Positions 1 to 60,154 of a stretch of 60,154 bases of DNA are shown piece after piece. This DNA comes from Candidatus Hydrogenedentota bacterium (GTDB taxonomy: Bacteria; Hydrogenedentota; Hydrogenedentia; Hydrogenedentales; JAGMZX01), in contig JAKQEQ010000027.1 of the NCBI GenBank assembly GCA_029556545.1, positions 1-60,154 on the forward strand, read 5' to 3'. The position numbers were made by a program, and so were the translations under genes. The stretch's first letter is position 1; each line of letters opens with the position of its first letter. The notes below the pieces were generated by a model. It worked only from the letters and a program-made list of their open reading frames with translations, did no database searches and was not told where the DNA came from.

Positions 1-230
1 TTGGCGAAGGGCACGGCCCTGAAAAGGGCCGGAGAAGACAGCCCAGGGCAACGCCCTGGGAAGAGGGATGCCTGCTATAAAGAGAAGCCCTGAAAGGGCG
101 AAACACGACGGGAAGATTCCACGCGGGCAGGGAATAAGGGCACCCCACATACAGGCCCCTGTTGCTGTTACGCCCTTGCAGGGCTTCCGCGCATTCATAT
201 TCTAAGTGCAACACCCTGGGAGATGACAAT
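1..230. repeat. Intergenic hairpin-repeat patch at the left edge
   Basis: This stretch contains four short perfect palindromes with 3-4 nt loops: GGCCCT/AGGGCC at 15-30, CCCAGGGC/GCCCTGGG at 42-60, GCCCT/AGGGC at 87-99 and GCCCT/AGGGC at 172-184. No plausible gene covers it. From 230 to 509 I see no convincing gene either; an open frame at 233-505 has no family signature and runs into another repeat. The same style of word (GGGCC gaa GGCCC, then AGCCCAGG) recurs at the right edge of the window, so this is a dispersed family. Confidence 0.75.
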
Positions 231-450
231 CGATGACTCCTCCCACTAAAGGAATCAGGATCAGGAGGCGCCTCAAGCAAGAAGAGGACATCGTTAGGGT
301 CTTTCGGTATGGTGAAAGCGGTAACCAACACCATGACGAAAGGAACCCAGCACGATGTCCTACACCCATCTTAGCTCAACCGATCGGGGTCGAATCCAGG
401 CGCTGCGCGCCTTCTGGGGCACGGCCCCGCTCTGAGCGAGCCTTGCCTTC

Positions 451-499
451 GGGTACAGGCACGTCTCGCTCGAAGACTCGCTCGCGTGTGCCAGTCCCC
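451..499. repeat. Dispersed imperfect-palindrome element, copy 1
   Basis: The element starts with GGGTACAGGCACGTCTCG and ends with GTGTGCCAGTCCCC. Its ends are imperfect inverted repeats of each other (ACAGGCAC against GTGCCAGT). A second copy lies at 4095-4146, just before the GH29 gene, and a half copy (GGGGACTGGCACAAGC) lies at about 32423 inside the telomere-like block. Here it lies next to the 3' end of the ABC ATPase gene. Confidence 0.7.
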
Positions 500-509
500 G
501 AATGAGCCA

Positions 510-1499
510 TTACGGCGTCTTCGGCTCGTGCAGCCAGCAGGCGCTGGCGTGGCCCTCGCCCACGTCGAACAGCGGCGGCTCCTGTTCGCGGCAGACGGGG
601 ATGGCGCGCGGGCAGCGCGGGTGAAACCGGCAGCCGGTGGGGAAGTCCGTGGCGGCGGGGACCGTGCCGGGGATGGTGTACAGCCGCTTGCGCGGTTCCT
701 GCATGCTGGGCAGCGATTGGAAGAGCCCCTGCGTGTAGGGATGGCGTGGCGCGCGCACGAGTTCGGCGACGCGCGACGCCTGCTCGACCTTCTTGCCCGC
801 GTACATGACGACGACCTCGTGGGCCATCTCGGCGACAATGCCGAGGTCGTGAGTGATGAGCAGGATCGACATGCCCAGGTCCGCCTGGAGTTGGCGGAGC
901 AAATCGAGAATCTGCGCCTGGATGGTGACATCGAGCGCGGTGGTTGGCTCGTCCGCAATGAGCAGTTTCGGGCCGCAGGCGAGGGCCATCGCGATCATGA
1001 CGCGCTGGAGCATGCCGCCGGACATCTGGTGGGGGTAGTCGTCGATGCGTTGTTCCGCGGCGGGGATGCCGACGCACCGCATGAGTTCGAGGGCGCGCTC
1101 CCGCGCCTCCGCTGCGCCGAGGCGCTCGTGCAGCCGCAGGACGGCGGCGATCTGCGCGCCCACGCGGAAGACGGGGTTCATGGAGGTCATCGGCTCCTGG
1201 AAGATCATCGAGATGGCGCCGCCGCGGAGGGTTCGCATCTCGGGCTCGGGGACCTGCAGCAGGTCGCGGCCCTCGAAGACCACTTCGCCGCCCTCGATGC
1301 GCCCGGGCGGCGTCGGGATCAGCCGCAGGACCGACATGGCGGTCACGCTCTTGCCGCAGCCGCTCTCGCCGACCAGCGCAAGGGTCTTCCCCGCCGGCAC
1401 GTCGAAGGACACGTCGTCCACAGCCCTGGCTACGCCCTGGTCGGTATGGAAGTAGGTCCGCAGCTCGCGCACCCGCAATATCGCGCCGTTCATGCTCAT
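510..1499 (-). CDS. Oligopeptide/dipeptide-type ABC transporter ATP-binding protein
   Basis: A 329-residue ATPase that would energise a DppBC/OppBC-type importer at the inner face of the membrane. Visible motifs in order are Walker A GESGCGKS, a Q-loop in [12 protein letters not shown], the signature SGGMLQRV, Walker [13 protein letters not shown] and the switch histidine in LLITHDLG. The C-terminal C-x-H-P-R-C-P oligopeptide-transporter domain is present, which places it in the DppD/OppD class, and the length is normal for that class. I chose the ATG at 1499; an ATG two codons later is possible, and the longer upstream open frame lacks homology. No permease, binding protein or partner ATPase is adjacent, so it is a solitary component or its partners are elsewhere. 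The substrate cannot be told. Confidence 0.92.
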
Positions 1500-1549
1500 G
1501 ACGGCCTCATAGTACCTTTTCACCGTGCCCGACAACCACGTCCCTCCCT

Positions 1550-1576
1550 TCCATACTATCCATACCGTCCATATTC
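1550..1576. repeat. Nine-nucleotide array (TCCATAnnn)x3
   Basis: Three consecutive 9-mers, TCCATACTA, TCCATACCG and TCCATATTC, lie between the divergently oriented ABC ATPase and GH95 genes. A second array with 9-nt periodicity but different sequence is at 5523-5567. Confidence 0.6.
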
Positions 1577-1665
1577 CCCACATCGAGCCTGCTCTGTTGA
1601 TCTTCACCGGCGGCGACAGTAGGATGAGGCGCACCGCCCGATACGGGGCGGCGGGGACCGGTTCC

Positions 1666-4074
1666 ATGCATGCGATATATACGCTATCGACGATCTTGTT
1701 CTTGCAGGTTGCGCAGAGCGATGCGCCCGCGCCGGAGACCGCGACGATGAAGCCGGTCTTGTGGTACCGGCAGCCAGCGGCGGTATGGGAAGAGGCGCTG
1801 CCGGTGGGCAATGGCCGCCTCGGTGCGATGGTCTTCGGCGGCGCGCCCGTCGAGCGCATCCAATTCAACGAAGAGACGCTGTGGGACGGCTACCCGCGCG
1901 AGCGCGTCAACCCGAAGGCGCGCGAGGCCCTGCCCGAAGTGCGGCGGCTCCTTTTCGAGGGGAAGAACGAGGAAGCGAGGCAACTGGCGGATGAAACGAT
2001 GCTGGGCGTGCCGCCGCGCATCGACTCGTATCAGACCTTCGGCGACTTGCGCCTCGACATCAAGGGGGAGCCGGTTGCTGACTCGTATCGCCGCCACTTG
2101 GATCTCGACACAGGCATCGCCACAACGCAGTACCGCGTCGAAGCGCCAGACGGCGCTCATACCATCACGCGCGAGGTGTTCGTGTCCGCGCCGGACCAGG
2201 TTATCGTCGTCCGCGTGGCGGCGGACCGGCCCGGCGCGATCGACCTCGATGCGTGGATGACGCGCCCGGCGGATGCGGCGTTCGTCGTGAAGGACGAGTC
2301 GCTCGGCGTGTTGCGCGGGCAAATCAACCGACCGCACCACGAGACGGGCGAAAACGTGGGCCGGCGCTTGGCGGCATACCTGCAATGCCGCAACGAAGGC
2401 GGCGCGTTGTCGCGCGGCGACGACACGCTGTCCGTGCGCGGCGCGGACGCGGCGACGCTGCTGATCGCGGCGGCCACGGATTACCGGGCCATCGACCAGG
2501 ACGCCGCGTGCCGCGAAACGCTGAACGCATTGTCAGATTTCAATGCGGTTCGCGCGCGGCATATCAAGGACCACCAGGCGCTTTTCCAGCGCGTGAGGCT
2601 GGACCTCGGACTTGGCGAGGCGGATGCGCTGCCGACGGACGCGCGGCTTGCGCGGGTGCGTCGCGGCAGGGACGACCCGGGCCTCGCGGCGCTTTACTTC
2701 CAGTACGGACGCTACCTGCTCATGGGCAGTTCGCGGCCCGGCTGCCTGCCCGCGAACCTGCAAGGGGTCTGGAACGAGCACCTGAACGCGCCCTGGAACA
2801 GCGACTACCACACCAACATCAACCTGCAAATGAACTACTGGCCCGCCGAGGTCGCGAACCTCGCGGAGTGCCATGTGCCGCTCTTCAATTACATGGACAC
2901 GCTGGTCCCGTCGGGCGAGAAAACCGCGCGCGAGATGTACGGTGCGCGCGGCTGGGTCGTCCATCACCTCAGCGACATTTACGGGTTCACCGCGCCCGCC
3001 GACGGCGTCTGGGGCGTGTGGCCGATGGGCGCGGCATGGCTCGCGCAGCATCCCTACGAGCACTACCTGTTCAGCGGCGACGCCGAGTTCCTGCGCGCGC
3101 GGGCCTACCCGCTGATGAAGGGCGCGGCGTTGTTCCTGCTCGATTTCCTCGTCGAGGACCCGCAAGGCCGATTGGTCACGAACCCCTCCCACTCGCCCGA
3201 GAACACCTTCCTCAAGCCGGACGGTACGAAGTCGATGTTCACCTACGGCGCCACGATGGACCTCTTGATCATCCACGACCTGTTCACGAACTGCATCGAG
3301 GCGGCGGCGATTCTGGACACGGACGCCGAATTCCGCGCGACCCTTCAGGACGCGCTGGCGCGGCTCGCGCCGCTGCAAATCAGCCCGAAGACCGGGCGGC
3401 TCCAGGAATGGATCGAGGACTACGACGAGCCGGAACCGGGCCACCGCCACATGTCGCACCTGTACGGGTTGCACCCGGGCGATCAGATTACCCTGCGCGG
3501 CACGCCGGACCTTGCGGCGGCGGCGCGCAAGTCGCTCGAATATCGTCTGTCCCACGGCGGCGGACACACGGGCTGGAGCCGTGCGTGGATCGTAAGCTTC
3601 TGGGCCCGCCTCGGGGACGCCGAGAAGGCGTACGCGAACTTGCGCGCGCTGCTGGCGAAGTCCACGCTGCCCAACCTGTTCGATAATCACCCGCCGTTTC
3701 AGATTGATGGGAACTTCGGCGGCGCGGCGGGCATCGCCGAGATGCTGCTCCAGAGCCACGCGGGCGAGATTCATCTCCTGCCCGCGCTGCCCGAGGCGTG
3801 GTCTTCCGGGTCTGTGACGGGGTTGCGCGCACGCGGCGGGTTCGAGGTGGACATGCACTGGAGCGGAGGACGCCTTGGCAACGCGAAGATACGCGCGATC
3901 CAGGGCGGACCGTGCCGCCTGCGCGTGGCGGGGACGGGTTACGGCATTGCTGTATCAGACGGAGCCGAGGTCGCGTCGAGCACCGAGACGGATGGGGCGG
4001 ATAGTGTGCTGACGTTCACGACGGAACCGGGGCAATCGTACACGGTGGCGCATTTGCCTCGTGACGACGGATAA
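1666..4074 (+). CDS. GH95-family alpha-L-fucosidase, secreted
   Basis: An approximately 802-residue exported glycosidase expected to remove terminal alpha-L-fucose (commonly alpha-1,2) by inversion. The N-terminal domain opens with the family words [17 protein letters not shown] and FNEETLWDG. The catalytic alpha/alpha barrel shows NLQGVWNEH and [14 protein letters not shown], which carry the asparagines known to assist catalysis. [10 protein letters not shown] supplies the probable general acid Glu, and [13 protein letters not shown] the conserved Asp. I chose ATG 1666 because it begins a hydrophobic signal-like segment ([18 protein letters not shown]); the open frame extends to 1525, and ATG 1624 is an alternative. 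The GH29 fucosidase follows on the same strand after 93 bases, so the two probably serve the same fucosylated glycan. Confidence 0.9.
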
Positions 4075-4094
4075 GCCTGAATACCGACGGCGCA

Positions 4095-4146
4095 GGGGAC
4101 AGGCACGTCTCGTCCGCCTGCGGCGGACTCGCTTGTGCCAGTCCCC
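4095..4146. repeat. Dispersed imperfect-palindrome element, copy 2
   Basis: It runs from GGGGACAGGCACGTCTCG to GCTTGTGCCAGTCCCC. Its centre is a perfect hairpin, GTCCGCC tgc GGCGGAC at 4112-4128. That 17-mer occurs again at 23296-23312 beside a different repeat. The element ends 8 bases before the Shine-Dalgarno sequence of the GH29 gene. Confidence 0.75.
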
Positions 4147-4167
4147 GAAAAATTGGAGGAAGTTGTC

Positions 4168-5499
4168 ATGACCGCGATGATGTTGGGTGCGTTGCTGAGC
4201 GCCGTGGGCGCGGGGCAGTACGAGGCGACCTGGGAATCCCTGGACACGCGCCCGAACCCGCAATGGTTCGAGGACGCGAAGTTCGGCATATTCATTCACT
4301 GGGGCGTGTACTCGGTTCCGGCCTGGGGCGCGAAAGACGCCTACGCCGAATGGTATTGGAACCACATGCAGAACAAGGACGGTGCGACGTGGAAGTTCCA
4401 CGAGAAGACCTACGGTCCAAACTTCAAGTACCAAGATTTCGCGCCGATGTTCAAGGCGGAACTGTTCAACCCGGCGGAGTGGGCGGACATTTTCAAGCGG
4501 TCCGGCGCGAAGTACATCGTATTGACCTCGAAACATCACGAGGGCTTCTGCCTGTGGCCAAGCCGCGAAAGCTGGAACTGGAACAGCGTGGATATCGGGC
4601 CGCACCGCGACCTCTGCGGCGACCTGACCGCGGCGGTGCGCGAGGCGGGCCTGCGAATGGGTTTCTACTACTCGATTTACGAGTGGTACAACCCGCTTTA
4701 TCAGCAGGACGTGGTCAAGTACACGAACCAGCACATGCTGCCGCAGTTGAAGGACCTCGTCGAGCGGTATCAGCCGGACATCGTCTGGCCCGACGGCGAA
4801 TGGGACCACCCCAGCGGCACCTGGCGCAGCACGGAGTTCCTCGCGTGGCTCTTCAACGAGTCGCCCGCGCCCCCGGACATCGTCGTGAACGATCGCTGGG
4901 GCAAGGAAACGCGCAACCGGCACGGCGGCTTCGCGACGCCCGAGTACGGGCACCTGCCGAAAGGACGTTTGGTGGACGCGGGGCTCTTCGAGGAATGCCA
5001 AGGCATGGGCAAGTCCTTCGGCTACAACCGCAACGAAGCCGCAGAGGATTACCGGACTTCGACGGAACTGCTGCACCTGCTCATCGACAACGTCAGCCGC
5101 GGCGGCAACCTGCTGCTCGACATCGGCCCGACCGGCGACGGCCGCATCCCGTGCATCATGCAGCAGCGCCTGCTCGACATGGGCGCGTGGCTCGACGTGA
5201 ACGGCGACGCGATCTACGGCGCGGACAAGTGGCCGGACGCGCCGAAGATGGACAAGGTCCGATTCACGACGAAGGGCGACGCAGTCTACGCCATCTGCCT
5301 CGAATGGCCCAGCGCGGAACTCGTCGTCGAAATGCCGCGCGCCATAGGCAATGTTACCGTAACGATGCTCGGACATGACGGGCCGGTGGGCGCTTCGGCG
5401 GACGGCAAGACGCTGCGCATCGCCGTGCCGCAATTGACCATAGACGCGCTGCCTTGCCAACACGCCTATGTATTCAGGATTGCGGGTGCGAACCCGTAG
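4168..5499 (+). CDS. GH29-family alpha-L-fucosidase
   Basis: A 443-residue retaining alpha-L-fucosidase, probably periplasmic or secreted; it has a short, weak hydrophobic N-terminus (MTAMMLGALLSAVGAG). Family hallmarks are WFEDAKFGIFIHWGVYSVPAW near the N-terminus, YIVLTSKHHEGFCLWPS, and the nucleophile region PDIVWPDGEW, where the Asp after Pro is the expected nucleophile. GNLLLDIGPTGDG closes the barrel as in other GH29 enzymes. The start is decided by GGAGGA at 4155-4160, seven bases before ATG 4168; upstream codons of the open frame lie in a dispersed repeat. It follows the GH95 gene and is probably part of the same glycan-degrading unit. Fucosidases of this family typically attack alpha-1,3/1,4 linkages, but specificity cannot be read here. 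Confidence 0.92.
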   Translation: MTAMMLGALLSAVGAGQYEATWESLDTRPNPQWFEDAKFGIFIHWGVYSVPAWGAKDAYAEWYWNHMQNKDGATWKFHEKTYGPNFKYQDFAPMFKAELFNPAEWADIFKRSGAKYIVLTSKHHEGFCLWPSRESWNWNSVDIGPHRDLCGDLTAAVREAGLRMGFYYSIYEWYNPLYQQDVVKYTNQHMLPQLKDLVERYQPDIVWPDGEWDHPSGTWRSTEFLAWLFNESPAPPDIVVNDRWGKETRNRHGGFATPEYGHLPKGRLVDAGLFEECQGMGKSFGYNRNEAAEDYRTSTELLHLLIDNVSRGGNLLLDIGPTGDGRIPCIMQQRLLDMGAWLDVNGDAIYGADKWPDAPKMDKVRFTTKGDAVYAICLEWPSAELVVEMPRAIGNVTVTMLGHDGPVGASADGKTLRIAVPQLTIDALPCQHAYVFRIAGANP

Positions 5500-5522
5500 A
5501 CTGCGGCGATCAGGAGCAACGC

Positions 5523-5567
5523 AAGGACGAAAAGGACCTAAGAGACCGAAGGGACGGAAAGGGCCGA
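5523..5567. repeat. Nine-nucleotide degenerate array (consensus AAGGACCGA)x5
   Basis: Five successive 9-mers are visible: AAGGACGAA, AAGGACCTA, AGAGACCGA, AGGGACGGA and AAGGGCCGA. The array lies in the 129-base gap between the GH29 and AsmA-like genes. It is polypurine-rich on the + strand. Confidence 0.7.
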
Positions 5568-5628
5568 AGCGGGCCGAGTCCCGCCTGGCGCGGGTCCCGG
5601 CGACCGGCCGGGACCGGCGCACCGGATT

Positions 5629-8600
5629 ATGGCCATTATCAATGAAACAGCGGGGAAACGCGGGCGTCTGCGCAAGCGGATTCTGATCGCGTTCGGCATC
5701 CTGGTCGCGCTGGTGGCGGCCATCAAGATAACGGTGCGCGTGTTCGATTTCCGCCCGATCATCGAGCGGGCCGTCGAGAAGGAACTCGGGCTGCGCTTTG
5801 ATATCGGCGCGCTCTACCCCGATGCCATCCCTTGGGCGCGCCTCGAGGGCCGCGACGTGGTCCTCGGCGAGAACGACTTCGAGGCGCGCGCGGCGCGGGT
5901 CGTCGCGGAGGGCAGCCTGTGGCGGCTCGCGCTGCGGCACGTGCAGGTGACACGGGGTCGGGTCGAGGGTCTCGAAGTCCGCTTCCCCAAGAGGTTCGCC
6001 GAGACTGCGGACCGCATCGACGCCATGGTCGAGCATACCCGCGGCCCGGAAGAAGACCGGCGGCCCGACGACAACGACGACTGGACGGTACACATCCGCC
6101 ACATCGTCGCGCCGGACGTGACGGCCTACATGGGCGGCCGCGAGGCGCTGCGCGGCCAAATCGAGATTCACGACCTCGTCACGGACCATACCGTCTATGC
6201 GTTCCAGGGCATCATTCCGCGCTTCGGCGCCGACGCCCGCATCGATCTGCGCGCCACATTGACAGAAGTGGATGAAGAAGACCCGCGCCTGGACGGCAAT
6301 GCGCTGTTGCGCGACTGGGCCTTGCGAGACCTCGGGGTTCCCTCCTGGCTGCCCGAGGCGTGGGTTGACGCGGACGTGCGGGCGCACGGCCCGTTCATAG
6401 CGGACCTCGCGTTCGAGTTCGAGGGCAATCTACGCGTGCCCGATGCGCCGGGCCTGGGAGGCGCGTTCAACGCCTCGGCCTGGCTCCAACAGGACCGGAT
6501 CATCGTAAATCGCTGCGTACTGGACGGCCCCGGCCTGCGCGTGACCGGCGATTTCACGCGCGAGCCAGACGGAAGTATGGCCTGCCGCATCGAGCACCTC
6601 GACGCCTTCGGATCGGGCCTGACCGCGTTCATGGCGTTGGCCTCGACCGAGCGCGGCGCGCTCGAGGCGAAGGGTGACGGCCACCTCACGGTAACCGGAC
6701 TACTCCTCGGCACGGACGACTCGGGCGGGTTACGTCTTGTCGAGGGCCAGGCGACGCTCTCGGGAATTGATTTTGCATTAGAGGACGGCGACCTCGCGTT
6801 CGACGACATCGAGGGACGGATCAGCGTCGTCGAGGGCGCGTTTCACATCGAAGACCTGCACAGCGCGGAGATGACCGTGCGTGGCTGGGTGCGCCCGGAA
6901 GCGGCGGGCGCGCTTGCACTGGACCTGACGGGGGAAATGGAGCTTCACCGGGGCCGGCTTGCCGCCTGGCTGCCCCTCGATACGGTCGAGGAATTGACAG
7001 GGCGCGTGGCCGTAAACGCATTCACGGGCACATTCGGCTCTGGCGCGGGTCTGCCGGCGGACCTCGCGGTGCGGTGCCGGCTCGATGACGTAACCGCGAG
7101 CGTACGGATCGAGGACGCCGCGGACGCGCTCCGTTTCGAGAACGTGAGCGGCGAAATCGCGTTCGCCGACGGCCTGCTTCAGTTGAACAACCTGCAAGGC
7201 AAGGGCCTGCGCGCCACGGGCGAGGTGCGCTTCCTGCCCGACGATGGCGGCGCGACGGTGGACCTGAGCGGCGAGATGGACCTCGCGAGCGGCGTCGCCG
7301 CGGCGCTGATCCCCGGCGACGCGCTGCGCGGCGTCTCGGGCGCGGCCTCGTTCGCGCGCGTGGCGGGCACGTTCGCGCCGGACGCGGGAATTCCCGCGGA
7401 CCTGCAAGTCGAGGGCGCGATCCGGGGCGGTCGCGCCACCGTGACTCTCGGCGGTTATGCCGACGCCGTGCGCGAGGTGGACGGCACGTTCAACTCGACG
7501 CCCGGCCAACTCATCGCGAAGGTAAGCCGCCTCACCTCGGAGAAACTGGGCGCGGTCGAGGCCGATCTTACTTACGGCCATGCAGACCGCGACCTGCGCG
7601 GGACCGTGACGCTCGATCTCGCGCGGCTGCCCGCCGCGCTTATGGGTGCGCAGGACGGCGATAAACGCCTGGGGACCTTGTTGGCGGTCTTCGGTGCATC
7701 GACGCTGGATATCCGCATAACGCTGCCTGACGAACAAGGTCGTTGGTCCCTCGAAGCGGCGCGGCGGGGCGATCCGCCCCTCGACGCGCGCATCGCGTTT
7801 GGGGGCGCGGACGCCGCGGCAATCGATGAATTCGAGTGTCGCGCCACGATCCCCCTCGATGCGGTCGCGACGCTCTTCCCGGCAACGATCACGCCAACGG
7901 GCCCCGCCGTCGTCCACGCATACAAGCGCGCGGGGGAACCGGACATCGTGATCGAGGTGTCGCTTGATGACGCCGACGTGGTCATGGGGCGGTATCTTCA
8001 CAAACACGCGGGGGGCGCGGCCTCCGTGACGGCGCGCGGCGACGCCGGGCCGGACGGCTGGCGTCTGCGTGACGTGCACGTGGACTGTCTGGGCGAGTCC
8101 GTGCTGTTGACGCTGGACGCGGACGGCGGCATGACCGCGTCGCTGGACATCGAGCTTGCGCCCCTCGTGCGTTTGCTGCCGGAGGGCGGATCGGCGAAGG
8201 GGCACGTAACCGGCACGATAGCGACCGTGCCGCTTGACGTCCGGCTTATGCTTGCGGACGCGGGACTGGGGCTTTCCGCCGACGCCGCGATCGATTCGAT
8301 GAACGGCGAAATCCTGTTTCAGGACGGGTACCTCAGTTGTCGCGACGTGCGCGTGCTTGGCGCGGACAGCGACTGCACGATCAGCGCGAGTTTCGAGGGG
8401 GACCACTGGAAGGCCCAGGTTGTCGGCGAGAAACTCGACCTCGACGCCTTCACGACGCTCATCGACGCGGTTCAGTCGGTCCGCGCCGAAAACGACGCCG
8501 CGGCGACTGCCCCAACAACCGATTCCGGCGCGGCGTTCACGCGCGGCGAGATCGCGCTCCAGTTGAAGTCGCTCTACTACCGCCGCGGCCGTCTGGACGA

Positions 8601-9315
8601 CGTCAACGCGCGGATACGTATCGGCCCGGAGGACATCCTGTTCGACGAGGTGACGGCCACTCCATACACCGGGAACGCAAGCGGACGAGCGCGTCTCGCA
8701 AGACAGACGCAGCCGAACCGTCTGGCGCTCGAACTCTCGCTGCAAGACGTGGACGTGCGCATTCTCGACGACATCCTCTTCGAGTCGCCGCGCGAGCTTG
8801 CCGGCGCGGCCACGGGCGCGGTCGAACTCGATTTTCCGCTCGCTGAGGCGGAGGACGCGCTGCGCGACGTCTCCGGGCGCATCGACCTCGAAATCGCGAA
8901 AGGCTCCTACGGAAAACTCGGCACCGTATCGCGCGCGCTCAGTTTCTTCCGCGTCCTCGAGTTCATCCGCCTGAGCGCGCCCGCCCTCGGAACCAAGGGC
9001 CTGACCTTCGACAAGAGCCAATTGAAACTGACGGCGGAGAAGGGCGTCATTGCGCTGGACACGTTCACGATCACGAGCAAGTCTTACGCCATCGACGGAT
9101 TCGGCACGTTGAATTACCGCGATGACGCGGCGGACGTGATCGTGCGCGTGAACCTGCTCGAACTGGTCACGGGGATCATCACGCGGGTGCCCATTCTCGG
9201 CGGCGCGGTAGACCGCCTCAGTTCCTACGCGGACCTGGTCGTCCACGTTGGCGGATCGCCGTTCTCGCCGCAATTCAGCTTGCGGCCCAGCATCGGATCG
9301 CGCAAGCCGTCATAA
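5629..9315 (+). CDS. Large AsmA/YhdP-like membrane-anchored protein
   Basis: A 1228-residue protein with one N-terminal membrane helix at about residues 17-38 (ILIAFGILVALVAAIKITV) and a very long region of repeated beta-strand-rich segments. These alternate short hydrophobic strands with words such as VEGAFHIEDLHSAEMTVRG and LLQLNNLQGKGLRATGEV. The last 150 residues contain an AsmA-like C-terminal region, with GKLGTVSRALSFFRVLEF, ITSKSYAIDGFGTLNYRDD and the closing RVPILGGAVDRLSSYADLVV. This pattern fits the AsmA-like group that includes YhdP and TamB-related proteins, which span the periplasm and move phospholipid to the outer membrane. If so, the cell has an outer membrane. The start lacks a clear Shine-Dalgarno sequence. 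It does not look functionally tied to the fucosidases upstream. Confidence 0.8.
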   Translation: MAIINETAGKRGRLRKRILIAFGILVALVAAIKITVRVFDFRPIIERAVEKELGLRFDIGALYPDAIPWARLEGRDVVLGENDFEARAARVVAEGSLWRLALRHVQVTRGRVEGLEVRFPKRFAETADRIDAMVEHTRGPEEDRRPDDNDDWTVHIRHIVAPDVTAYMGGREALRGQIEIHDLVTDHTVYAFQGIIPRFGADARIDLRATLTEVDEEDPRLDGNALLRDWALRDLGVPSWLPEAWVDADVRAHGPFIADLAFEFEGNLRVPDAPGLGGAFNASAWLQQDRIIVNRCVLDGPGLRVTGDFTREPDGSMACRIEHLDAFGSGLTAFMALASTERGALEAKGDGHLTVTGLLLGTDDSGGLRLVEGQATLSGIDFALEDGDLAFDDIEGRISVVEGAFHIEDLHSAEMTVRGWVRPEAAGALALDLTGEMELHRGRLAAWLPLDTVEELTGRVAVNAFTGTFGSGAGLPADLAVRCRLDDVTASVRIEDAADALRFENVSGEIAFADGLLQLNNLQGKGLRATGEVRFLPDDGGATVDLSGEMDLASGVAAALIPGDALRGVSGAASFARVAGTFAPDAGIPADLQVEGAIRGGRATVTLGGYADAVREVDGTFNSTPGQLIAKVSRLTSEKLGAVEADLTYGHADRDLRGTVTLDLARLPAALMGAQDGDKRLGTLLAVFGASTLDIRITLPDEQGRWSLEAARRGDPPLDARIAFGGADAAAIDEFECRATIPLDAVATLFPATITPTGPAVVHAYKRAGEPDIVIEVSLDDADVVMGRYLHKHAGGAASVTARGDAGPDGWRLRDVHVDCLGESVLLTLDADGGMTASLDIELAPLVRLLPEGGSAKGHVTGTIATVPLDVRLMLADAGLGLSADAAIDSMNGEILFQDGYLSCRDVRVLGADSDCTISASFEGDHWKAQVVGEKLDLDAFTTLIDAVQSVRAENDAAATAPTTDSGAAFTRGEIALQLKSLYYRRGRLDDVNARIRIGPEDILFDEVTATPYTGNASGRARLARQTQPNRLALELSLQDVDVRILDDILFESPRELAGAATGAVELDFPLAEAEDALRDVSGRIDLEIAKGSYGKLGTVSRALSFFRVLEFIRLSAPALGTKGLTFDKSQLKLTAEKGVIALDTFTITSKSYAIDGFGTLNYRDDAADVIVRVNLLELVTGIITRVPILGGAVDRLSSYADLVVHVGGSPFSPQFSLRPSIGSRKPS

Positions 9316-9325
9316 CCGCCGCCCC

Positions 9326-9375
9326 CGTCCTCGTACTCGTACTCGTGTTCGTAATCGTACTCGTAATCGTAATCG
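9326..9375. repeat. Hexanucleotide array (TCGTAC/TCGTAA/TCGTCC)
   Basis: About eight 6-nt units of the form TCGTNN, ending in ATCGTAATCG, fill the gap between the convergent stops of the AsmA-like gene and the GH31 gene. Matching arrays occur at 21921-21987, 54365-54410 and 54728-54756, two of them also at gene 3' ends. Confidence 0.8.
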
Positions 9376-9378
9376 CCC

Positions 9379-11130
9379 CTACCAATCGATCTCGTATTCG
9401 CCAGTGGAGTACGCGGTCGTGCGCACGATCAGGCGCCGCGACTCGGGATCGTAGCGCCATGCAACGCCCTCATCGAGCACAACGCCGTCCAGGCTAACAC
9501 CCGCGGGCTTCGAGGCCGCAAGGACGCGCAAGATGTGAGGCTGCTTCGCGCCGTCGAGGCGCACCAGCAACGGCGCACGCCCGCGCATGGTTACGTCGGT
9601 CGCGCTGCGCCCGTTATCGTCGGGGTGGCGCACGCGGAACGTGTGGTCCCCGCCGTCGGGATACAGGTTCAGCGCGAGGAAGCCCTTCCAGTCGCGGTCG
9701 CCGATACTCGTGTAGGCGCGCTCGACGTACATCGGCACGATCGCGCCGTCGCGGACATAGACCGGGTACTCGTCAAGTGGAAACTCGCGGGTGAACGTGA
9801 CCGGTCCTTCAATGACCCGCGCGTCATCGAACCAGTAGCGCCAACGGCCCGCGGGCAGGGTCACGGCGCGCGTGTCCGCGTCCTCATAGATCGGCGCGAC
9901 GAGCAATGCGTCGCCGAAGAGGTAGTGGTATTTCGCGTCAAGGGGTCGCATGAGCGGCGGGCCGCCTTCGTGACCCGCGACGACGTGGCTGAACATGTAC
10001 GGCACGAGTTCCATGTGCAGCCAGGAGAATTCGCGAATGATTCCCAGTTCCTCGGGCGTGCGTCTGCTCATGCGCCGTTCGCCGTGCCCGCCGTTGAGGA
10101 AGAGCCCGCAGAAGGTCGAGAACTGCGCCCACCTTATGTACAGCCGCGGCGGTATCTCGCCGCCGCCGTGATAGCCGCCCACGTCCGAACCGATGACGTT
10201 GTACCCGAGCTTCGCGCTGTCGAGAATCACGCGGACCGCCCGTTCAAGGCCGCGCGAGGCGTCGTCCCACGTGTGTTTGTTGTCGCCGACCCAGTTGACG
10301 GGCGCGGCGTCAAGCGGCGCGAAGCCCTCGGGATGCCCCAGCGGCAAGGGGCTGTCCAACGCGCGTGACATGGTGATGAAATCGGGGTTCATCGTCAGGC
10401 CGTGGCGGTATTCCTCGCGATAGTAGAGGTCCATGTAGCGCCGCGTGGTGAGGATGCCCGCGTGCGCCTTTCTGTACGGCCAGAAGAAGCGCTGCGTCTT
10501 ACCCAACAGCGTGGCCGATCCGTCGAGTTTCCATCCGTCGACGCCCCGCTCGAGGACCTGCCGCTGGAGGCCGCGCCACCACGCCATCGCCTCCGGATTC
10601 GTATAGTCGATGAACCCGCCGTAGCCCTTCCACCACTTCGCCTGATGATCGCCGCCGACCAGATAGCCGCGGTCCGCGGCGTCGCGATGCCAGTCCGAGG
10701 CGTCCTGGACCGCCGTGTCCGGGTTCCTGCTGTTGACCATCGAGGTCATCCACAGCACGACGCGATAGCCTTCGTCTTCGAGGCGATTGAAGAAAGCGGC
10801 GGGCTCGGGGAAGCGCGCCTCGTCGACGATGAAGTCGTTATAGCGCGTGGACCACGGACTGTCGATGAGCACCGTACGCACGGGAAAATCGTTCGCGCGG
10901 TAGTCCTCGAGCAGTTCGAGCGTGAACGCCGCCGTGTTCACGTCGTCCTCCCAGACCCAGCACTCGAGGGCCCAGGCGGGCGTCAGCGGCACGGGCCCAC
11001 CGCGCGCACCGCGCGGGATGGCCCCCCACATGGGGTAAACCAGCACTAAATAGACAAACAGGGCCAGGACGATCGCGAAGGCGACAAAGAGCTTCAGCAG
11101 GCAACCCGGCCAACGTCGTTTCGATTCCAT
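9379..11130 (-). CDS. GH31-family glycoside hydrolase with N-terminal membrane anchor
   Basis: A 583-residue retaining glycosidase (alpha-glucosidase/alpha-xylosidase class). A single N-terminal transmembrane helix at about residues 10-30 (LLKLFVAFAIVLALFVYL) tethers it to the membrane facing outward. The barrel follows with the nucleophile region GVDGWKLDGS, the acid/base region NWVGDNKHTWDD, and the conserved GSDVGGYHGG and GDALLVAPI words. The N-terminal beta domain of typical GH31 enzymes is largely missing, so it is shorter than usual (many exceed 650 residues). ATG 11130 has GGGGGAG nine bases upstream. It converges on the AsmA-like gene. Substrate cannot be assigned. Confidence 0.88.
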   Translation of the reverse strand: MESKRRWPGCLLKLFVAFAIVLALFVYLVLVYPMWGAIPRGARGGPVPLTPAWALECWVWEDDVNTAAFTLELLEDYRANDFPVRTVLIDSPWSTRYNDFIVDEARFPEPAAFFNRLEDEGYRVVLWMTSMVNSRNPDTAVQDASDWHRDAADRGYLVGGDHQAKWWKGYGGFIDYTNPEAMAWWRGLQRQVLERGVDGWKLDGSATLLGKTQRFFWPYRKAHAGILTTRRYMDLYYREEYRHGLTMNPDFITMSRALDSPLPLGHPEGFAPLDAAPVNWVGDNKHTWDDASRGLERAVRVILDSAKLGYNVIGSDVGGYHGGGEIPPRLYIRWAQFSTFCGLFLNGGHGERRMSRRTPEELGIIREFSWLHMELVPYMFSHVVAGHEGGPPLMRPLDAKYHYLFGDALLVAPIYEDADTRAVTLPAGRWRYWFDDARVIEGPVTFTREFPLDEYPVYVRDGAIVPMYVERAYTSIGDRDWKGFLALNLYPDGGDHTFRVRHPDDNGRSATDVTMRGRAPLLVRLDGAKQPHILRVLAASKPAGVSLDGVVLDEGVAWRYDPESRRLIVRTTAYSTGEYEIDW

Positions 11131-11173
11131 ACGTACGACTCCCCCGCCGGCACGCGGCCTATGTCGTCAATAC

Positions 11174-13252
11174 TTACGCGGTACGCGCGTCATCCTCGGG
11201 GTCCAGGGTGGCCAGCGCGGCCCGGCTCCCGCTGTGTTCGAGCAGCCACACGAAGCCGCCGACCAACAAGACGACACTCTCGGCAATCCAGAATATCTTG
11301 AGTATGAGGCCGATACCGCTCGTGAACCCGTAACTGTGCAGGCCGACGCCGAGCAGGTTCACGCCCCACCACGAGAAGGCAACCACCATGCCCATCGCCA
11401 CGGCGCTCATGTGGATGCCCAGGTCGCGAATGTAGCGGCCCAAGCGAGCGTGAAGGATGATGAGTCCCCAGAGCACGATCAGCAGCGCGCCGTTTTCCTT
11501 CGGGTCCCAGCCCCAGAAACGGCCCCAACTGTCGTTCGCCCAGATACCGCCGAGCACCGTGCCGACCGTGGCGAAGAGGATGCCGAAACAGAGCACGCCG
11601 TAGACCATGCGCGTCAGACCGCGGTTGAAGTCGATATCGTCGCGGCGGATGCCGAATAGCCTACAGAAGATGTAGAGGTGGGCTATCGCGCCCGCCAGCA
11701 AGCCCGCGCTGTAGCCCATCGTCACCGTGGTGACATGCGTCGCCAGCCAGAAGTTCGTGTCGAGCACCGCGATCAGGCTCGGCATGGTGTCCACGCCCTC
11801 CTTGATCTCGTAGCGATAAGCGAGAAACATGCCGAGCATGCCCAAGAACGACGCCACGGCGACGGCGATGCGACGCCGGTTGATCCATTCGATGCACATG
11901 GCCACAGTCACGGCCACCGCCGTCACGAAGAGGATTGTTTCGTAGAGCGTGGTAACCGGCGGGCGATTGCGAATGATACACCGCAGCGTGATGCCCGCCA
12001 CCAGCAGCAGCGTCGGCGCCCAGACCGAAAGCGATACCGCCCAATCGACGATGCGGCGGCGCGGCAGCAGCCAGGAGATCGCCACCAGCACGAAGCTCAG
12101 CACGTACAGCCACTGGCTGTAGAAGACGAATTTCGCGCGATAGAAGAACACTTCCAATGGGACGCGATCGTACTCGCCGCGCGCTTCGGCTTCGGGTATG
12201 ACCGCCCCGCGAAATCCGCGAAGCTCCTCGACGAAGGCGGCATCAAGCGCGGCGTTCGCCTCGGCGTCGTCGCCCGCCGCGAGGCGGGCCTCGCGGTTCG
12301 CCGCCATCTTCTCGAAATGGCCAAGCAACCCGAGGAGTTCCGGGCGCGGCTGTCCCTGGTCCAGCGCGAGATGCGGCAGTTCGCCCGGCGAATACCACTG
12401 GCGCTCGTCGCGATCGGGACTCGGGATGCAGGCGATGGCCTGCGCGCACGTCATGACCGGCATAAGCTGCTGGAAATAGACCTCGCTCATGACCTGCCGT
12501 TCCCGCTCGACCTGCTCAGCGCCCATCGTGTCGCCCTGCGCGAGGACCTCGTCCGAAACGCGGTCGAGCAGCGCCACCAGCTCGCTCGTGACGGCGCCTT
12601 GCGGGTCCGTAATCGCGGCGGCCAGCGCGCTGCCTTCTGCGGCGGTAAAGCGTGCGCGCGCGAAATCGAGAAACTGGATCAGTTCCTCGAAGCGGAAGAC
12701 GTTGTGCGCCAAATCGAGTATCTGCTGCTCGACGGAACTCCGGTTGCGCGCCTCTATCGACTCGTAGTGGCGGGCCAATTCGAGCATGTGTGCGCGGCCC
12801 GGCTGCAATTCGCTATAGGCGTAGCGATCGCGCTTCTTGTCGTGCGTGGGAACGCCGAGGGCCGCGACGGCCTCGCCGGTATTCACGAGGAAGCACGGGT
12901 AGTTCCTCGCGATCTCGGGGTAGAACAGGCAATCCAGCAGCCACTCGATGTGCGACCGTTTCTCGCCCGAGGGCAGCCGCAGCGTGCGCGATCCGTTCAG
13001 CGCGAGGAGCGTGAACTGCGCCATCGTATCGAGCGGCTTCACGCGTCCGCCGTCCTGGACCGGCAGCGTGGCGAAGAGTTCGAGCGATTCCTTGTCCCAC
13101 GCGGGGGCGGCCAAGCGTGGCACGGGCATCCTGCCCATGTCTTCCGCATCATCATGGCCAGGATCTCCGTGCTCCGTGTCTTGCGCGACGGCGGGGGCGG
13201 CGCACGCGCAGGCCAGCAGCAGCGCCAACATTCGGGTGCTTCGGTTTCTCAT
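11174..13252 (-). CDS. ccsA: Cytochrome c biogenesis protein CcsA/ResC type with long periplasmic N-domain
   Basis: A 692-residue integral membrane protein for haem delivery in System II cytochrome c maturation. It starts with a signal-like segment (MLALLLACACAAPAVAQ) and then has an approximately 350-residue soluble region rich in helices. About eight membrane helices follow with the haem-handling tryptophan-rich motif WGRFWGWDPKE. CcsA proteins are normally 300-400 residues, so the N-terminal half is an extension, a type I recall from Bacteroidetes- and Planctomycetes-like ResBC proteins. The start is ATG 13252, whose ATGA overlaps the stop of resB; a longer in-frame start at 13351 would lie inside resB and is unlikely. 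It acts with the ResB protein encoded immediately upstream. Confidence 0.9.
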   Translation of the reverse strand: MRNRSTRMLALLLACACAAPAVAQDTEHGDPGHDDAEDMGRMPVPRLAAPAWDKESLELFATLPVQDGGRVKPLDTMAQFTLLALNGSRTLRLPSGEKRSHIEWLLDCLFYPEIARNYPCFLVNTGEAVAALGVPTHDKKRDRYAYSELQPGRAHMLELARHYESIEARNRSSVEQQILDLAHNVFRFEELIQFLDFARARFTAAEGSALAAAITDPQGAVTSELVALLDRVSDEVLAQGDTMGAEQVERERQVMSEVYFQQLMPVMTCAQAIACIPSPDRDERQWYSPGELPHLALDQGQPRPELLGLLGHFEKMAANREARLAAGDDAEANAALDAAFVEELRGFRGAVIPEAEARGEYDRVPLEVFFYRAKFVFYSQWLYVLSFVLVAISWLLPRRRIVDWAVSLSVWAPTLLLVAGITLRCIIRNRPPVTTLYETILFVTAVAVTVAMCIEWINRRRIAVAVASFLGMLGMFLAYRYEIKEGVDTMPSLIAVLDTNFWLATHVTTVTMGYSAGLLAGAIAHLYIFCRLFGIRRDDIDFNRGLTRMVYGVLCFGILFATVGTVLGGIWANDSWGRFWGWDPKENGALLIVLWGLIILHARLGRYIRDLGIHMSAVAMGMVVAFSWWGVNLLGVGLHSYGFTSGIGLILKIFWIAESVVLLVGGFVWLLEHSGSRAALATLDPEDDARTA

Positions 13253-14418
13253 GAGCGTTTCCTCTGCTCGCGCTTGAGATAGCCGTAGAGCCGCTGAATG
13301 AAGTGCAGCGACATGCCGATGGTGATAATGATGCATGAATACAGCGGCCACTGGTCGGCGGGGTTCCTGACCACCTCGAAGACGCTGTACATACGGTCGT
13401 TGGGCCCCGCGTTCTTCGGGCCGAATGACGACTGGAACAGCGTGTAGCCCTTGTGGCGCAGGGGCTCATTCATCCGAATCTGGACCTGGCGCCGCGTATC
13501 GCCCTCGATCTGCGTCACGACGCTCTCGTAGTTGCTCGCCATGTGCGTGCCGGGGTGTTGCTCGTGGATGAACTTGTCCAGCACGATCGTGAACGGCGTT
13601 CGCCCGCGCCAACGGCGCAGATCGATGCTCCACGCGGCGCCGCCCACGTCCACTACCCACGGGAGCGGCCCGCCCCGGGCCGACCAGCCCCAGAGAATGC
13701 CTTCCTGCGTCCTGCCGGTCGCCTTCTCGACGACGACGGCATATGCGCCGGGGAGATTCTGCTCGGCTTCCCGGCTGCGCGGCTGCGGCACGAGCACGAA
13801 GCCGTCCACGGACTGCGCCGGGACCGCGGCGGGCTGGACCATGCAATTGCGGTGGAAACCCTCGAGCATGAGGTCGAACGGCAGGTCAATGGCGTGAAAG
13901 GTGCGGCTGTCGTGGGGCTGCAAGTCCAGGAAGTCCTCCTGCGAGACCACCCATTGCCTGCCCGCCCCATGCGCGCCGGTCTCCGTGATGACGATTTCCC
14001 AGTCGTGATAGCTCTCGAAGGCATCGCTGCTCTCGCCCTCGTACAGGGTCATGTGGCCGCGCTCGCTGAAGTGGTAGGTGACGTAGCCGCCGAGCAGCAT
14101 GATCAGGATGCCCGCGTGCGCGATAAGCATGCCGGGGCGCGTCCAGCTTTTCGGCGCGCGGAGGATGGCCCCGAACAACATGTTCACGAACAGGAGCGCC
14201 ATCACGAGATAGCCGCCCGGCAGCGGGATGGGAATGGCGTCGTAGAGTTCGTACACGAGGAAAAACGATTCGAAATACTTCTTCTGCGCCTCGTACAGGC
14301 CGTGGTCCACCTGTTCGAGCGTGCCCAGCAGCGTCAGCAGGAAAAGCAGCGCCAACAGCACGATGGCGAAGCCGTACGAAGCAAGGATTTGGAGGATCGA
14401 ACGCGCCAAGGATGTCAT
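13249..14418 (-). CDS. resB: ResB-like cytochrome c biogenesis protein
   Basis: A 389-residue membrane protein with three N-terminal hydrophobic helices (around residues 10-32, 65-85 and 95-115), a large periplasmic beta-rich domain and a C-terminal helix (YSCIIITIGMSLHFIQRLYG). This is the ResB/Ccs1 layout that pairs with CcsA to hold and attach haem. Family-like words include PSWTRPG-type KSWTRPGMLIAHAGILIMLL after the second helix and EPLRHKGYTLFQSSF near the C-terminus. It overlaps the downstream ccsA gene by four bases, implying translational coupling, and is preceded by a lipoprotein gene nine bases upstream. Confidence 0.9.
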   Translation of the reverse strand: MTSLARSILQILASYGFAIVLLALLFLLTLLGTLEQVDHGLYEAQKKYFESFFLVYELYDAIPIPLPGGYLVMALLFVNMLFGAILRAPKSWTRPGMLIAHAGILIMLLGGYVTYHFSERGHMTLYEGESSDAFESYHDWEIVITETGAHGAGRQWVVSQEDFLDLQPHDSRTFHAIDLPFDLMLEGFHRNCMVQPAAVPAQSVDGFVLVPQPRSREAEQNLPGAYAVVVEKATGRTQEGILWGWSARGGPLPWVVDVGGAAWSIDLRRWRGRTPFTIVLDKFIHEQHPGTHMASNYESVVTQIEGDTRRQVQIRMNEPLRHKGYTLFQSSFGPKNAGPNDRMYSVFEVVRNPADQWPLYSCIIITIGMSLHFIQRLYGYLKREQRKRS

Positions 14419-14427
14419 ATCGATACT

Positions 14428-15555
14428 TCAGCCGTCCTGCCGCATCGATTGGCAGAATGCGGCGAAATGGTCCCGTTCCTGGGCCATCGCGGCCTCGGGA
14501 CCGACCATGATCACAAACAACGTGCTGTCCCCGAACGGCGCCACCAGTCCGAAGAACAATTGGCCCGGCTGCTTGTCGCCGGACATGCCCGTGTAATCGC
14601 CCGCTATCTCGACGTAGACCGCCTCGCGCCCGAACACGGTCCAGCGCGGCAGCGCCGCCAATTCGTCCGCGCTCAGGGGCGCTTGGCCCATCTGCTCGCG
14701 CCAGCGGTTGATGTTGGCCGCGAGACCGCCCGCCTCGCCGGACAACACGAAGGCCCGGCATTCGCACGCGCCGCCGCCGGCCCGATAGGTCACGAGCCGC
14801 ATGGGCCGGGCCGGGGCCAATTCCCAGCCCTCAGGGGCGTCCCAGTGCAAGCCGTCGGCGCCGGAGGCGGTTTCGAGCCCGTGCGCCGCGGCCGCTTCGC
14901 GCAACGAGGCACAAAAAGCATCGAAGCGATCGACTTCATTTTCGACTATCGCGGCAGGACCCGTCATCCGTACAAAATACGACTGCCCACCGCGCACCGC
15001 GACGAGGCCGACCAGCAGGTAATCGGCTTCTTCGCGGTCGCCCTGCATCCCCCGAAAAGTCCCCCGCAAGGAGACGTACACCGCCTCGCCCCCGAGCAGC
15101 GTCTTGCGCGGAAGTTCCGCCAGCGCCGCGTCGTCGATGGGTTCGAGGTCCATCTGAGCGCGCCAACGGTTGATATTGGCCAGTAGGCCGCCCCCGTCGC
15201 CCGCCAGGACACTCAAGTAGCATTCCGCGCTCGGATCGCCCGCCACGCGGATATTCGCCAACCGCATCGACGTCGTCGGCAGTTCCTCCCAGCCTTCCGG
15301 CGTCTCCCATTCGTAACGCGGCGTCGTGGCCGAGGCCGTCGCGCCCATACCCATCGCGCCGTGCGGATTCGTCCCCGTGCTAAAACGATCGGCGGTGCTC
15401 AGGCGCGGCGGGGCCAGGTCGTCGGGCGCCGCCTGGCGGACCTCCGTGATCTCGCGGCGGGCGTTGCTCTCGCCGCCGCAGCCCGCGCTCAGCGCCGCCG
15501 CGACACACAAGAGCAAGAGACAGGCCGGAAACAGGCATTGAAACCGATTCTTCAT
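14428..15555 (-). CDS. Lipoprotein with two tandem copies of an approx. 130-residue domain
   Basis: A 375-residue protein beginning with a lipoprotein signal peptide ending LSAGC (Cys26). Two homologous domains follow at about residues 80-218 and 232-370. Each has the order WxxPEGWE, then a SMRL/PMRL word, GLxANINRWRxQM, an xxLPRxT word, EAVYVxxxGxxxGM, and a C-terminal DxFxAFCxSxR. The two copies are plainly an internal duplication. The function is unknown. Its place as first gene of the lipoprotein-resB-ccsA operon suggests a role near cytochrome maturation or respiration at the outer face of a membrane; this rests only on context. Confidence 0.8.
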   Translation of the reverse strand: MKNRFQCLFPACLLLLCVAAALSAGCGGESNARREITEVRQAAPDDLAPPRLSTADRFSTGTNPHGAMGMGATASATTPRYEWETPEGWEELPTTSMRLANIRVAGDPSAECYLSVLAGDGGGLLANINRWRAQMDLEPIDDAALAELPRKTLLGGEAVYVSLRGTFRGMQGDREEADYLLVGLVAVRGGQSYFVRMTGPAAIVENEVDRFDAFCASLREAAAAHGLETASGADGLHWDAPEGWELAPARPMRLVTYRAGGGACECRAFVLSGEAGGLAANINRWREQMGQAPLSADELAALPRWTVFGREAVYVEIAGDYTGMSGDKQPGQLFFGLVAPFGDSTLFVIMVGPEAAMAQERDHFAAFCQSMRQDG

Positions 15556-15744
15556 TACAAGGGGCCTCGTGGCGAACGGCCGATGATTGGAAGCGGGTTG
15601 CGGCGCAGGATGCGCCGGGCTCCTCGCATAAACACCAATAACGGATTAACTCTACCGAAGCGGAAACACCCGAATCAAACCCGGAATTCCGGGCAACTCC
15701 GACCGCTCGCGGCGAGACGATCCCCGATTACGCGCCTATGGCAA

Positions 15745-15774
15745 TTGACTTGTGCCGAAACCGGTTGCTATACT
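15745..15774 (+). promoter_or_regulatory. Sigma70-type promoter for tRNA-Gln and prs operon
   Basis: TTGACT at 15745-15750 and TATACT at 15769-15774 are separated by 18 bases. The predicted start is near 15781, about 40 bases before the tRNA. The rest of the 265-base gap from 15556 shows no gene. Confidence 0.75.
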
Positions 15775-15820
15775 CCGCCAATTCTTGAGGGCGGGGACCG
15801 GCCGCGGCAGGACGCCGGCT

Positions 15821-15895
15821 AGGGGCGTCGCCAAGTGGTAAGGCACCGGGTTTTGGTCCCGGCATACGTTGGTTCGAATCCAGCCGCCCCTGCCA
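15821..15895 (+). tRNA. tRNA-Gln (anticodon TTG)
   Basis: A 75-nt tRNA with acceptor stem AGGGGCG paired to CGCCCCT, discriminator G and an encoded CCA at 15893-15895. The anticodon stem CCGGG/CCCGG encloses loop TTTTGGT, giving anticodon TTG (15853-15855) for CAA glutamine codons. The T-loop reads GGTTCGAATCC. It lies just downstream of a good promoter and 60 bases before the prs start, an order (tRNA-Gln, prs, rplY, pth) that I recall from several bacterial phyla. Confidence 0.97.
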
Positions 15896-15954
15896 GTCTC
15901 TACCCCGATCTCAAGGCAGGACAGCTATTGGCGCAAACACAGGGGAGTCTTCCC

Positions 15955-16911
15955 GTGGGCCAAGCACGAGACATGAAGATATTCAGCGGCAGCGCGTCGC
16001 GCGAACTGACGCTGGGCATTTGCGCACACCTCGAGATCGAACCGGGCCGATCGGACATTACGCAGTTCAGCGACGGCGAGATCAAGGTGCAGATGGGCGA
16101 GAACATCCGCGGACGCGACGTGTTTCTCATCAACAGCACATGTCCGCCCGTGAACCATAACCTGATGGAATTGCTGATCATGGTGGACGCGGCGAAGCGG
16201 GCGTCCGCCGAGCGCGTCACCGCGGTCATGCCGTATTACGGCTACGCGCGACAGGACCGTAAGGACCGGCCGCGCGTGCCGATCACGGCGAAGCTCGTGG
16301 CCAACCTGCTAACCGCGGCGGGCGTGGACCGCGTTCTGACGGTCGACTTGCACTGCGGCCAGATTCAAGGGTTCTTCGACATCCCGGTGGACCACCTGAA
16401 CGCGGACGTGGTGTTCGTCAAGCACATGCGCCAGACCGGCGTCTGCGACGACAAGGTGGTGGTCGTGTCGCCGGATACGGGCAGTGTGGCCCGGGCGCGG
16501 CTTTTCGCGAACGACATCGGATCACGGCTCGTGATTGTGGACAAGCGCCGACCGAAAGCCAACGTCACGGAAGTCATGAACATCATCGGCGACATCGAGG
16601 GCGAGCACGCCCTGATCTTTGACGACATGATCGATACGGCCGGGACGCTGGTGAAAGCGGCCCGCGCGTTGAAGGAGCACGGGGCGCTGAGTGTGCGCGC
16701 GTGCGCCACGCACCCCGTCTTCAGCGGCAAGGCCATCGAGAACTTGAAAGCTTCGCCCATCGAGGAGCTTATTGTCGCCGACTCGATCCCTCTCGCACCT
16801 GTGGCGACGGCGGAACTCAACGTGCGTGTGCTCACGCTCGCGCCGCTCATCGGCGAGGCCATACGGCGCATTCACAAGGACGAGTCGGTCAGCAGCCTGT
16901 TTAGGCATTAA
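15955..16911 (+). CDS. prs: Ribose-phosphate pyrophosphokinase
   Basis: Makes PRPP from ribose 5-phosphate and ATP for nucleotide, histidine and tryptophan synthesis in the cytoplasm. The sequence has the N-terminal KIFSGSASRELT, the FSDGE substrate word, the ATP-loop region YGYARQDRKDRPRVPITAK, the His in DLHCGQIQGFF, and the PRPP-binding loop IFDDMIDTAGT. Two starts are possible: GTG 15955 has AGGGGAG at 15941-15947 with seven-base spacing, while ATG 15973 gives the classical MKIFSG start but with a poor Shine-Dalgarno sequence. I list the GTG start; the mature region is the same (312-318 residues). It leads the prs-rplY-pth-ilvN run. Confidence 0.95.
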   Translation: MGQARDMKIFSGSASRELTLGICAHLEIEPGRSDITQFSDGEIKVQMGENIRGRDVFLINSTCPPVNHNLMELLIMVDAAKRASAERVTAVMPYYGYARQDRKDRPRVPITAKLVANLLTAAGVDRVLTVDLHCGQIQGFFDIPVDHLNADVVFVKHMRQTGVCDDKVVVVSPDTGSVARARLFANDIGSRLVIVDKRRPKANVTEVMNIIGDIEGEHALIFDDMIDTAGTLVKAARALKEHGALSVRACATHPVFSGKAIENLKASPIEELIVADSIPLAPVATAELNVRVLTLAPLIGEAIRRIHKDESVSSLFRH

Positions 16912-16931
16912 GAGATACCCGGAGGCCCATC

Positions 16932-17609
16932 ATGGAATTGCAGAATCTCAACGTACAGGTGCGTCAGAGCGGCGGCAAAGGGCCCGCCCGCAGGACCCGC
17001 GCGCACGGGCGCGTGCCCGGCGTCCTCTACGGCGGCGAAGGCGGTTCGGTGCCGCTGATGCTGGACCGTCGCGCCTTCGAGCACGTGGTGCATGGCCGTT
17101 ACGGCGAGCACGCACTTGTGCAGCTCGACGTCGAGGGCGAGCCGGCGCTGAACACGCCCGCGTTGCTGAAATCGGTGCAACACCATCCCGTATCGGGCGC
17201 CATTCTGCACGCGGATTTCATGCGCATCCGGCTGGATGAGCGCATTCAAACGGTAACGACGGTGCATCTCGTGGGCCATGCGCGCGGCGTTGTTGACGGC
17301 GGCGTGCTCGACCAGCAGATGCGCGAAATCGAGATCGAGTGTCTCGCCCTCGAGGTGCCGGAGAAGATCGAAATCGACGTAACGGACCTCGCGATCGGCC
17401 ACAGCGTTACCGTGGCGCAACTGGTGATGCCGGAGGGCGTGACCGTGCTGAGCGACCCGGAACGGCCGGTGGCGACGGTGCATCCGCCGCGCGTGGTCGA
17501 GGTAGCGGCGGCCCCGGTCGAGGGCGCCGAGGGCGAAGCGCCGGCCGAGCCCGAGGTGATCACCAGCAAGTCGGAGGAGAAGGAAAAGGAGAAGAAGGAG
17601 AAGGAGTAG
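16932..17609 (+). CDS. rplY: 50S ribosomal protein L25 (general stress protein Ctc form)
   Basis: A 225-residue ribosomal protein that binds 5S rRNA. It has the N-terminal L25 domain (QSGGKGPARRTRAHGRVPGVLYG) and the C-terminal TL5/Ctc beta domain containing VVDGGVLDQQMREIEIECL and PEKIEIDVTDLAIGHSV. It ends in an acidic-to-lysine tail (KSEEKEKEKKEKE), a common low-complexity extension in this form. GGAGG stands seven bases before ATG 16932. It lies 20 bases after prs and 81 before pth, the usual gene order. Confidence 0.96.
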   Translation: MELQNLNVQVRQSGGKGPARRTRAHGRVPGVLYGGEGGSVPLMLDRRAFEHVVHGRYGEHALVQLDVEGEPALNTPALLKSVQHHPVSGAILHADFMRIRLDERIQTVTTVHLVGHARGVVDGGVLDQQMREIEIECLALEVPEKIEIDVTDLAIGHSVTVAQLVMPEGVTVLSDPERPVATVHPPRVVEVAAAPVEGAEGEAPAEPEVITSKSEEKEKEKKEKE

Positions 17610-17690
17610 CGCTCTTGGCTGGCGCGCAACGGCGTCGGTTGCCGCGCATCGCGCGGACGCGGAGTCGCGCACGGTGGAAAGGGCCGCGCC

Positions 17691-18257
17691 ATGAAGTTGA
17701 TCGTCGGACTCGGCAATCCGGGGCCGCGATATCGCAGCACGCGGCATAATCTCGGTTTTACCGTGATTGACAGGGTTGCCGAGCGGTTGGGCGCAGCATT
17801 TGACCGGGAAAAACATCACGGTCTCGTGGCCGAGTCCCGCGCGGAAGCCGATCGGGTCCTCCTCGTGAAGCCGCTGACCTTCATGAACCGAAGCGGCGAG
17901 TGCGTCGCCCCGATGGCGCGGTACAGCGGGTGCGATCCGAATCACTTGTTGATCGTCGCGGATGACGTTAACCTGCCGCTCGGCCGGCTGCGGCTGCGCG
18001 CGGATGGAAGCGCCGGCGGGCACAACGGCCTGAAATCCATCATTGCGCGCCTGGGCACGGACGCCTTTCCTCGGCTGAGGCTGGGCGTCGGCGACGACCG
18101 GGCCGGCGAAGAACTCGCCGACCACGTGCTGAGCAAATTCCGGCCGGAGGAGTGGCCGGTAGTGGAGCGGATGACGGCGGAGGCGGCGGAGGCGGTCTTG
18201 TGCTGGCTGCGCGAGGGCATCGAGCGCGCAATGAACGCATACAACAAACAGGTGTGA
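17691..18257 (+). CDS. pth: Peptidyl-tRNA hydrolase
   Basis: A 188-residue cytoplasmic enzyme that recycles tRNA from prematurely released peptidyl-tRNA. Active-site residues are all visible: Asn9 in GLGNPG, catalytic His19 in STRHNLGF, Asn in KPLTFMNRSG, Asp in IVADDVNLP and Asn in AGGHNGLKS. The length is normal. It follows rplY and is followed after seven bases by ilvN. Confidence 0.97.
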   Translation: MKLIVGLGNPGPRYRSTRHNLGFTVIDRVAERLGAAFDREKHHGLVAESRAEADRVLLVKPLTFMNRSGECVAPMARYSGCDPNHLLIVADDVNLPLGRLRLRADGSAGGHNGLKSIIARLGTDAFPRLRLGVGDDRAGEELADHVLSKFRPEEWPVVERMTAEAAEAVLCWLREGIERAMNAYNKQV

Positions 18258-18264
18258 CGACGCT

Positions 18265-18756
18265 ATGAAACACACGATCACGATCCTTGTCGAGAACCAC
18301 TTCGGCGTGCTGGCCCGCGTCTCCGGGATGTTCAGTACGCGCGGCTACAACATCGACAGTCTGTGCGTCGGCGAGACCGAGAACCCGGCCATCTCGCGGA
18401 TGACGGTAGTCGTGCGCGGAGACGACGAGGTAATCCATCAGATCATCAATCAACTCAACAAGCTGGTCGAGGTGATCGAAGTCACGGACCTGAGCAAAGA
18501 ATCCTACGTCGAGCGCGAACTGGTCATGATCAAGGTCACGGCGGACGGGACGCGCCGCGAGATCATCGAAATCGCCAGTATCTTCCGCGCGAAGGTGATC
18601 GACGTGGGCAGCCAGTCGCTCATCGTCGAGGTCACCGGGTCGGAAGGAAAAGTGAACGCCTTTATTGATATGATGCGTCCGTTCGGCATTCAGGAACTGG
18701 CGCGCACCGGCGAGATCGCCGTAATGCGCGCGCCGAAAGGATCGCAAGGGTCGTGA
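18265..18756 (+). CDS. ilvN: Acetolactate synthase small (regulatory) subunit
   Basis: A 163-residue regulatory subunit of acetohydroxyacid synthase, the first common enzyme of branched-chain amino acid synthesis. The N-terminal ACT domain (HTITILVENHFGVLARVSGM, then RGYNIDSLCVG) senses valine. The C-terminal domain includes ERELVMIKVTADGTRREII and GKVNAFIDMMRPFGIQELAR. The catalytic subunit ilvB is not beside it, which is unusual; here it ends a tRNA/ribosome-related run and is followed by a terminator. Confidence 0.96.
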   Translation: MKHTITILVENHFGVLARVSGMFSTRGYNIDSLCVGETENPAISRMTVVVRGDDEVIHQIINQLNKLVEVIEVTDLSKESYVERELVMIKVTADGTRREIIEIASIFRAKVIDVGSQSLIVEVTGSEGKVNAFIDMMRPFGIQELARTGEIAVMRAPKGSQGS

Positions 18757-18880
18757 GTTTCCGGACGACATGTACACGGGACCGTGCGCGCGGGGAACAG
18801 GCGCTCGAACAGCCCGACCCCGCGCCGAGGGAACGCCGTAGCCCGGCGTTTCCGGTCGGCCCGCGGGTGGACGCACGAGG

Positions 18881-18912
18881 ACCGCAGCTTCGGCTGCGGT
18901 CTTTTCCTTTTG
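18881..18912 (+). terminator. Rho-independent terminator after ilvN
   Basis: A perfect nine-base-pair stem GACCGCAGC/GCTGCGGTC closes a TTCG tetraloop and is followed by TTTTCCTTTT. It lies 124 bases beyond the ilvN stop and ends the tRNA-prs-rplY-pth-ilvN transcript. I see no gene between 18757 and 18880. Confidence 0.92.
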
Positions 18913-18991
18913 GCGGTGAGAGACGCGTGTCCGTCGCGCGTCGGACCTTACCGTCAGCCTTTGACAAGGCTGAACATGGAGGTATGTACGG

Positions 18992-19720
18992 TTGAACAGC
19001 CTGTTGCAGTTGCAGGAACTCGATCTCGAGATCGAGCGCTTGAAGGCCCGCGAGGCCGAGATTCCAAAACAGAAGAACACGTACGAGATTCATCGAAGAC
19101 GGCTGGCCGAGGAGTTGAAACAGAGCGAGGAGCGCTGTAAGAGACTCCTGCTGGAACAGCGGGAAAACGAGGGCGAAATCGAGCAGAAGCAGGCCCAGAT
19201 CAAGAAGTACGACGGCCAACTCCTCGCCGTCAAGAAGAACGAGGAGTACCAAGCCCTCCTTCACGAAATGGAAATGCTCCGCAAGCAGATCGCGCTTCGG
19301 GAGGAGCGCATCATCGCGCTCATGCTCGAGCAGGACGAGGCCAAGGCCCACCTCGAGGAAGACCGCAAGCGCATCGAGGTCGAGACCCGGAACATCGACG
19401 AGGAATGCGCCAAGATCGATCGGGAATTGGCGGAGGCCGTCGCGGCGCGCGAGCGGCTCGAGGGTCAGCGCGCGCCGCTGCTCGGCGATATCGAGTCCAG
19501 CCTGCTCAGCCGCTACACACGCATCCGACGCAGCATCCGCACCGGCCCCGCGGTGGTGCCCATCAATAACGAGTACTGTTCGGGCTGTCACATGATGGTG
19601 ACGCCCCAGATCATCAACGAGTTGATCGCCGGACACAAGATTCACGCGTGCAGTCATTGCGGGCGTTTGTTGTACCATGCCGACAACTTCGGCGACGCGG
19701 AGCAAGCCGCCAAGGCTTGA
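18992..19720 (+). CDS. Coiled-coil protein with C-terminal C4 zinc ribbon
   Basis: A 242-residue cytoplasmic protein. Residues 1 to about 165 form a continuous charged heptad coiled coil (for example EERCKRLLLEQRENEGEIEQ). The end is a zinc ribbon with CSGCHMMV and ACSHCGRLLY. This is the widespread zf-RING_7 type of small coiled-coil zinc-ribbon protein, whose role is poorly known; members are often beside RNA or nif3-type genes. It starts at TTG 18992, chosen because GGAGG at 18978-18982 stands nine bases upstream and no ATG fits. It is followed after ten bases by accD. Confidence 0.9.
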   Translation: MNSLLQLQELDLEIERLKAREAEIPKQKNTYEIHRRRLAEELKQSEERCKRLLLEQRENEGEIEQKQAQIKKYDGQLLAVKKNEEYQALLHEMEMLRKQIALREERIIALMLEQDEAKAHLEEDRKRIEVETRNIDEECAKIDRELAEAVAARERLEGQRAPLLGDIESSLLSRYTRIRRSIRTGPAVVPINNEYCSGCHMMVTPQIINELIAGHKIHACSHCGRLLYHADNFGDAEQAAKA

Positions 19721-19730
19721 GATCGGCGCC

Positions 19731-20603
19731 ATGGCCTTCTTCAAGCGTAAACGGTTTCCCGCCTCGGGCCGGGGCAAGAGTCCCGTGCCGGACGGTCTGT
19801 GGATGAAGTGCGACAATTGCCGCGAGACCGTCTACCGCAGCGAGGTCGAGCAGAACCACCAGGTGTGCCCGAATTGCGGCTATCACTACCGCCTCGGCGC
19901 GCGGCAGCGGGTGGCGCAGATCACCGACCCCGAGTCCTTCCAGGAAACCCATACGAACATCCGCACGCTGGACCCGCTCCGCTTCGAGGTCGGCGAGGAA
20001 ACCTATGCGCAGCGCATCGAGCGGGCGCGGCGCGAGTCCGGGTTGCAGGACGCGCTCCTGACCGGATTCGCCGCCATCGAGGGCATTCGCGTGGCCATCG
20101 GCGTTATGGACGCCTCATTCATCATGGCGAGCATGGGCTGCGCGCTCGGCGAAAAACTCTGCCGCTTCGCGGATGATGCTATCCGCGAGCGCATCCCGTT
20201 GATCGTGTTCACGGCCTCGGGCGGCGCGCGCATGCAGGAGGGCATCCTCGCGCTTATGCAGATGGCGAAGACGGCCGACGCGGTGCGCAGGCTGAACGAG
20301 GCGGGCATCCCGTTCATCACGATATTCACCGATCCGACCACCGGCGGGGTCCAGGCCAGCTTCGCCAGCCTCGGCGATGTCATCCTCGCGGAGCCGGGCG
20401 CATACATCGGCTTCGCGGGCCAGCGCCTCATCACCGGCGCGCTCAACATCGAACTGCCGCCGGGATTTCAGCGCGCGGAGTATCAGTTCGAGAACGGTTT
20501 CATCGATCAAGTGGTCAAGCGCGCGGACCTGCGCCCGTTTCTTGCCCGGCTCCTGCGATGCCTCGCGCCGGCCTTGCAGGCCGACACTGCGCCGGTCTCC
20601 TGA
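19731..20603 (+). CDS. accD: Acetyl-CoA carboxylase carboxyltransferase subunit beta
   Basis: A 290-residue subunit of the enzyme that makes malonyl-CoA for fatty acid synthesis. The N-terminal C4 zinc ribbon (KCDNC and VCPNC) and the carboxyltransferase core (FTASGGARMQEGILALMQMA, TDPTTGGVQASFASLGD, IGFAGQRLI) are intact. I chose ATG 19731 (MAFFKRKR, the family start); the open frame reaches back to 19677 inside the preceding gene. It is followed by folC after one base, an accD-folC order found in many bacteria. The partner accA is not in the window. Confidence 0.97.
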   Translation: MAFFKRKRFPASGRGKSPVPDGLWMKCDNCRETVYRSEVEQNHQVCPNCGYHYRLGARQRVAQITDPESFQETHTNIRTLDPLRFEVGEETYAQRIERARRESGLQDALLTGFAAIEGIRVAIGVMDASFIMASMGCALGEKLCRFADDAIRERIPLIVFTASGGARMQEGILALMQMAKTADAVRRLNEAGIPFITIFTDPTTGGVQASFASLGDVILAEPGAYIGFAGQRLITGALNIELPPGFQRAEYQFENGFIDQVVKRADLRPFLARLLRCLAPALQADTAPVS

Positions 20604-20604
20604 C

Positions 20605-21900
20605 ATGGCCGACGCCTCCACCCTGGCCCCGGCGCTCGCGCCGAGAGAGTACCTGTTCAGCCTGCTGATGCACGGCGTGAAGCTCGGCCTCGAAAACATC
20701 CGCGCGCTGCTCGACGCGGCGGGCGCTCCGCAGGACCGCTACCCCACGGTCCACGTCGCCGGCACGAATGGCAAGGGAAGCGTCGCGGCGTTTCTGCACG
20801 CCATGTTCCGCGCGGCGGGCTACCGCGTGGGATGCTTCACGAGCCCGCACCTGATCGACGTCAGCGAGCGCTTCCAAATCAATGGCCGCCCCATCGACGC
20901 GCGCGAGCTCGACGCCGCCATCGCGCGGTTCCGAAGTATTGCGGAATCACTGCCGCGAACCCCGACCTTCTTCGAGATGAACACTGCCATCGCGTTCCAA
21001 TACTTCGCCGACGCCGGCGTGGACGTGGCGCTCATCGAGGTCGGCATGGGCGGGCGCTTCGACTCGACCAACGTCATTCTTCCCAAGGCGGCGGCCATCA
21101 CGAGCATCGACCTCGAACACACGGAATATCTTGGCGACACGCTCGAAAAGATCGCCTTCGAGAAGGCCGGCATCATTAAGCCCGGCGTCCCCGTCGTTGT
21201 CGGCGAGCGCAAACCGGGCCCGCTCGACGTGATACGCCGGCGCGCCGCGGACCTCGGCAGTCCGGCCTGCGTGCTGGGCCGGGACTTTCAGTACACCTTG
21301 AGCGGCGAGACCTGGCGGCCCCGCTTCACCTACCGCAGCCCCGGCCTTTCCCTGGACACGGTGCCGCTCGCCCTCGCCGGGCCCTACCAGGGCGACAACG
21401 CGGCCGTCGCGGTCTGCCTCGCCGAGCAACTGCGGCCCCGCTTCCCCGCCCTCGACGCGCGCGCCGTCGCCCGCGGCCTCGCGGAAGCGCGCTGGCCCTG
21501 CCGCCTCGAACGCGTGATCGAGGACCCGCCCGTCATCGTGGACGCCACGCACACCCTCGCGGGCGCGCGATTCCTCACGCGCGTCTTCGATCAATGCCAC
21601 GTCGTGTTCGCGGTCTCGTGCGACAAGGACGCCCGCCGTATGCTCGACGCGATCGCGCCCATCGCGCGTTCACTCACCTTGACGGTCTTCGAGGGAAAGC
21701 GCGCCATGCCGCTCGACCAACTCGCCGCGGCGGCCGCCTCCCCCCGCGAAACCGCGCCAACCCTGCGCGAAGCCATCGCGCGCGCGCTGCCCCGCGCGAC
21801 GCCCGAATGCCCCCTGCTCATCACCGGTTCCGTATTCGCCGCCGGCGAAGCGCGCCGCATCCTCATCGAACACTACGGCGCTCCCCCCCTCGTCTTCTGA
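20605..21900 (+). CDS. folC: Folylpolyglutamate synthase / dihydrofolate synthase
   Basis: A 431-residue Mur-ligase-type enzyme that adds glutamate to folates (and probably to dihydropteroate) using ATP. The phosphate loop is in HVAGTNGKGSVAAF, followed by FTSPHLIDVSERFQING, the metal and substrate region EVGMGGRFDSTN, and the C-terminal VIVDATHTLAGARFL, where DGAHN is usual. The change DGAHN to DATHT is notable but that loop varies. It starts one base after the accD stop, so the two are probably co-translated. Confidence 0.93.
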   Translation: MADASTLAPALAPREYLFSLLMHGVKLGLENIRALLDAAGAPQDRYPTVHVAGTNGKGSVAAFLHAMFRAAGYRVGCFTSPHLIDVSERFQINGRPIDARELDAAIARFRSIAESLPRTPTFFEMNTAIAFQYFADAGVDVALIEVGMGGRFDSTNVILPKAAAITSIDLEHTEYLGDTLEKIAFEKAGIIKPGVPVVVGERKPGPLDVIRRRAADLGSPACVLGRDFQYTLSGETWRPRFTYRSPGLSLDTVPLALAGPYQGDNAAVAVCLAEQLRPRFPALDARAVARGLAEARWPCRLERVIEDPPVIVDATHTLAGARFLTRVFDQCHVVFAVSCDKDARRMLDAIAPIARSLTLTVFEGKRAMPLDQLAAAAASPRETAPTLREAIARALPRATPECPLLITGSVFAAGEARRILIEHYGAPPLVF

Positions 21901-21920
21901 TCGTCCCCTCCCCCAACCCA

Positions 21921-21987
21921 TCCTCGTCCTCGTGCTCGTGCTCGTCCTCGTGCTCGTCCTCGTCCTCGTAATCGTAATCGTAATCGA
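21921..21987. repeat. Hexanucleotide array (TCGTCC/TCGTGC/TCGTAA)
   Basis: Eleven or so 6-nt units of TCGTNN, ending ATCGTAATCGTAATCG. It fills the gap between the convergent stops of folC (21900) and a small zinc-ribbon gene (22004), the same placement as the array at 9326-9375. Confidence 0.82.
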
Positions 21988-22003
21988 ACAACCGCCGCCC
22001 GCT

Positions 22004-22222
22004 TCAGCGATCGAGCACGCTCGGCGAAAGCCGCGACTTGCACCCCGCGCACTCGATGTATTCGCCCTCTTTCCCCACGTTGAGGACGGGAATGAAAAAG
22101 AACGTGAACGCGCGCTGCACCACGTGGCGCACGTAGGTCTGCTCCCCGCCGCATACGGGACAATGGAAGCGTCCCCGTTCCTTGCGCTGCGTTCTGTTGT
22201 CCAAACCCACGATGAAAAACAT
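22004..22222 (-). CDS. Small zinc-ribbon protein
   Basis: A 72-residue protein beginning MFFIVGLDNRTQ, with two cysteine pairs, HCPVCGG at about residues 20-24 and ECAGCKS near residue 58. They are separated by an aromatic stretch (AFTFFFIPVLNVGKEG). This matches the short zinc-ribbon family often labelled zinc_ribbon_15. No enzymatic role is known. AAAGGAA lies upstream of ATG 22222. It is a single gene, divergent from the PIG-L gene. Confidence 0.8.
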   Translation of the reverse strand: MFFIVGLDNRTQRKERGRFHCPVCGGEQTYVRHVVQRAFTFFFIPVLNVGKEGEYIECAGCKSRLSPSVLDR

Positions 22223-22338
22223 GATGTTCCTTTGGGAACCGGCGCAAGCACGTGCGCGCGCGCTGCGCGGGAATTTCGCCCGTTGCCGATTCCAAAGTAC
22301 AGGGTCGGCGCGCGGCTTTCAACCTCCCGCGCCCGTGT

Positions 22339-22344
22339 TATAAG
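22339..22344 (+). promoter_or_regulatory. Possible extended -10 element before the PIG-L gene
   Basis: TGTTATAAG resembles an extended -10 (TGnTATAAT) 33 bases before ATG 22378. No good -35 is visible. Confidence 0.4.
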
Positions 22345-22377
22345 ATGCCCTTGCGATCCAGACGGGAGAAGACGTCG

Positions 22378-23232
22378 ATGAAGCTGCATTGCGAGACTTC
22401 GGAGATTTTCGTGCCGGACGGCATGCCGGCGGACGCCGCGCTGGCGCGCACGACGCACATGGCGTTCGGCGCGCATCAGGACGACCTCGAGATCATGTCC
22501 TTCGCGGGCATCCTCGAATGCTTCCAGCAGAACGACCTGTGGTACACGGGCGTGGTCGTCACGAACGGAAGCGGTTCGCCCCGCGACGACCTCTACAAGG
22601 ACTACACGGACGACGACATGCGCGCGGTCCGCGCGCAGGAGCAGAAGAAGGCGGCGGTCGTCGGCGAGTATGCCGCGCAGGTGCTCCTCGATTACCCGAG
22701 CGCCGCGCTGAAGGACGCCGCGGACAGGGGGCCCGTCGAGGACATGCTCCTCTTGCTGCGCATGGCCAGGCCGGGCGTCGTCTACACGCACAACCTCGCC
22801 GACAAGCACGACACGCATATCGCTGTGACCCTGCGCCTGATCGAGGCGATTCGCGCGCTGCCGCCCGGCGACCGGCCCGCGAAATTGCTCGGGTGCGAGG
22901 TCTGGCGCGATCTCGATTGGCTCTGCGACGAGGACAAGGTCGCCCTCGACGTGTCCGCCCACGAAAACCTCCAGGCGGCGCTCCTGGGCGTCTTCGATTC
23001 CCAGATTTGCGGCGGCAAACGCTACGACCTCGCCACGATGGGCCGGCGCAAGGCCCACGCCACCTACTTCGCCTCCCACGGCGTCGATGTCTCCACCGGC
23101 CTGACCTACGCGATGGACCTCACCCCCCTGATCACCACGCACACGGACCAAAGCCCCCGCGAATTCATCGAGGGATACCTCGACCGCTTCGCGGACGAAG
23201 TCCGCGAGCGAATCGAGAGGCTGCTGCCATAA
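22378..23232 (+). CDS. PIG-L/LmbE-family deacetylase
   Basis: A 284-residue zinc-dependent N-deacetylase-like protein. The family metal motif AHPDDxE appears as GAHQDDLE at residues 34-41. It is followed by a TNGSGSPR substrate loop, and the third metal ligand lies in HNLADKHDTH. Members remove acetyl or acyl groups from amino sugars, for example GlcNAc in glycolipids or thiol cofactors; the substrate here is unknown. Pro to Gln in the metal motif occurs in some family members. ATG 22378 has GGGAGAAG upstream; the longer open frame lacks homology. No signal peptide, so probably cytoplasmic. Confidence 0.88.
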   Translation: MKLHCETSEIFVPDGMPADAALARTTHMAFGAHQDDLEIMSFAGILECFQQNDLWYTGVVVTNGSGSPRDDLYKDYTDDDMRAVRAQEQKKAAVVGEYAAQVLLDYPSAALKDAADRGPVEDMLLLLRMARPGVVYTHNLADKHDTHIAVTLRLIEAIRALPPGDRPAKLLGCEVWRDLDWLCDEDKVALDVSAHENLQAALLGVFDSQICGGKRYDLATMGRRKAHATYFASHGVDVSTGLTYAMDLTPLITTHTDQSPREFIEGYLDRFADEVRERIERLLP

Positions 23233-23267
23233 CCTCAGGCCCACAAGTTCTGCGCGCGGCTCTGCGT

Positions 23268-23312
23268 GTGGCACGGGCGTTCCGCCCGTGATTCGGTCCG
23301 CCTGCGGCGGAC
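23268..23312. repeat. Two-hairpin intergenic element
   Basis: CACGGGCG ttc CGCCCGTG (23272-23290) is followed by GTCCGCC tgc GGCGGAC (23296-23312). The first hairpin belongs to the GGGCGTYCCGCCC family seen at 33495-33513, 44560-44586 and 56247-56261. The second is identical to the core of the repeat at 4095-4146. It marks the left side of the accessory island. Confidence 0.72.
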
Positions 23313-23356
23313 ATGGCCCGCGCTCCCCGGCCTCACAACGGTGCCCCGCCGAGGGG

Positions 23357-23385
23357 TTGACAGCCCCCCCAGCACGTGCTACAGT
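23357..23385 (+). promoter_or_regulatory. Strong sigma70-like promoter of the accessory island
   Basis: TTGACA at 23357-23362 and TACAGT at 23380-23385 are spaced by exactly 17 bases, and TGC before TACAGT makes an extended -10. The predicted start near 23392 gives a leader of about 100 bases before the first membrane-protein gene. Nothing else fills 23233-23495. Confidence 0.75.
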
Positions 23386-23495
23386 CGTGTCAAGGCGGGC
23401 GCAGGCCCGCTGCGCACCACCATCTCAAATTGCCCCCGTGGCTGTCGAGAGATGGGGGGAAGCTCACACCAAGAGAGGAAGAACGAAGTCGCAGG

Positions 23496-24617
23496 ATGAA
23501 CACAGAACGCGGGGATGATATGCCTCAACGTGAACCCGATGGTGACGATAGGGACGCGAACGACGTTCAGGCTGGCCATTCTTGGTGCAAGACACATGAA
23601 GAAGCACAGAAATTACTGCAAAGCCGTCAGGAACATATTCCTGCCCTTCTCATAATCCTTGCCCTGATCGCAATATGTATGATCGTCTACCTCAAGGGGA
23701 AGAAGGAAGGCGTAGAACCGAGTACCCCAGCAGACACGCCTGCCATAGATTATGGGATTCTTATTAAGACCCACGCTGATCAGGCAAGCCGCAGGAATAT
23801 CAACGCACTGAAAAGCTTCGAGGTCAATCTGAACCGCATTCTTTCCGAGCACGGCGACAAGCTAACTGACGCGGGTACGCGAGCGTCCAAGGAAGCCTCT
23901 GGATATCGCTGTTGTTGTGCGATTGTCTACTGCATGGCATGGGATAAGGCAAAGGGAGGTAACGAGACGCAAGCCTTTCTTGATACGCAGATCACACCGA
24001 TTATTGAGCCACCCGTCAATGCGTTGGCAAAGGACGTAGATATGTCGGTTGAGGATCTCGATCGCGACTTACGGCAAAGCACACTACTGTTAGCCAAAGA
24101 CTTGGCCGCACTGGGACCACCTGAGAGCAAGCCCCCAATCCAAGTCAACGTTGAGGACTTAGGTCACGTCGATATTGCCACAGCGCTTCGGGACTTGGGT
24201 TTCAACGCAGGAGGCGTCGGTGTGGCTGTTGCTTTCGATGTTGCGGCACTATGCAAGACCCAGATTGCGAAGGCATTATGGGCAAAGATGATTTCAATAG
24301 CTGGAAAGATCTTCGGTAAACAGGTGGTCAAACTGGCGGTCTCTGCGGCGATAACACAGGCAGACGGACCTTTTCTTCCCTTTGCTGATATCATCGCGCT
24401 CGGTGGCGTAATCTGGACCGGTTACGATATTCACGCGGGCAGGAAGGAGTTTGAAGGGGAGTTGCTCGTGTCCCTGGAAAACATGCTAGCAGACGCCAAG
24501 ACTCGTATTCACGGACAATCTGTTGGACACGCGAACAACCTCGTCAAGGCTTATCAGGCACTTCAAGACGATATTGGTTCGCAGACAATCAATGATCTCT
24601 CAGGGAGATGGGAATGA
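23496..24617 (+). CDS. Membrane protein of unknown function (accessory island, gene A)
   Basis: I do not recognise this family. The 373-residue product has a charged cytoplasmic N-terminus of about 45 residues, one clear membrane helix (IPALLIILALIAICMIVYL), and a helical outside region with an odd cysteine-rich word YRCCCAIVYCMAWDKAKGG. Near the C-terminus is a glycine- and alanine-rich hydrophobic stretch of about 85 residues (including GGVGVAVAFDVAALC and FADIIALGGVIWTGYDI) that could be two or three further helices. Start is ATG 23496 or ATG 23520 (the latter has GGGGA five bases upstream). Its last four bases overlap the start of gene B, so the two are coupled. Codon use is visibly less G+C-rich than in the flanking housekeeping genes, suggesting horizontal transfer. 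Confidence 0.7.
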   Translation: MNTERGDDMPQREPDGDDRDANDVQAGHSWCKTHEEAQKLLQSRQEHIPALLIILALIAICMIVYLKGKKEGVEPSTPADTPAIDYGILIKTHADQASRRNINALKSFEVNLNRILSEHGDKLTDAGTRASKEASGYRCCCAIVYCMAWDKAKGGNETQAFLDTQITPIIEPPVNALAKDVDMSVEDLDRDLRQSTLLLAKDLAALGPPESKPPIQVNVEDLGHVDIATALRDLGFNAGGVGVAVAFDVAALCKTQIAKALWAKMISIAGKIFGKQVVKLAVSAAITQADGPFLPFADIIALGGVIWTGYDIHAGRKEFEGELLVSLENMLADAKTRIHGQSVGHANNLVKAYQALQDDIGSQTINDLSGRWE

Positions 24618-25537
24618 AACACAGGTCTTTTCATATTGCTTGTGCTTTCGGATTCTTGCTTCTGCAGGCACTTCCTGTCGCCGCAGGGGGCGCAGCAAGA
24701 GTCTCACGCGAGCTAATAGAAGAAACGCTTCAACGCGCAGCAGGCAGAAGTGGGCGGGAGCTGGCTGAGGAAGGGTTACGCAAATCGACGAGTGAAGCGC
24801 TTGAACGTCTTGTGAAGCAACACGGTGGCGACGTGCTGAAGGTTGTCGAGGACGGAGGTCTGGAACTTCTTGAAGGCGCCGCACGATATGGCGATGAAGT
24901 GATCGATATTGCGAAGAAGGCTTCTCCAACTGCACGCAGGGCATTCGCTTGTGATTTGCCGAACCTGCTTCCACTTGTTCAGCGCGTTGGTGCCGAGTCA
25001 CTCGAACTCGAAGCGCGCACGCCCGGGCTGGCGTCAAAGATCTATCACGCTTTCGGCGATGACGCAGGGGGATTTATTGCGAAGAATGTCCCAACTCAAG
25101 ACGTGCCGCGCTTACTTTCATACGCTGAGAAGGCTGACAATTCGGTGACGCGCGACATGCTTCTCGAAGCCTATAAGAAGGAGGGAAAGAGCCTCTTTGA
25201 ACGAGTTCCCCCGAAGCTAGTGGTCGCTTCTGGTTTGACTGCTTCAATGATCCTGGGAACACATAGGATGACCGCACCAGCAAGTGCTCTTGGGGACGCC
25301 ATTAGAGACAATGAAAAGGTTGCTGAAAAGGCGGTCGATGCCGCTGGGAAAGCACTCCGGTCTCTTATGGCGGGATTATGTCTCTTGCTTGGCGTGGTGG
25401 TACTCTGTATACTCTGGCGCTTTAGGTTGCTGCCGTGGCACGCAAGACGATGCCCGCCCAAGAGTTCAGGCGCGAATAGCTGCGTTAACCCGGAACCTGC
25501 GGTCGATTCAGGCATGCATGACGAAAAAAGGTGCTAG
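24614..25537 (+). CDS. Exported, membrane-anchored helical protein of unknown function (gene B)
   Basis: A 307-residue protein that I do not recognise. It has a cleavable-looking signal (SFHIACAFGFLLLQALPVAAGG), a long charged helical region with near-repeats (ELAEEGLRKSTSEALERL, then DGGLELLEGAARYGDEVIDI), a weakly hydrophobic segment at PPKLVVASGLTASMIL, and a C-terminal membrane helix (LMAGLCLLLGVVVLCILW) with a short basic cytoplasmic tail. The layout puts its bulk outside the cytoplasmic membrane. It starts at ATG 24614, whose ATGA overlaps the gene A stop, with AGGGAG six bases upstream; A and B probably act together. Composition resembles gene A, not the neighbours. Confidence 0.7.
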   Translation: MKHRSFHIACAFGFLLLQALPVAAGGAARVSRELIEETLQRAAGRSGRELAEEGLRKSTSEALERLVKQHGGDVLKVVEDGGLELLEGAARYGDEVIDIAKKASPTARRAFACDLPNLLPLVQRVGAESLELEARTPGLASKIYHAFGDDAGGFIAKNVPTQDVPRLLSYAEKADNSVTRDMLLEAYKKEGKSLFERVPPKLVVASGLTASMILGTHRMTAPASALGDAIRDNEKVAEKAVDAAGKALRSLMAGLCLLLGVVVLCILWRFRLLPWHARRCPPKSSGANSCVNPEPAVDSGMHDEKRC

Positions 25538-25689
25538 TTGGAGCCTCGTGGGCGGTATAGTAACATGGTGACACACAGAAGCCCTTCCGGTTGGCGTAAT
25601 GGCATGGAGGCCTGGATGAAGTAACCGGGGAGGCTATCCGTGACTAGAAAGGGTGTTGTGTCTGTCATTGGAGGGGAAAGGATCAGGAC

Positions 25690-26529
25690 ATGCCCGAGTA
25701 CAAAGCTCTGGTCAGACGATACAAGGAGCAGCCTCGCGAGGAAGTCTTTGCCCACTTCGCTTGGAACGACAAGGCGGGTGAGAAGTGGGAGACACCGTAC
25801 GAGCGACTCGCGAACCTCGCGAAGGATGAGCCAGGAAACTGGAATTTCACGACCCCGAGCTTCCGCCGCGACGGACAGGACTTCCCCATACTGAAGAACT
25901 ACCTGAACTACACGTTTCTTAGGGCTCAAGAGCAACAGAAGGTCGTCTTCGCGGGCGACGACAAAGCCTGCTTTAACACCGGGCTTCAAACCCGGGAAGA
26001 AAAGGATATCTTCGCCATCTTCTTCCGGAACAGAAAAGCAATTGAATACGACGCGCCAGACTGGATGCTTTTTGGGTTCGCCGATTCGTACTCAAAGAAT
26101 CTCGCGCCGTTTCCGAACCCGCCTAACATTCCAACATATGTTGAGGACGCAAGCGACCTCGTTTTCGACATGTCTTACGAGATTGAGGTGAACATAGCCC
26201 ATATCTTTGACCATCACGAAGAGAGACTGCCTTCGTGCCTACAAGGAAACAGAACATTGGCAATGGTGGCACTCGAAGGCGCCACGAAGGTCCTGCGACA
26301 AAAAGTTCTGCGAAACTACAAGGTCGCGATTCCACATTGGTATGAAGGGCACATCCAGCTTTTACTTCCTTTATGTATCACGAACGAAAGACAGGCGGAT
26401 CTTGCGCTCGTGGCAGATAAAGATAAGAAAAGAAGAATGTACCGGATCACCACGGTCCTAACGATGGACATGGCATACATCGATGCGCGGTTGATCTGCC
26501 GACCTGATCGTGAATGGCTTAACCCGTGA
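25690..26529 (+). CDS. DUF3825-domain protein
   Basis: A 279-residue cytoplasmic protein whose pattern matches the DUF3825 family from memory. The words are ILKNYLNYTFLRA, CFNTGLQT, WMLFGFADS, a VEDASDLVFDMSYEIEVNI stretch, NYKVAIPHWYEG and LLLPLCITN, ending VLTMDMAYIDARLICRPDREW. The catalytic or binding activity of this domain is not established to my knowledge; members are scattered in bacteria, often fused to nucleic-acid-binding or cold-shock domains, which here are absent. AAAGGA stands seven bases before ATG 25690. It lies 152 bases after gene B, on the same strand and inside the same compositionally distinct island, and it precedes an IS66 remnant. It may be a separate cargo gene. I see no gene in 25538-25689. 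Confidence 0.75.
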   Translation: MPEYKALVRRYKEQPREEVFAHFAWNDKAGEKWETPYERLANLAKDEPGNWNFTTPSFRRDGQDFPILKNYLNYTFLRAQEQQKVVFAGDDKACFNTGLQTREEKDIFAIFFRNRKAIEYDAPDWMLFGFADSYSKNLAPFPNPPNIPTYVEDASDLVFDMSYEIEVNIAHIFDHHEERLPSCLQGNRTLAMVALEGATKVLRQKVLRNYKVAIPHWYEGHIQLLLPLCITNERQADLALVADKDKKRRMYRITTVLTMDMAYIDARLICRPDREWLNP

Positions 26530-26665
26530 CGCGAACATTTTGTGAACAAGTGAGCAGCGAGCAACAAACCGGGTGGCGAGGAAGCGGCCTAATCTGAGCA
26601 TCACTTGGACGTTGCACTCAAGAAGGGAGGCATCCCAACATGGGGACGCCCCACACATGACAATC

Positions 26666-26925
26666 GTAAGCGTCCTGTGAAGGCCATTTTCCGCATTTGG
26701 CGGGTTCGTGGGACAATGCCGTCGTTGCATCAACGGGAGATGAACGATGGCAGCGAAGAAGTTTGCGGGCGCGGGCAGCCGGGAGTCGTTTTGGCGTGAG
26801 CATGAGGCGCGCTGGGTGTCGAGCGGTCGGTGCATCCTTGGGTATTGCAAGGCCCAGGGTCTGAGCGAGGGGTGTTTCCACATCGCTCAGAGAAGGTATT
26901 CCTGCCTGAGCGACAATTGAAATCG
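26666..26925 (+). mobile_element. Truncated IS66-type insertion sequence, left end only
   Basis: The block begins GTAAGCGTCCTGTGAAGG, a typical IS66-family terminal sequence starting GTAA. A short first reading frame of the family follows. No second or third IS66 frame and no right-hand end are visible before the next gene, so the element is a remnant. Its right boundary is approximate. From 26530 to 26665 I see no gene. Confidence 0.65.
26747..26920 (+). pseudogene. IS66 TnpA-like N-terminal fragment (57 codons)
   Basis: The frame reads MAAKKFAGAGSRESFWREHE and continues to a stop at 26920, with the words ARWVSSGRC, YCKAQGLSEGCFH and AQRRYS. That pattern (FWRxHxxxW, then S-G, YCxxxGLSxxxF, then a basic stretch) is the helix-turn-helix of IS66 accessory protein TnpA. 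Family members are usually above 90 residues, so this copy is truncated. GGGAG stands upstream of ATG 26747. It marks past mobile-element activity at the right side of the island. Confidence 0.65.
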
Positions 26926-27032
26926 CGTGTGTCCGCGCGCTCTCCGCGCCTCCGCGTTGGATTATGGCCGCGTATCTTGGCCAAGAATAACGACCGGATA
27001 AGTACCTTGGCTCGATGCTGGCGCGCGCGGCG

Positions 27033-29756
27033 TCACAGCGCGCGCCGCATTTCCTCGATCAGTTCCCCGATTAGGGCGCGCTTGTGCAGGAGCACCTGGG
27101 GGTCGCGGGTGAACCCGCTGAGGCTGGGCACGAGCGCATCGAAGGTGTAGGCTTGCCGGACCCGCTCGATGAGTGTGGCGGGACCGCCCCGTTCCTCGAG
27201 GCGCTTGCGCAGTTCCTGGAACAGCATGAGATAGTCGTAGTCCTCGATGCCGTCCCGGATGATCTCCCAGCGTATCGAGTTGATGGGGCCGTCCGGCCCG
27301 GGGTAGACGAGGAAGCCGTCGCCGTTGACGGGCGTCGCATCGAGCAGCGATTTCCAGGGGTCCTGGCCCGGTTCGAGGTAGTTCACGTTCCAGTAGTGCA
27401 TGCCGCGAATCGCGAGGATGGCGCACTGCCAGAACAGGATGCGGTGTTCGATGCCCGCGAAATCGAGAAGGAAATTGCCGTAGGGACGCGGCGGCGCGTG
27501 GTTCACATAAGCCCAGACCTCGCCGCCGTCCAGGATGCGCTTGACAATGAGGCCGCTGTTCACCGTGTCGATGACGGGAAGATGAATCGCCCAGCGATCG
27601 AGCGTGTCCGGCAGGAACGGGTCGAGCCCGTGCGTCGTGACCATGATCGGGATGTCGGGCGCGAGGGTCTTCCACCGCTTCATGGCGTCGAGCAGGGCGG
27701 ACCACTCCGCGTTCGCGGGCTGATGCGCCAGATGGACAAAGGCGCTGTCACGAAGATGGTTCCGGGCGACAAAGGCGTTGGCCTGCGCGAGTTGATCCGG
27801 CGCGTCGGCCAGCGACGCGGGAACGGAGAACGTGGTCGCGCCATGTTGTCGCAACGATTGCAGGCGCGCGCCGAAAGATTGCAATGCGCCGCCGAAATCG
27901 GGCGCGGGGCCGGGCAGTTGCGTCAATTCGCGCAAGGTCACGCGATGCTCGAAGGCGTTTTCGAGGTAGGCGCGATCGAATGACTTCTTTCCGGTAAAGC
28001 CGAAGTCCGTTTTGAGCCGCGGCGTCAGCGGCAGCGTGAAATCGTACACGCGGACTTCGAGGCCGAATTCGAGCGGTTCGAGCCCCGCGCCGTGCAGTTC
28101 AAACATGCCGCGATACACGCCCGGCGGCGTCTCCGCATCCGCGAAGAGGGTAATCCACACCGGCGTGCATTGGCCGCCCGGCGCGGTAAACGGCCCGCGC
28201 AACGGCGGCAGCGGGTCCGGCCATGCCCCGGTGGGTCCCTCGAAATTCGACGGGATTCGGACGAGCACATAGTCCACGCGGTGCGCGGTCAGACGGTTCG
28301 CGGGGATGCGCGCGGTCCCGTCCTCCTTCACGAGGTCCTGGAAGTGCAGGCTCGCGTCGAACAGATCGCGCCCCTCTCGCGGGCGCAATATGACCTGGAA
28401 TGACTCGCGCTCGTTCCTCGCGAGGGACACGCGGGCGACCGGCTCGATGGCGGACGCGGCCCGCCCCGCGTCACCCACCGCCGGCCTGTCGTCTCGGAAC
28501 ACCTTCTCGATCGCGGGCTCGAACCACACCGTCACGTCGCCCGATGCCGCGAGCGTGCGTTCGAGGGTGCGCGCGCCCCGTTCGAGCGCGTAAGGCGCAT
28601 CCGTCCACGGCTCGAAAGTTACTTTCTTGCGCGGCCCCACCTGGAACTGCGTGTCGATGCCGCCGTGCGGCGACGCGGTGTCGCGCCCGAGCGGCAACGC
28701 GGCGCCGGTGCCGCGCAGTTGCGCAAGAAACTCATACGGCCCGTCAGCCGGTGCGGTCCACGAGTAGGTGCAGCGGATAACGCGCTCGGGGCCGGCTGCG
28801 AACCGCTTGGTCGTCAGTTTCCAGACGCGCCCGTTCGCGGCGACCGCGCGGGCGTGCAGTTCGATCTCGGGCAGGGCCCTGGCCGCCGCCAGCAGCATGA
28901 CGAGCCTGCCGGGCGCGTAGTCGATTTGCGCCGCGAACTCGTCCGTCGCGAAGTCCACGTGGTCGAGCCCCCGGGCCATGTTCACGCGGTACTTGGTCGT
29001 CCAGGCTTCGCCCGGCCCCAGCAGCCGCGGCACAAACGCCGCCTGAAAACCGCACAGGCCCTTTTCAGGGGCCCACACGCCCAGAGCCGAGTGAAGGTGG
29101 TCCGCGTTGAAGACCGCGTACAGCGTTTCCTTTGTCGTCGGGTCCGTGACCGCCACCCAGTTGCGCGCCAGCGGGTGATGGCCCACGCGATCGAGGCGGC
29201 GCACGCCCTCGAGTGTCGGCGCGATCAACAGGTCCGTGCTCGCGACCGTGCCGCCGATGGCCACGTCGTTGCGCACCCACGGCGCGATCCATTGCCGTTC
29301 CGTCCCCCGGTTCGCCACGGTCCACGTCACGCGAACGGACATTTCGTCCGGGAACGCCTCGAGCAGCCGCTCGACGTGCAGCCCCTTGATGTTCGGGCCG
29401 TCACAATCGTAGCTGAACCGGATCGCGGGCGCGCCGCCCGGTTGGTTTACCGGTTCGGTGCGCTCATTGAGGCGGCGATTGGGCACGTAGTAACTGCCGA
29501 CGCCGAATCCTTCCAGGAGGAGTCCGTTCGGGCCCGCATGGTTCACCGGCTGCGTGACGAAACCAAAGTCCTTGACGATGCCGCCGGACGGCGGCATCGT
29601 GAGGCGCAGGTAGTGTCCCTCGATCTGGATTTCTTGTGATGCGAGGGCGCTGCCCGGCGGAGATGGGGCGCCTGCGGCTGCCTGACCATGCGCCTCCAGC
29701 ACGCACGCGATCGCGCCGACCGCGGACAGCACGCCCATTACGACACGACACAGCAT
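27033..29756 (-). CDS. Secreted DUF4091 / GH123-like glycoside hydrolase
   Basis: A 907-residue protein with a signal peptide (MGVLSAVGAIACVLEAHGQA) and beta-rich domains in the first 430 residues. A Ser/Asn-rich linker region precedes a central beta domain, with VSLARNERESFQVILRP and DAETPPGVYRGMFELHG. The C-terminal TIM-barrel-like DUF4091 region ends with the hallmark GDGFLVYPGPDGPINSIRWE and IRDGIEDYDYL. DUF4091 proteins are related to GH123 N-acetyl-beta-galactosaminidases, but the catalytic Asp-Glu pair cannot be placed with certainty (the sequence at the expected site reads MVTTHGLDPF). Catalytic function is therefore unproven. It is monocistronic, downstream of the TPR lipoprotein on the same strand. 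Confidence 0.8.
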   Translation of the reverse strand: MLCRVVMGVLSAVGAIACVLEAHGQAAAGAPSPPGSALASQEIQIEGHYLRLTMPPSGGIVKDFGFVTQPVNHAGPNGLLLEGFGVGSYYVPNRRLNERTEPVNQPGGAPAIRFSYDCDGPNIKGLHVERLLEAFPDEMSVRVTWTVANRGTERQWIAPWVRNDVAIGGTVASTDLLIAPTLEGVRRLDRVGHHPLARNWVAVTDPTTKETLYAVFNADHLHSALGVWAPEKGLCGFQAAFVPRLLGPGEAWTTKYRVNMARGLDHVDFATDEFAAQIDYAPGRLVMLLAAARALPEIELHARAVAANGRVWKLTTKRFAAGPERVIRCTYSWTAPADGPYEFLAQLRGTGAALPLGRDTASPHGGIDTQFQVGPRKKVTFEPWTDAPYALERGARTLERTLAASGDVTVWFEPAIEKVFRDDRPAVGDAGRAASAIEPVARVSLARNERESFQVILRPREGRDLFDASLHFQDLVKEDGTARIPANRLTAHRVDYVLVRIPSNFEGPTGAWPDPLPPLRGPFTAPGGQCTPVWITLFADAETPPGVYRGMFELHGAGLEPLEFGLEVRVYDFTLPLTPRLKTDFGFTGKKSFDRAYLENAFEHRVTLRELTQLPGPAPDFGGALQSFGARLQSLRQHGATTFSVPASLADAPDQLAQANAFVARNHLRDSAFVHLAHQPANAEWSALLDAMKRWKTLAPDIPIMVTTHGLDPFLPDTLDRWAIHLPVIDTVNSGLIVKRILDGGEVWAYVNHAPPRPYGNFLLDFAGIEHRILFWQCAILAIRGMHYWNVNYLEPGQDPWKSLLDATPVNGDGFLVYPGPDGPINSIRWEIIRDGIEDYDYLMLFQELRKRLEERGGPATLIERVRQAYTFDALVPSLSGFTRDPQVLLHKRALIGELIEEMRRAL

Positions 29757-29841
29757 GCGGATAATGCTTTCTCCCGTTTAGCGCACCTTGCCCGAGCATC
29801 GCTTCCCGCGCGATCTCACACCGGCGGCCGCTCAACGCGCG

Positions 29842-31557
29842 TCACTTGCCCGACCGCGCCTGTTCCTCGTACTGGTCCAGTTTCTCCTGAACGCCCTCGA
29901 GCTTGGGGTCCAGGCGTCGCGCCTTCCGCCACTCGATCACGGCGCGCCGCACGTCGCCATTGAGCAGATGCGCATCCCCCAGGTGGTCCCGCAGGATGGC
30001 GTCGTCGCCGTTCATGAACAAGATGGCGCGCTGAATGTACTCGATGGCCTTGTCCGCCTTGCCCTGACGATAAAACACCCATCCCAGGCTGTCCAGGTAG
30101 TACGGGCTCTCCGGTTCCTGTTCGAGCGCGGCACGGATCATCGCCTCCGCTTCGTCCAGCTTCACATTATGTTCGGCGTAAAGGTACCCGAGGAAGTTGA
30201 GGATTTCCGGGTCGTTCGGCGCGGCCTCGAGCACCTTCGTCAGATACCGCTCCGTGCCGTCAAAGTCGTCGAGTTCCTCACACGCTATGGCAAGGGAATA
30301 GTGCAGTTCCTTGTCCGCGCCGAATTCATCGAGCGCGCCGTTCAGGATTTCGCGGGCCTCCGCGAAGCGATCGAGCGCCATGAGGATGCGCCCGCGCAAC
30401 ACGCGCAATGTACGCGACCGGATGCCCGTTACGTCGAACTCGTTCAGGACGTCCAGGAAGTACGCGCCGGCATCCTCCCGCCCGAATTTCCGCAACAGTT
30501 CGCCGAGGAATCGGTCGCAGTCCTCCTCGAGGCTGCCTTCGATCTGGTCGAGCGTCTCGAGCAGCGGGGTGACGGGCTCGCCCCGGTCGCGCCGCGCGAC
30601 GGCGCGCAGGAACGAGGTCAGGAAGGGGGCCTCCTCGGGCGGCATGTAGCGTTCGGCGTCGCGCGGCTGCCCCGATCGCAAGAGCACGTACATGAGCGCG
30701 AGATGATGCCCCGTCTCGACGTGGGGTCCCTCGACGATGCCCGCGAGAATCTCGATGGCCTCGGCGTACTTGCCCAAGCGCGCGAGACCGTACCCTAGGC
30801 GTTCCTTGGCCTCCCGGTCGCCCGAGCGCCGCACCAGGTAGCGACGCAGATGCAGGACCGCCTCCTCGACGCGGCCTTCGTCCAGGCACACCAGGCCGAG
30901 CAGGAACCGGGCCCGCACGAAGTCGGATTTGATCTCGAGGGCACGTTCGAGGGCGGTCCACGCGGCGGGCAGGTCGTTCATCCGGGCGAGGCTCACGCCC
31001 AATTGATAGTGGAACGTGGCCGAATCCGGGCTCATGGCGACCAGGCGCTCGTAGATTTCCACCGTGGCCACCAAATCGTTCATGTCCTCGAGCAACTTGG
31101 CGAGGGCGTCGTAGCTGTGCGTGTCCTCTGGGTCGAGTTCGATGGCCTTCCGGAAGGCCGCGGCCGCCTCCTCGTCACGCTCGAGGTGATGATAGATTTC
31201 TCCCGCGAGAATCCACAGTTTCGCGTTGTCCGGCGTCAGTTTTGACAGGCGCTCGGTAAACTTAAGCGCGTTCTCGAAGTCCTGTCGCTGGAGATAGGCC
31301 CGAATCAGACGCAGCATCGGCGCGGGCGCCGACGGATCGAGCGTCGCCGCCTGCAGCATCTCATCGAGGGCCTTGTCGAACTCGCCCCGGCGCTCCTGGA
31401 CCAGCGCGGAGAGGTAATGGGCGTAGGACTGCGCGCGAGGCGTTGTGTTGCGCGGCTGCGCGAAAGACGCGCCGTTGTCCGCGTGCACGCCGCCCAACGA
31501 GCAGCAGCCCACGGTGACGCTGAGATAGACAAGCGTGACCGGAAGCGCCAATTTCAT
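29842..31557 (-). CDS. TPR-repeat lipoprotein
   Basis: A 571-residue protein with an N-terminal hydrophobic segment ending TVGCC (possible lipidation at the first Cys). About twelve tetratricopeptide-like repeats follow (for example [20 protein letters not shown] and [20 protein letters not shown]). Such proteins are scaffolds for other envelope proteins; no partner is evident. The start ATG 31557 forms an ATGA overlap with the stop of rnhB, so it is translated with RNase HII. The longer open frame to 31566 lies inside rnhB and is less likely. Confidence 0.88.
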
Positions 31558-32246
31558 GAATGCCAACCTCTGTCGCCGACACCGAACAACGCCGCACCCG
31601 TCACGGCCTCATTCATCGGCGCGAAACTCCGCCGGTGCGCCGGGCACGGCCCGAACGCGCGCAACGCCTCGATATGCGCCCGCGTGCCGTAGCCCTTATG
31701 CTTCGCAAACCCATACACGGGATACTGTGCGTCCAATTCCGTCATGATCCGGTCGCGCGTCACCTTCGCGATGATGCTCGCCGCCGCGATCGACAGCGAC
31801 CGCTGATCGCCCTTGATAATCCGCTGCTGCGGCCACGGCACGCCCGGCACCGAAAACCCGTCAACCAGCAGGAACGCCGGGGTCGGATCGAGTGCAGCCA
31901 CCGCCCGCGCCATCGCCATGTAATTCGCCTGCTGGATGCCGATGCGGTCGATCGTCTCCGCGTCGACCAGGGCCACACCCACGGCGTGCCCGCCGCCGCA
32001 CAGCGCGTCATACAACGCCTCGCGCCGCGACGCCGTCAGCCGCTTCGAATCGTCCACGCCCGCCACCGGTTCCACAAGCACCACGGCCGCCGCCACCACC
32101 GGCCCCGCCAACGGCCCGCGGCCGGCTTCATCCACGCCCGCCACACGCGCGAAACCCTGGGCATGCGCCGCCGCCTCGAACGTCCACATGGATTGCAGGC
32201 GGGCCGCCTCGGAAGAGTCCAGCGTGTGTCGCGCGCGCCGTGCCAT
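31554..32246 (-). CDS. rnhB: Ribonuclease HII
   Basis: A 230-residue endonuclease that cuts RNA in RNA-DNA hybrids and single ribonucleotides in DNA. The catalytic acids are in [19 protein letters not shown] (Asp and Glu) and LLVDGF, followed by the RNase HII-specific [33 protein letters not shown] and CPAHRRSF close the fold. The start could be GTG 32255 or ATG 32246. Overlap with the TPR lipoprotein is four bases. The gene lies just downstream of the telomere-like repeat block, on the same strand as the kinase-MurQ gene. Confidence 0.95.
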
Positions 32247-32289
32247 GACCGACACACTCTACCTTGCCGCCGCTGGCGTTGTAAAATAA

Positions 32290-32599
32290 GGGTTTAGGGT
32301 TTAGGGTTTAGGGTTTAGGGTTTAGGGTTTAGGGTTTAGGCTTTGGGGTTTAGGCTTTGGGGTTTAGGCTTTGGGGTTTAGGCTTTGGGGGTTGGGATTT
32401 GGGATTTGGGATTTTGGGAAACGGGGACTGGCACAAGCTACCCCGCTGCCCCCGCTCCTGTGCGCGCGGAAAAGGGGAAGACAAACCCCAACCCCTAACC
32501 CGCCCCCCCAACCCCCAACCCCCAACCCCCAACCCCCAACCTTCAACCTTCAACCTTCACACTTCGAACCTCAAACCCTAAACCCTAAACCCTAATCCC
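32290..32599. repeat. Telomere-like (GGGTTTA)n ... (CCCTAAA)n inverted repeat block
   Basis: Seven perfect GGGTTTA units (32290-32338) are followed by three GGCTTTGGGGTTTA units and GGGATTT-type units to about 32418. A core of about 60 bases contains half of the dispersed GGGGACTGGCAC element. A C-rich arm then runs from about 32484 to 32599, with CCCCCAA and CAACCTT units ending in three CCCTAAA units. The two arms are roughly complementary, so the block can form a giant hairpin; the G-rich strand can also form G-quadruplexes. It fills the entire gap between the kinase-MurQ and rnhB genes; no gene is present. Confidence 0.93.
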
Positions 32600-32602
32600 A
32601 CT

Positions 32603-34486
32603 TCACGCCTCGATCGCGGCGGCGAGGCGGCCGCCGTGCGCTTCGAGCAGGCGGGCCGCGGCGTCGGCGTCAAGTCCCTTGCGCGCCATTAAGACGGCCA
32701 CGGCGATCTGGTCGTCGGCTTCGCACAGCAGCGTGGCCGCGCGGTCCGGCGATACCCCGCCCAACGCGGCGATGATACGCTCGGCGCGGGCGCGCAGTTT
32801 CGCATTGGCGGGGCGCATACGTACCATCCGTCCCGCGTAGACGTAGCCGGCAAGGGCCATCGCACCGGTCGAGACCATGTTCAGCACGAGTTTCGTCGCC
32901 GTGCCCGCTTTCAGGCGCGTTGACCCCTCAAGCACCTCCACGCCGGTATTCAGGCAGATGACCATGTCCACCGCCGTGTCCGCCGCGATATGGGGATTAC
33001 AGCACAGCAGTACGGTCCGCGCGCCCGCTTGGCGCGCGCGTTCGAGCGCGCCCCGCACGTAGGGCGTCGTGCCGGAGGCCGCGATGCCTACCACGAGGTC
33101 TCGCGGCGACGGCGACAGCGTTGCCAAGTCGTCGGCGCCCCGCGCGGCATCGTCCTCCGCGCCCTCGACGCTGTCCCGGAGCGCGCGGTCGCCGCCCGCG
33201 ATAATGGCCGTGACGCGATCGGAGGCAACACCGAATGTCGGCGGGCATTCCGACGCATCGAGCACGCCGAGCCGTCCGCTGGTCCCCGCGCCGACGTAAA
33301 TGATCCGGCCGCCGGACTGGAGGGCACGCGCCGCGGCGTCAATAGCGGCGGCAACGGCGGCATGTTGTTCGCCAATGGCGCGGACCGCTTCGAGGTCCGC
33401 CGCGTGCATGGCGGCGACGATTTCCGCGGACGTCATGCGGTCGATGGTGATGCAGGAATCCGGGGACTGCTCGGTGGGCGGCAGCGAACCGTGGCATGGG
33501 CGTCCCGCCCATGACTGACCACGGGCACGATGTCCGTGCCACGGCGCGCCTTCGTTTGTGGCTGCAGTATCGACCAACCAGTCAGGGCTGGTATTTAGTC
33601 GGACTAACTCGAAGACAGCGCGGTGGCCGCGTAGCGCGGGAACCTGGACCCGAAACGGTACGTGGTGGGCGAGTGCGCGCTCGAAGGCGGATCGGTACAA
33701 GCCACTGTGCTCGAACAGGCCGCCGATCAAGAACGCGGGCGTACCCTCAGGCAAGTCGAGCCGGCGGCGCACTGCCGCCGCCATCGCCGCCAGCCGTTCC
33801 GCCTGGGCCTCGACGCACCGCAGGGCCACGCTATCGCCCGATTCCGCGCAACGCGCGACGGCCGCCGCGAGTCTGGCAAGTTCCGCCTTCGCCGCACTGT
33901 TGGCCCAAGCGGTGAGGGACTGGAAATCCGCGACGCCCACCGCCTCCGGCAAAGCGCCCACGAGCGTCGTGGCCGGTCCCGTGCCGTCCACGGCGCGAGC
34001 CGCGTCGCGCAACGCGCTCGCCGCCACCTGATAAGCGCTGCCTTCCTCGCCGAAGGGAACACCCCGCCCTCCCGCCTCGGCTTCGCGCCCGTCCGCCGCT
34101 TGCGCGGCCACTTTCGAGCCTGTCCCCGCGATGGCGAGCATGGCGGGCCCTCCCCCGCTGTTCACGGCTAGAATGGGGTGAAAATCATCGCACACGAGCG
34201 CACGATGCACCGCCGGCAGGCGGCAAAGCGCCCGCGCCAGTTTCGCCCGCCATTCGTTCGAGAAGAGCCCCGCGACGCCCGCCGCGACGATGACCTCGAC
34301 GTCCGCATACGGGTCCTTCAGCAGGCGAACAAGAAACCCCTGGAACTCGGCAAGCGTGCTCTCGAGTCCGCAGGCCACCGGATTGCACGGACCACCCTCG
34401 GCTTCGCCGAGCAGTGCGCCCTCGGGGGTGTACAGCCCCGCGACGGATTTCGTCGCGCCCCCTTCCACGGCCAGCACAAGCGTCAT
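32603..34486 (-). CDS. Fusion: BadF/BcrA-type N-acetylglucosamine (sugar) kinase + MurNAc-6-phosphate etherase
   Basis: A 627-residue two-domain enzyme. Residues 1 to about 315 form an ASKHA kinase of the BadF/BcrAD type (VEGGATKSVAGL, AGVAGLFSN, AIAGTGSKVA). The C-terminal approximately 295 residues are a complete MurQ etherase (TEQSPDSCITIDRM, YVGAGTSGRLGVLDASECPP, GIAASGTTPYVRGAL, GSTRLKAGTATKLVLNM). MurQ converts MurNAc-6-phosphate to GlcNAc-6-phosphate and D-lactate; an N-terminal amino-sugar kinase would supply the phosphorylated substrate. The linker is encoded by a 56-bp dispersed repeat (33489-33544) read in frame as WHGHRARGQSWAGRPCHG. I chose ATG 34486 (MTLVLAV); ATG 34498 is possible and would overlap the GH1 stop. 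Confidence 0.88.
   Translation of the reverse strand: MTLVLAVEGGATKSVAGLYTPEGALLGEAEGGPCNPVACGLESTLAEFQGFLVRLLKDPYADVEVIVAAGVAGLFSNEWRAKLARALCRLPAVHRALVCDDFHPILAVNSGGGPAMLAIAGTGSKVAAQAADGREAEAGGRGVPFGEEGSAYQVAASALRDAARAVDGTGPATTLVGALPEAVGVADFQSLTAWANSAAKAELARLAAAVARCAESGDSVALRCVEAQAERLAAMAAAVRRRLDLPEGTPAFLIGGLFEHSGLYRSAFERALAHHVPFRVQVPALRGHRAVFELVRLNTSPDWLVDTAATNEGAPWHGHRARGQSWAGRPCHGSLPPTEQSPDSCITIDRMTSAEIVAAMHAADLEAVRAIGEQHAAVAAAIDAAARALQSGGRIIYVGAGTSGRLGVLDASECPPTFGVASDRVTAIIAGGDRALRDSVEGAEDDAARGADDLATLSPSPRDLVVGIAASGTTPYVRGALERARQAGARTVLLCCNPHIAADTAVDMVICLNTGVEVLEGSTRLKAGTATKLVLNMVSTGAMALAGYVYAGRMVRMRPANAKLRARAERIIAALGGVSPDRAATLLCEADDQIAVAVLMARKGLDADAAARLLEAHGGRLAAAIEA
33489..33544. repeat. 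Dispersed 56-bp three-way-junction element inside the kinase-MurQ gene
   Basis: Outer arms CCGTGGCA and TGCCACGG are perfectly complementary. Inside lie two hairpins, CATGGGCG tcc CGCCCATG and CACGG...CCGTG. The element is in frame between the two domains of the fusion protein. The same CATGGGCG/CACGGGCG hairpin family appears at 23272-23290. Confidence 0.85.
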
Positions 34487-34490
34487 GGCG

Positions 34491-35762
34491 TCAGGCATCC
34501 TCCGGGATCGGCGGTTGCCATCCGGGACAGAACCGCGACAGAGTCCCCATGCGAATCTCGCCGGTGCGGCAGATATCCTGAAAGAGGAACGCGCTGCCGT
34601 TGGGCGTGCGCGCCTGGGTTTCCCAGTCCACGTGGATGAGGCCGTGGCGCGCTTGAAGCCCGAGCGCCCACTCGAAGCCGTCGAGCAGTGTATCGTGGAA
34701 GTAGCCGCGCACGTCCGCCCCTTGCTCGATGGCGTGCTGCAATACCCACAAGTGTTCGAGCAGATACGCGCACCGTTCGCCGTCCTGTCGCACCGCTACG
34801 CCGTTGCCCGTGATGATCAGCGGGACGTTGTAGCGGCCCATTTCTTCGAGTATTTCGTGCAGACCGCGCGGGTCCGCCTGCGTGCGGTCCAACGCCACGG
34901 GGCGGCCCGCGCCATCCACGGGCCGCGCGAATTGCCGCCGAATCTCGAACGGGGAAAATCGTACCGATTGCCGGCCGTAATAGGACACGCCTAGAAAGTC
35001 GTAATGTGTGTCGCTGCCGTGTTCGACTCGGAGCATTTCGAGGAAACGGTGGTGACGCCGTTCCCGTACGCGCCGGGCGGCCCGCGCATCCCAGGGGCTT
35101 TGGTCGTCCAGCGGCAGCATGACCCCGGTCCGCACCGAAACGCCTACCTGCGCATCGGTGCGAACGCCGTGCAGCGCGTGATAGGCCCGCGCGTGGGCTT
35201 GGGCCATGTTGCGCAACGCGCCGCCCACCCGGCCGCGCCCGCCCGGCCACGCGCCCTCGATGTGGCTCATCGCCAGGCGAAATTCCGGTTCGAGAATCGG
35301 AATCCACCAGCGGCATTTCTGGCCGAGCGCCTCAGCGACGCGGTCCACGTAGTGCTCGAAGTAAACCACGGCGCCGGACCCGCGCCAGCCGCCGGCCTCC
35401 GCGAACCAGACCGGTCGAGTCGTGTCGTGCAGCACGCAGACGGGTTCGATGCCTTCTCGTCGCAAGCAGTCAACAACGTTTACGTAATGTTGCATGGCTG
35501 CCTCGTCGAACACGTCGATGACCGGCTGAATTCGGCTCCATTCGAGCGAGATCAGGAGCGCATTCAAGCCGAGTTTGCGCGCGAGCGCGAAGTCCTCCTC
35601 ATAGCAATGGAAATGGTCCGCGGCCCGCACCGAGGTCGATCCGTCCGCAATGTGGCCGGGCCGCTGCTCCCAGCGCCACCAGTCATTGTCGAAGTTGCCG
35701 CCCTCGACCTTGTGCGCCGACACCGTCGCCCCCCAGAGAAACCCCTCGGGAAAGGTTTTCAC
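34491..35762 (-). CDS. GH1-family beta-glucosidase-like protein lacking the nucleophile (probable pseudoenzyme)
   Basis: A 423-residue TIM-barrel protein clearly of family GH1 (FPEGFLWGATVSAHKVEGG, DNDWWRWEQ, LISLEWSRIQP, YFEHYVDRV, GFEWALG, GLIHVDWETQARTPNGSA). The nucleophile word ITENG reads ITGNG: Gly319, codon GGC at 34806-34808, replaces Glu. Three further active-site positions also differ: Gln to Lys18 in SAHKVEGG, His to Asp113 in LHDTTRP, and Asn to Leu157 before the retained acid/base Glu158 (LEP). The reading frame is intact. The start is GTG 35762, with AGGAGA eight bases upstream, rather than ATG 35795. It lies upstream of and abuts the kinase-MurQ gene. It is probably a binding or regulatory protein, or it uses another mechanism. 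Confidence 0.85.
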   Translation of the reverse strand: MKTFPEGFLWGATVSAHKVEGGNFDNDWWRWEQRPGHIADGSTSVRAADHFHCYEEDFALARKLGLNALLISLEWSRIQPVIDVFDEAAMQHYVNVVDCLRREGIEPVCVLHDTTRPVWFAEAGGWRGSGAVVYFEHYVDRVAEALGQKCRWWIPILEPEFRLAMSHIEGAWPGGRGRVGGALRNMAQAHARAYHALHGVRTDAQVGVSVRTGVMLPLDDQSPWDARAARRVRERRHHRFLEMLRVEHGSDTHYDFLGVSYYGRQSVRFSPFEIRRQFARPVDGAGRPVALDRTQADPRGLHEILEEMGRYNVPLIITGNGVAVRQDGERCAYLLEHLWVLQHAIEQGADVRGYFHDTLLDGFEWALGLQARHGLIHVDWETQARTPNGSAFLFQDICRTGEIRMGTLSRFCPGWQPPIPEDA

Positions 35763-35874
35763 CGGCCTGTTCTCCTGTCCGCCGTCCCCGGGCATCCGCT
35801 CGTGTCCGCCCGTTCTCCCCGGTCATCCTACCATGCGGCGCCTCGCTCGGGAAATGGGCGGCGGCACAAACAGC

Positions 35875-35911
35875 GGGCGGGGCAACCGCACTTCATTCGG
35901 CCGCCCCGCCC
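35875..35911 (-). terminator. Hairpin downstream of the EF-hand protein gene
   Basis: GGGCGGGGC (35875-35883) pairs with GCCCCGCCC (35903-35911) around a 19-nt loop. It lies 17 bases beyond the stop of the large EF-hand gene on the minus strand. The following minus-strand bases are only moderately T-rich (GCTGTTTGTG), so termination is plausible but not certain. No gene is present in 35763-35928. Confidence 0.5.
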
Positions 35912-35928
35912 GGGGTGTTGTCGCTATG

Positions 35929-38900
35929 TCAGCGGCCCAGGACCTCGTAGAGGTCCACGCCGCCCGGCGCGAAGCCGTCTTCGCTGCCTTCCTGGACGCG
36001 GTAGGCGCGCCCGGGCGCGTTGTACATCTGCACGGCCCGCAGCAACTCGGACAGGTCAATGCCCCAGTTCTGCAAGAGGTAGTCGCTGTTATGGGGCGCA
36101 CATTCCGACCCGCCGGGACCGGGAGCGTAGCCGTCTTCCGTGCCCTCGGCGCAATGGAAGCCCGGTGAATTGTAAAGCTGGATCACCCGCAGAATCTCGG
36201 GCAACGAGATGACCCAGTCGCGGTCGGTGTCCATCGTATGGCACCACGCGGGGCCGTAGCCCTCCGCCAGCGGCGTGGCCAATAGCGGCGTCTCCTGCTC
36301 GGGGCCGTCGGCAACGCGATAGAGCGCCTGCCCCGTGAGCACGTAGACGCCCTGCGCGTCCGCTGGCGCGATCATCGCGTACACGACCACGGCCGGAAAC
36401 GTCGGCATGTCGAGCCATGCAAACTCGACACGGCCCGCGGCGCCCGGCGCGGGCGCGCTCACGGCGCCGCCGGTTTCAAGCACCTCGCCCACGGTCCAGC
36501 CCTCGGGCAGCGTCTGAACCACGCCGAGCGCCGCCACGGGCAGGCTGCGCGGCGCGCGCAACACGACACGCACGAGCACGCGCCCACCGGGCACGTAGAA
36601 GCCGTTGCCGATGACATCCTGGTGCATCACGAGTTCGGGGCGCGGCCCCGGTCCGCCGCTGAAGTCGTCCGCAAGCAGCGCGGCCTCGATTTCGTCAAGT
36701 GTGATGACGCCGTCGCCGTTGAGATCGAGGGCCGCGAAGATACGCGGTAGTTCGGGGATATCGACCGGCAGCGCCTGTGTCAATTCCTCGAGCGAGATGC
36801 CGCCGTCGCCATCGACATCCAGCAGCGGGAACAAGTCGCGCAGCAACTGCAGCACGTGACGATACGGCGGCAAACCGGGCTCCTCATGCTCGCCCTCGCC
36901 TTCGCCTTCACTCGGCGGCGGCGGGGGCGGCGGCAACGTTCCGAGGTCGTGGCAGTCGATGACCCCGTCGCCATTGACATCGATCCGCGCAAAAATCTCG
37001 GGCGTCATGTAGCTCGATACTTCTTCATACTCGATTACGCCGTTGCCGTTTAGATCGATCCCGGCAAGGGGATCAAGGGCCATCAAAGCCGTTACAAGGT
37101 TATGCACTTCATCCCAATCGAGCACGCCGTCGCCGTTTAGGTCCAGCGCGGTCCAGTGCCATGTCTCGATGTCGGGGTCGTAGACCTGCATTTCCTCGAG
37201 CGAGACGACGCCGTCCTCGTTGAGATCAAGCATCAACCAGAATATGTAACGCCACACGATCGGATCGAGCGGTATTGGGCACGGCGCTTCACCTTCGCCC
37301 TCGCCTTCGCCCGGCGGGGGCGGCGGCGTTCCAAGGTCGTAGCAGTCAATCACGCCGTCGCCGTTCAAATCGACCAGCGCAAAGGTATCCGCCGAAATGT
37401 ACTCGCTGACTTCCGCGTACTCTATGACGCCGTTCCCGTTCAGGTCGATCATCCCGAGCAGGTCAAGGCCCTGCAACAGCGGCAATAGCGACACGGCCTC
37501 GTTCCACGTGAGCAGGCCATCGCCGTTGAGGTCCACAAACGACCACAGCGAGGCGTCCAAATCCGCATAGTAGACTTGCACTTCTTCCAGCGATATGGTG
37601 CCGTCGCTGTTCGCGTCCACGATGGGCCACAACACCTGAAGCCAGACCATCGGGTCCGGCGGAATCGGGCAGGGGCCTCCGCCCTCGCCTTCACCTTCAC
37701 CTTCACCTTCGCCTTCACCCTCACCTTCGCCCGGCGGGGGCGGCGGCAGCGTTCCGAGGTCGTGGCAGTCTATGACCCCATCGCTGTTCACGTCGACCAG
37801 CGCGAACGTGTCCGCCGAGATATACTCGGCAACCTCAGCATATTCGACGATGCCGTTCCCGTTCAGGTCGATCATCCCGAGCAGATCAAGACCCTGCAAC
37901 AGGGGCAATAGCGACATCGCCTCGTCCCACGTAAGCAGGCCGTCGCCGTTCAAGTCCACGAACGACCACAACGAAGCGTCCAAATCCGCATAGTAGACTT
38001 GCACTTCTTCCAGCGATATGCCGCCGTCGCCGTTGGCATCCACGATGGGCCACAGTACCTGAAGCCAGACCACGGGGTCCGCCGGGATCGGGCACGGGGG
38101 TTCGCCTTCTCCCTCACCCTCGCCGGGACCATCGCAATCCGCAACAACCACCTCCAATTCGGCGATGGTAATCAGCCCGTCCCCGTCCAAGTCCAATCGC
38201 TCGAAATACACGATCGGCTCGGGGAACGGCGCGAAACCGGTCTTCATCAGGACCGGCCACTCCGCCACTTCGTCACGCGAGAGGCCGCCGTCGTGGTTCA
38301 CATCCAGTTCCGGGAACAGGTGGAGCGTCATTCGTGCGACATGGCACAGGAGCGAATCCTCGCCCTCGCCTTCGCCTTCTCCTTCTCCGGACGGCGGTTC
38401 GATGCCTTCGAGGTCGCCGCAGTCGATCACGCCGTTGCCATTATGGTCGAGCTGCGCGAACTGCTCCGGCGTAATATACGCGGCTACTTCCGCGTACTCG
38501 ATCAACCCGTTGCCGTTCGTGTCAATCCACGAGAGCGGCGGCGGCGGATAGATCAGAATGACCACCGGCGGAATCAGCGCCAGAATTTCCGCCCGGCTGA
38601 GCAGCCCGTCGCCATTGGTGTCCGCGGCGTCGAACAGCGCCGGATCGAGATCGGGATAGACGGCCAGCGCCTCCGCGAGGGAGATGCCGCCGTCGCCGTT
38701 CACGTCCACCACCGGCCATACAAGTTCAAGAAGAACCGCCGGATCGCCCGGGAGCGGGCACGGCGGCTCACCCTCCCCTTCACCCTCGCCTTCGCCGGGC
38801 GGCGGCGGCTCGATGCCTTCAAGGTCGCCGCAATCAATCACGCCGTTGCCGTTGCGATCGAGTTGCGCGAATTGCGCCGCCGTTACATACTCGGCGACTT

Positions 38901-39705
38901 CGTCGTATTCGATGATCCCGTTGCCGTTCGTGTCGATCAGCCAGAGAATCCCCGAACCGGGCGTCCCGGGACCGGGCACGATCAGGATGACAAGATAATC
39001 CAGGAGCGCCAGAATCTCCGGTCGGGTCAACAGGCCATCATCGTTGGCGTCGGCCAGATCAAAGTATGCGGGGTCCAAATCGGGATACACGGCTTGCGCT
39101 TCCGCGAGGCTGATCCCGCCGTCCCCGTTCGTGTCGATGACCGGCCACACGAGTTCCAGCAACAGCGCCGGGTCGTCCGGCAGCGGGCACGGCTGCTCGC
39201 CTTCTCCTTCGCCCTCGCCTTCGCCCTCGCCCTCCCCTTCACCGGGCGGCACGCTCTGCCCCACGTCCTCGCAGTCAATCACCCCGTTCCCGTTCTTGTC
39301 CAATTGGGCGAACTGAGCGGGACTGACGTATGCGCTTACTTCCGAGTACTCGATAACGCCGTTCCCGTTCGTATCGATGTACGAGAGGAAATCCGCCGGC
39401 AGCAGACCCAGGAACGGCCGTAGTTCGGCCAGGGTCACCCGCCCGTCATGGTTCGCATCTACATAGGCGAACAATTCCTCGAGCGAAATCGGGATTCCCG
39501 GAATACTGTTGTAAAGCGGCCGGATTTCCGCCATCGAGAGACCGCCGTCGCCGTTCGTGTCGAACAACGGCCACAGGGCCTCGACCAGCAGTTCCGGGTC
39601 CGCCGGCAACGGGCACGGCGCCGCGGCGGGCGCGGTCTGCCCGGACAACGCGGCCACGCACACTGCCGTCACAATCCAACCTACGCTAAATCGTACGACT
39701 CGCAT
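35929..39705 (-). CDS. Giant secreted multi-EF-hand surface protein with (Gly-Glu)n linkers and C-terminal SELLR domain
   Basis: A 1258-residue exported protein: signal peptide (MRVVRFSVGWIVTAVCVAAL), then eight modules. Six have four EF-type calcium loops each (DTNGDGGISLAE, DANDDGLLTRPE, DTNGNGIIEYDE, DRNGNGVIDCGD in module 2) and two have two loops, 28 loops in all. Modules 5 and 6 are nearly identical, a recent duplication. Each full module has two cysteines (PCP and IDC), probably a disulfide. Seven linkers are (GE)n. After module 8 comes an approximately 110-residue beta domain (LPEGWTVGEVLETGG), then a tandem domain: DTDRDWVISLPEILRVIQLY, EGTEDGYAPG, then NWGIDLSELLRAVQMY and EGSEDGFAPG. 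GGGAG stands ten bases before ATG 39705; the TTG at 39714 is less likely. Expected to be calcium-bound and extracellular. Confidence 0.85.
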   Translation of the reverse strand: MRVVRFSVGWIVTAVCVAALSGQTAPAAAPCPLPADPELLVEALWPLFDTNGDGGLSMAEIRPLYNSIPGIPISLEELFAYVDANHDGRVTLAELRPFLGLLPADFLSYIDTNGNGVIEYSEVSAYVSPAQFAQLDKNGNGVIDCEDVGQSVPPGEGEGEGEGEGEGEGEQPCPLPDDPALLLELVWPVIDTNGDGGISLAEAQAVYPDLDPAYFDLADANDDGLLTRPEILALLDYLVILIVPGPGTPGSGILWLIDTNGNGIIEYDEVAEYVTAAQFAQLDRNGNGVIDCGDLEGIEPPPPGEGEGEGEGEPPCPLPGDPAVLLELVWPVVDVNGDGGISLAEALAVYPDLDPALFDAADTNGDGLLSRAEILALIPPVVILIYPPPPLSWIDTNGNGLIEYAEVAAYITPEQFAQLDHNGNGVIDCGDLEGIEPPSGEGEGEGEGEDSLLCHVARMTLHLFPELDVNHDGGLSRDEVAEWPVLMKTGFAPFPEPIVYFERLDLDGDGLITIAELEVVVADCDGPGEGEGEGEPPCPIPADPVVWLQVLWPIVDANGDGGISLEEVQVYYADLDASLWSFVDLNGDGLLTWDEAMSLLPLLQGLDLLGMIDLNGNGIVEYAEVAEYISADTFALVDVNSDGVIDCHDLGTLPPPPPGEGEGEGEGEGEGEGEGGGPCPIPPDPMVWLQVLWPIVDANSDGTISLEEVQVYYADLDASLWSFVDLNGDGLLTWNEAVSLLPLLQGLDLLGMIDLNGNGVIEYAEVSEYISADTFALVDLNGDGVIDCYDLGTPPPPPGEGEGEGEAPCPIPLDPIVWRYIFWLMLDLNEDGVVSLEEMQVYDPDIETWHWTALDLNGDGVLDWDEVHNLVTALMALDPLAGIDLNGNGVIEYEEVSSYMTPEIFARIDVNGDGVIDCHDLGTLPPPPPPPSEGEGEGEHEEPGLPPYRHVLQLLRDLFPLLDVDGDGGISLEELTQALPVDIPELPRIFAALDLNGDGVITLDEIEAALLADDFSGGPGPRPELVMHQDVIGNGFYVPGGRVLVRVVLRAPRSLPVAALGVVQTLPEGWTVGEVLETGGAVSAPAPGAAGRVEFAWLDMPTFPAVVVYAMIAPADAQGVYVLTGQALYRVADGPEQETPLLATPLAEGYGPAWCHTMDTDRDWVISLPEILRVIQLYNSPGFHCAEGTEDGYAPGPGGSECAPHNSDYLLQNWGIDLSELLRAVQMYNAPGRAYRVQEGSEDGFAPGGVDLYEVLGR

Positions 39706-39818
39706 AGCACGCAAACTCCCACTCGTTCGGAGCTCAACTTCGCCCCCCGTCTTTATCCACCGGACCGCGTATCCCGCGATCCCTCAAGATCATCATTCCC
39801 TGGCGACGGTAAGAACGG

Positions 39819-40358
39819 TCAACAGGCACACGGATCCCACGCGGGCGGAGCGTTTGGCGTCAACCGATAGTAGTAGCGTTCCTCTTTGGCCGAAAAAATC
39901 GACAGAGGAACGCCGCGGGCTCGGAGCGCCGCGGTTGCCACACGCTTCCCCAGCGTGATGAGAACATTGGAACGTATGCTTGCCGGGACCCCCGGTTCGT
40001 GAAAGCGCATGAGCGCCAGGACCGCCGCTTCCCCGCGTCTCTCCGGGACAGGAGGCACGCGCGCGTCCGACGCCTGCGCCTGTTCAAGAATCCGCTGGAA
40101 ATCCCGAATATCGACTTGGCCGTCCCCGTTTACATCGGCCATTGCCGCGCCATTCCCCCCGCGAAGAACCGCCGCGATGACAAACTGCAAATCCCGCACG
40201 TCCACGATGCGGTCGCCGTTCGCGTCGCCCTCGGCGGCGACCACCGTCGGCAATAGGGGCACCGACCCCGCCGCAACGGTCAGCGCGACGAGACACGGGA
40301 AGACACACCGGATACGCTCCACCGGCACGCTCACCCTGTAGCGCGTCATGGGATTCAC
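39819..40358 (-). CDS. Secreted dockerin type I-containing protein
   Basis: A 179-residue protein with a signal peptide (CVFPCLVALTVAAGSVPLLP) and a dockerin type I module directly after it: GDANGDRIVDVRDLQFVIAA and ADVNGDGQVDIRDFQRILEQ, the two calcium-binding F-hand repeats. The C-terminal 90 residues are helical and unrecognised (ALMRFHEPGVPASIRSNVLI, ending in CAC). Dockerins bind cohesin domains on scaffold proteins; cohesin-like proteins are encoded 1.7-4 kb away. The start is GTG 40358 with AGAGGGA about eight bases upstream. It is divergent from the second dockerin protein, with its own promoter. Confidence 0.82.
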   Translation of the reverse strand: MNPMTRYRVSVPVERIRCVFPCLVALTVAAGSVPLLPTVVAAEGDANGDRIVDVRDLQFVIAAVLRGGNGAAMADVNGDGQVDIRDFQRILEQAQASDARVPPVPERRGEAAVLALMRFHEPGVPASIRSNVLITLGKRVATAALRARGVPLSIFSAKEERYYYRLTPNAPPAWDPCAC

Positions 40359-40377
40359 ATACTTTCCCTCTTTCTAA

Positions 40378-40406
40378 ACGGTAGCACAAGCCGCCGTAGT
40401 TGTCAA
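40378..40406 (-). promoter_or_regulatory. Promoter of the small dockerin gene
   Basis: On the minus strand TTGACA (40401-40406) is 17 bases from TACCGT (40378-40383), with TGC before it as an extended -10. The predicted start is about 13 bases before GTG 40358. Confidence 0.55.
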
Positions 40407-40557
40407 TGGCGGCGTCAGATTCTTGCGAATAGTGATAATTCTAAATAATTGCCCAACCGAAGAAGTGCTGCGAGCGCCTTGACCGTCCACATTCGCCACG
40501 AATCCCCCGGTATCTCTCCAATTGCCTATTTGCACGCATAGCGCCCCCGCGAAACCA

Positions 40558-40586
40558 TTGCAAATAGACCGGACGCGTGATACAGT
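40558..40586 (+). promoter_or_regulatory. Possible promoter of the dockerin/TSP3 gene
   Basis: TTGCAA (40558-40563) and TACAGT (40581-40586) are 17 bases apart, with TG one base before the -10. The leader to ATG 40768 would be about 175 bases. The rest of the 409-base divergent gap shows no gene. Confidence 0.45.
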
Positions 40587-40767
40587 GATGATGAAAGAAG
40601 AAAGGCCGCCGTTTGCGGGCAGCGCCAAGTCTGGGCTCCACATCCCGTGGGGCGGGGGTGCGATGTCCGTGACGAGATTTCTTTCTTCGTTAAGAGGTGG
40701 CTCACTGCAATGGGAGACACTCGATTCTAACCGTGCGCGATCAAAGGAACACAGGAGCAGGAGTGAC

Positions 40768-42060
40768 ATGAACGGACAACGAAGGAACCTTTGGGGGCGA
40801 CCCCGGCGTTGGGGACCGGCGGCGGCGCTATGTTGCTGCGCGCTGCTGGCCCACGGAGACGGCGGCCTGCCCGGAGACGTGAACCTCGACGGCGTAGTCA
40901 ACGTGCTGGACGTTCAGGGTTCGATCAACATGGCGTTGGGCGCCGCCCCGGAAGCGGCGGAAGCGGACGCTGACCTGAATGCGTCCGTGGACGTGCGCGA
41001 CGTGCAGGCCATTATCAGCACCGCGCTCGGCACGGGCGGACTCGTCCAGCCGGTGGCCGGCATGTTTCATCCCGCCGACCTGCCGCCAGGCGCGCAACTC
41101 CTGGCGTTGTCGCTCGATGGACGGCGCGAGGACGCGTTGCTCGACCCCGAGACGGGCGCCTTCTCGCTGATCCTGGGCGTGCGGTCCGCTTGGACCTTGG
41201 CATTGTTTGCCGGGAACGGCGACGAGACCCGGACCGCCGCAAGCGTGGCGTTCCCCTTGGTATACGGTTACTCGACCGCCCTGCCGTTGCCCGATCTGGC
41301 TGCGGGCGGTCCGCTGGACATCGGCGTGCTCGATGTCGCCTGGGGCGCGCTCGCCGGTGGCGACCTGCGCAGCCTGCTCGCCGGTATCGCCCCGCCCCTG
41401 GACACGACGGACGCCGATAACGACGGCATACCGGACTTGCTGGACGCTTTGCTCGCGCCGTTGCTTGAAAGCCCGACGAGTCTGGGCATCAGTTTCCCGG
41501 CGGACCTCGGCGCCGCGGCCCTCGAGCAACTTCTTGCCGATTGTATCGGGAACGCGCTGCCGCAAGCGATTGAACCGGACCTCACGGGTATCGAGATCGC
41601 CGGCGTACCGGCGTTCCTCGAACCAGCATGGTTGTGTCTTGAGCAGAGCCTTTTCTCGTGGATCGATTCGAGTATAATCCCGCTTCCCGACGAACTCATC
41701 GCGATGTACACCAACTTGGCGATGGACTGGTTGCGGCAGGGTATCGGCCCTTGGCTCGACCAACTGGACCGTCCGGAACTCGAGGATGCGAACGGCAACC
41801 ACGTGCCGGATTTCCTCGAACCGTGGCTTTGCGGCCCCGCGCCGTCCTCCCTCTGTGTATTGGACCAAGACGCCAACGGCATTCCGGATTTCTGTGAGGA
41901 TGCAAGCGGCAACGGCCTTCCCAACCTCTTCGACCCGGACTCGCACACGCCCGATGACTGGGACGGCGACGGCGTGCCGAACGATATGGATATCGACGCC
42001 GACAATGACGGCGTCCCCAATTACGCGGATGCGAACCCGTCTGACCCCAACGTCTTCTGA
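40768..42060 (+). CDS. Secreted protein with N-terminal dockerin and C-terminal thrombospondin type 3-like calcium repeats
   Basis: A 430-residue exported protein. After the signal segment (PAAALCCCALLAHGDG) comes a dockerin-like pair, GDVNLDGVVNVLDVQGSINM and ADADLNASVDVRDVQAIIST. The second repeat lacks one of the usual metal ligands. A middle region of about 230 residues is beta-rich then helical and unrecognised. The C-terminal 100 residues carry thrombospondin-3-like repeats (ELEDANGNHVPDFLE, DQDANGIPDFCED, DWDGDGVPNDMDIDADNDG). GGAGTGAC precedes ATG 40768. It is the first of four same-strand genes (40768-44618) with cohesin-like proteins, which suggests joint assembly. Confidence 0.82.
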   Translation: MNGQRRNLWGRPRRWGPAAALCCCALLAHGDGGLPGDVNLDGVVNVLDVQGSINMALGAAPEAAEADADLNASVDVRDVQAIISTALGTGGLVQPVAGMFHPADLPPGAQLLALSLDGRREDALLDPETGAFSLILGVRSAWTLALFAGNGDETRTAASVAFPLVYGYSTALPLPDLAAGGPLDIGVLDVAWGALAGGDLRSLLAGIAPPLDTTDADNDGIPDLLDALLAPLLESPTSLGISFPADLGAAALEQLLADCIGNALPQAIEPDLTGIEIAGVPAFLEPAWLCLEQSLFSWIDSSIIPLPDELIAMYTNLAMDWLRQGIGPWLDQLDRPELEDANGNHVPDFLEPWLCGPAPSSLCVLDQDANGIPDFCEDASGNGLPNLFDPDSHTPDDWDGDGVPNDMDIDADNDGVPNYADANPSDPNVF

Positions 42061-42093
42061 GCAGCGGGAACGCGAAGGAGCAATCGATCGGGT

Positions 42094-42858
42094 ATGAACA
42101 CGAAGGCGGCAAAGATGCTGATGGTCGCGGCGGCGTTGGCTGGCGCGGCCCATGCAGCCACGTTGCGCCTCGAAACGATCGCTGCTGACCCCGCAGCCAT
42201 GATGCCGCTACACCTTGCCTCGGCGGCGGGCGAAGCCGTCGCCGCCATGCAGTTCGATTTCGTGTTCTCCGCGTCGCTGTTTTCGGTCACGGGCGTCGCC
42301 GCGGGTCCCGCCGCAACCGCGGCGGGCAAGGAGGTCCAGTCCAGTGTGGTCGTGCCGGGCCGCGTCCGCTGTCTGGTGGCGGGATTGAACCGCGAGGCGA
42401 TCCCCGAAGGCGTCGTAGTGAATTTCGAGTTGACCGTTGCGCCCGCCGCGCCCGACGGCGCGTTTCTCGTGCGCATCGAAAACGCCATTCTGGCCGACCC
42501 CGACGCCGGGGCCGTGCCAAGTCAGACGGTGAACGGCGTCATCCTGATCGGGCCAGTGCATCCGCATTCGGCTGACACCGATGTCAACTGGCGCATTTCG
42601 TTAAGCGAACTGCTCCGGGTCATCCAACTTTTCGCCTCGCGCGAATACCACTGTGCCGAGGGCACGGAAGACGGTTTCGCGGGCGGGCCCGGGCCGCGCG
42701 ATTGCCCGCCCCATGACAGCGACTACGGCGTCACGCAAAACTGGAGGATTGGTCTATCGGAACTGCTGCGTCTAATCCAGTTCTTCAACTCGCGCGATTA
42801 CCACGTCGATACCAGCGCCGAGGACGGCTTTGCCCTCGGCCCGGTTCCCCTGGAATGA
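42094..42858 (+). CDS. Cohesin-like secreted protein with C-terminal tandem SELLR domain
   Basis: A 254-residue exported protein. The signal is MLMVAAALAGAAHA. Residues 23-150 fit a cohesin fold by pattern: AAMQFDFVFSASLFSVTGVA, then GPAATAAGKEV, RVRCLVAGLNREAIPEG, and late PDGAFLVRIENAILADP. The last 95 residues are the same tandem domain that ends the EF-hand protein: HSADTDVNWRISLSELLRVI, GTEDGF, CPPHDSDY and NWRIGLSELLRLIQFF. Its stop overlaps the next cohesin-like gene by four bases (ATGA). The cohesin call is by pattern only. Confidence 0.75.
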   Translation: MNTKAAKMLMVAAALAGAAHAATLRLETIAADPAAMMPLHLASAAGEAVAAMQFDFVFSASLFSVTGVAAGPAATAAGKEVQSSVVVPGRVRCLVAGLNREAIPEGVVVNFELTVAPAAPDGAFLVRIENAILADPDAGAVPSQTVNGVILIGPVHPHSADTDVNWRISLSELLRVIQLFASREYHCAEGTEDGFAGGPGPRDCPPHDSDYGVTQNWRIGLSELLRLIQFFNSRDYHVDTSAEDGFALGPVPLE

Positions 42859-43910
42859 CCGTCATGTCTCCGCGCCGGCAACGACTAACGCCTCGCCGAC
42901 CGCGTACAGGCGGCATGGCGGCGCTGGCGGTCGCAGCGGCCTTATGCGGGGGCGCGGTCGCCTGGGGCGCGGTACTCACGGCGCACCCTGAACCCGCGCC
43001 GGACGGCACACTCGTTGTGTCCGTGGCGTTGCAGCCGGGCGGAAACGAGGAAATCGCCGGGCTGCAATTCGACCTCGAACTCGGCGGCGGCTATGCCGTA
43101 GCGGCGGTCGCGCCCGGCGACGCCGCGGCAGGGGCGGGCAAGGAAGTAGCGTATGGCCTGCGCGGCGACGTGTTGACCGTGCTCGTAGCGGGCTTCAATC
43201 AGAACGCCGTCGCGCCGGGCACGGTGGCGACCGTGTATTTGACGCCCGCCGCGGAAGTCACTGCGGGAAGCGCGCTGGCGCTGGCCAATGTGGTGCTGTC
43301 CGACCCGAGCGGGCAGGCCGTGCCCGTAACCCTCGGGCGCGTAATGAAAGACGCCGGAACGCCGGAGGACCCGCTCGCCATCGAGGAAGGCCCCTTCAAC
43401 ACCTCACGGCAAGACGCTGTGCCGGACGCGGACGTCGCGCGGGACCAGGGACGCCGCCCGAGTGCGTTCGCGGCTTACGGCGACCCCGAAGCGAACGTTT
43501 CCGACGGGTCGTCGTATGCCCTTCGTCCACTCGGTGCACTGCGTCCATCGTCTTCAAGCGCCGGCCCGAGTGCAACTCGGAAGCGGATGCCGATACTTGC
43601 CGGTGAAGCCGGGGCGCGAGACGCCACGCCGTCGCCAGGCTCTCGTGGTGTGCCCGTCCCGGCAGCTGACTACGCGGAACCCACCGCCGTCGGAACCCAA
43701 AACGCGTCGAACAAGCATCTCGCCGCGTTGGGCGCGACCGACCACGCGCCGGCGACCAGTCCGTTCATCCCCTCCGCCGCGGACACGGATGCGCGGGGAC
43801 CGATCGCGACGCGGAAACCGTCGTGGCGCAATCCGGTCCTGTTCGTGCTTTCGCTCTGCGGCATTCTCGCTGCCGGAGCGGCGCATCGCCGCCTGTTTCG
43901 GAGGGAATGA
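42855..43910 (+). CDS. Cohesin-like protein with proline/serine stalk and C-terminal membrane anchor
   Basis: A 351-residue protein with a signal (MAALAVAAALCGGAVAWGAV) and a cohesin-like domain (GLQFDLELGGGYAVAAV, GDAAAGAGKEVAYG, TVLVAGFNQNAVAPGTVATV, LANVVLSDPSGQAVPVTLG). A long low-complexity stalk of about 150 residues follows. It ends with a membrane helix (NPVLFVLSLCGILAAGAA) and a basic tail HRRLFRRE. This is the layout of a surface-anchored receptor domain. It starts within the stop of the previous gene and is followed six bases later by the third cohesin-like gene. Confidence 0.75.
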   Translation: MTVMSPRRQRLTPRRPRTGGMAALAVAAALCGGAVAWGAVLTAHPEPAPDGTLVVSVALQPGGNEEIAGLQFDLELGGGYAVAAVAPGDAAAGAGKEVAYGLRGDVLTVLVAGFNQNAVAPGTVATVYLTPAAEVTAGSALALANVVLSDPSGQAVPVTLGRVMKDAGTPEDPLAIEEGPFNTSRQDAVPDADVARDQGRRPSAFAAYGDPEANVSDGSSYALRPLGALRPSSSSAGPSATRKRMPILAGEAGARDATPSPGSRGVPVPAADYAEPTAVGTQNASNKHLAALGATDHAPATSPFIPSAADTDARGPIATRKPSWRNPVLFVLSLCGILAAGAAHRRLFRRE

Positions 43911-43916
43911 AACCCG

Positions 43917-44618
43917 ATGCCGCGAACACGTGGGGACCTTGTCGTCTGGATGGGGTTTTTCGCGGCATTGTGGTCAAGCGCCTGGGCGGCGGCGGCAACT
44001 CTCGACGTAGGCGCCGCGCAGGCGCATCCGAACGACAGCGGCGTCGAAGTGGCCGTAACCTTCGCCGCACAGCCGGGCGACAACGTGGCGGGAGTGCAAT
44101 TTGACCTGCTTTTCTCCGAAGCGGTCGCGGCGCTGACCAACGTGCGCCCCGGTCCCGCCGCCGTCGACGCGGGCAAGAGTGTGGCCTTTAACCGCCTCGC
44201 CGCCGGGCGCTGCCGCGTCATTGTCGCGGGACTCAACCAGAACGTGATCGCGGACGGCGTCCTCGCGGTGCTCGTGTTCAATGTCGCCGCCGCGGCCCCG
44301 AACGGCCCCCAGCCCCTCAACCTCGATGGCTTGGTCATGTCCGACCCGAACGGCCTCAACGTCCCCGCCACCGGCAACCCCGGAACCCTCGAAGTGATCG
44401 GCGGCGTGACAGACGGAGACACCTGCAACGCCTGCGGCTGCGCACGCGGCGCGCTGGACACACACCCCCCGGGAGCCCTTGGCAATGCGGCGCTTCTCGC
44501 CGCGACGGTCCTGATCATCCTATCGATGGCCGCCGCAGCTTCGCGCACCGCCCGCTACAGGGTGTGGGGCGTCCCGCCCCACACCCATCGGGGGCAAGAT
44601 GCCCCCGCGCCTGGATAG
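43917..44618 (+). CDS. Cohesin-like protein with C-terminal membrane helix; 3' end formed by a repeat element
   Basis: A 233-residue protein with a signal peptide (MGFFAALWSSAWAAAATL) and a cohesin-like domain (GVQFDLLFSEAVAAL, GPAAVDAGKSVAFN, RVIVAGLNQNVIADGVLAVL, LDGLVMSDPNGLNVP). A Cys-rich word (CNACGC) and a membrane helix (ALLAATVLIILSMAAAA) follow. The last 20 codons are read from a dispersed two-hairpin repeat (44560-44607), giving the terminal YRVWGVPPHTHRGQDAPAPG. The native end was probably near ASRTAR and the repeat supplied the stop codon. It is third of the tandem cohesin-like set. Confidence 0.74.
   Translation: MPRTRGDLVVWMGFFAALWSSAWAAAATLDVGAAQAHPNDSGVEVAVTFAAQPGDNVAGVQFDLLFSEAVAALTNVRPGPAAVDAGKSVAFNRLAAGRCRVIVAGLNQNVIADGVLAVLVFNVAAAAPNGPQPLNLDGLVMSDPNGLNVPATGNPGTLEVIGGVTDGDTCNACGCARGALDTHPPGALGNAALLAATVLIILSMAAAASRTARYRVWGVPPHTHRGQDAPAPG
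44560..44607. repeat. Two-hairpin element at the 3' end of the third cohesin-like gene
   Basis: A perfect 12-bp stem GGGTGTGGGGCG/CGCCCCACACCC with loop TCC is followed by CGGGGGC/GCCCCCG with loop AAGAT. The GGGCGTCCCGCCC core is shared with 33495-33513 and 56247-56261. Confidence 0.82.
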
Positions 44619-44658
44619 ACACTTCGAGCGAACGAACCGGCTTGCAAGGTCGCGGGCA

Positions 44659-45042
44659 CTAAAGGAACGTCACGCGTATTTCACCCTTCGCGATACCCCG
44701 GAAATCCTGGTCCATCGTTACGATTTCGAGGCGAAACTCCTGAGCAACGAGATATTGATATGCGTCGTCGAAATCAAGTCCCCACTGGGCTTTGACCGCT
44801 CCCAGTTGCGCATAATCATCCGTTGGCAAAGACAAGATCTCGATGCTCCCAAGCACCTCCTCGATGAAGAGTCGGAAAATGTCCTCGCGATTATGGCGGA
44901 ACAGGATTACACCGATAGAGTGCAGGGAGAAGTCGGAGATAAAGACAGCGCCGTGATTCTCCTCAAGGAACCGGCGGCATGTGTCCTGCTTCTCCTGTCC
45001 CAGAAGGATTTCCAGGAAGACGTTCGTGTCCACCAAGAACAT
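44659..45042 (-). CDS. PIN-domain ribonuclease toxin (VapC type)
   Basis: A 127-residue PIN-domain protein expected to cut RNA and be neutralised by the antitoxin encoded just upstream. The first catalytic Asp is in FLVDTNVFLE, followed by acidic residues in GLDFDDAYQYLVAQ and VTMDQDFRGI. The length is normal. GGAG stands upstream of ATG 45042. It is transcribed after the antitoxin with a six-base gap, the usual order. Confidence 0.9.
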   Translation of the reverse strand: MFLVDTNVFLEILLGQEKQDTCRRFLEENHGAVFISDFSLHSIGVILFRHNREDIFRLFIEEVLGSIEILSLPTDDYAQLGAVKAQWGLDFDDAYQYLVAQEFRLEIVTMDQDFRGIAKGEIRVTFL

Positions 45043-45048
45043 GGCCCG

Positions 45049-45246
45049 CTATCTCCAGCGCGCGGCCTGATGTTGAAGCTCAACCGCAGTGAACTGGTCC
45101 TTGAGATGGGAGAGTCCTCCGGCCCATGCAAAGCGAAAGGGTTCCCGCTTCGCGCATATGCCGTGTTTCCTTCCCAAGAACTCGATGTACTCGATTACTT
45201 GCTTCTTGATTTGCGGCGGCAGCCTGTCAATCGAATCACTAAGCAT
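45049..45246 (-). CDS. DUF2281-type antitoxin
   Basis: A 65-residue protein: an N-terminal helical DNA-binding-like half (MLSDSIDRLPPQIKKQVIEY) and a C-terminal toxin-binding tail ending WAGGLSHLKDQFTAVELQ and HQAARWR, the DUF2281 pattern that accompanies PIN toxins. GGGAG stands eight bases before ATG 45246; the longer frame to 45267 is unlikely. Confidence 0.87.
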   Translation of the reverse strand: MLSDSIDRLPPQIKKQVIEYIEFLGRKHGICAKREPFRFAWAGGLSHLKDQFTAVELQHQAARWR

Positions 45247-45294
45247 CGTCGTTCTCCCACGCCGCATCGCTCGGGCGCATGAATTTCTGAACGC

Positions 45295-45303
45295 ATTATA
45301 GCA
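45295..45303 (-). promoter_or_regulatory. Extended -10 promoter of the toxin-antitoxin operon
   Basis: The minus strand reads TGCTATAAT, a perfect extended -10, with the predicted start about 40 bases before the antitoxin ATG. A good -35 is not visible. I see nothing else in 45304-45489. Confidence 0.6.
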
Positions 45304-45489
45304 CGCAATTCTCGCCCTCTCGGCAGGTCAGCTTTCGTTCCGATTCGCAGCCACGACCGCAACAAACGTCTGTCTCCAGATTATTGGCAACGACTTCACG
45401 GACAGCATGCTGGTGTTCGATCCTGTTGTCGCCTGGGGCGTATTGTAACACACGCCGCTCTTCGTCGCCTCGGTTGCTTCGGGGACTCG

Positions 45490-48087
45490 TCAACAGCGCA
45501 AACAAATGGCCTTCGGCAGAATCTCGAAGGTCGCGGGTAGGCGGCCGGGCGCTTCGCCGTCAACGTCGAGCAGGACCGGTCCGGCGCCCCGAATCGGCAG
45601 GGCGGTGATCTTGCGCCCGCGCAAGGCGGTGACCTTGTTGTAGCGCAGGTGTTTGCCCTTGTAGACGGATCGCGACTTGAGCAGCAGTTCGATGGGGCCC
45701 ACGTCCGCGATGATGATGACGTCGAAGAGGCCGTCGTCGGGTTGCGCGTTTGGGGCGACCTTCATGCCGCCGCCGAAGTACTTTCCGTTCGCCACGGCCA
45801 CCGTTGTGGTGTTGACGATCTGATCGAAGGCCTCGTCCACGCGCAGGCGCACGTGCTGACGCCGATACGTGAAGAGCGCCTTGAACATGCCCCACTGGAA
45901 CGCGAATTTGCCGCCGAGCCGCTTCGATAAGCCGAGCCGGTTCACGACGCGGTCCGCCTCGCCGCTCAGGCCGAAGCTGGCGATGTTGTCAAAGTATCGC
46001 ACCATTTCCTCGCCCGTCGAATCGTCCCGGTAGGTGAGTTTGCCCACGTCGATGCGGCGGATTTCGCCCATGGCGAAGCGCGCGATTTGCGCGTCGATGC
46101 TCTCCGGCAGCAGAAACGTGCGGCGGAAATCGCCGCCGGTGCCGCTGGCGATTACCGCGAGCACCGCGTCCGGGTTGATCAACTCCCCCTTCTCGAAGAA
46201 GCCGTTGACCACCTCGTTGACGGTCCCGTCACCGCCGACGGCGATGATCTGGTCCACGCCGTCCTTCAGCGCCTGCCGGGTCAGGTGTTTGGCGGCCATC
46301 GGCCCGTCGGTGAAGACGTAATCGACCGGGCCGAGGACGGCGGTGAGCTTCGCGAGGGTCACGGGCCAATTCGCGCCGGTGCGGTCGCCCATCGCGTGGG
46401 GGTTGACGATGGCGCGCGTACGCGATGACGGCAGGAACTTCGCATTCGCGCGCTCGATTTGCGCGGCCCGCTGCTGCTTGTCCCAACCCAACTCGCGCGC
46501 CACCAGGTCCGCTGCCTTGCCGATCGCCTCGTCGCCCGGCGAGCCGAGCGTGCCGAGGCCCGTCCTGCGGAACAGCACGTCGTCGAGCATGAGCGCCATT
46601 TCCTCGCGCACGGCGTAAACCACCTCCGCCCCGATGTCGGGAAATCGCTCGCAGAGGCGTTCCGCGAGCGCGGGGTCCGATTCCGCCAGCGCGATCACGT
46701 CCGAAAGGCGGCTGCCGTAATTGCGCGCCAGGTTCTCGATCACTTCCGGCGGCCACGCCGCGAATTTCTCCGCGCACTCCTGGATGAACTGCGCGTATTG
46801 CCCGACGTCGCCGCCGTGCGTCGGCGTGGTCGCGGTGGCGCAGGGCGTCTCCGGCAGGCCGAGTTTCTGCGTGGTCAGGTCGACCACTTGTTCGGCGACG
46901 CTGCGCGCCGTGGTCCACTTCCCGCCGATAGCGGTGATGACGCCCTTGATGTTCTCCTGCGCCTCGTGATCGTAAATTTCCGCCGCGCGACTGGCGTTGT
47001 AGCTGTCCGGTCCTTCATCGTCGTCGGACTCCTCCTCCGTTCCGGCGCTCTCCACAATCGGGCGCAATCCGCCGTAGAAGTGCAGCACGTCTTCGCGCTT
47101 GAGTTTCGCTGCGGGGTAGCCCTTATTGATCACGTCGATGAATTCGAGGATGTCTTTCTCCGTGACGTGAAAGGCGTCCGGGGCGCCTTTGAACACCGTG
47201 TCGGTCGTGCCGATGAGGCTGTGTCCGCGCCACGGCAGAATGAAGAAGTGCCCGCCGTCGAACGGCACGGCGATCGCGTTTCCCTGCGTCAAAGGCCGCG
47301 TCAGGACGTGGATGCCCTTCGATCGAATCAGTTGCCGGCTCGGGCGGCCCTCCGCCAATGTCGCCATGAGCAGGTCCGCCCACGGCCCCGCCGCGTTCAC
47401 CGTCATGCGCCCGCGCACGCTGAAGTCGCCGAAACCCGTGGCGACGTCGTGCGCGCGCACGCCGACGACGCGGTCTTCCTCCTTGAGAAATTGATGAACC
47501 TCCGCGTAGTTCGCCGCGCACGCGCCGAGCGCCGCCGCACTCTGGATGCACTCGACGGCAAGCCGCTCGGGCGAATACATCTGGTAGTCATGAAACATCA
47601 TCGCGCCGGAGAGGTCCTCGATTTCGAGATCGGGTTCAAGCGCGACAACCTCTTCGCGGCTCAGGTGCTTGTGCGATGGGATAGCCTTGTCCGGGTCCTC
47701 CAGCCGATTGCGGTCAAAGGCCAGCCAGTCGTAGGCCATCAGGCCCACCGCAAGCTTGATGCGCCCGCGGATACGCTTCCTGCCCATCGTCGGCATGAGA
47801 AACGTCAACGGATAAACCATGTGCGGCGCGATGTTCGACCAGACCCGCCGCTCACGCAGCGACTCGCGCACCAGGCCGATCTCGAAGTTCTGGAGATAGC
47901 GCAGCCCGCCGTGGATCAGCTTCGACGACGCGGACGACGTCGCGCTCGCGAAATCCCCCTTGTCCAGCAGCGCCACACTCAACCCGCGCATCGCCGCGTC
48001 CCGCGCGATACACGCGCCCGTAATCCCGCCGCCCACAATCACCACGTCGAAGACCTTCTCCGCCATTGCGGCCAAGTCACGCTTCAT
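45490..48087 (-). CDS. Fusion: glycerol-3-phosphate dehydrogenase (GlpD type) + diacylglycerol/lipid kinase
   Basis: An 865-residue protein. Residues 1 to about 550 are FAD-dependent GlpD (VVIVGGGITGACIARDAAMR, SSKLIHGGLRYL, GGHFFILPWRGHSLIGTTDT, GKWTTARSVAEQVVD). It oxidises glycerol 3-phosphate to dihydroxyacetone phosphate at the membrane with electrons to quinone. The C-terminal approximately 315 residues are a DagK/YegS-like lipid kinase (AVGGDGTVNEVVNGF, VIASGTGGDFRRTF, ANGKYFGGGMKVAPNAQPDD, DGLFDV). The boundary is near nucleotide 46438. The frame is open throughout. ATG 48087 has GGGAG eight bases upstream; the longer frame to 48183 lacks support. The fusion would join glycerol-phosphate use to phospholipid precursor recycling. 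Confidence 0.9.
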   Translation of the reverse strand: MKRDLAAMAEKVFDVVIVGGGITGACIARDAAMRGLSVALLDKGDFASATSSASSKLIHGGLRYLQNFEIGLVRESLRERRVWSNIAPHMVYPLTFLMPTMGRKRIRGRIKLAVGLMAYDWLAFDRNRLEDPDKAIPSHKHLSREEVVALEPDLEIEDLSGAMMFHDYQMYSPERLAVECIQSAAALGACAANYAEVHQFLKEEDRVVGVRAHDVATGFGDFSVRGRMTVNAAGPWADLLMATLAEGRPSRQLIRSKGIHVLTRPLTQGNAIAVPFDGGHFFILPWRGHSLIGTTDTVFKGAPDAFHVTEKDILEFIDVINKGYPAAKLKREDVLHFYGGLRPIVESAGTEEESDDDEGPDSYNASRAAEIYDHEAQENIKGVITAIGGKWTTARSVAEQVVDLTTQKLGLPETPCATATTPTHGGDVGQYAQFIQECAEKFAAWPPEVIENLARNYGSRLSDVIALAESDPALAERLCERFPDIGAEVVYAVREEMALMLDDVLFRRTGLGTLGSPGDEAIGKAADLVARELGWDKQQRAAQIERANAKFLPSSRTRAIVNPHAMGDRTGANWPVTLAKLTAVLGPVDYVFTDGPMAAKHLTRQALKDGVDQIIAVGGDGTVNEVVNGFFEKGELINPDAVLAVIASGTGGDFRRTFLLPESIDAQIARFAMGEIRRIDVGKLTYRDDSTGEEMVRYFDNIASFGLSGEADRVVNRLGLSKRLGGKFAFQWGMFKALFTYRRQHVRLRVDEAFDQIVNTTTVAVANGKYFGGGMKVAPNAQPDDGLFDVIIIADVGPIELLLKSRSVYKGKHLRYNKVTALRGRKITALPIRGAGPVLLDVDGEAPGRLPATFEILPKAICLRC

Positions 48088-48167
48088 TGGGGGATCTCCC
48101 GAGACCACCGTTGCTTGCGCCGCACTATAGTACACAATCGCCCGCCATTGCACGGCGGCTGCGGGTC

Positions 48168-48196
48168 TTGCCATTTTTCGCATTTTGCGCTACAAT
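48168..48196 (+). promoter_or_regulatory. Sigma70-type promoter for the zinc-finger paralogue
   Basis: TTGCCA (48168-48173) and TACAAT (48191-48196) are separated by 17 bases. The predicted start near 48203 gives a leader of about 65 bases before ATG 48269. The divergent fusion gene begins at 48087, so the 181-base gap is a shared regulatory region. Confidence 0.68.
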
Positions 48197-48268
48197 AACG
48201 GTAGGCAGAGAGGCAAGGTAGGTTTTGTGTTCGGGGGCGCGGCGACGGAGGTGAAGGAGGTGTCGAGT

Positions 48269-49198
48269 ATGCGATGTGCGTATCACATCATGCGCGACGC
48301 CGTTGGGTACTGTTGTGTCTGCGGCGAATTCGGCTGCGGGGATTGCCTGAAAGAACACGAGGGGAAGCACTATTGCCACCGTCACTATCAGCCCTTCGCG
48401 GAGGCGGAAGCCCGCGAGAAGCGGCGCACGGACTTCAAGCGGCGCGCGCATCGGCAGCGTCTGGTCGCCCACCTGCAAGACGGTAACGTGTTTCGCGGGT
48501 ATTGCTATCACCTCGATCTGGAAGAGCCGGGATTTCGGCTCGACTTAGTGGACGGGGACGGCGAATTGACGGGCGAGGTGCGCCCCATCTCCTTTTCCGA
48601 GTTGAAGGCGCTCTTCTACGTGAGGAGTTTTGACGGCAAGTTTGAAAAAGGCCACGAGTCCGACGAGTGGCGGCCTGAGGGGGGCGAAGCGGTGGTGCAA
48701 TTCCGCGACGGGGAGACGATCGAGGGCTTCACATTGCGCCCTTACCACGAGGGCCAGCCGCGCTTTTATGTCATTCCCGGCAAGCCGAACACCAACGACA
48801 TCAGCGTATTGGTCGAAGCGTCCGCGGTAGAGGGCGTCTACACGCCCCAGGAATTCAAGCAGCGGCAGAAGGCGGCGTTGACCGCCTATGTTCACGAGCA
48901 CGCGCACACGGGATTCTCTCGCGAGGAACTGGGGGGAGATTTTCATTTTACCGCGCATCGTTATCACCGCGCGATCCAGTACTACAACGTCGCGCTCGAA
49001 CATGCGCCGAATGAGCCGCGACTGCTGAAGAAGATAGCCTCCGCCGAGTACAACATCGGCGTCCAGCACATCCGGAACCACGAGTACAGCCTGGCGCTGC
49101 GATGCATGGAAACCGTCTTGCGTCTGGCGCCGGACAACGGCAAGGCAAGGCAGAAAGCGCAGAAGCTCCGCGAGCGGCTACACGCCGCGAAGCATTGA
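48269..49198 (+). CDS. Zinc-finger/FRDGE-domain/TPR-like protein, paralogue 1
   Basis: A 309-residue cytoplasmic protein with an N-terminal B-box-like zinc finger (CVCGEFGCGDCLKEHEGKHYC). A two-part beta domain follows, in which LVAHLQDGNVFRGYCYHLDL and FSELKALFYVRSF are followed by VVQFRDGETIEGFTLRPY and RFYVIPGKPNTNDISVLVEA, a pattern resembling the DUF6982 domain. The C-terminal 100 residues form tetratricopeptide-like helices (HRYHRAIQYYNVALEHAPNE). Function unknown; zinc-finger plus DUF6982 plus TPR suggests a protein-interaction or signalling role. GAAGGAGG stands upstream of ATG 48269. It is followed by a close paralogue. Confidence 0.8.
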   Translation: MRCAYHIMRDAVGYCCVCGEFGCGDCLKEHEGKHYCHRHYQPFAEAEAREKRRTDFKRRAHRQRLVAHLQDGNVFRGYCYHLDLEEPGFRLDLVDGDGELTGEVRPISFSELKALFYVRSFDGKFEKGHESDEWRPEGGEAVVQFRDGETIEGFTLRPYHEGQPRFYVIPGKPNTNDISVLVEASAVEGVYTPQEFKQRQKAALTAYVHEHAHTGFSREELGGDFHFTAHRYHRAIQYYNVALEHAPNEPRLLKKIASAEYNIGVQHIRNHEYSLALRCMETVLRLAPDNGKARQKAQKLRERLHAAKH

Positions 49199-49357
49199 AG
49201 GGCATGCCGCCCGTTCGGGAATGCCACGGCCCGGGCGGGTGTCTTGTCTTTAGTGCTGTGATGAGGTATGCTAATTCCAATAATTCGCAGTTTTGGGGCG
49301 TGCTGCGAGCAGGTCGCCGAGGGGTGGCTGTCTGTGGGCGTCCCGGGAGGATCGCCT

Positions 49358-50293
49358 GTGCAATGTCCGCGTCACACTGACCAGGAAGTCATCGGCTACT
49401 GCGCCGTCTGTGGCGAATTCGGGTGTGCGGACTGTCTCCGCGAGTACGCCGGCGGCTTGTATTGTCGGATGCACATGGAGTCCATCGTTTCCCGTATCCG
49501 ACAACACGCGGTCCATACGGAGCAAGCGAAGGAACGCCCGAAGTTGGTTGCTCGCCTGCTTACCGGGTCCGTGTTGCGCGGCTATTCCCTTCGCTTGAAC
49601 CCGGAGGAACGCGGGTTTCATCTCGAGGAGGTCAGTGAGCAGGGGGCGGACTTGAGCAGGACGCGCTACGTGCCGTTCCATGAGTTGAAGGCCGTGTTTG
49701 TGGTTCGGAGTTTCGGTCCGAAAGCAAACGGGGACGACGGAGCGGTGTATTGGCGGCCTTCCGGCGAGGACCTCGTGGTCCGCTTTCGAGACGGCGAGAC
49801 CTTGTGTGGCCGCGCGCATCAGCCGGGCCGCACCGGTCCCCCCCGGTTTGTGATGATTCCCGAGGACACGGACTCGAACAATCTCGCGGTGCTGGCGGAG
49901 TATACCGCGCTCGAGGGCGTGTACTCTCCGGAAGCCTACCAGGAGAAACTGGGCGAGGAGTTGCGCACCTGTCTCGTGAATCACTCGCACGACGGCATGT
50001 CGAAGGAGGAAGTCAGCGGCGATTTCTACTTCGCTCACCACGACTATGCCCGGGCGCTCGAACATTACCGCCGGATCACGCATCTGGCGCCGCGGTCCCA
50101 TCGCATCCGCAAGAAACTCATCGCGACCGAATATAACCTGGCGGCCGGCCATGCGCGCCGCCGCGAATACGAAGAAGCGCACGCCTGCATCATGCGCATT
50201 CTCGATCTTGACCCCCACCACGAAAAGGCCAGGGAAAAGGCGCGCGTCCTCCATCACGCGATGAAAAAGGCGCGCGCGGAACGCGGGGCGTAA
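49358..50293 (+). CDS. Zinc-finger/FRDGE-domain/TPR-like protein, paralogue 2
   Basis: A 311-residue protein with the same order of domains as its neighbour: CAVCGEFGCADCLREYAGGL, LVARLLTGSVLRGYSLRLN, FHELKAVFVVRSF, VVRFRDGETLCGRAHQ, VYSPEAYQEKL and a TPR-like tail (YARALEHYRRITHLAPRSHR). It arose by tandem duplication. The start is GTG 49358, supported by GGGAGG seven bases upstream (49345-49350); the frame upstream is unlike the family. It converges on the helicase gene 7 bases beyond its stop. Confidence 0.8.
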   Translation: MQCPRHTDQEVIGYCAVCGEFGCADCLREYAGGLYCRMHMESIVSRIRQHAVHTEQAKERPKLVARLLTGSVLRGYSLRLNPEERGFHLEEVSEQGADLSRTRYVPFHELKAVFVVRSFGPKANGDDGAVYWRPSGEDLVVRFRDGETLCGRAHQPGRTGPPRFVMIPEDTDSNNLAVLAEYTALEGVYSPEAYQEKLGEELRTCLVNHSHDGMSKEEVSGDFYFAHHDYARALEHYRRITHLAPRSHRIRKKLIATEYNLAAGHARRREYEEAHACIMRILDLDPHHEKAREKARVLHHAMKKARAERGA

Positions 50294-50300
50294 GTATTGT

Positions 50301-52562
50301 TCACAACGCCGCGCGCGCGAGCAGGAGCGCGCCGTTCTTGCCGTGGGATCCAATCTCGAGCACCGGGCCGACGCAGCTCGGGCAGCCCTCCTTGCACTTG
50401 CAGCCGGTAAGCAGGGATATGGCCGCCTCCACCAGACGGCGATGGTGAGTGTAGAGTTTTTCGCTGAATCCCACGCCGCCGGGATAGGTCTCGTACAGGT
50501 AGACCGTGGGCAGTTCCGAGAAGGGCGAGCGGAGCATGGCCTGCGCGCGGATGTCCGTCGGATCGCACAACACCTGCACCGGCGCGACCTGGCGCAGCGT
50601 GTTCGCCAGTGCGTGGAGCGCCTCGCCCAATTCCTTCTGCTCGATGTCGAAGCGTTTGCCGATATCCTCGGGAAACTGAATCCAGTATCCCGTCGTGTGC
50701 ATGGTGGACTCGGGTAGGTGGATTTCGCCCCAGCCGACGTTTTCGTGGGTGCCGAACTTGATCTTCTTGTATATCGTGGGCAACCACGTGACGCTGAGTT
50801 CGCCGTGGCAGCGTTCGCCCTCGCCGACGCGGGTCTGCGCGAAGGCATCCAGCACCTTCAGGTCCACCTTAATCTCGGCGTCGGTGTAATAATCGACCTC
50901 GACGGGCCGCGCGTAAGCCTTCCGGTCCGCGAGGTCGAGGTTCTCAATCGTGTACTGCTGCGTCTCGTGCATGTATATCGCGTTTTGATACACCTCGACC
51001 GGCGCCGAGAACAGGTCCACCTCGCCGATGACGCGGCCGTTGTCCGTGGTGTCCAGAATGACGACGTTGCCGGGCGCGGCCGTGCGCAGGCTGATGTCCT
51101 CGGCGGGGTAGGCGTCGGCGCTCCAATGCCACTTGTTGCGCACCTTGCGCAGCACGCCCTGCTCGGCGAGATAGTCGAGAATCTCGGCCGTCGAGGCCGG
51201 ATCAAAGCCGAAGCCTTCACCCTCGACGAACGGCAGTTCAAACGCCGCGCACTTGAGGTGGCTTGTCGCGATGATGAGGTTGTTCGGGTCGACGGTTGCG
51301 CTCTCCGGCGCCTGGCCGAAGAAGTAGTCGGGGTTGCTGATGATGTACTGGTCGAGGGGCGCGCTGGTCGCGACGAGGACCACAAGCGAAACGTCGGTGC
51401 GCCGCCCGGCGCGCCCGGCCTGCTGCCACGTGCTGGCGACACTGCCCGCGTAGCCGGTCATGATGCACACGTCGAGCTTGCCGATGTCGATGCCGAGTTC
51501 GAGGGCGTTGGTGCTGACGACGGCCATGACCTTGCCTTCGCGGAGGCCGCGCTCGATCTCGCGGCGTTCGGTGGGCAGGTAGCCGCCGCGGTAGCCTCGC
51601 ACGAGGTTCGGGTCCTTATGTTGGCGGCGCAGCGCGTCCTTCAAGTACGTGGTCAGAATCTCGACACGAAGGCGGCTGCGCGCGAAGACAATGGACTGCA
51701 CGTCGCGGTTGAGGAACTGCATGGCGATGCGCGTGGCTTCCTTCACCGACGATCGGCGGATGCCCAGTTCCTCGTTCACGACCGGCGGGTTGTAGAAGAG
51801 AAAATGCTTCTCGCCCGCGGGTGCGCCGTTGTCGTCGACTAGTCGAACGGGTTGTTCGATGATTCTCTCCGTAATCTCCTGGGGATTGGCAATGGTCGCG
51901 CTGCAACAAATGAACTTCGGATACGAGCCGTAGAACGCGCAGACGCGCTTGAGGCGGCGCAACACGTTGGCGAGATGACTGCCGAACACGCCGCGATAGT
52001 GGTGAATCTCGTCAATCACGACGAATTCGAGATTCTCGAAGAGGCGAATCCAGATGGTGTGGTGCGGCAGGATGCCCGCGTGGAGCATGTCGGGATTGGT
52101 CACGACGATATGCCCCGCGCTGCGAATGGCCTTGCGGGCCGAGCCGGGTGTGTCGCCGTCAAACGTGTACGTGCCGATCTTGACCTCGAGCGTGTCCACC
52201 ACGGATTGCAGTTCGTGGACCTGGTCCTGCGACAGCGCCTTGGTCGGGAAGACATACAACGCGCGGGCCTGCGGGTTCCGAAGCAGCCGGTCAAGAACCG
52301 GGATGTTGTAGCACAGCGTCTTGCCCGAGGCCGTCGGCGTAACGACGCATACGTTCTCGCCGCGCAGGGCCGCCTCGATCGCCTCGCGCTGATGCGTGTA
52401 CAGGTCGTGGATGCCCCGTTTCTCGAGTCCGGCGATCAGGCGCGGGTCCAGCGCCTCGGGAAAACCGGCGAACCGCGCCGGGCGCGCCGGAATCACCTTC
52501 CACGGAATACCCTGGAACTGCCTGTCCGCGCGCAGGCGGTCTATGATCTGGGCAACGTTCAT
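50301..52562 (-). CDS. mrfA: MrfA/YprA-like DEAD/DEAH-box helicase with C-terminal zinc-binding domain
   Basis: A 753-residue superfamily 2 helicase. Motifs in order: YTHQREAIEAAL (Q-motif region), Walker A TPTASGKT, FPTKALSQDQ, VVTNPDMLHAGILPHH, DEIHHY (motif II), SATIANP (motif III), STNALELGIDIG and QQAGRAGRR (motif VI). The C-terminal domain has four cysteines in GCKCKEGCPSCVGP, the DUF1998/MrfA-type zinc site. In Bacillus the related MrfA repairs mitomycin-type DNA damage. GGGGAG stands upstream of ATG 52562; the longer frame to 52715 is unlikely. A regulatory kinase gene starts divergently at 52751. Confidence 0.9.
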   Translation of the reverse strand: MNVAQIIDRLRADRQFQGIPWKVIPARPARFAGFPEALDPRLIAGLEKRGIHDLYTHQREAIEAALRGENVCVVTPTASGKTLCYNIPVLDRLLRNPQARALYVFPTKALSQDQVHELQSVVDTLEVKIGTYTFDGDTPGSARKAIRSAGHIVVTNPDMLHAGILPHHTIWIRLFENLEFVVIDEIHHYRGVFGSHLANVLRRLKRVCAFYGSYPKFICCSATIANPQEITERIIEQPVRLVDDNGAPAGEKHFLFYNPPVVNEELGIRRSSVKEATRIAMQFLNRDVQSIVFARSRLRVEILTTYLKDALRRQHKDPNLVRGYRGGYLPTERREIERGLREGKVMAVVSTNALELGIDIGKLDVCIMTGYAGSVASTWQQAGRAGRRTDVSLVVLVATSAPLDQYIISNPDYFFGQAPESATVDPNNLIIATSHLKCAAFELPFVEGEGFGFDPASTAEILDYLAEQGVLRKVRNKWHWSADAYPAEDISLRTAAPGNVVILDTTDNGRVIGEVDLFSAPVEVYQNAIYMHETQQYTIENLDLADRKAYARPVEVDYYTDAEIKVDLKVLDAFAQTRVGEGERCHGELSVTWLPTIYKKIKFGTHENVGWGEIHLPESTMHTTGYWIQFPEDIGKRFDIEQKELGEALHALANTLRQVAPVQVLCDPTDIRAQAMLRSPFSELPTVYLYETYPGGVGFSEKLYTHHRRLVEAAISLLTGCKCKEGCPSCVGPVLEIGSHGKNGALLLARAAL

Positions 52563-52750
52563 GCTTGCGGCTCCCCGAAACGCTGAATATATCATCAGTA
52601 ATCGCCCGGCGCAACATCGAGCGACAGTTTGCGCGGCCACGCCGCTTTGCTTATGATGGGGACGCGGAACGTCGAATCGGAGATAACAACTCGGGATCGG
52701 GGGCGGTCCAGTCATGAAAACCGCCGCTACGCTCAGGGAGCGTCTCCATT

Positions 52751-54340
52751 ATGCAGGCCTTTGAACTGGTGCTCGAGCGCGAGGGCACGGTCAGCCGCCG
52801 CTACCGGATTACCCCCGGGGGGCTGTTGATAGGGCGGTCTCCCGAATCGGATATCACGCTCAGCGACCAACTGGTCTCGCGCCGCCACGCGCGGGTCTGG
52901 ATGGACGGCGAGACGGCGCGGGTCCAGGACTTGGACTCGCGCAACGGTATCGAGGTAAATGGCGCGGGTGTGCGGGAGGCGGCGCTCGCGGCGGGGGACA
53001 CGTTACGCATCGCGGATTTTCTCTTCCGCGTGGTGCGCTACTCCGATTCGACCATGGACCAGACGGTGATCAGCTTCGAGGAAGCGGCGGAGTTCTGCAA
53101 CGACCTGACGCACGACAAGGCGGCGGAGCGCCTGCCGGTGCTCTACAAGGCCGCGCGGCTCCTCGGGTCGGTCTTCGAAGTGGACGAACTGCTCGAGAAG
53201 ATACTGGCGCTGATCTTCGAGGCGCTGCCCGTGCGGCGCGGCTTTATTCTCCTCCAGGAACCGCGCACACGGGACCTGGTCGTCCGCGCAAGCCTCATGC
53301 GGGAAGGTCGCGGCGAAGGCCCACCGGTAAGCCACACCCTCGTCGAGCACGTGATGCGCGAGCGCCAGGGCATCATGACGGTCGACGCGCAGGACGACAG
53401 CCGCTTCGAGGGGGCCATCAGCGTGATGGGCCACCAGATACACGCGGCGATGTGCGCGCCCTTGTGCGGGCGCGAATCCGTGGCGGGCGCGATCTACGTG
53501 GACTCCGGGTCGACCGGCAAACGCTTCGCCGGAAGCGACCTCGAGATGCTCACGGCCGTCGCGCACGTGGTCGGCGTGGCGGTCGAGAACGCGCGGCTAT
53601 ACCAGGAGAAAATCGAGCAGGAAAAGCTCGCGGCCATCGGCCAGGCCACGGCGGGGCTCGGCCATTGCATGAAGAACATCCTGACGGGCATCCGCGGCGG
53701 CGCCGAATACGTCGACATGGCAATCAAGAACGAAGAGATTAGTTACGTGAAGCGGGCGTGGCCGATCATGGCGCGCGCCATCCAGCGGATCGACATGCTG
53801 GTGATGAACCTGCTGACGTTCTCGCGGGACCGCGCGCCCGAGCGGCTGCGGACGGACCTGAACTCAATGGTGCGCGACGTGATCGAGGTCGTGCGGAGCC
53901 GGGCGGAGAAGTACAAGATTCCCATCGCGTTCGATCCGGTCGGCGAATGTATCGCGCACGTGGACGCGCAGCAAATCTACCGGGTGGTGTTGAACCTCGT
54001 CACGAACGCGCTCGACGCCTGCGAGGAAGACGGCGGCTCGGTCACGGTCGCCTGCCGGACGGAGCCGAACGGCTGCTATATCGAAGTGCAGGACTCGGGC
54101 CAAGGGATTTCGCCGGAGATCATGGAGCGGCTCGGTCAGGCGTTTGTAAGTTCGAAGGGGTCCGCGGGAACCGGGCTCGGCCTTGCGGTGAGTTTCAAGA
54201 TCGTGCGCGAGCACGGGGGCGACATCGAGGTCGAGAGCGAACGGGGCGCGGGATCGAAGTTCTCGGTGTTCCTGCCTCGCGGGTCCGACGATTCGGGCGC
54301 GCAACGCGCCACGGAGTTCGTGCGGAGCGACGACGGCTAA
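52751..54340 (+). CDS. Cytoplasmic sensor histidine kinase with FHA and GAF domains
   Basis: A 529-residue protein without membrane helices. An FHA domain (residues about 5-95; LLIGRSPESDITLSD, VSRRHARVW) can bind phosphothreonine proteins. A GAF domain (about 125-285) follows. The kinase core has His305 in GLGHCMKNILTGI as phosphoacceptor, and the ATPase boxes LVTNALDACEEDGG (N box), VQDSGQGIS (G1), GTGLGLAVSFKIVREHGG (G2). No response regulator is adjacent, so its partner is encoded elsewhere. GGGAG stands about ten bases before ATG 52751. It is divergent from the helicase gene. Confidence 0.9.
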   Translation: MQAFELVLEREGTVSRRYRITPGGLLIGRSPESDITLSDQLVSRRHARVWMDGETARVQDLDSRNGIEVNGAGVREAALAAGDTLRIADFLFRVVRYSDSTMDQTVISFEEAAEFCNDLTHDKAAERLPVLYKAARLLGSVFEVDELLEKILALIFEALPVRRGFILLQEPRTRDLVVRASLMREGRGEGPPVSHTLVEHVMRERQGIMTVDAQDDSRFEGAISVMGHQIHAAMCAPLCGRESVAGAIYVDSGSTGKRFAGSDLEMLTAVAHVVGVAVENARLYQEKIEQEKLAAIGQATAGLGHCMKNILTGIRGGAEYVDMAIKNEEISYVKRAWPIMARAIQRIDMLVMNLLTFSRDRAPERLRTDLNSMVRDVIEVVRSRAEKYKIPIAFDPVGECIAHVDAQQIYRVVLNLVTNALDACEEDGGSVTVACRTEPNGCYIEVQDSGQGISPEIMERLGQAFVSSKGSAGTGLGLAVSFKIVREHGGDIEVESERGAGSKFSVFLPRGSDDSGAQRATEFVRSDDG

Positions 54341-54364
54341 GCGCCCTCCCGAGAGGATGAGTTC

Positions 54365-54756
54365 CGTCCTCGTCCTCGTCCTCGTACTCGCAGTCACACT
54401 CGTACTACTCCGAAAATCGCATCGCGTTTTGCCTACGGCGATTCACGTTCGGCCCCTTCGGGGCCGGGAAAAGCGGATGGGCGTCCCTTATCCGTAGGCT
54501 TTCGCCTACGGCTACTCACGTTTGGCCCCTTCGGGGCCAGGGCACGCGCGCCATCCCGCCGGCCCACTTTGTCAGCCCGCTTCAGCGGGCTCTTCTTTGC
54601 CCCCGGCTTCAGCCGGGGGGTAATGAGGTCTCGCCTGCCAAAGGGCGCTTCAGCGCCGCTTGTGTACTACTTTAGCATCCATTTTCATCTTCTGCGGGAG
54701 AAATCCGCCGCAGGAGGGTTTCATGACAACTCGTACTCGTTCTCGTTCTCGTTCCT
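54365..54756. repeat. Hairpin-rich intergenic region with hexanucleotide arrays
   Basis: The 524-base gap between the kinase (54340) and C45 gene (54865) has no gene. It begins with TCGTNN hexamers (54365-54410) and ends with another set (54728-54756). Between them lie two copies of a 35-bp unit ending GGCCCCTTCGGGGCC (54451-54465 and 54524-54538) and five further TTC-type tetraloop hairpins: GTAGGC/GCCTAC (54494-54509), AGCCCGC/GCGGGCT (54574-54591), CCCCCGGC/GCCGGGGG (54600-54619) and GGCGC/GCGCC (54644-54657) are the clearest. The hairpin at 54574 followed by CTTCTTT may terminate transcription from the kinase gene. Confidence 0.85.
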
Positions 54757-54864
54757 CAACGCGAAACCCCGCCTTTCGGTTGCCGGTCCAAGGGGAGAAT
54801 CGGGGGCCGCGTCAGGCGAATCCCCCATGTCCGCAGAGCATTAACCGTAATGAGGACTCAGCAT

Positions 54865-56208
54865 ATGCGTCGTGCGTATCTCTCCCGCTGTCTGTTTCTG
54901 CTTGCCCTGTGTCAACTCGGCGGGACCGGCGCCGTTCCCGCGCAGGACGCGGGCTGGTATACGCCGGAGATCATCGCGCAACCGGAAACGACCCTGCTCG
55001 ACACCGAGGACGCGGGAAGACTCTACCGTGTCGGCGATCACTTGCTATGCGTCATGGAGGGAACGCCCGCCGAGATGGGCTTTCAGCACGGGCGGCTGCT
55101 TGCGCGACACATCCGCCATATCATCAAGGACGGCTACACGAAAAAAGCCCTCTGGGACGAGGGCTACACGCATGAATACGTCATGGCGCAGTCGGAGCGA
55201 ATGGAGCGCCATTTCGCGCCGGAGTACATCGAGGAAATGCGGGGATTGGTCGACGGCCTGCGCGCCGCCGGCGTCGACGACGTCACCTACGAGGAAGTGC
55301 GTCTGGGCGTGACGCAGCCGGAAATCCTCCACTACGAGCCGAACGCGCCGCCCGGATGCAGCAACTTCGCGGTGTGGGGACAATGGACGCCCGACGGCAG
55401 GCTGCTGCACGGTAGAAATCTCGATTGGAACGTCTCGGGCGACGCACAGGACGACGCGGTCATCCTCGTGTGGCGGCCAAGCGGCGGCATCCCCTTCATG
55501 ATGGTCGGCTGGGCGGGCGGCATCGGCAGCGTGAGCGGCATGAACGCCAAGGGCATCACCATCGGCGAGATGACCTTGCCGTCGCCGAACGGCACGTTCG
55601 ACGGCCTGCCGCTGTTCCTGACCATGCGGCGCGTGCTCGAAAAGGCGACGAACGTCGAGGAGGCGGTCGCCGTCATTCGCGACAACCCCCACACGCGCGG
55701 CTGGAATTACATCATCGGCGACGGCGCGGCCCCGGACGGGCGCGCGATGGAAGTGGACGCGAGGGGCGCGGATGTGTACGCGCCCCTTGATCCGAAGGAA
55801 GGCGCGGAGACCGAGCACGAATCGCTCGCGGACGCGGTGCGGCGCACGAATCACCCCGTCGGCAAGGATCGCCTCCTCGAACTGGCGCTGACGCTGGGTC
55901 CCGAGCATGGCATCAATGTGAAGACCTGGGACGAACTCAAGCTGCTCTTCCCCTTTGTGAAGACGATAAACACGTTTCAGCGCTACGACTGGCTCGGCCA
56001 ACAGATAAAGGCCCATCCCGGCGCCATCGATGTAACGCTCGCGCTGCGATTGCTCGCGAACGGCCCCGTATTCAACGACGACACGCTGCACGCGTGGGTC
56101 TTCGACCCGCGCGCGAAGACAGCCTACGTCGCGAACGCGGGCAACAACCCGCCCGTCACCGCGACGCGGCGTCCCTTCACGCGCATCGATCTCGCCGAAT
56201 GGTTCTGA
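54865..56208 (+). CDS. Secreted C45-family autoproteolytic acyltransferase/hydrolase-like protein
   Basis: A 447-residue protein with a signal peptide (YLSRCLFLLALCQLGGTGA). Cys165, in APPGCSNFAVWG, is the expected N-terminal nucleophile exposed by self-cleavage, as in the acyl-coenzyme A:6-aminopenicillanic acid acyltransferase (peptidase C45) group. LLHGRNLDWN, GWAGGIGSVSGMNAKGITIG and WNYIIGDG match the family core. Substrates of secreted members are mostly unknown. The start ATG 54865 has GAGG nine bases upstream; ATG 54850 is less likely. Confidence 0.87.
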   Translation: MRRAYLSRCLFLLALCQLGGTGAVPAQDAGWYTPEIIAQPETTLLDTEDAGRLYRVGDHLLCVMEGTPAEMGFQHGRLLARHIRHIIKDGYTKKALWDEGYTHEYVMAQSERMERHFAPEYIEEMRGLVDGLRAAGVDDVTYEEVRLGVTQPEILHYEPNAPPGCSNFAVWGQWTPDGRLLHGRNLDWNVSGDAQDDAVILVWRPSGGIPFMMVGWAGGIGSVSGMNAKGITIGEMTLPSPNGTFDGLPLFLTMRRVLEKATNVEEAVAVIRDNPHTRGWNYIIGDGAAPDGRAMEVDARGADVYAPLDPKEGAETEHESLADAVRRTNHPVGKDRLLELALTLGPEHGINVKTWDELKLLFPFVKTINTFQRYDWLGQQIKAHPGAIDVTLALRLLANGPVFNDDTLHAWVFDPRAKTAYVANAGNNPPVTATRRPFTRIDLAEWF

Positions 56209-56246
56209 ACGCCTCGGCGTGTCGAGCCACATCCTTTTCAGGAGAT

Positions 56247-56292
56247 GGGGCGTCCCGCCCCACGTTACGTCCCCTCTCCCCGAGGGAGAGGG
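56247..56292. repeat. Hairpins between convergent genes
   Basis: GGGGCG tcc CGCCCC (56247-56261) and CCCTCTCCC cga GGGAGAGGG (56272-56292) lie between convergent stops at 56208 and 56365. The first belongs to the GGGCGTCCCGCCC family; the second is a widespread bacterial intergenic word. They may act as terminators, but no T-run follows. Confidence 0.72.
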
Positions 56293-56364
56293 TCGGGGTG
56301 ACGGCTCAGTCCATGTGCGATGCCCCCGCTCCCATTTTCCGACAGAACGCTTGACGCCGACCGC

Positions 56365-58404
56365 TCACTGCCGTCCTTCGATCAACGTCAGCGCCACCAC
56401 ATGCGCGCCGTGTCCCACAATCTCGAAGGTGATCGGCATACCCTGCGTAACCTCGACGGTCCTTGACGCCGCACCAGCGGACGCGACGCGGAGCCGATAG
56501 AGACCCGGTCGCAGCAAGAAGAAGCGCGCGCCGATGCGTTGCGGCCCCGCCTTGAAGTGGTAGACCTCCGCGACAAAGCGCGTGTCCGTCGCCTCGACGA
56601 CAAGCGCCGCGAAGTCGCGCGGCGGCAACAGCCACCGCACCGCGTTCAACGGGAAATAGCCGGCGTCGCCCGGGTCGCCCGTGACGCACGAGTACAGCAG
56701 TTGCGTGTCGGGCACGGCGATCTCCGCGCCGGGCGCAACGGGCATGCGGCCCTCTCCGAAGAGCGTGGGGAACCGTAATACGCGGTCGGTGTAGCGGACT
56801 TCGCTGGTGTACCCGGCGAAATTCACGGACAACGCGGCGGCGGTCGCGCGTAAAGCCTCGGTCAGCCCTTCGCGTTCGCCCGTCAAACGAAACGCGAGAT
56901 AAGGCGAAGCGTCGCGTTGCAGCAGGTCATCGAACTCCGTGTCTCCAGTAAGCAAACGGTACTTGCCCAAGACGCCGGAAAGGAAGCGCATACTCGTCGC
57001 GCACCACGCCTCGGACCCCGATTCCGGCGATTCTACCGGCGGCGCGCTCAAGCATTTCAGGCGAATAGCCGCCATGCTGCGCAACGGCGCCAGGTAGCGG
57101 CCCTCGTCGGTGAAATGCCACGTCAGCAGCATCGTGTTCAGCATCATGCTCATCGCGCTCGGCCAACGATACAGACCCGCTTCGCCGTGGTTCCGTGGGT
57201 CCCACCAGTCCGCTCCGACGCCGCCGACCGTGCCCTCGGGCCAGTGAATCGCGGAAGGGACGATGCCCGCCGGTTTGCCCCGCTCCGCGCGGGCCGCCGC
57301 ATCGACCCACGTATCCATCCATTTCGAGAAGAGTCTTGTCAGGCGCTCGTCCCGGGTGCGCTGCCAGTACAGGAGCGCGGGCTGCACGACCCGCGGATGG
57401 TACACCGTATCGCACGCCCGCTCCGGCGTCTCGTCGATGCGATTCGCTGCGAAGTATGTGCTCTTGAACTGGAACTGGCCCCGCTCGTTGATTCCTGTCC
57501 ACAGCTCTTCCATCAAGTCGACGATTCGCAGCGCGCGCCGGGACCACGCGGGGTCTTCCGGCGCGAGATGCATCATCGGCGTGATTGCGTCCGCCGAGTC
57601 TTCCGCCGTGTGCTCGACGTCGTACATGTGGGACGTGTATCCGCCGCGCATGTGCTCCTGCGCCATAATCGCCTCGGAAAACCGGGCCTGCGCCGCATTG
57701 ATGCGCGGATCCTCGAATCCTATCAAGACGGGCGTCCACCACCGCCACATCTCGCAGTCGTCGCCCCAGCCGCCCCCATACTGGCCATCCTCGCGCTGGC
57801 GATTCTCGATCCACCACGTGATGACGTCGGCAAGACGTTCGAGCGCCTCCCGCTGATGGACAGCCCACGCCGGCGCCTCCGCCGGCGCGTCCAAGCGCTT
57901 CGCGGCCGGAATCGGGCTGCCAAGGTACATCCGCGCGACCGGGTTCTCGGGGAACGCGGCGGCATACGCCTGGAACATCGCGCGCGCCTTCGCGAACTGC
58001 TCCGGGCCGCCATAGCCGCCGTATTCGAGCACCGCCCAGAGCAACATCCGCCCGCGATACAGCAGCGTGAGCGGATACAGCGGCGAGTCCTCGGGAATTC
58101 CGAAATCAAAGTCGTCCGTCTTGCGCACCTCGCCACCGAAATAACCCAGGTTCCGGTCGTTCGACCATCGCTCGATGCCGTCGATCAATCGCTTCGTCTG
58201 TTCCCGAAACGTGTCGGACAATCCCTCGACCGCCAGCAGTTCCCTGAGAAACTCCAGCCGCTCCCCCTCCTCCGCCGCGCTGCCCGCCCGCGTGATCAGC
58301 GTTGCGACAGCCGCCTCCGGCTGCGCGCCGCCCACAAGCGGAATCAGCACGAGCAGCGCCGCGAGAAAGACAGCACAGTCTTTCCCGGTAGCGTTCGTGG
58401 CCAT
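56365..58404 (-). CDS. Secreted protein of unknown function, possible alpha/alpha-barrel glycosidase-like
   Basis: A 679-residue protein with a signal peptide (VFLAALLVLIPLVGGAQP). The long helical region has aromatic words common in alpha/alpha-toroid carbohydrate enzymes (REDGQYGGGWGDDCEMWRWW, ADWWDPRNHGEAGLYRW, GGYTSHMYDVEHTAEDSADA), and a C-terminal beta domain follows (FFLLRPGLYRLRVASAG). I cannot assign a glycosidase family, and the catalytic residues are not evident. GGGAG lies eight bases before ATG 58404, inside the end of the M32 gene; the genes are four bases apart and translationally coupled. Confidence 0.7.
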   Translation of the reverse strand: MATNATGKDCAVFLAALLVLIPLVGGAQPEAAVATLITRAGSAAEEGERLEFLRELLAVEGLSDTFREQTKRLIDGIERWSNDRNLGYFGGEVRKTDDFDFGIPEDSPLYPLTLLYRGRMLLWAVLEYGGYGGPEQFAKARAMFQAYAAAFPENPVARMYLGSPIPAAKRLDAPAEAPAWAVHQREALERLADVITWWIENRQREDGQYGGGWGDDCEMWRWWTPVLIGFEDPRINAAQARFSEAIMAQEHMRGGYTSHMYDVEHTAEDSADAITPMMHLAPEDPAWSRRALRIVDLMEELWTGINERGQFQFKSTYFAANRIDETPERACDTVYHPRVVQPALLYWQRTRDERLTRLFSKWMDTWVDAAARAERGKPAGIVPSAIHWPEGTVGGVGADWWDPRNHGEAGLYRWPSAMSMMLNTMLLTWHFTDEGRYLAPLRSMAAIRLKCLSAPPVESPESGSEAWCATSMRFLSGVLGKYRLLTGDTEFDDLLQRDASPYLAFRLTGEREGLTEALRATAAALSVNFAGYTSEVRYTDRVLRFPTLFGEGRMPVAPGAEIAVPDTQLLYSCVTGDPGDAGYFPLNAVRWLLPPRDFAALVVEATDTRFVAEVYHFKAGPQRIGARFFLLRPGLYRLRVASAGAASRTVEVTQGMPITFEIVGHGAHVVALTLIEGRQ

Positions 58405-58408
58405 TCAT

Positions 58409-59914
58409 TCAACTCCCTTCCCGGTTCCCGCCGAATTTACATTCGAGATACCGCAGAAATGCCTGCGCATCCGGTTCGCGGCCCGTGGCGTCGCGCACGA
58501 TCTCGACGGCTTTCTTCCGCCGTCCGTGGCGATGCACGTGTTCCCGCAGCCAAGCGAGCAGCGGCGCGAAATCGCCGTGCTCGACCTGCGTCCAGAGCGC
58601 CGGGATATCTTCGACGATCTCTTCGAAGAGTTGCGCGGCATAGAGGTTGCCCAACGCATAGGTCGGGAAATAGCCCATCGCGCCGTGCGACCAGTGGATG
58701 TCCTGAAGACAGCCCCGCGCGTCGTCCGGCACATCCAACCCGAGATAGTCCTTGATCTTCCCGTTCCAGACATCGGGCAGGTCGGCCACGGCGAGTTCCC
58801 CTTCAATGAGCGCGACCTCGATCTCGAAACGGAGTATCACGTGTAGGTTGTACGTGCATTCGTCGGCCTCGACGCGAATCAACGATGGCGCGACGCGGTT
58901 CAGGGCGCGATACGCGGCCTCGGGATTCAACGCACGCGCCTGATCGGGAAAATGTCGCTGCAACAGCGGCGTACACCAACGCCAGAAAGGCAGGCTGCGC
59001 CCGATGAGATTTTCCCACAGGCGCGACTGCGATTCGTGGATGCCGAGAGACGGCGCCTCGGCCAGCACGGAGCGCTCGTCCTCGGGCGGAAACCCCTGCT
59101 CATAGAGGGCGTGGCCGCCCTCGTGCATCGAGCCCATGAGCGCCGAGAAGGGGTCGCGCGGATTGAACCGTGTCGTGATGCGCACGTCCCGGATGCCGAA
59201 GTTCGTCGTGAAAGGATGGGCCGACTTGTCCTGCCGGCCCGCCTCGAAGTCGTAGCCCATCGCGCGCAGTACATCCACGGTCAGCGCCTCTTGCGCCGGT
59301 TCCGGCCACTCCTGGTCGAGCCACGCGGGTTCGCGCTGCGGGCCGGACGCCGCGATGCGCGCTACGAGGTCCCGCTGCTTCGGCGCGAGTTCGCCGAAGA
59401 TTTCGCGCAACCGCGCGGTGGTCATGCCGCGCTCGTAGTCCGCGAGCAGCGCGTCGTAAGGCGTCTGCTCGTAGCCGTGATAATCCGCCTTCCGCCGGAG
59501 CAGGTCCACCATCGTTTCGAGGTGTGGGCGGAACATCGCGAAATCCGATGCGCGCCGCGCGCGCACCCACGCCTCGTACGCCTTGCTCTGTTCCTCGGCA
59601 AACCGCCGCACAAACGCCTCGGGCAATTGCGTCGCGCGCGTATAGTCGTGGAGCGTCTCGAACACCAGCGCGCGGTCATCCGGCCCGAGGCCGTCGCCCG
59701 CCTCCCCAAGGTCTTTGAGCAGCGCGCCCATCTCGCCACTCGTCAGCAGCCGGTGCGCCAACCCGGACAAGGTAGCCAGTTGCTGCCCGCGCGCCGCCGC
59801 GCCTTTCGGCGGCATGTACACCTCCTGGTCCCACGACAACAGCGCGATGGCCGCCTTCACGTCCGCATACTCGCCGAATCGGGCACGAAGGTCCCGCAAT
59901 TTCGCTTCCGGCAC
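58409..59914 (-). CDS. M32-family metallocarboxypeptidase (Taq type)
   Basis: A 501-residue cytoplasmic zinc carboxypeptidase that removes C-terminal residues from peptides. The zinc motif is HEGGH at residues 264-268 (MHEGGHALYEQG). GIHESQSRLWENLIGRS and DECTYNLHVILRFEIE match the family; the length is typical. The start is GTG 59914, supported by GGAAGGAG six bases upstream. An in-frame extension to 60058 looks like a lipoprotein signal (LLSAIALGLASCAVV), but it would be unusual for M32 and the GTG start is better. No gene is evident in 59915-60154, which contains a GGGCC gaa GGCCC hairpin at 60124-60136. Confidence 0.9.
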   Translation of the reverse strand: MPEAKLRDLRARFGEYADVKAAIALLSWDQEVYMPPKGAAARGQQLATLSGLAHRLLTSGEMGALLKDLGEAGDGLGPDDRALVFETLHDYTRATQLPEAFVRRFAEEQSKAYEAWVRARRASDFAMFRPHLETMVDLLRRKADYHGYEQTPYDALLADYERGMTTARLREIFGELAPKQRDLVARIAASGPQREPAWLDQEWPEPAQEALTVDVLRAMGYDFEAGRQDKSAHPFTTNFGIRDVRITTRFNPRDPFSALMGSMHEGGHALYEQGFPPEDERSVLAEAPSLGIHESQSRLWENLIGRSLPFWRWCTPLLQRHFPDQARALNPEAAYRALNRVAPSLIRVEADECTYNLHVILRFEIEVALIEGELAVADLPDVWNGKIKDYLGLDVPDDARGCLQDIHWSHGAMGYFPTYALGNLYAAQLFEEIVEDIPALWTQVEHGDFAPLLAWLREHVHRHGRRKKAVEIVRDATGREPDAQAFLRYLECKFGGNREGS

Positions 59915-60154
59915 GAGGCACTCCTTCCGTCCTGAACGCCAATGTTTACAGCCCGCGAGGAATGATGCACGAACGACAGCGCAGGACGCTAGCCCCAGGG
60001 CAATCGCACTAAGAAGTACGAGCATTCCGCTTCGATGTGCATAATTACTCCGGGACATATGCGAACTCGATGTGTGGGTGTCTTGCCCTAGGTCCGCGTC
60101 GCGCGCTGGAGTTCCCGCATTTAGGGCCGAAGGCCCATGACATAGTAGCCCAGG

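Follow-up and report, generated by a model that had tools for sequence, protein, structure and literature searches.

Cohesin-dockerin pairs are among the strongest protein-protein bonds known, and are known mainly from cellulosomes. Non-cellulosomal cohesin-dockerin systems have been described in archaea (Archaeoglobus and ANME), with cohesin and dockerin located within a single chain in the case of ANME (PMC9012536), and in Candidatus Stygibacter (Cloacimonadota) dockerins are carried by exported proteins, among them peptidases of the C25 and S8 families (PMC8542988). In this study, we analysed a locus at positions 35929-44618 of a 60,154-nucleotide window (the whole stretch of DNA examined) from a Candidatus Hydrogenedentota bacterium, the genome of which comprises 6.1 Mb on 195 contigs. 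Similar to the Archaeoglobus, ANME and Stygibacter systems, cohesins and dockerins are present here without a cellulosome and dockerins are borne by exported proteins; unlike in these systems, however, most of the candidate clients carry not a Pfam dockerin but a duplicated module, here termed SELLR. In contrast to a multi-cohesin scaffoldin, the locus encodes a conserved run of single-cohesin proteins, most of which are membrane-tethered. Tethered cohesins, dockerin-bearing enzymes and chains that combine a cohesin with a docking module are also features of the clostridial anchoring and adaptor scaffoldins, from which the present proteins differ in possessing one cohesin each, in having a membrane segment rather than SLH or sortase attachment, and in being accompanied by proteases and repeat proteins rather than cellulases, with no CBM seen.

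In the literature searched, which largely excluded subscription journals, no prior account of cohesins, dockerins or SELLR in Hydrogenedentota was found apart from incidental co-mentions. Four features appear to be new: SELLR itself, the number of its copies, its recurrent occurrence in one chain with cohesins, and the conserved row of tethered proteins with a single cohesin each. On balance, we lean towards interpreting the locus as part of a non-cellulosomal, membrane-tethered cohesin system, into which both classical dockerins and SELLR modules would plug.

Cohesin and dockerin genes of the locus

All six open reading frames (P0001 to P0006) that the initial annotation had placed side by side in this region were located at their positions. 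P0003 to P0006 are co-directional on the forward strand, spaced by 33 and 6 bases at two of their junctions and overlapping by 4 bases at another (calculated from the coordinates), and P0001 and P0002 are divergently oriented on the reverse strand. P0001 (35929-39714, reverse strand) encodes a secreted protein with a signal-like N terminus, EF-hand loops, GEGEGE linkers, one further domain and a C-terminal SELLR module (35962-36234, reverse strand; 62% identity to that of P0004). Its EF-hand array (36691-39561, reverse strand) contains exactly 28 loops of 12 residues, as had been counted previously, compared to a mean of 0.11 and a maximum of 2 in shuffled sequences, and matches the Pfam family EF-hand_1 at an E value of 2.6e-96.

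The two proteins to which dockerin pairs had been assigned both match Dockerin_1 and both contain the two tandem loop-helix repeats of Dockerin type I (PF00404). P0002 (39819-40358, reverse strand) is a short secreted protein, conserved beside cohesin clusters, with an N-terminal dockerin pair (40089-40229, reverse strand; E 2.2e-8, above the cut-off). P0003 (40768-42060, forward strand; ATG start at 40768) opens the cohesin run; its product is secreted and carries a dockerin pair at the N terminus (40870-41013, forward strand) and TSP3-like repeats at the C terminus, and the Dockerin_1 E value of 4.5e-4 falls just below the cut-off in hmmscan and just above it in the genome search. Additionally, the orthologues of P0002 and P0003 match a clade dockerin profile, which was composed of clade sequences and a few outside relatives.

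The remaining three genes, all on the forward strand, each encode a single cohesin. P0004 (42094-42858) is a secreted protein in which the cohesin domain (42172-42561) is followed by a C-terminal tandem SELLR module (42568-42843) with an EF-hand-like first loop, and which is devoid of a membrane anchor. P0005 (42855-43910) consists of a cohesin domain (42981-43337), a long Pro/Ser/Ala linker and a C-terminal membrane anchor, the hydropathy-derived membrane segment of which lies at 43830-43886, while P0006 (43917-44618) carries a cohesin domain (44010-44405) and a C-terminal membrane anchor containing Cys (membrane segment at 44487-44543 by hydropathy). Consistent with the basic-tailed anchors ascribed to two of the cohesin proteins, P0005 and P0006 both end in a hydrophobic segment followed by an Arg-containing tail. 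Similarly, the proposal that the third cohesin protein shares a tandem SELLR domain with the EF-hand protein was borne out, as within the locus this tandem is present on P0001 and P0004 only.

The cohesin assignment had originally been made on pattern, and profile searches placing the domains outside the cohesins had been set beforehand as its refutation; such searches instead returned cohesins. In hmmscan, Pfam Cohesin (PF00963) matched P0006 (E 2.6e-9) and P0004 (5e-7) above the cut-off and P0005 (0.16) below it, whereas a clade cohesin profile of 16 sequences, among which are P0004, P0005 and P0006 themselves, returned E values of 1.7e-49 for P0006, 6.9e-45 for P0004 and 2.8e-36 for P0005. 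All 18 matches of the clade profile in the PDB were to cohesins or cohesin-bearing cellulosome entries (best E 1.8e-7). Furthermore, the cohesin domain of P0004 was modelled by AlphaFold at a pLDDT of ~97 and matched solved cohesins at VIA Z scores of 12-18.6, the best matches being type I cohesins (5nrk_A: VIA Z 18.6, rmsd 1.7, 130 residues). The identities of the cohesins and dockerins at the locus can thus be regarded as virtually certain. Of the three sequence words previously described as common to all three cohesins, only VAGxN is indeed shared by all of them: GxQFD occurs in P0005 and P0006, with MQFD in P0004, and GPAAxxAGK in P0004 and P0006, with GDAAAGAGK in P0005.

The SELLR module and the proteins that carry it

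SELLR is a duplicated module of ~90 amino acids, each half of which comprises the motif D-x-N/D-x-D-x-x-I-x-L-x-E-L-L-R-x-I-Q-F-Y-N followed by a hairpin with TEDGY/F. The first half represents an EF-hand-type calcium loop plus helix, and its loop is canonical (D1 in 50/50, N/D3 in 41/50, D/N5 in 48/50, I/V8 in 51/51 and E12 in 51/51). The second loop is non-canonical and usually at least one residue longer; it retains acidic and hydrophobic positions and the Glu (D, W and E each in 51/51). Over 19 positions, the two halves share 74% identity, which fits the expectation for a duplicated docking module. In outline, SELLR resembles Dockerin type I (PF00404) in its putative duplicated loop-helix arrangement, its D1-N3-D5-I8-E12 first loop and its position at chain ends, while differing from it in length (~90 as opposed to ~60 residues), in the possession of conserved cysteines and TEDGY/F hairpins, in having Glu rather than Asp at loop position 12, and in its non-canonical second loop.

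In profile comparisons, SELLR aligned with EF-hand loops (probability 93) and, by hhalign, with dockerins (probability 47) over one loop only (19 columns), and no match to cohesins was obtained. The SELLR module of P0004 did not match PF00404 at E values up to 1, and the Dockerin_1 match in P0001 falls in the EF-hand array, outside SELLR. AlphaFold predicted a helix and a hairpin in both halves at low confidence (pLDDT 53, from an eight-sequence alignment). An assignment of SELLR to an existing Pfam, NCBIfam or PDB family was rejected as no credible match was obtained (by sequence in the case of the PDB), and no SELLR was found in IMG/VR viral contigs. Since SELLR is absent from Pfam and NCBIfam, a SELLR profile would name many proteins at once. 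SELLR is a probable new class of dockerin-like module.

A search of the genome with the P0004 tandem returned 110 matches, corresponding to ~105 ORFs after split matches were joined. Among 51 ORFs from 40 fetched regions, SELLR was C-terminal in 42, situated directly after the signal peptide in six, and internal or truncated in three, a placement at the chain C terminus or just after the signal peptide that is typical of dockerins. Nearly all SELLR ORFs with an intact start exhibit a signal-peptide-like N terminus (as judged by a crude test). The carriers include S15 and C25 peptidases, DUF3160, kelch and CHRD proteins, as well as PKD, LRR, BNR, P-domain and InlB-repeat proteins, and no cellulase was among the 25 commonest families listed for the approximately half of SELLR proteins that were scanned. 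Partial matches of 20 SELLR proteins to the Pfam family TrAA12 (~35-55 of 463 positions) were read as artefacts of the GEGEGE linkers. In dockerin-rich relatives, classical dockerins are located on PKD, beta-helix, InlB-repeat and TSP3 proteins; this occurrence of classical dockerins there and SELLR here on like classes of protein counts in favour of SELLR as a docking module. Relatives of families f10 and f11 possess a recurring trypsin-like peptidase of ~830-880 aa with a C-terminal SELLR (L213-L219 and others), which is present even in those genomes with one to five SELLR copies.

Association of SELLR with cohesins

Across the genomes compared, which are related so that counts are not independent, a cohesin and SELLR occur in one polypeptide in 26 of the 40 SELLR-bearing genomes, and do so in three architectures. 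The P0004-type cohesin-SELLR arrangement is present here and in G001, G006, G013, G015, G019, G020, G021, G025 and G040; a divergent cohesin-SELLR arrangement was identified in G006, G010, G014, G016, G022, G031, G034, G038, G041, G043, G045, G047, G051, G053, G055 and G057; and an N-terminal SELLR followed by a cohesin, often with PKD, is present in G000 (this genome; contig C116), G001 and G009. SELLR-fused cohesins are located in different parts of the cohesin tree; this tree and that of the SELLR modules both comprise too few columns for independent fusions to be counted. The f10 genomes were considered as examples of SELLR without cohesin, a notion that was rejected as most of them have a divergent cohesin fused to SELLR. 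As a separate observation, G027 (L233:3745-4569) and G035 (L234:2918-3679), which have one full SELLR each, encode cohesins with an N-terminal part similar to a single divergent SELLR/EF-hand unit (DRDGDWQISPEEA).

Three or more cohesins were present in 10 of the 11 SELLR-rich genomes (at least 18 SELLR) as opposed to 11 of the 49 others (Fisher 4e-5, uncorrected for relatedness), SELLR counts in the richest genomes being lower bounds. There is no overlap between the genomes rich in SELLR and those rich in dockerins: the six genomes with 10-64 Dockerin_1 matches gave zero SELLR matches, and the eleven SELLR-rich genomes have 0-8 Dockerin_1 matches each. Cohesin clusters also occur in f10 and f11 genomes with few SELLR (G014, G026, G034, G037, G047 and G049), indicating that the core function of the cluster is independent of SELLR, and G009 combines at least 36 SELLR with weak cohesins only.

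The EF-hand-type first loop and the repeated fusion to cohesins count in favour of SELLR as a docking module, and whether it docks to cohesin, as its genomic association and fusion suggest, is in our judgement an evenly balanced question. The fuller proposal, which we put forward a little more tentatively, is that SELLR constitutes a new docking class that binds the tethered Hydrogenedentota cohesins, that some 100 exported proteins may thereby be displayed on the surface, and that cohesin-SELLR chains may serve as adaptors or form head-to-tail polymers, in which case the whole would be a surface-display system of general use rather than a cellulosome. Against SELLR docking stand the lack of a PF00404 match, the one-loop alignment to dockerins, the non-canonical second loop and the pLDDT of 53, together with the lopsided proportion of ~105 clients to six cohesins.

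In a different reading, possible though distinctly less probable, SELLR serves as a tag for surface attachment or sorting that is recognised by a non-cohesin receptor or machine (an unknown one, or an analogue of those serving T9SS or exosortase tags), P0004 uses SELLR as its anchor, and the classical dockerins are the sole partners of the cohesins. In favour of this reading, SELLR and a membrane anchor are mutually exclusive on the P0004-type cohesins of the loci read; SELLR is also far more numerous than cohesins, some cohesin clusters lack SELLR and some genomes with SELLR have few cohesins, and SELLR has no dockerin profile match. However, sorting tags should be confined to the C terminus, whereas six of the 51 SELLR modules are N-terminal after a signal peptide, and a tag leaves both the repeated cohesin fusion and the EF-hand-type loop unexplained. 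With regard to T9SS, SprA_N was not found above the cut-off in 25 genomes, a search in which the control genomes were likewise negative.

In the docking model that we prefer, P0005 and P0006 would be fixed in the membrane by their C-terminal segments, with the cohesin presumably facing the outside of the cell, and secreted proteins bearing a docking module would bind these tethered cohesins. The first type of plug would be the classical dockerin, as carried by P0002, P0003 and at least two proteases encoded elsewhere (an M4 metalloprotease and a trypsin-like one), and the second would be SELLR, on ~105 ORFs including P0001, with cohesin as its putative partner. P0004 may function as an adaptor, inserting its SELLR, which would stand in for a membrane anchor, into a tethered cohesin while its own cohesin accepts another client. 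Docking is predicted to require calcium. If this holds throughout the phylum, a system with two docking modules, the second of them on some 100 proteins, would represent a testable route of surface building in an uncultured phylum, provide a likely role for numerous proteins that lack annotation, and possibly add a new orthogonal pair to the tools of protein engineering.

Conservation of the cohesin run and its candidate dockerin clients

A match to P0006 was detected in 42 of the 60 genomes searched, and related loci were found mostly in Candidatus Hydrogenedentes/Hydrogenedentota MAGs. The 20 loci read revealed a recurrent run of cohesin genes with three cohesin types, i.e. a cohesin with SELLR or a membrane anchor, a cohesin with a long low-complexity linker and a membrane anchor, and a cohesin with a membrane anchor after Cys or GEGEGE. 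Adjoining these runs are a short P0002-like dockerin protein and a P0003-like protein of ~440 aa with an N-terminal dockerin. The synteny comparison that had been suggested showed the full block (two dockerin proteins plus at least two cohesins) to be retained in ten genomes of five families (G000, G001, G006, G013, G015, G019, G025, G044, G047 and G049). The third cohesin of G044 has a classical dockerin pair at the place where the others have a membrane anchor. Related cohesins encoded by tandem genes were also observed in an Acidobacteria MAG (L095) and in Desulfofundulus (L100), and some of these cohesin chains themselves terminate in a classical dockerin pair.

Not every cohesin-fold domain found outside a cellulosome binds a partner, and the domains described here might accordingly be plain adhesion or structural domains that do not bind dockerins, with the dockerin-like and SELLR modules serving as calcium-stabilised spacers. 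This is improbable given that dockerin proteins and cohesins occur together in ten genomes of five families, and that the QFD and AGLNQN residues, which align with what we take to be the binding-face region of a cellulosomal cohesin, are nearly invariant among the cohesins in the alignment.

The initial annotation had stated that no catalytic enzyme carries a dockerin here, which is correct for the window and does not extend to the genome. Two large dockerin proteins of this genome are proteases, namely an M4 metalloprotease (G000:C167, L246:525-4373) and a trypsin-like protease (G000:C19, L247:355-2289), each with a C-terminal classical dockerin, and the M4 metalloprotease is conserved, dockerin included, in G014 and G049. 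That the locus is the scaffoldin cluster of a true cellulosome for the degradation of plant polysaccharides is highly improbable despite the resemblance of its cohesins to type I cellulosomal cohesins, as the known clients are proteases and surface-repeat proteins with no cellulase seen among those scanned, and as each chain has one cohesin, the six cohesin places in the genome being separate ORFs with no multi-cohesin scaffoldin. Cohesin and dockerin genes are co-encoded outside a cellulosome, and surface assembly through the classical dockerins is likely. The earlier reading of the locus as a surface complex other than a cellulosome is therefore supported by the confirmed cohesins and dockerins and by the conservation of the locus, with binding and its dependence on calcium as predicted properties.

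Three ORFs near the locus, all on the reverse strand, were also noted. Directly behind the cohesin genes, a VapC-like PIN-domain protein is encoded on the opposite strand (44659-45042; PF01850, 3.4e-16). In the ORF at 45490-48183, a glycerol-3-phosphate dehydrogenase (DAO, DAO_C) is fused with a lipid kinase of the diacylglycerol-kinase type (DAGK_cat, YegS_C). On the other side, an ORF at 32603-34498 combines an ATPase or sugar-kinase domain of the BadF/BcrAD type with a SIS domain resembling GKRP/MurQ, and perhaps represents a fused amino-sugar kinase and etherase.
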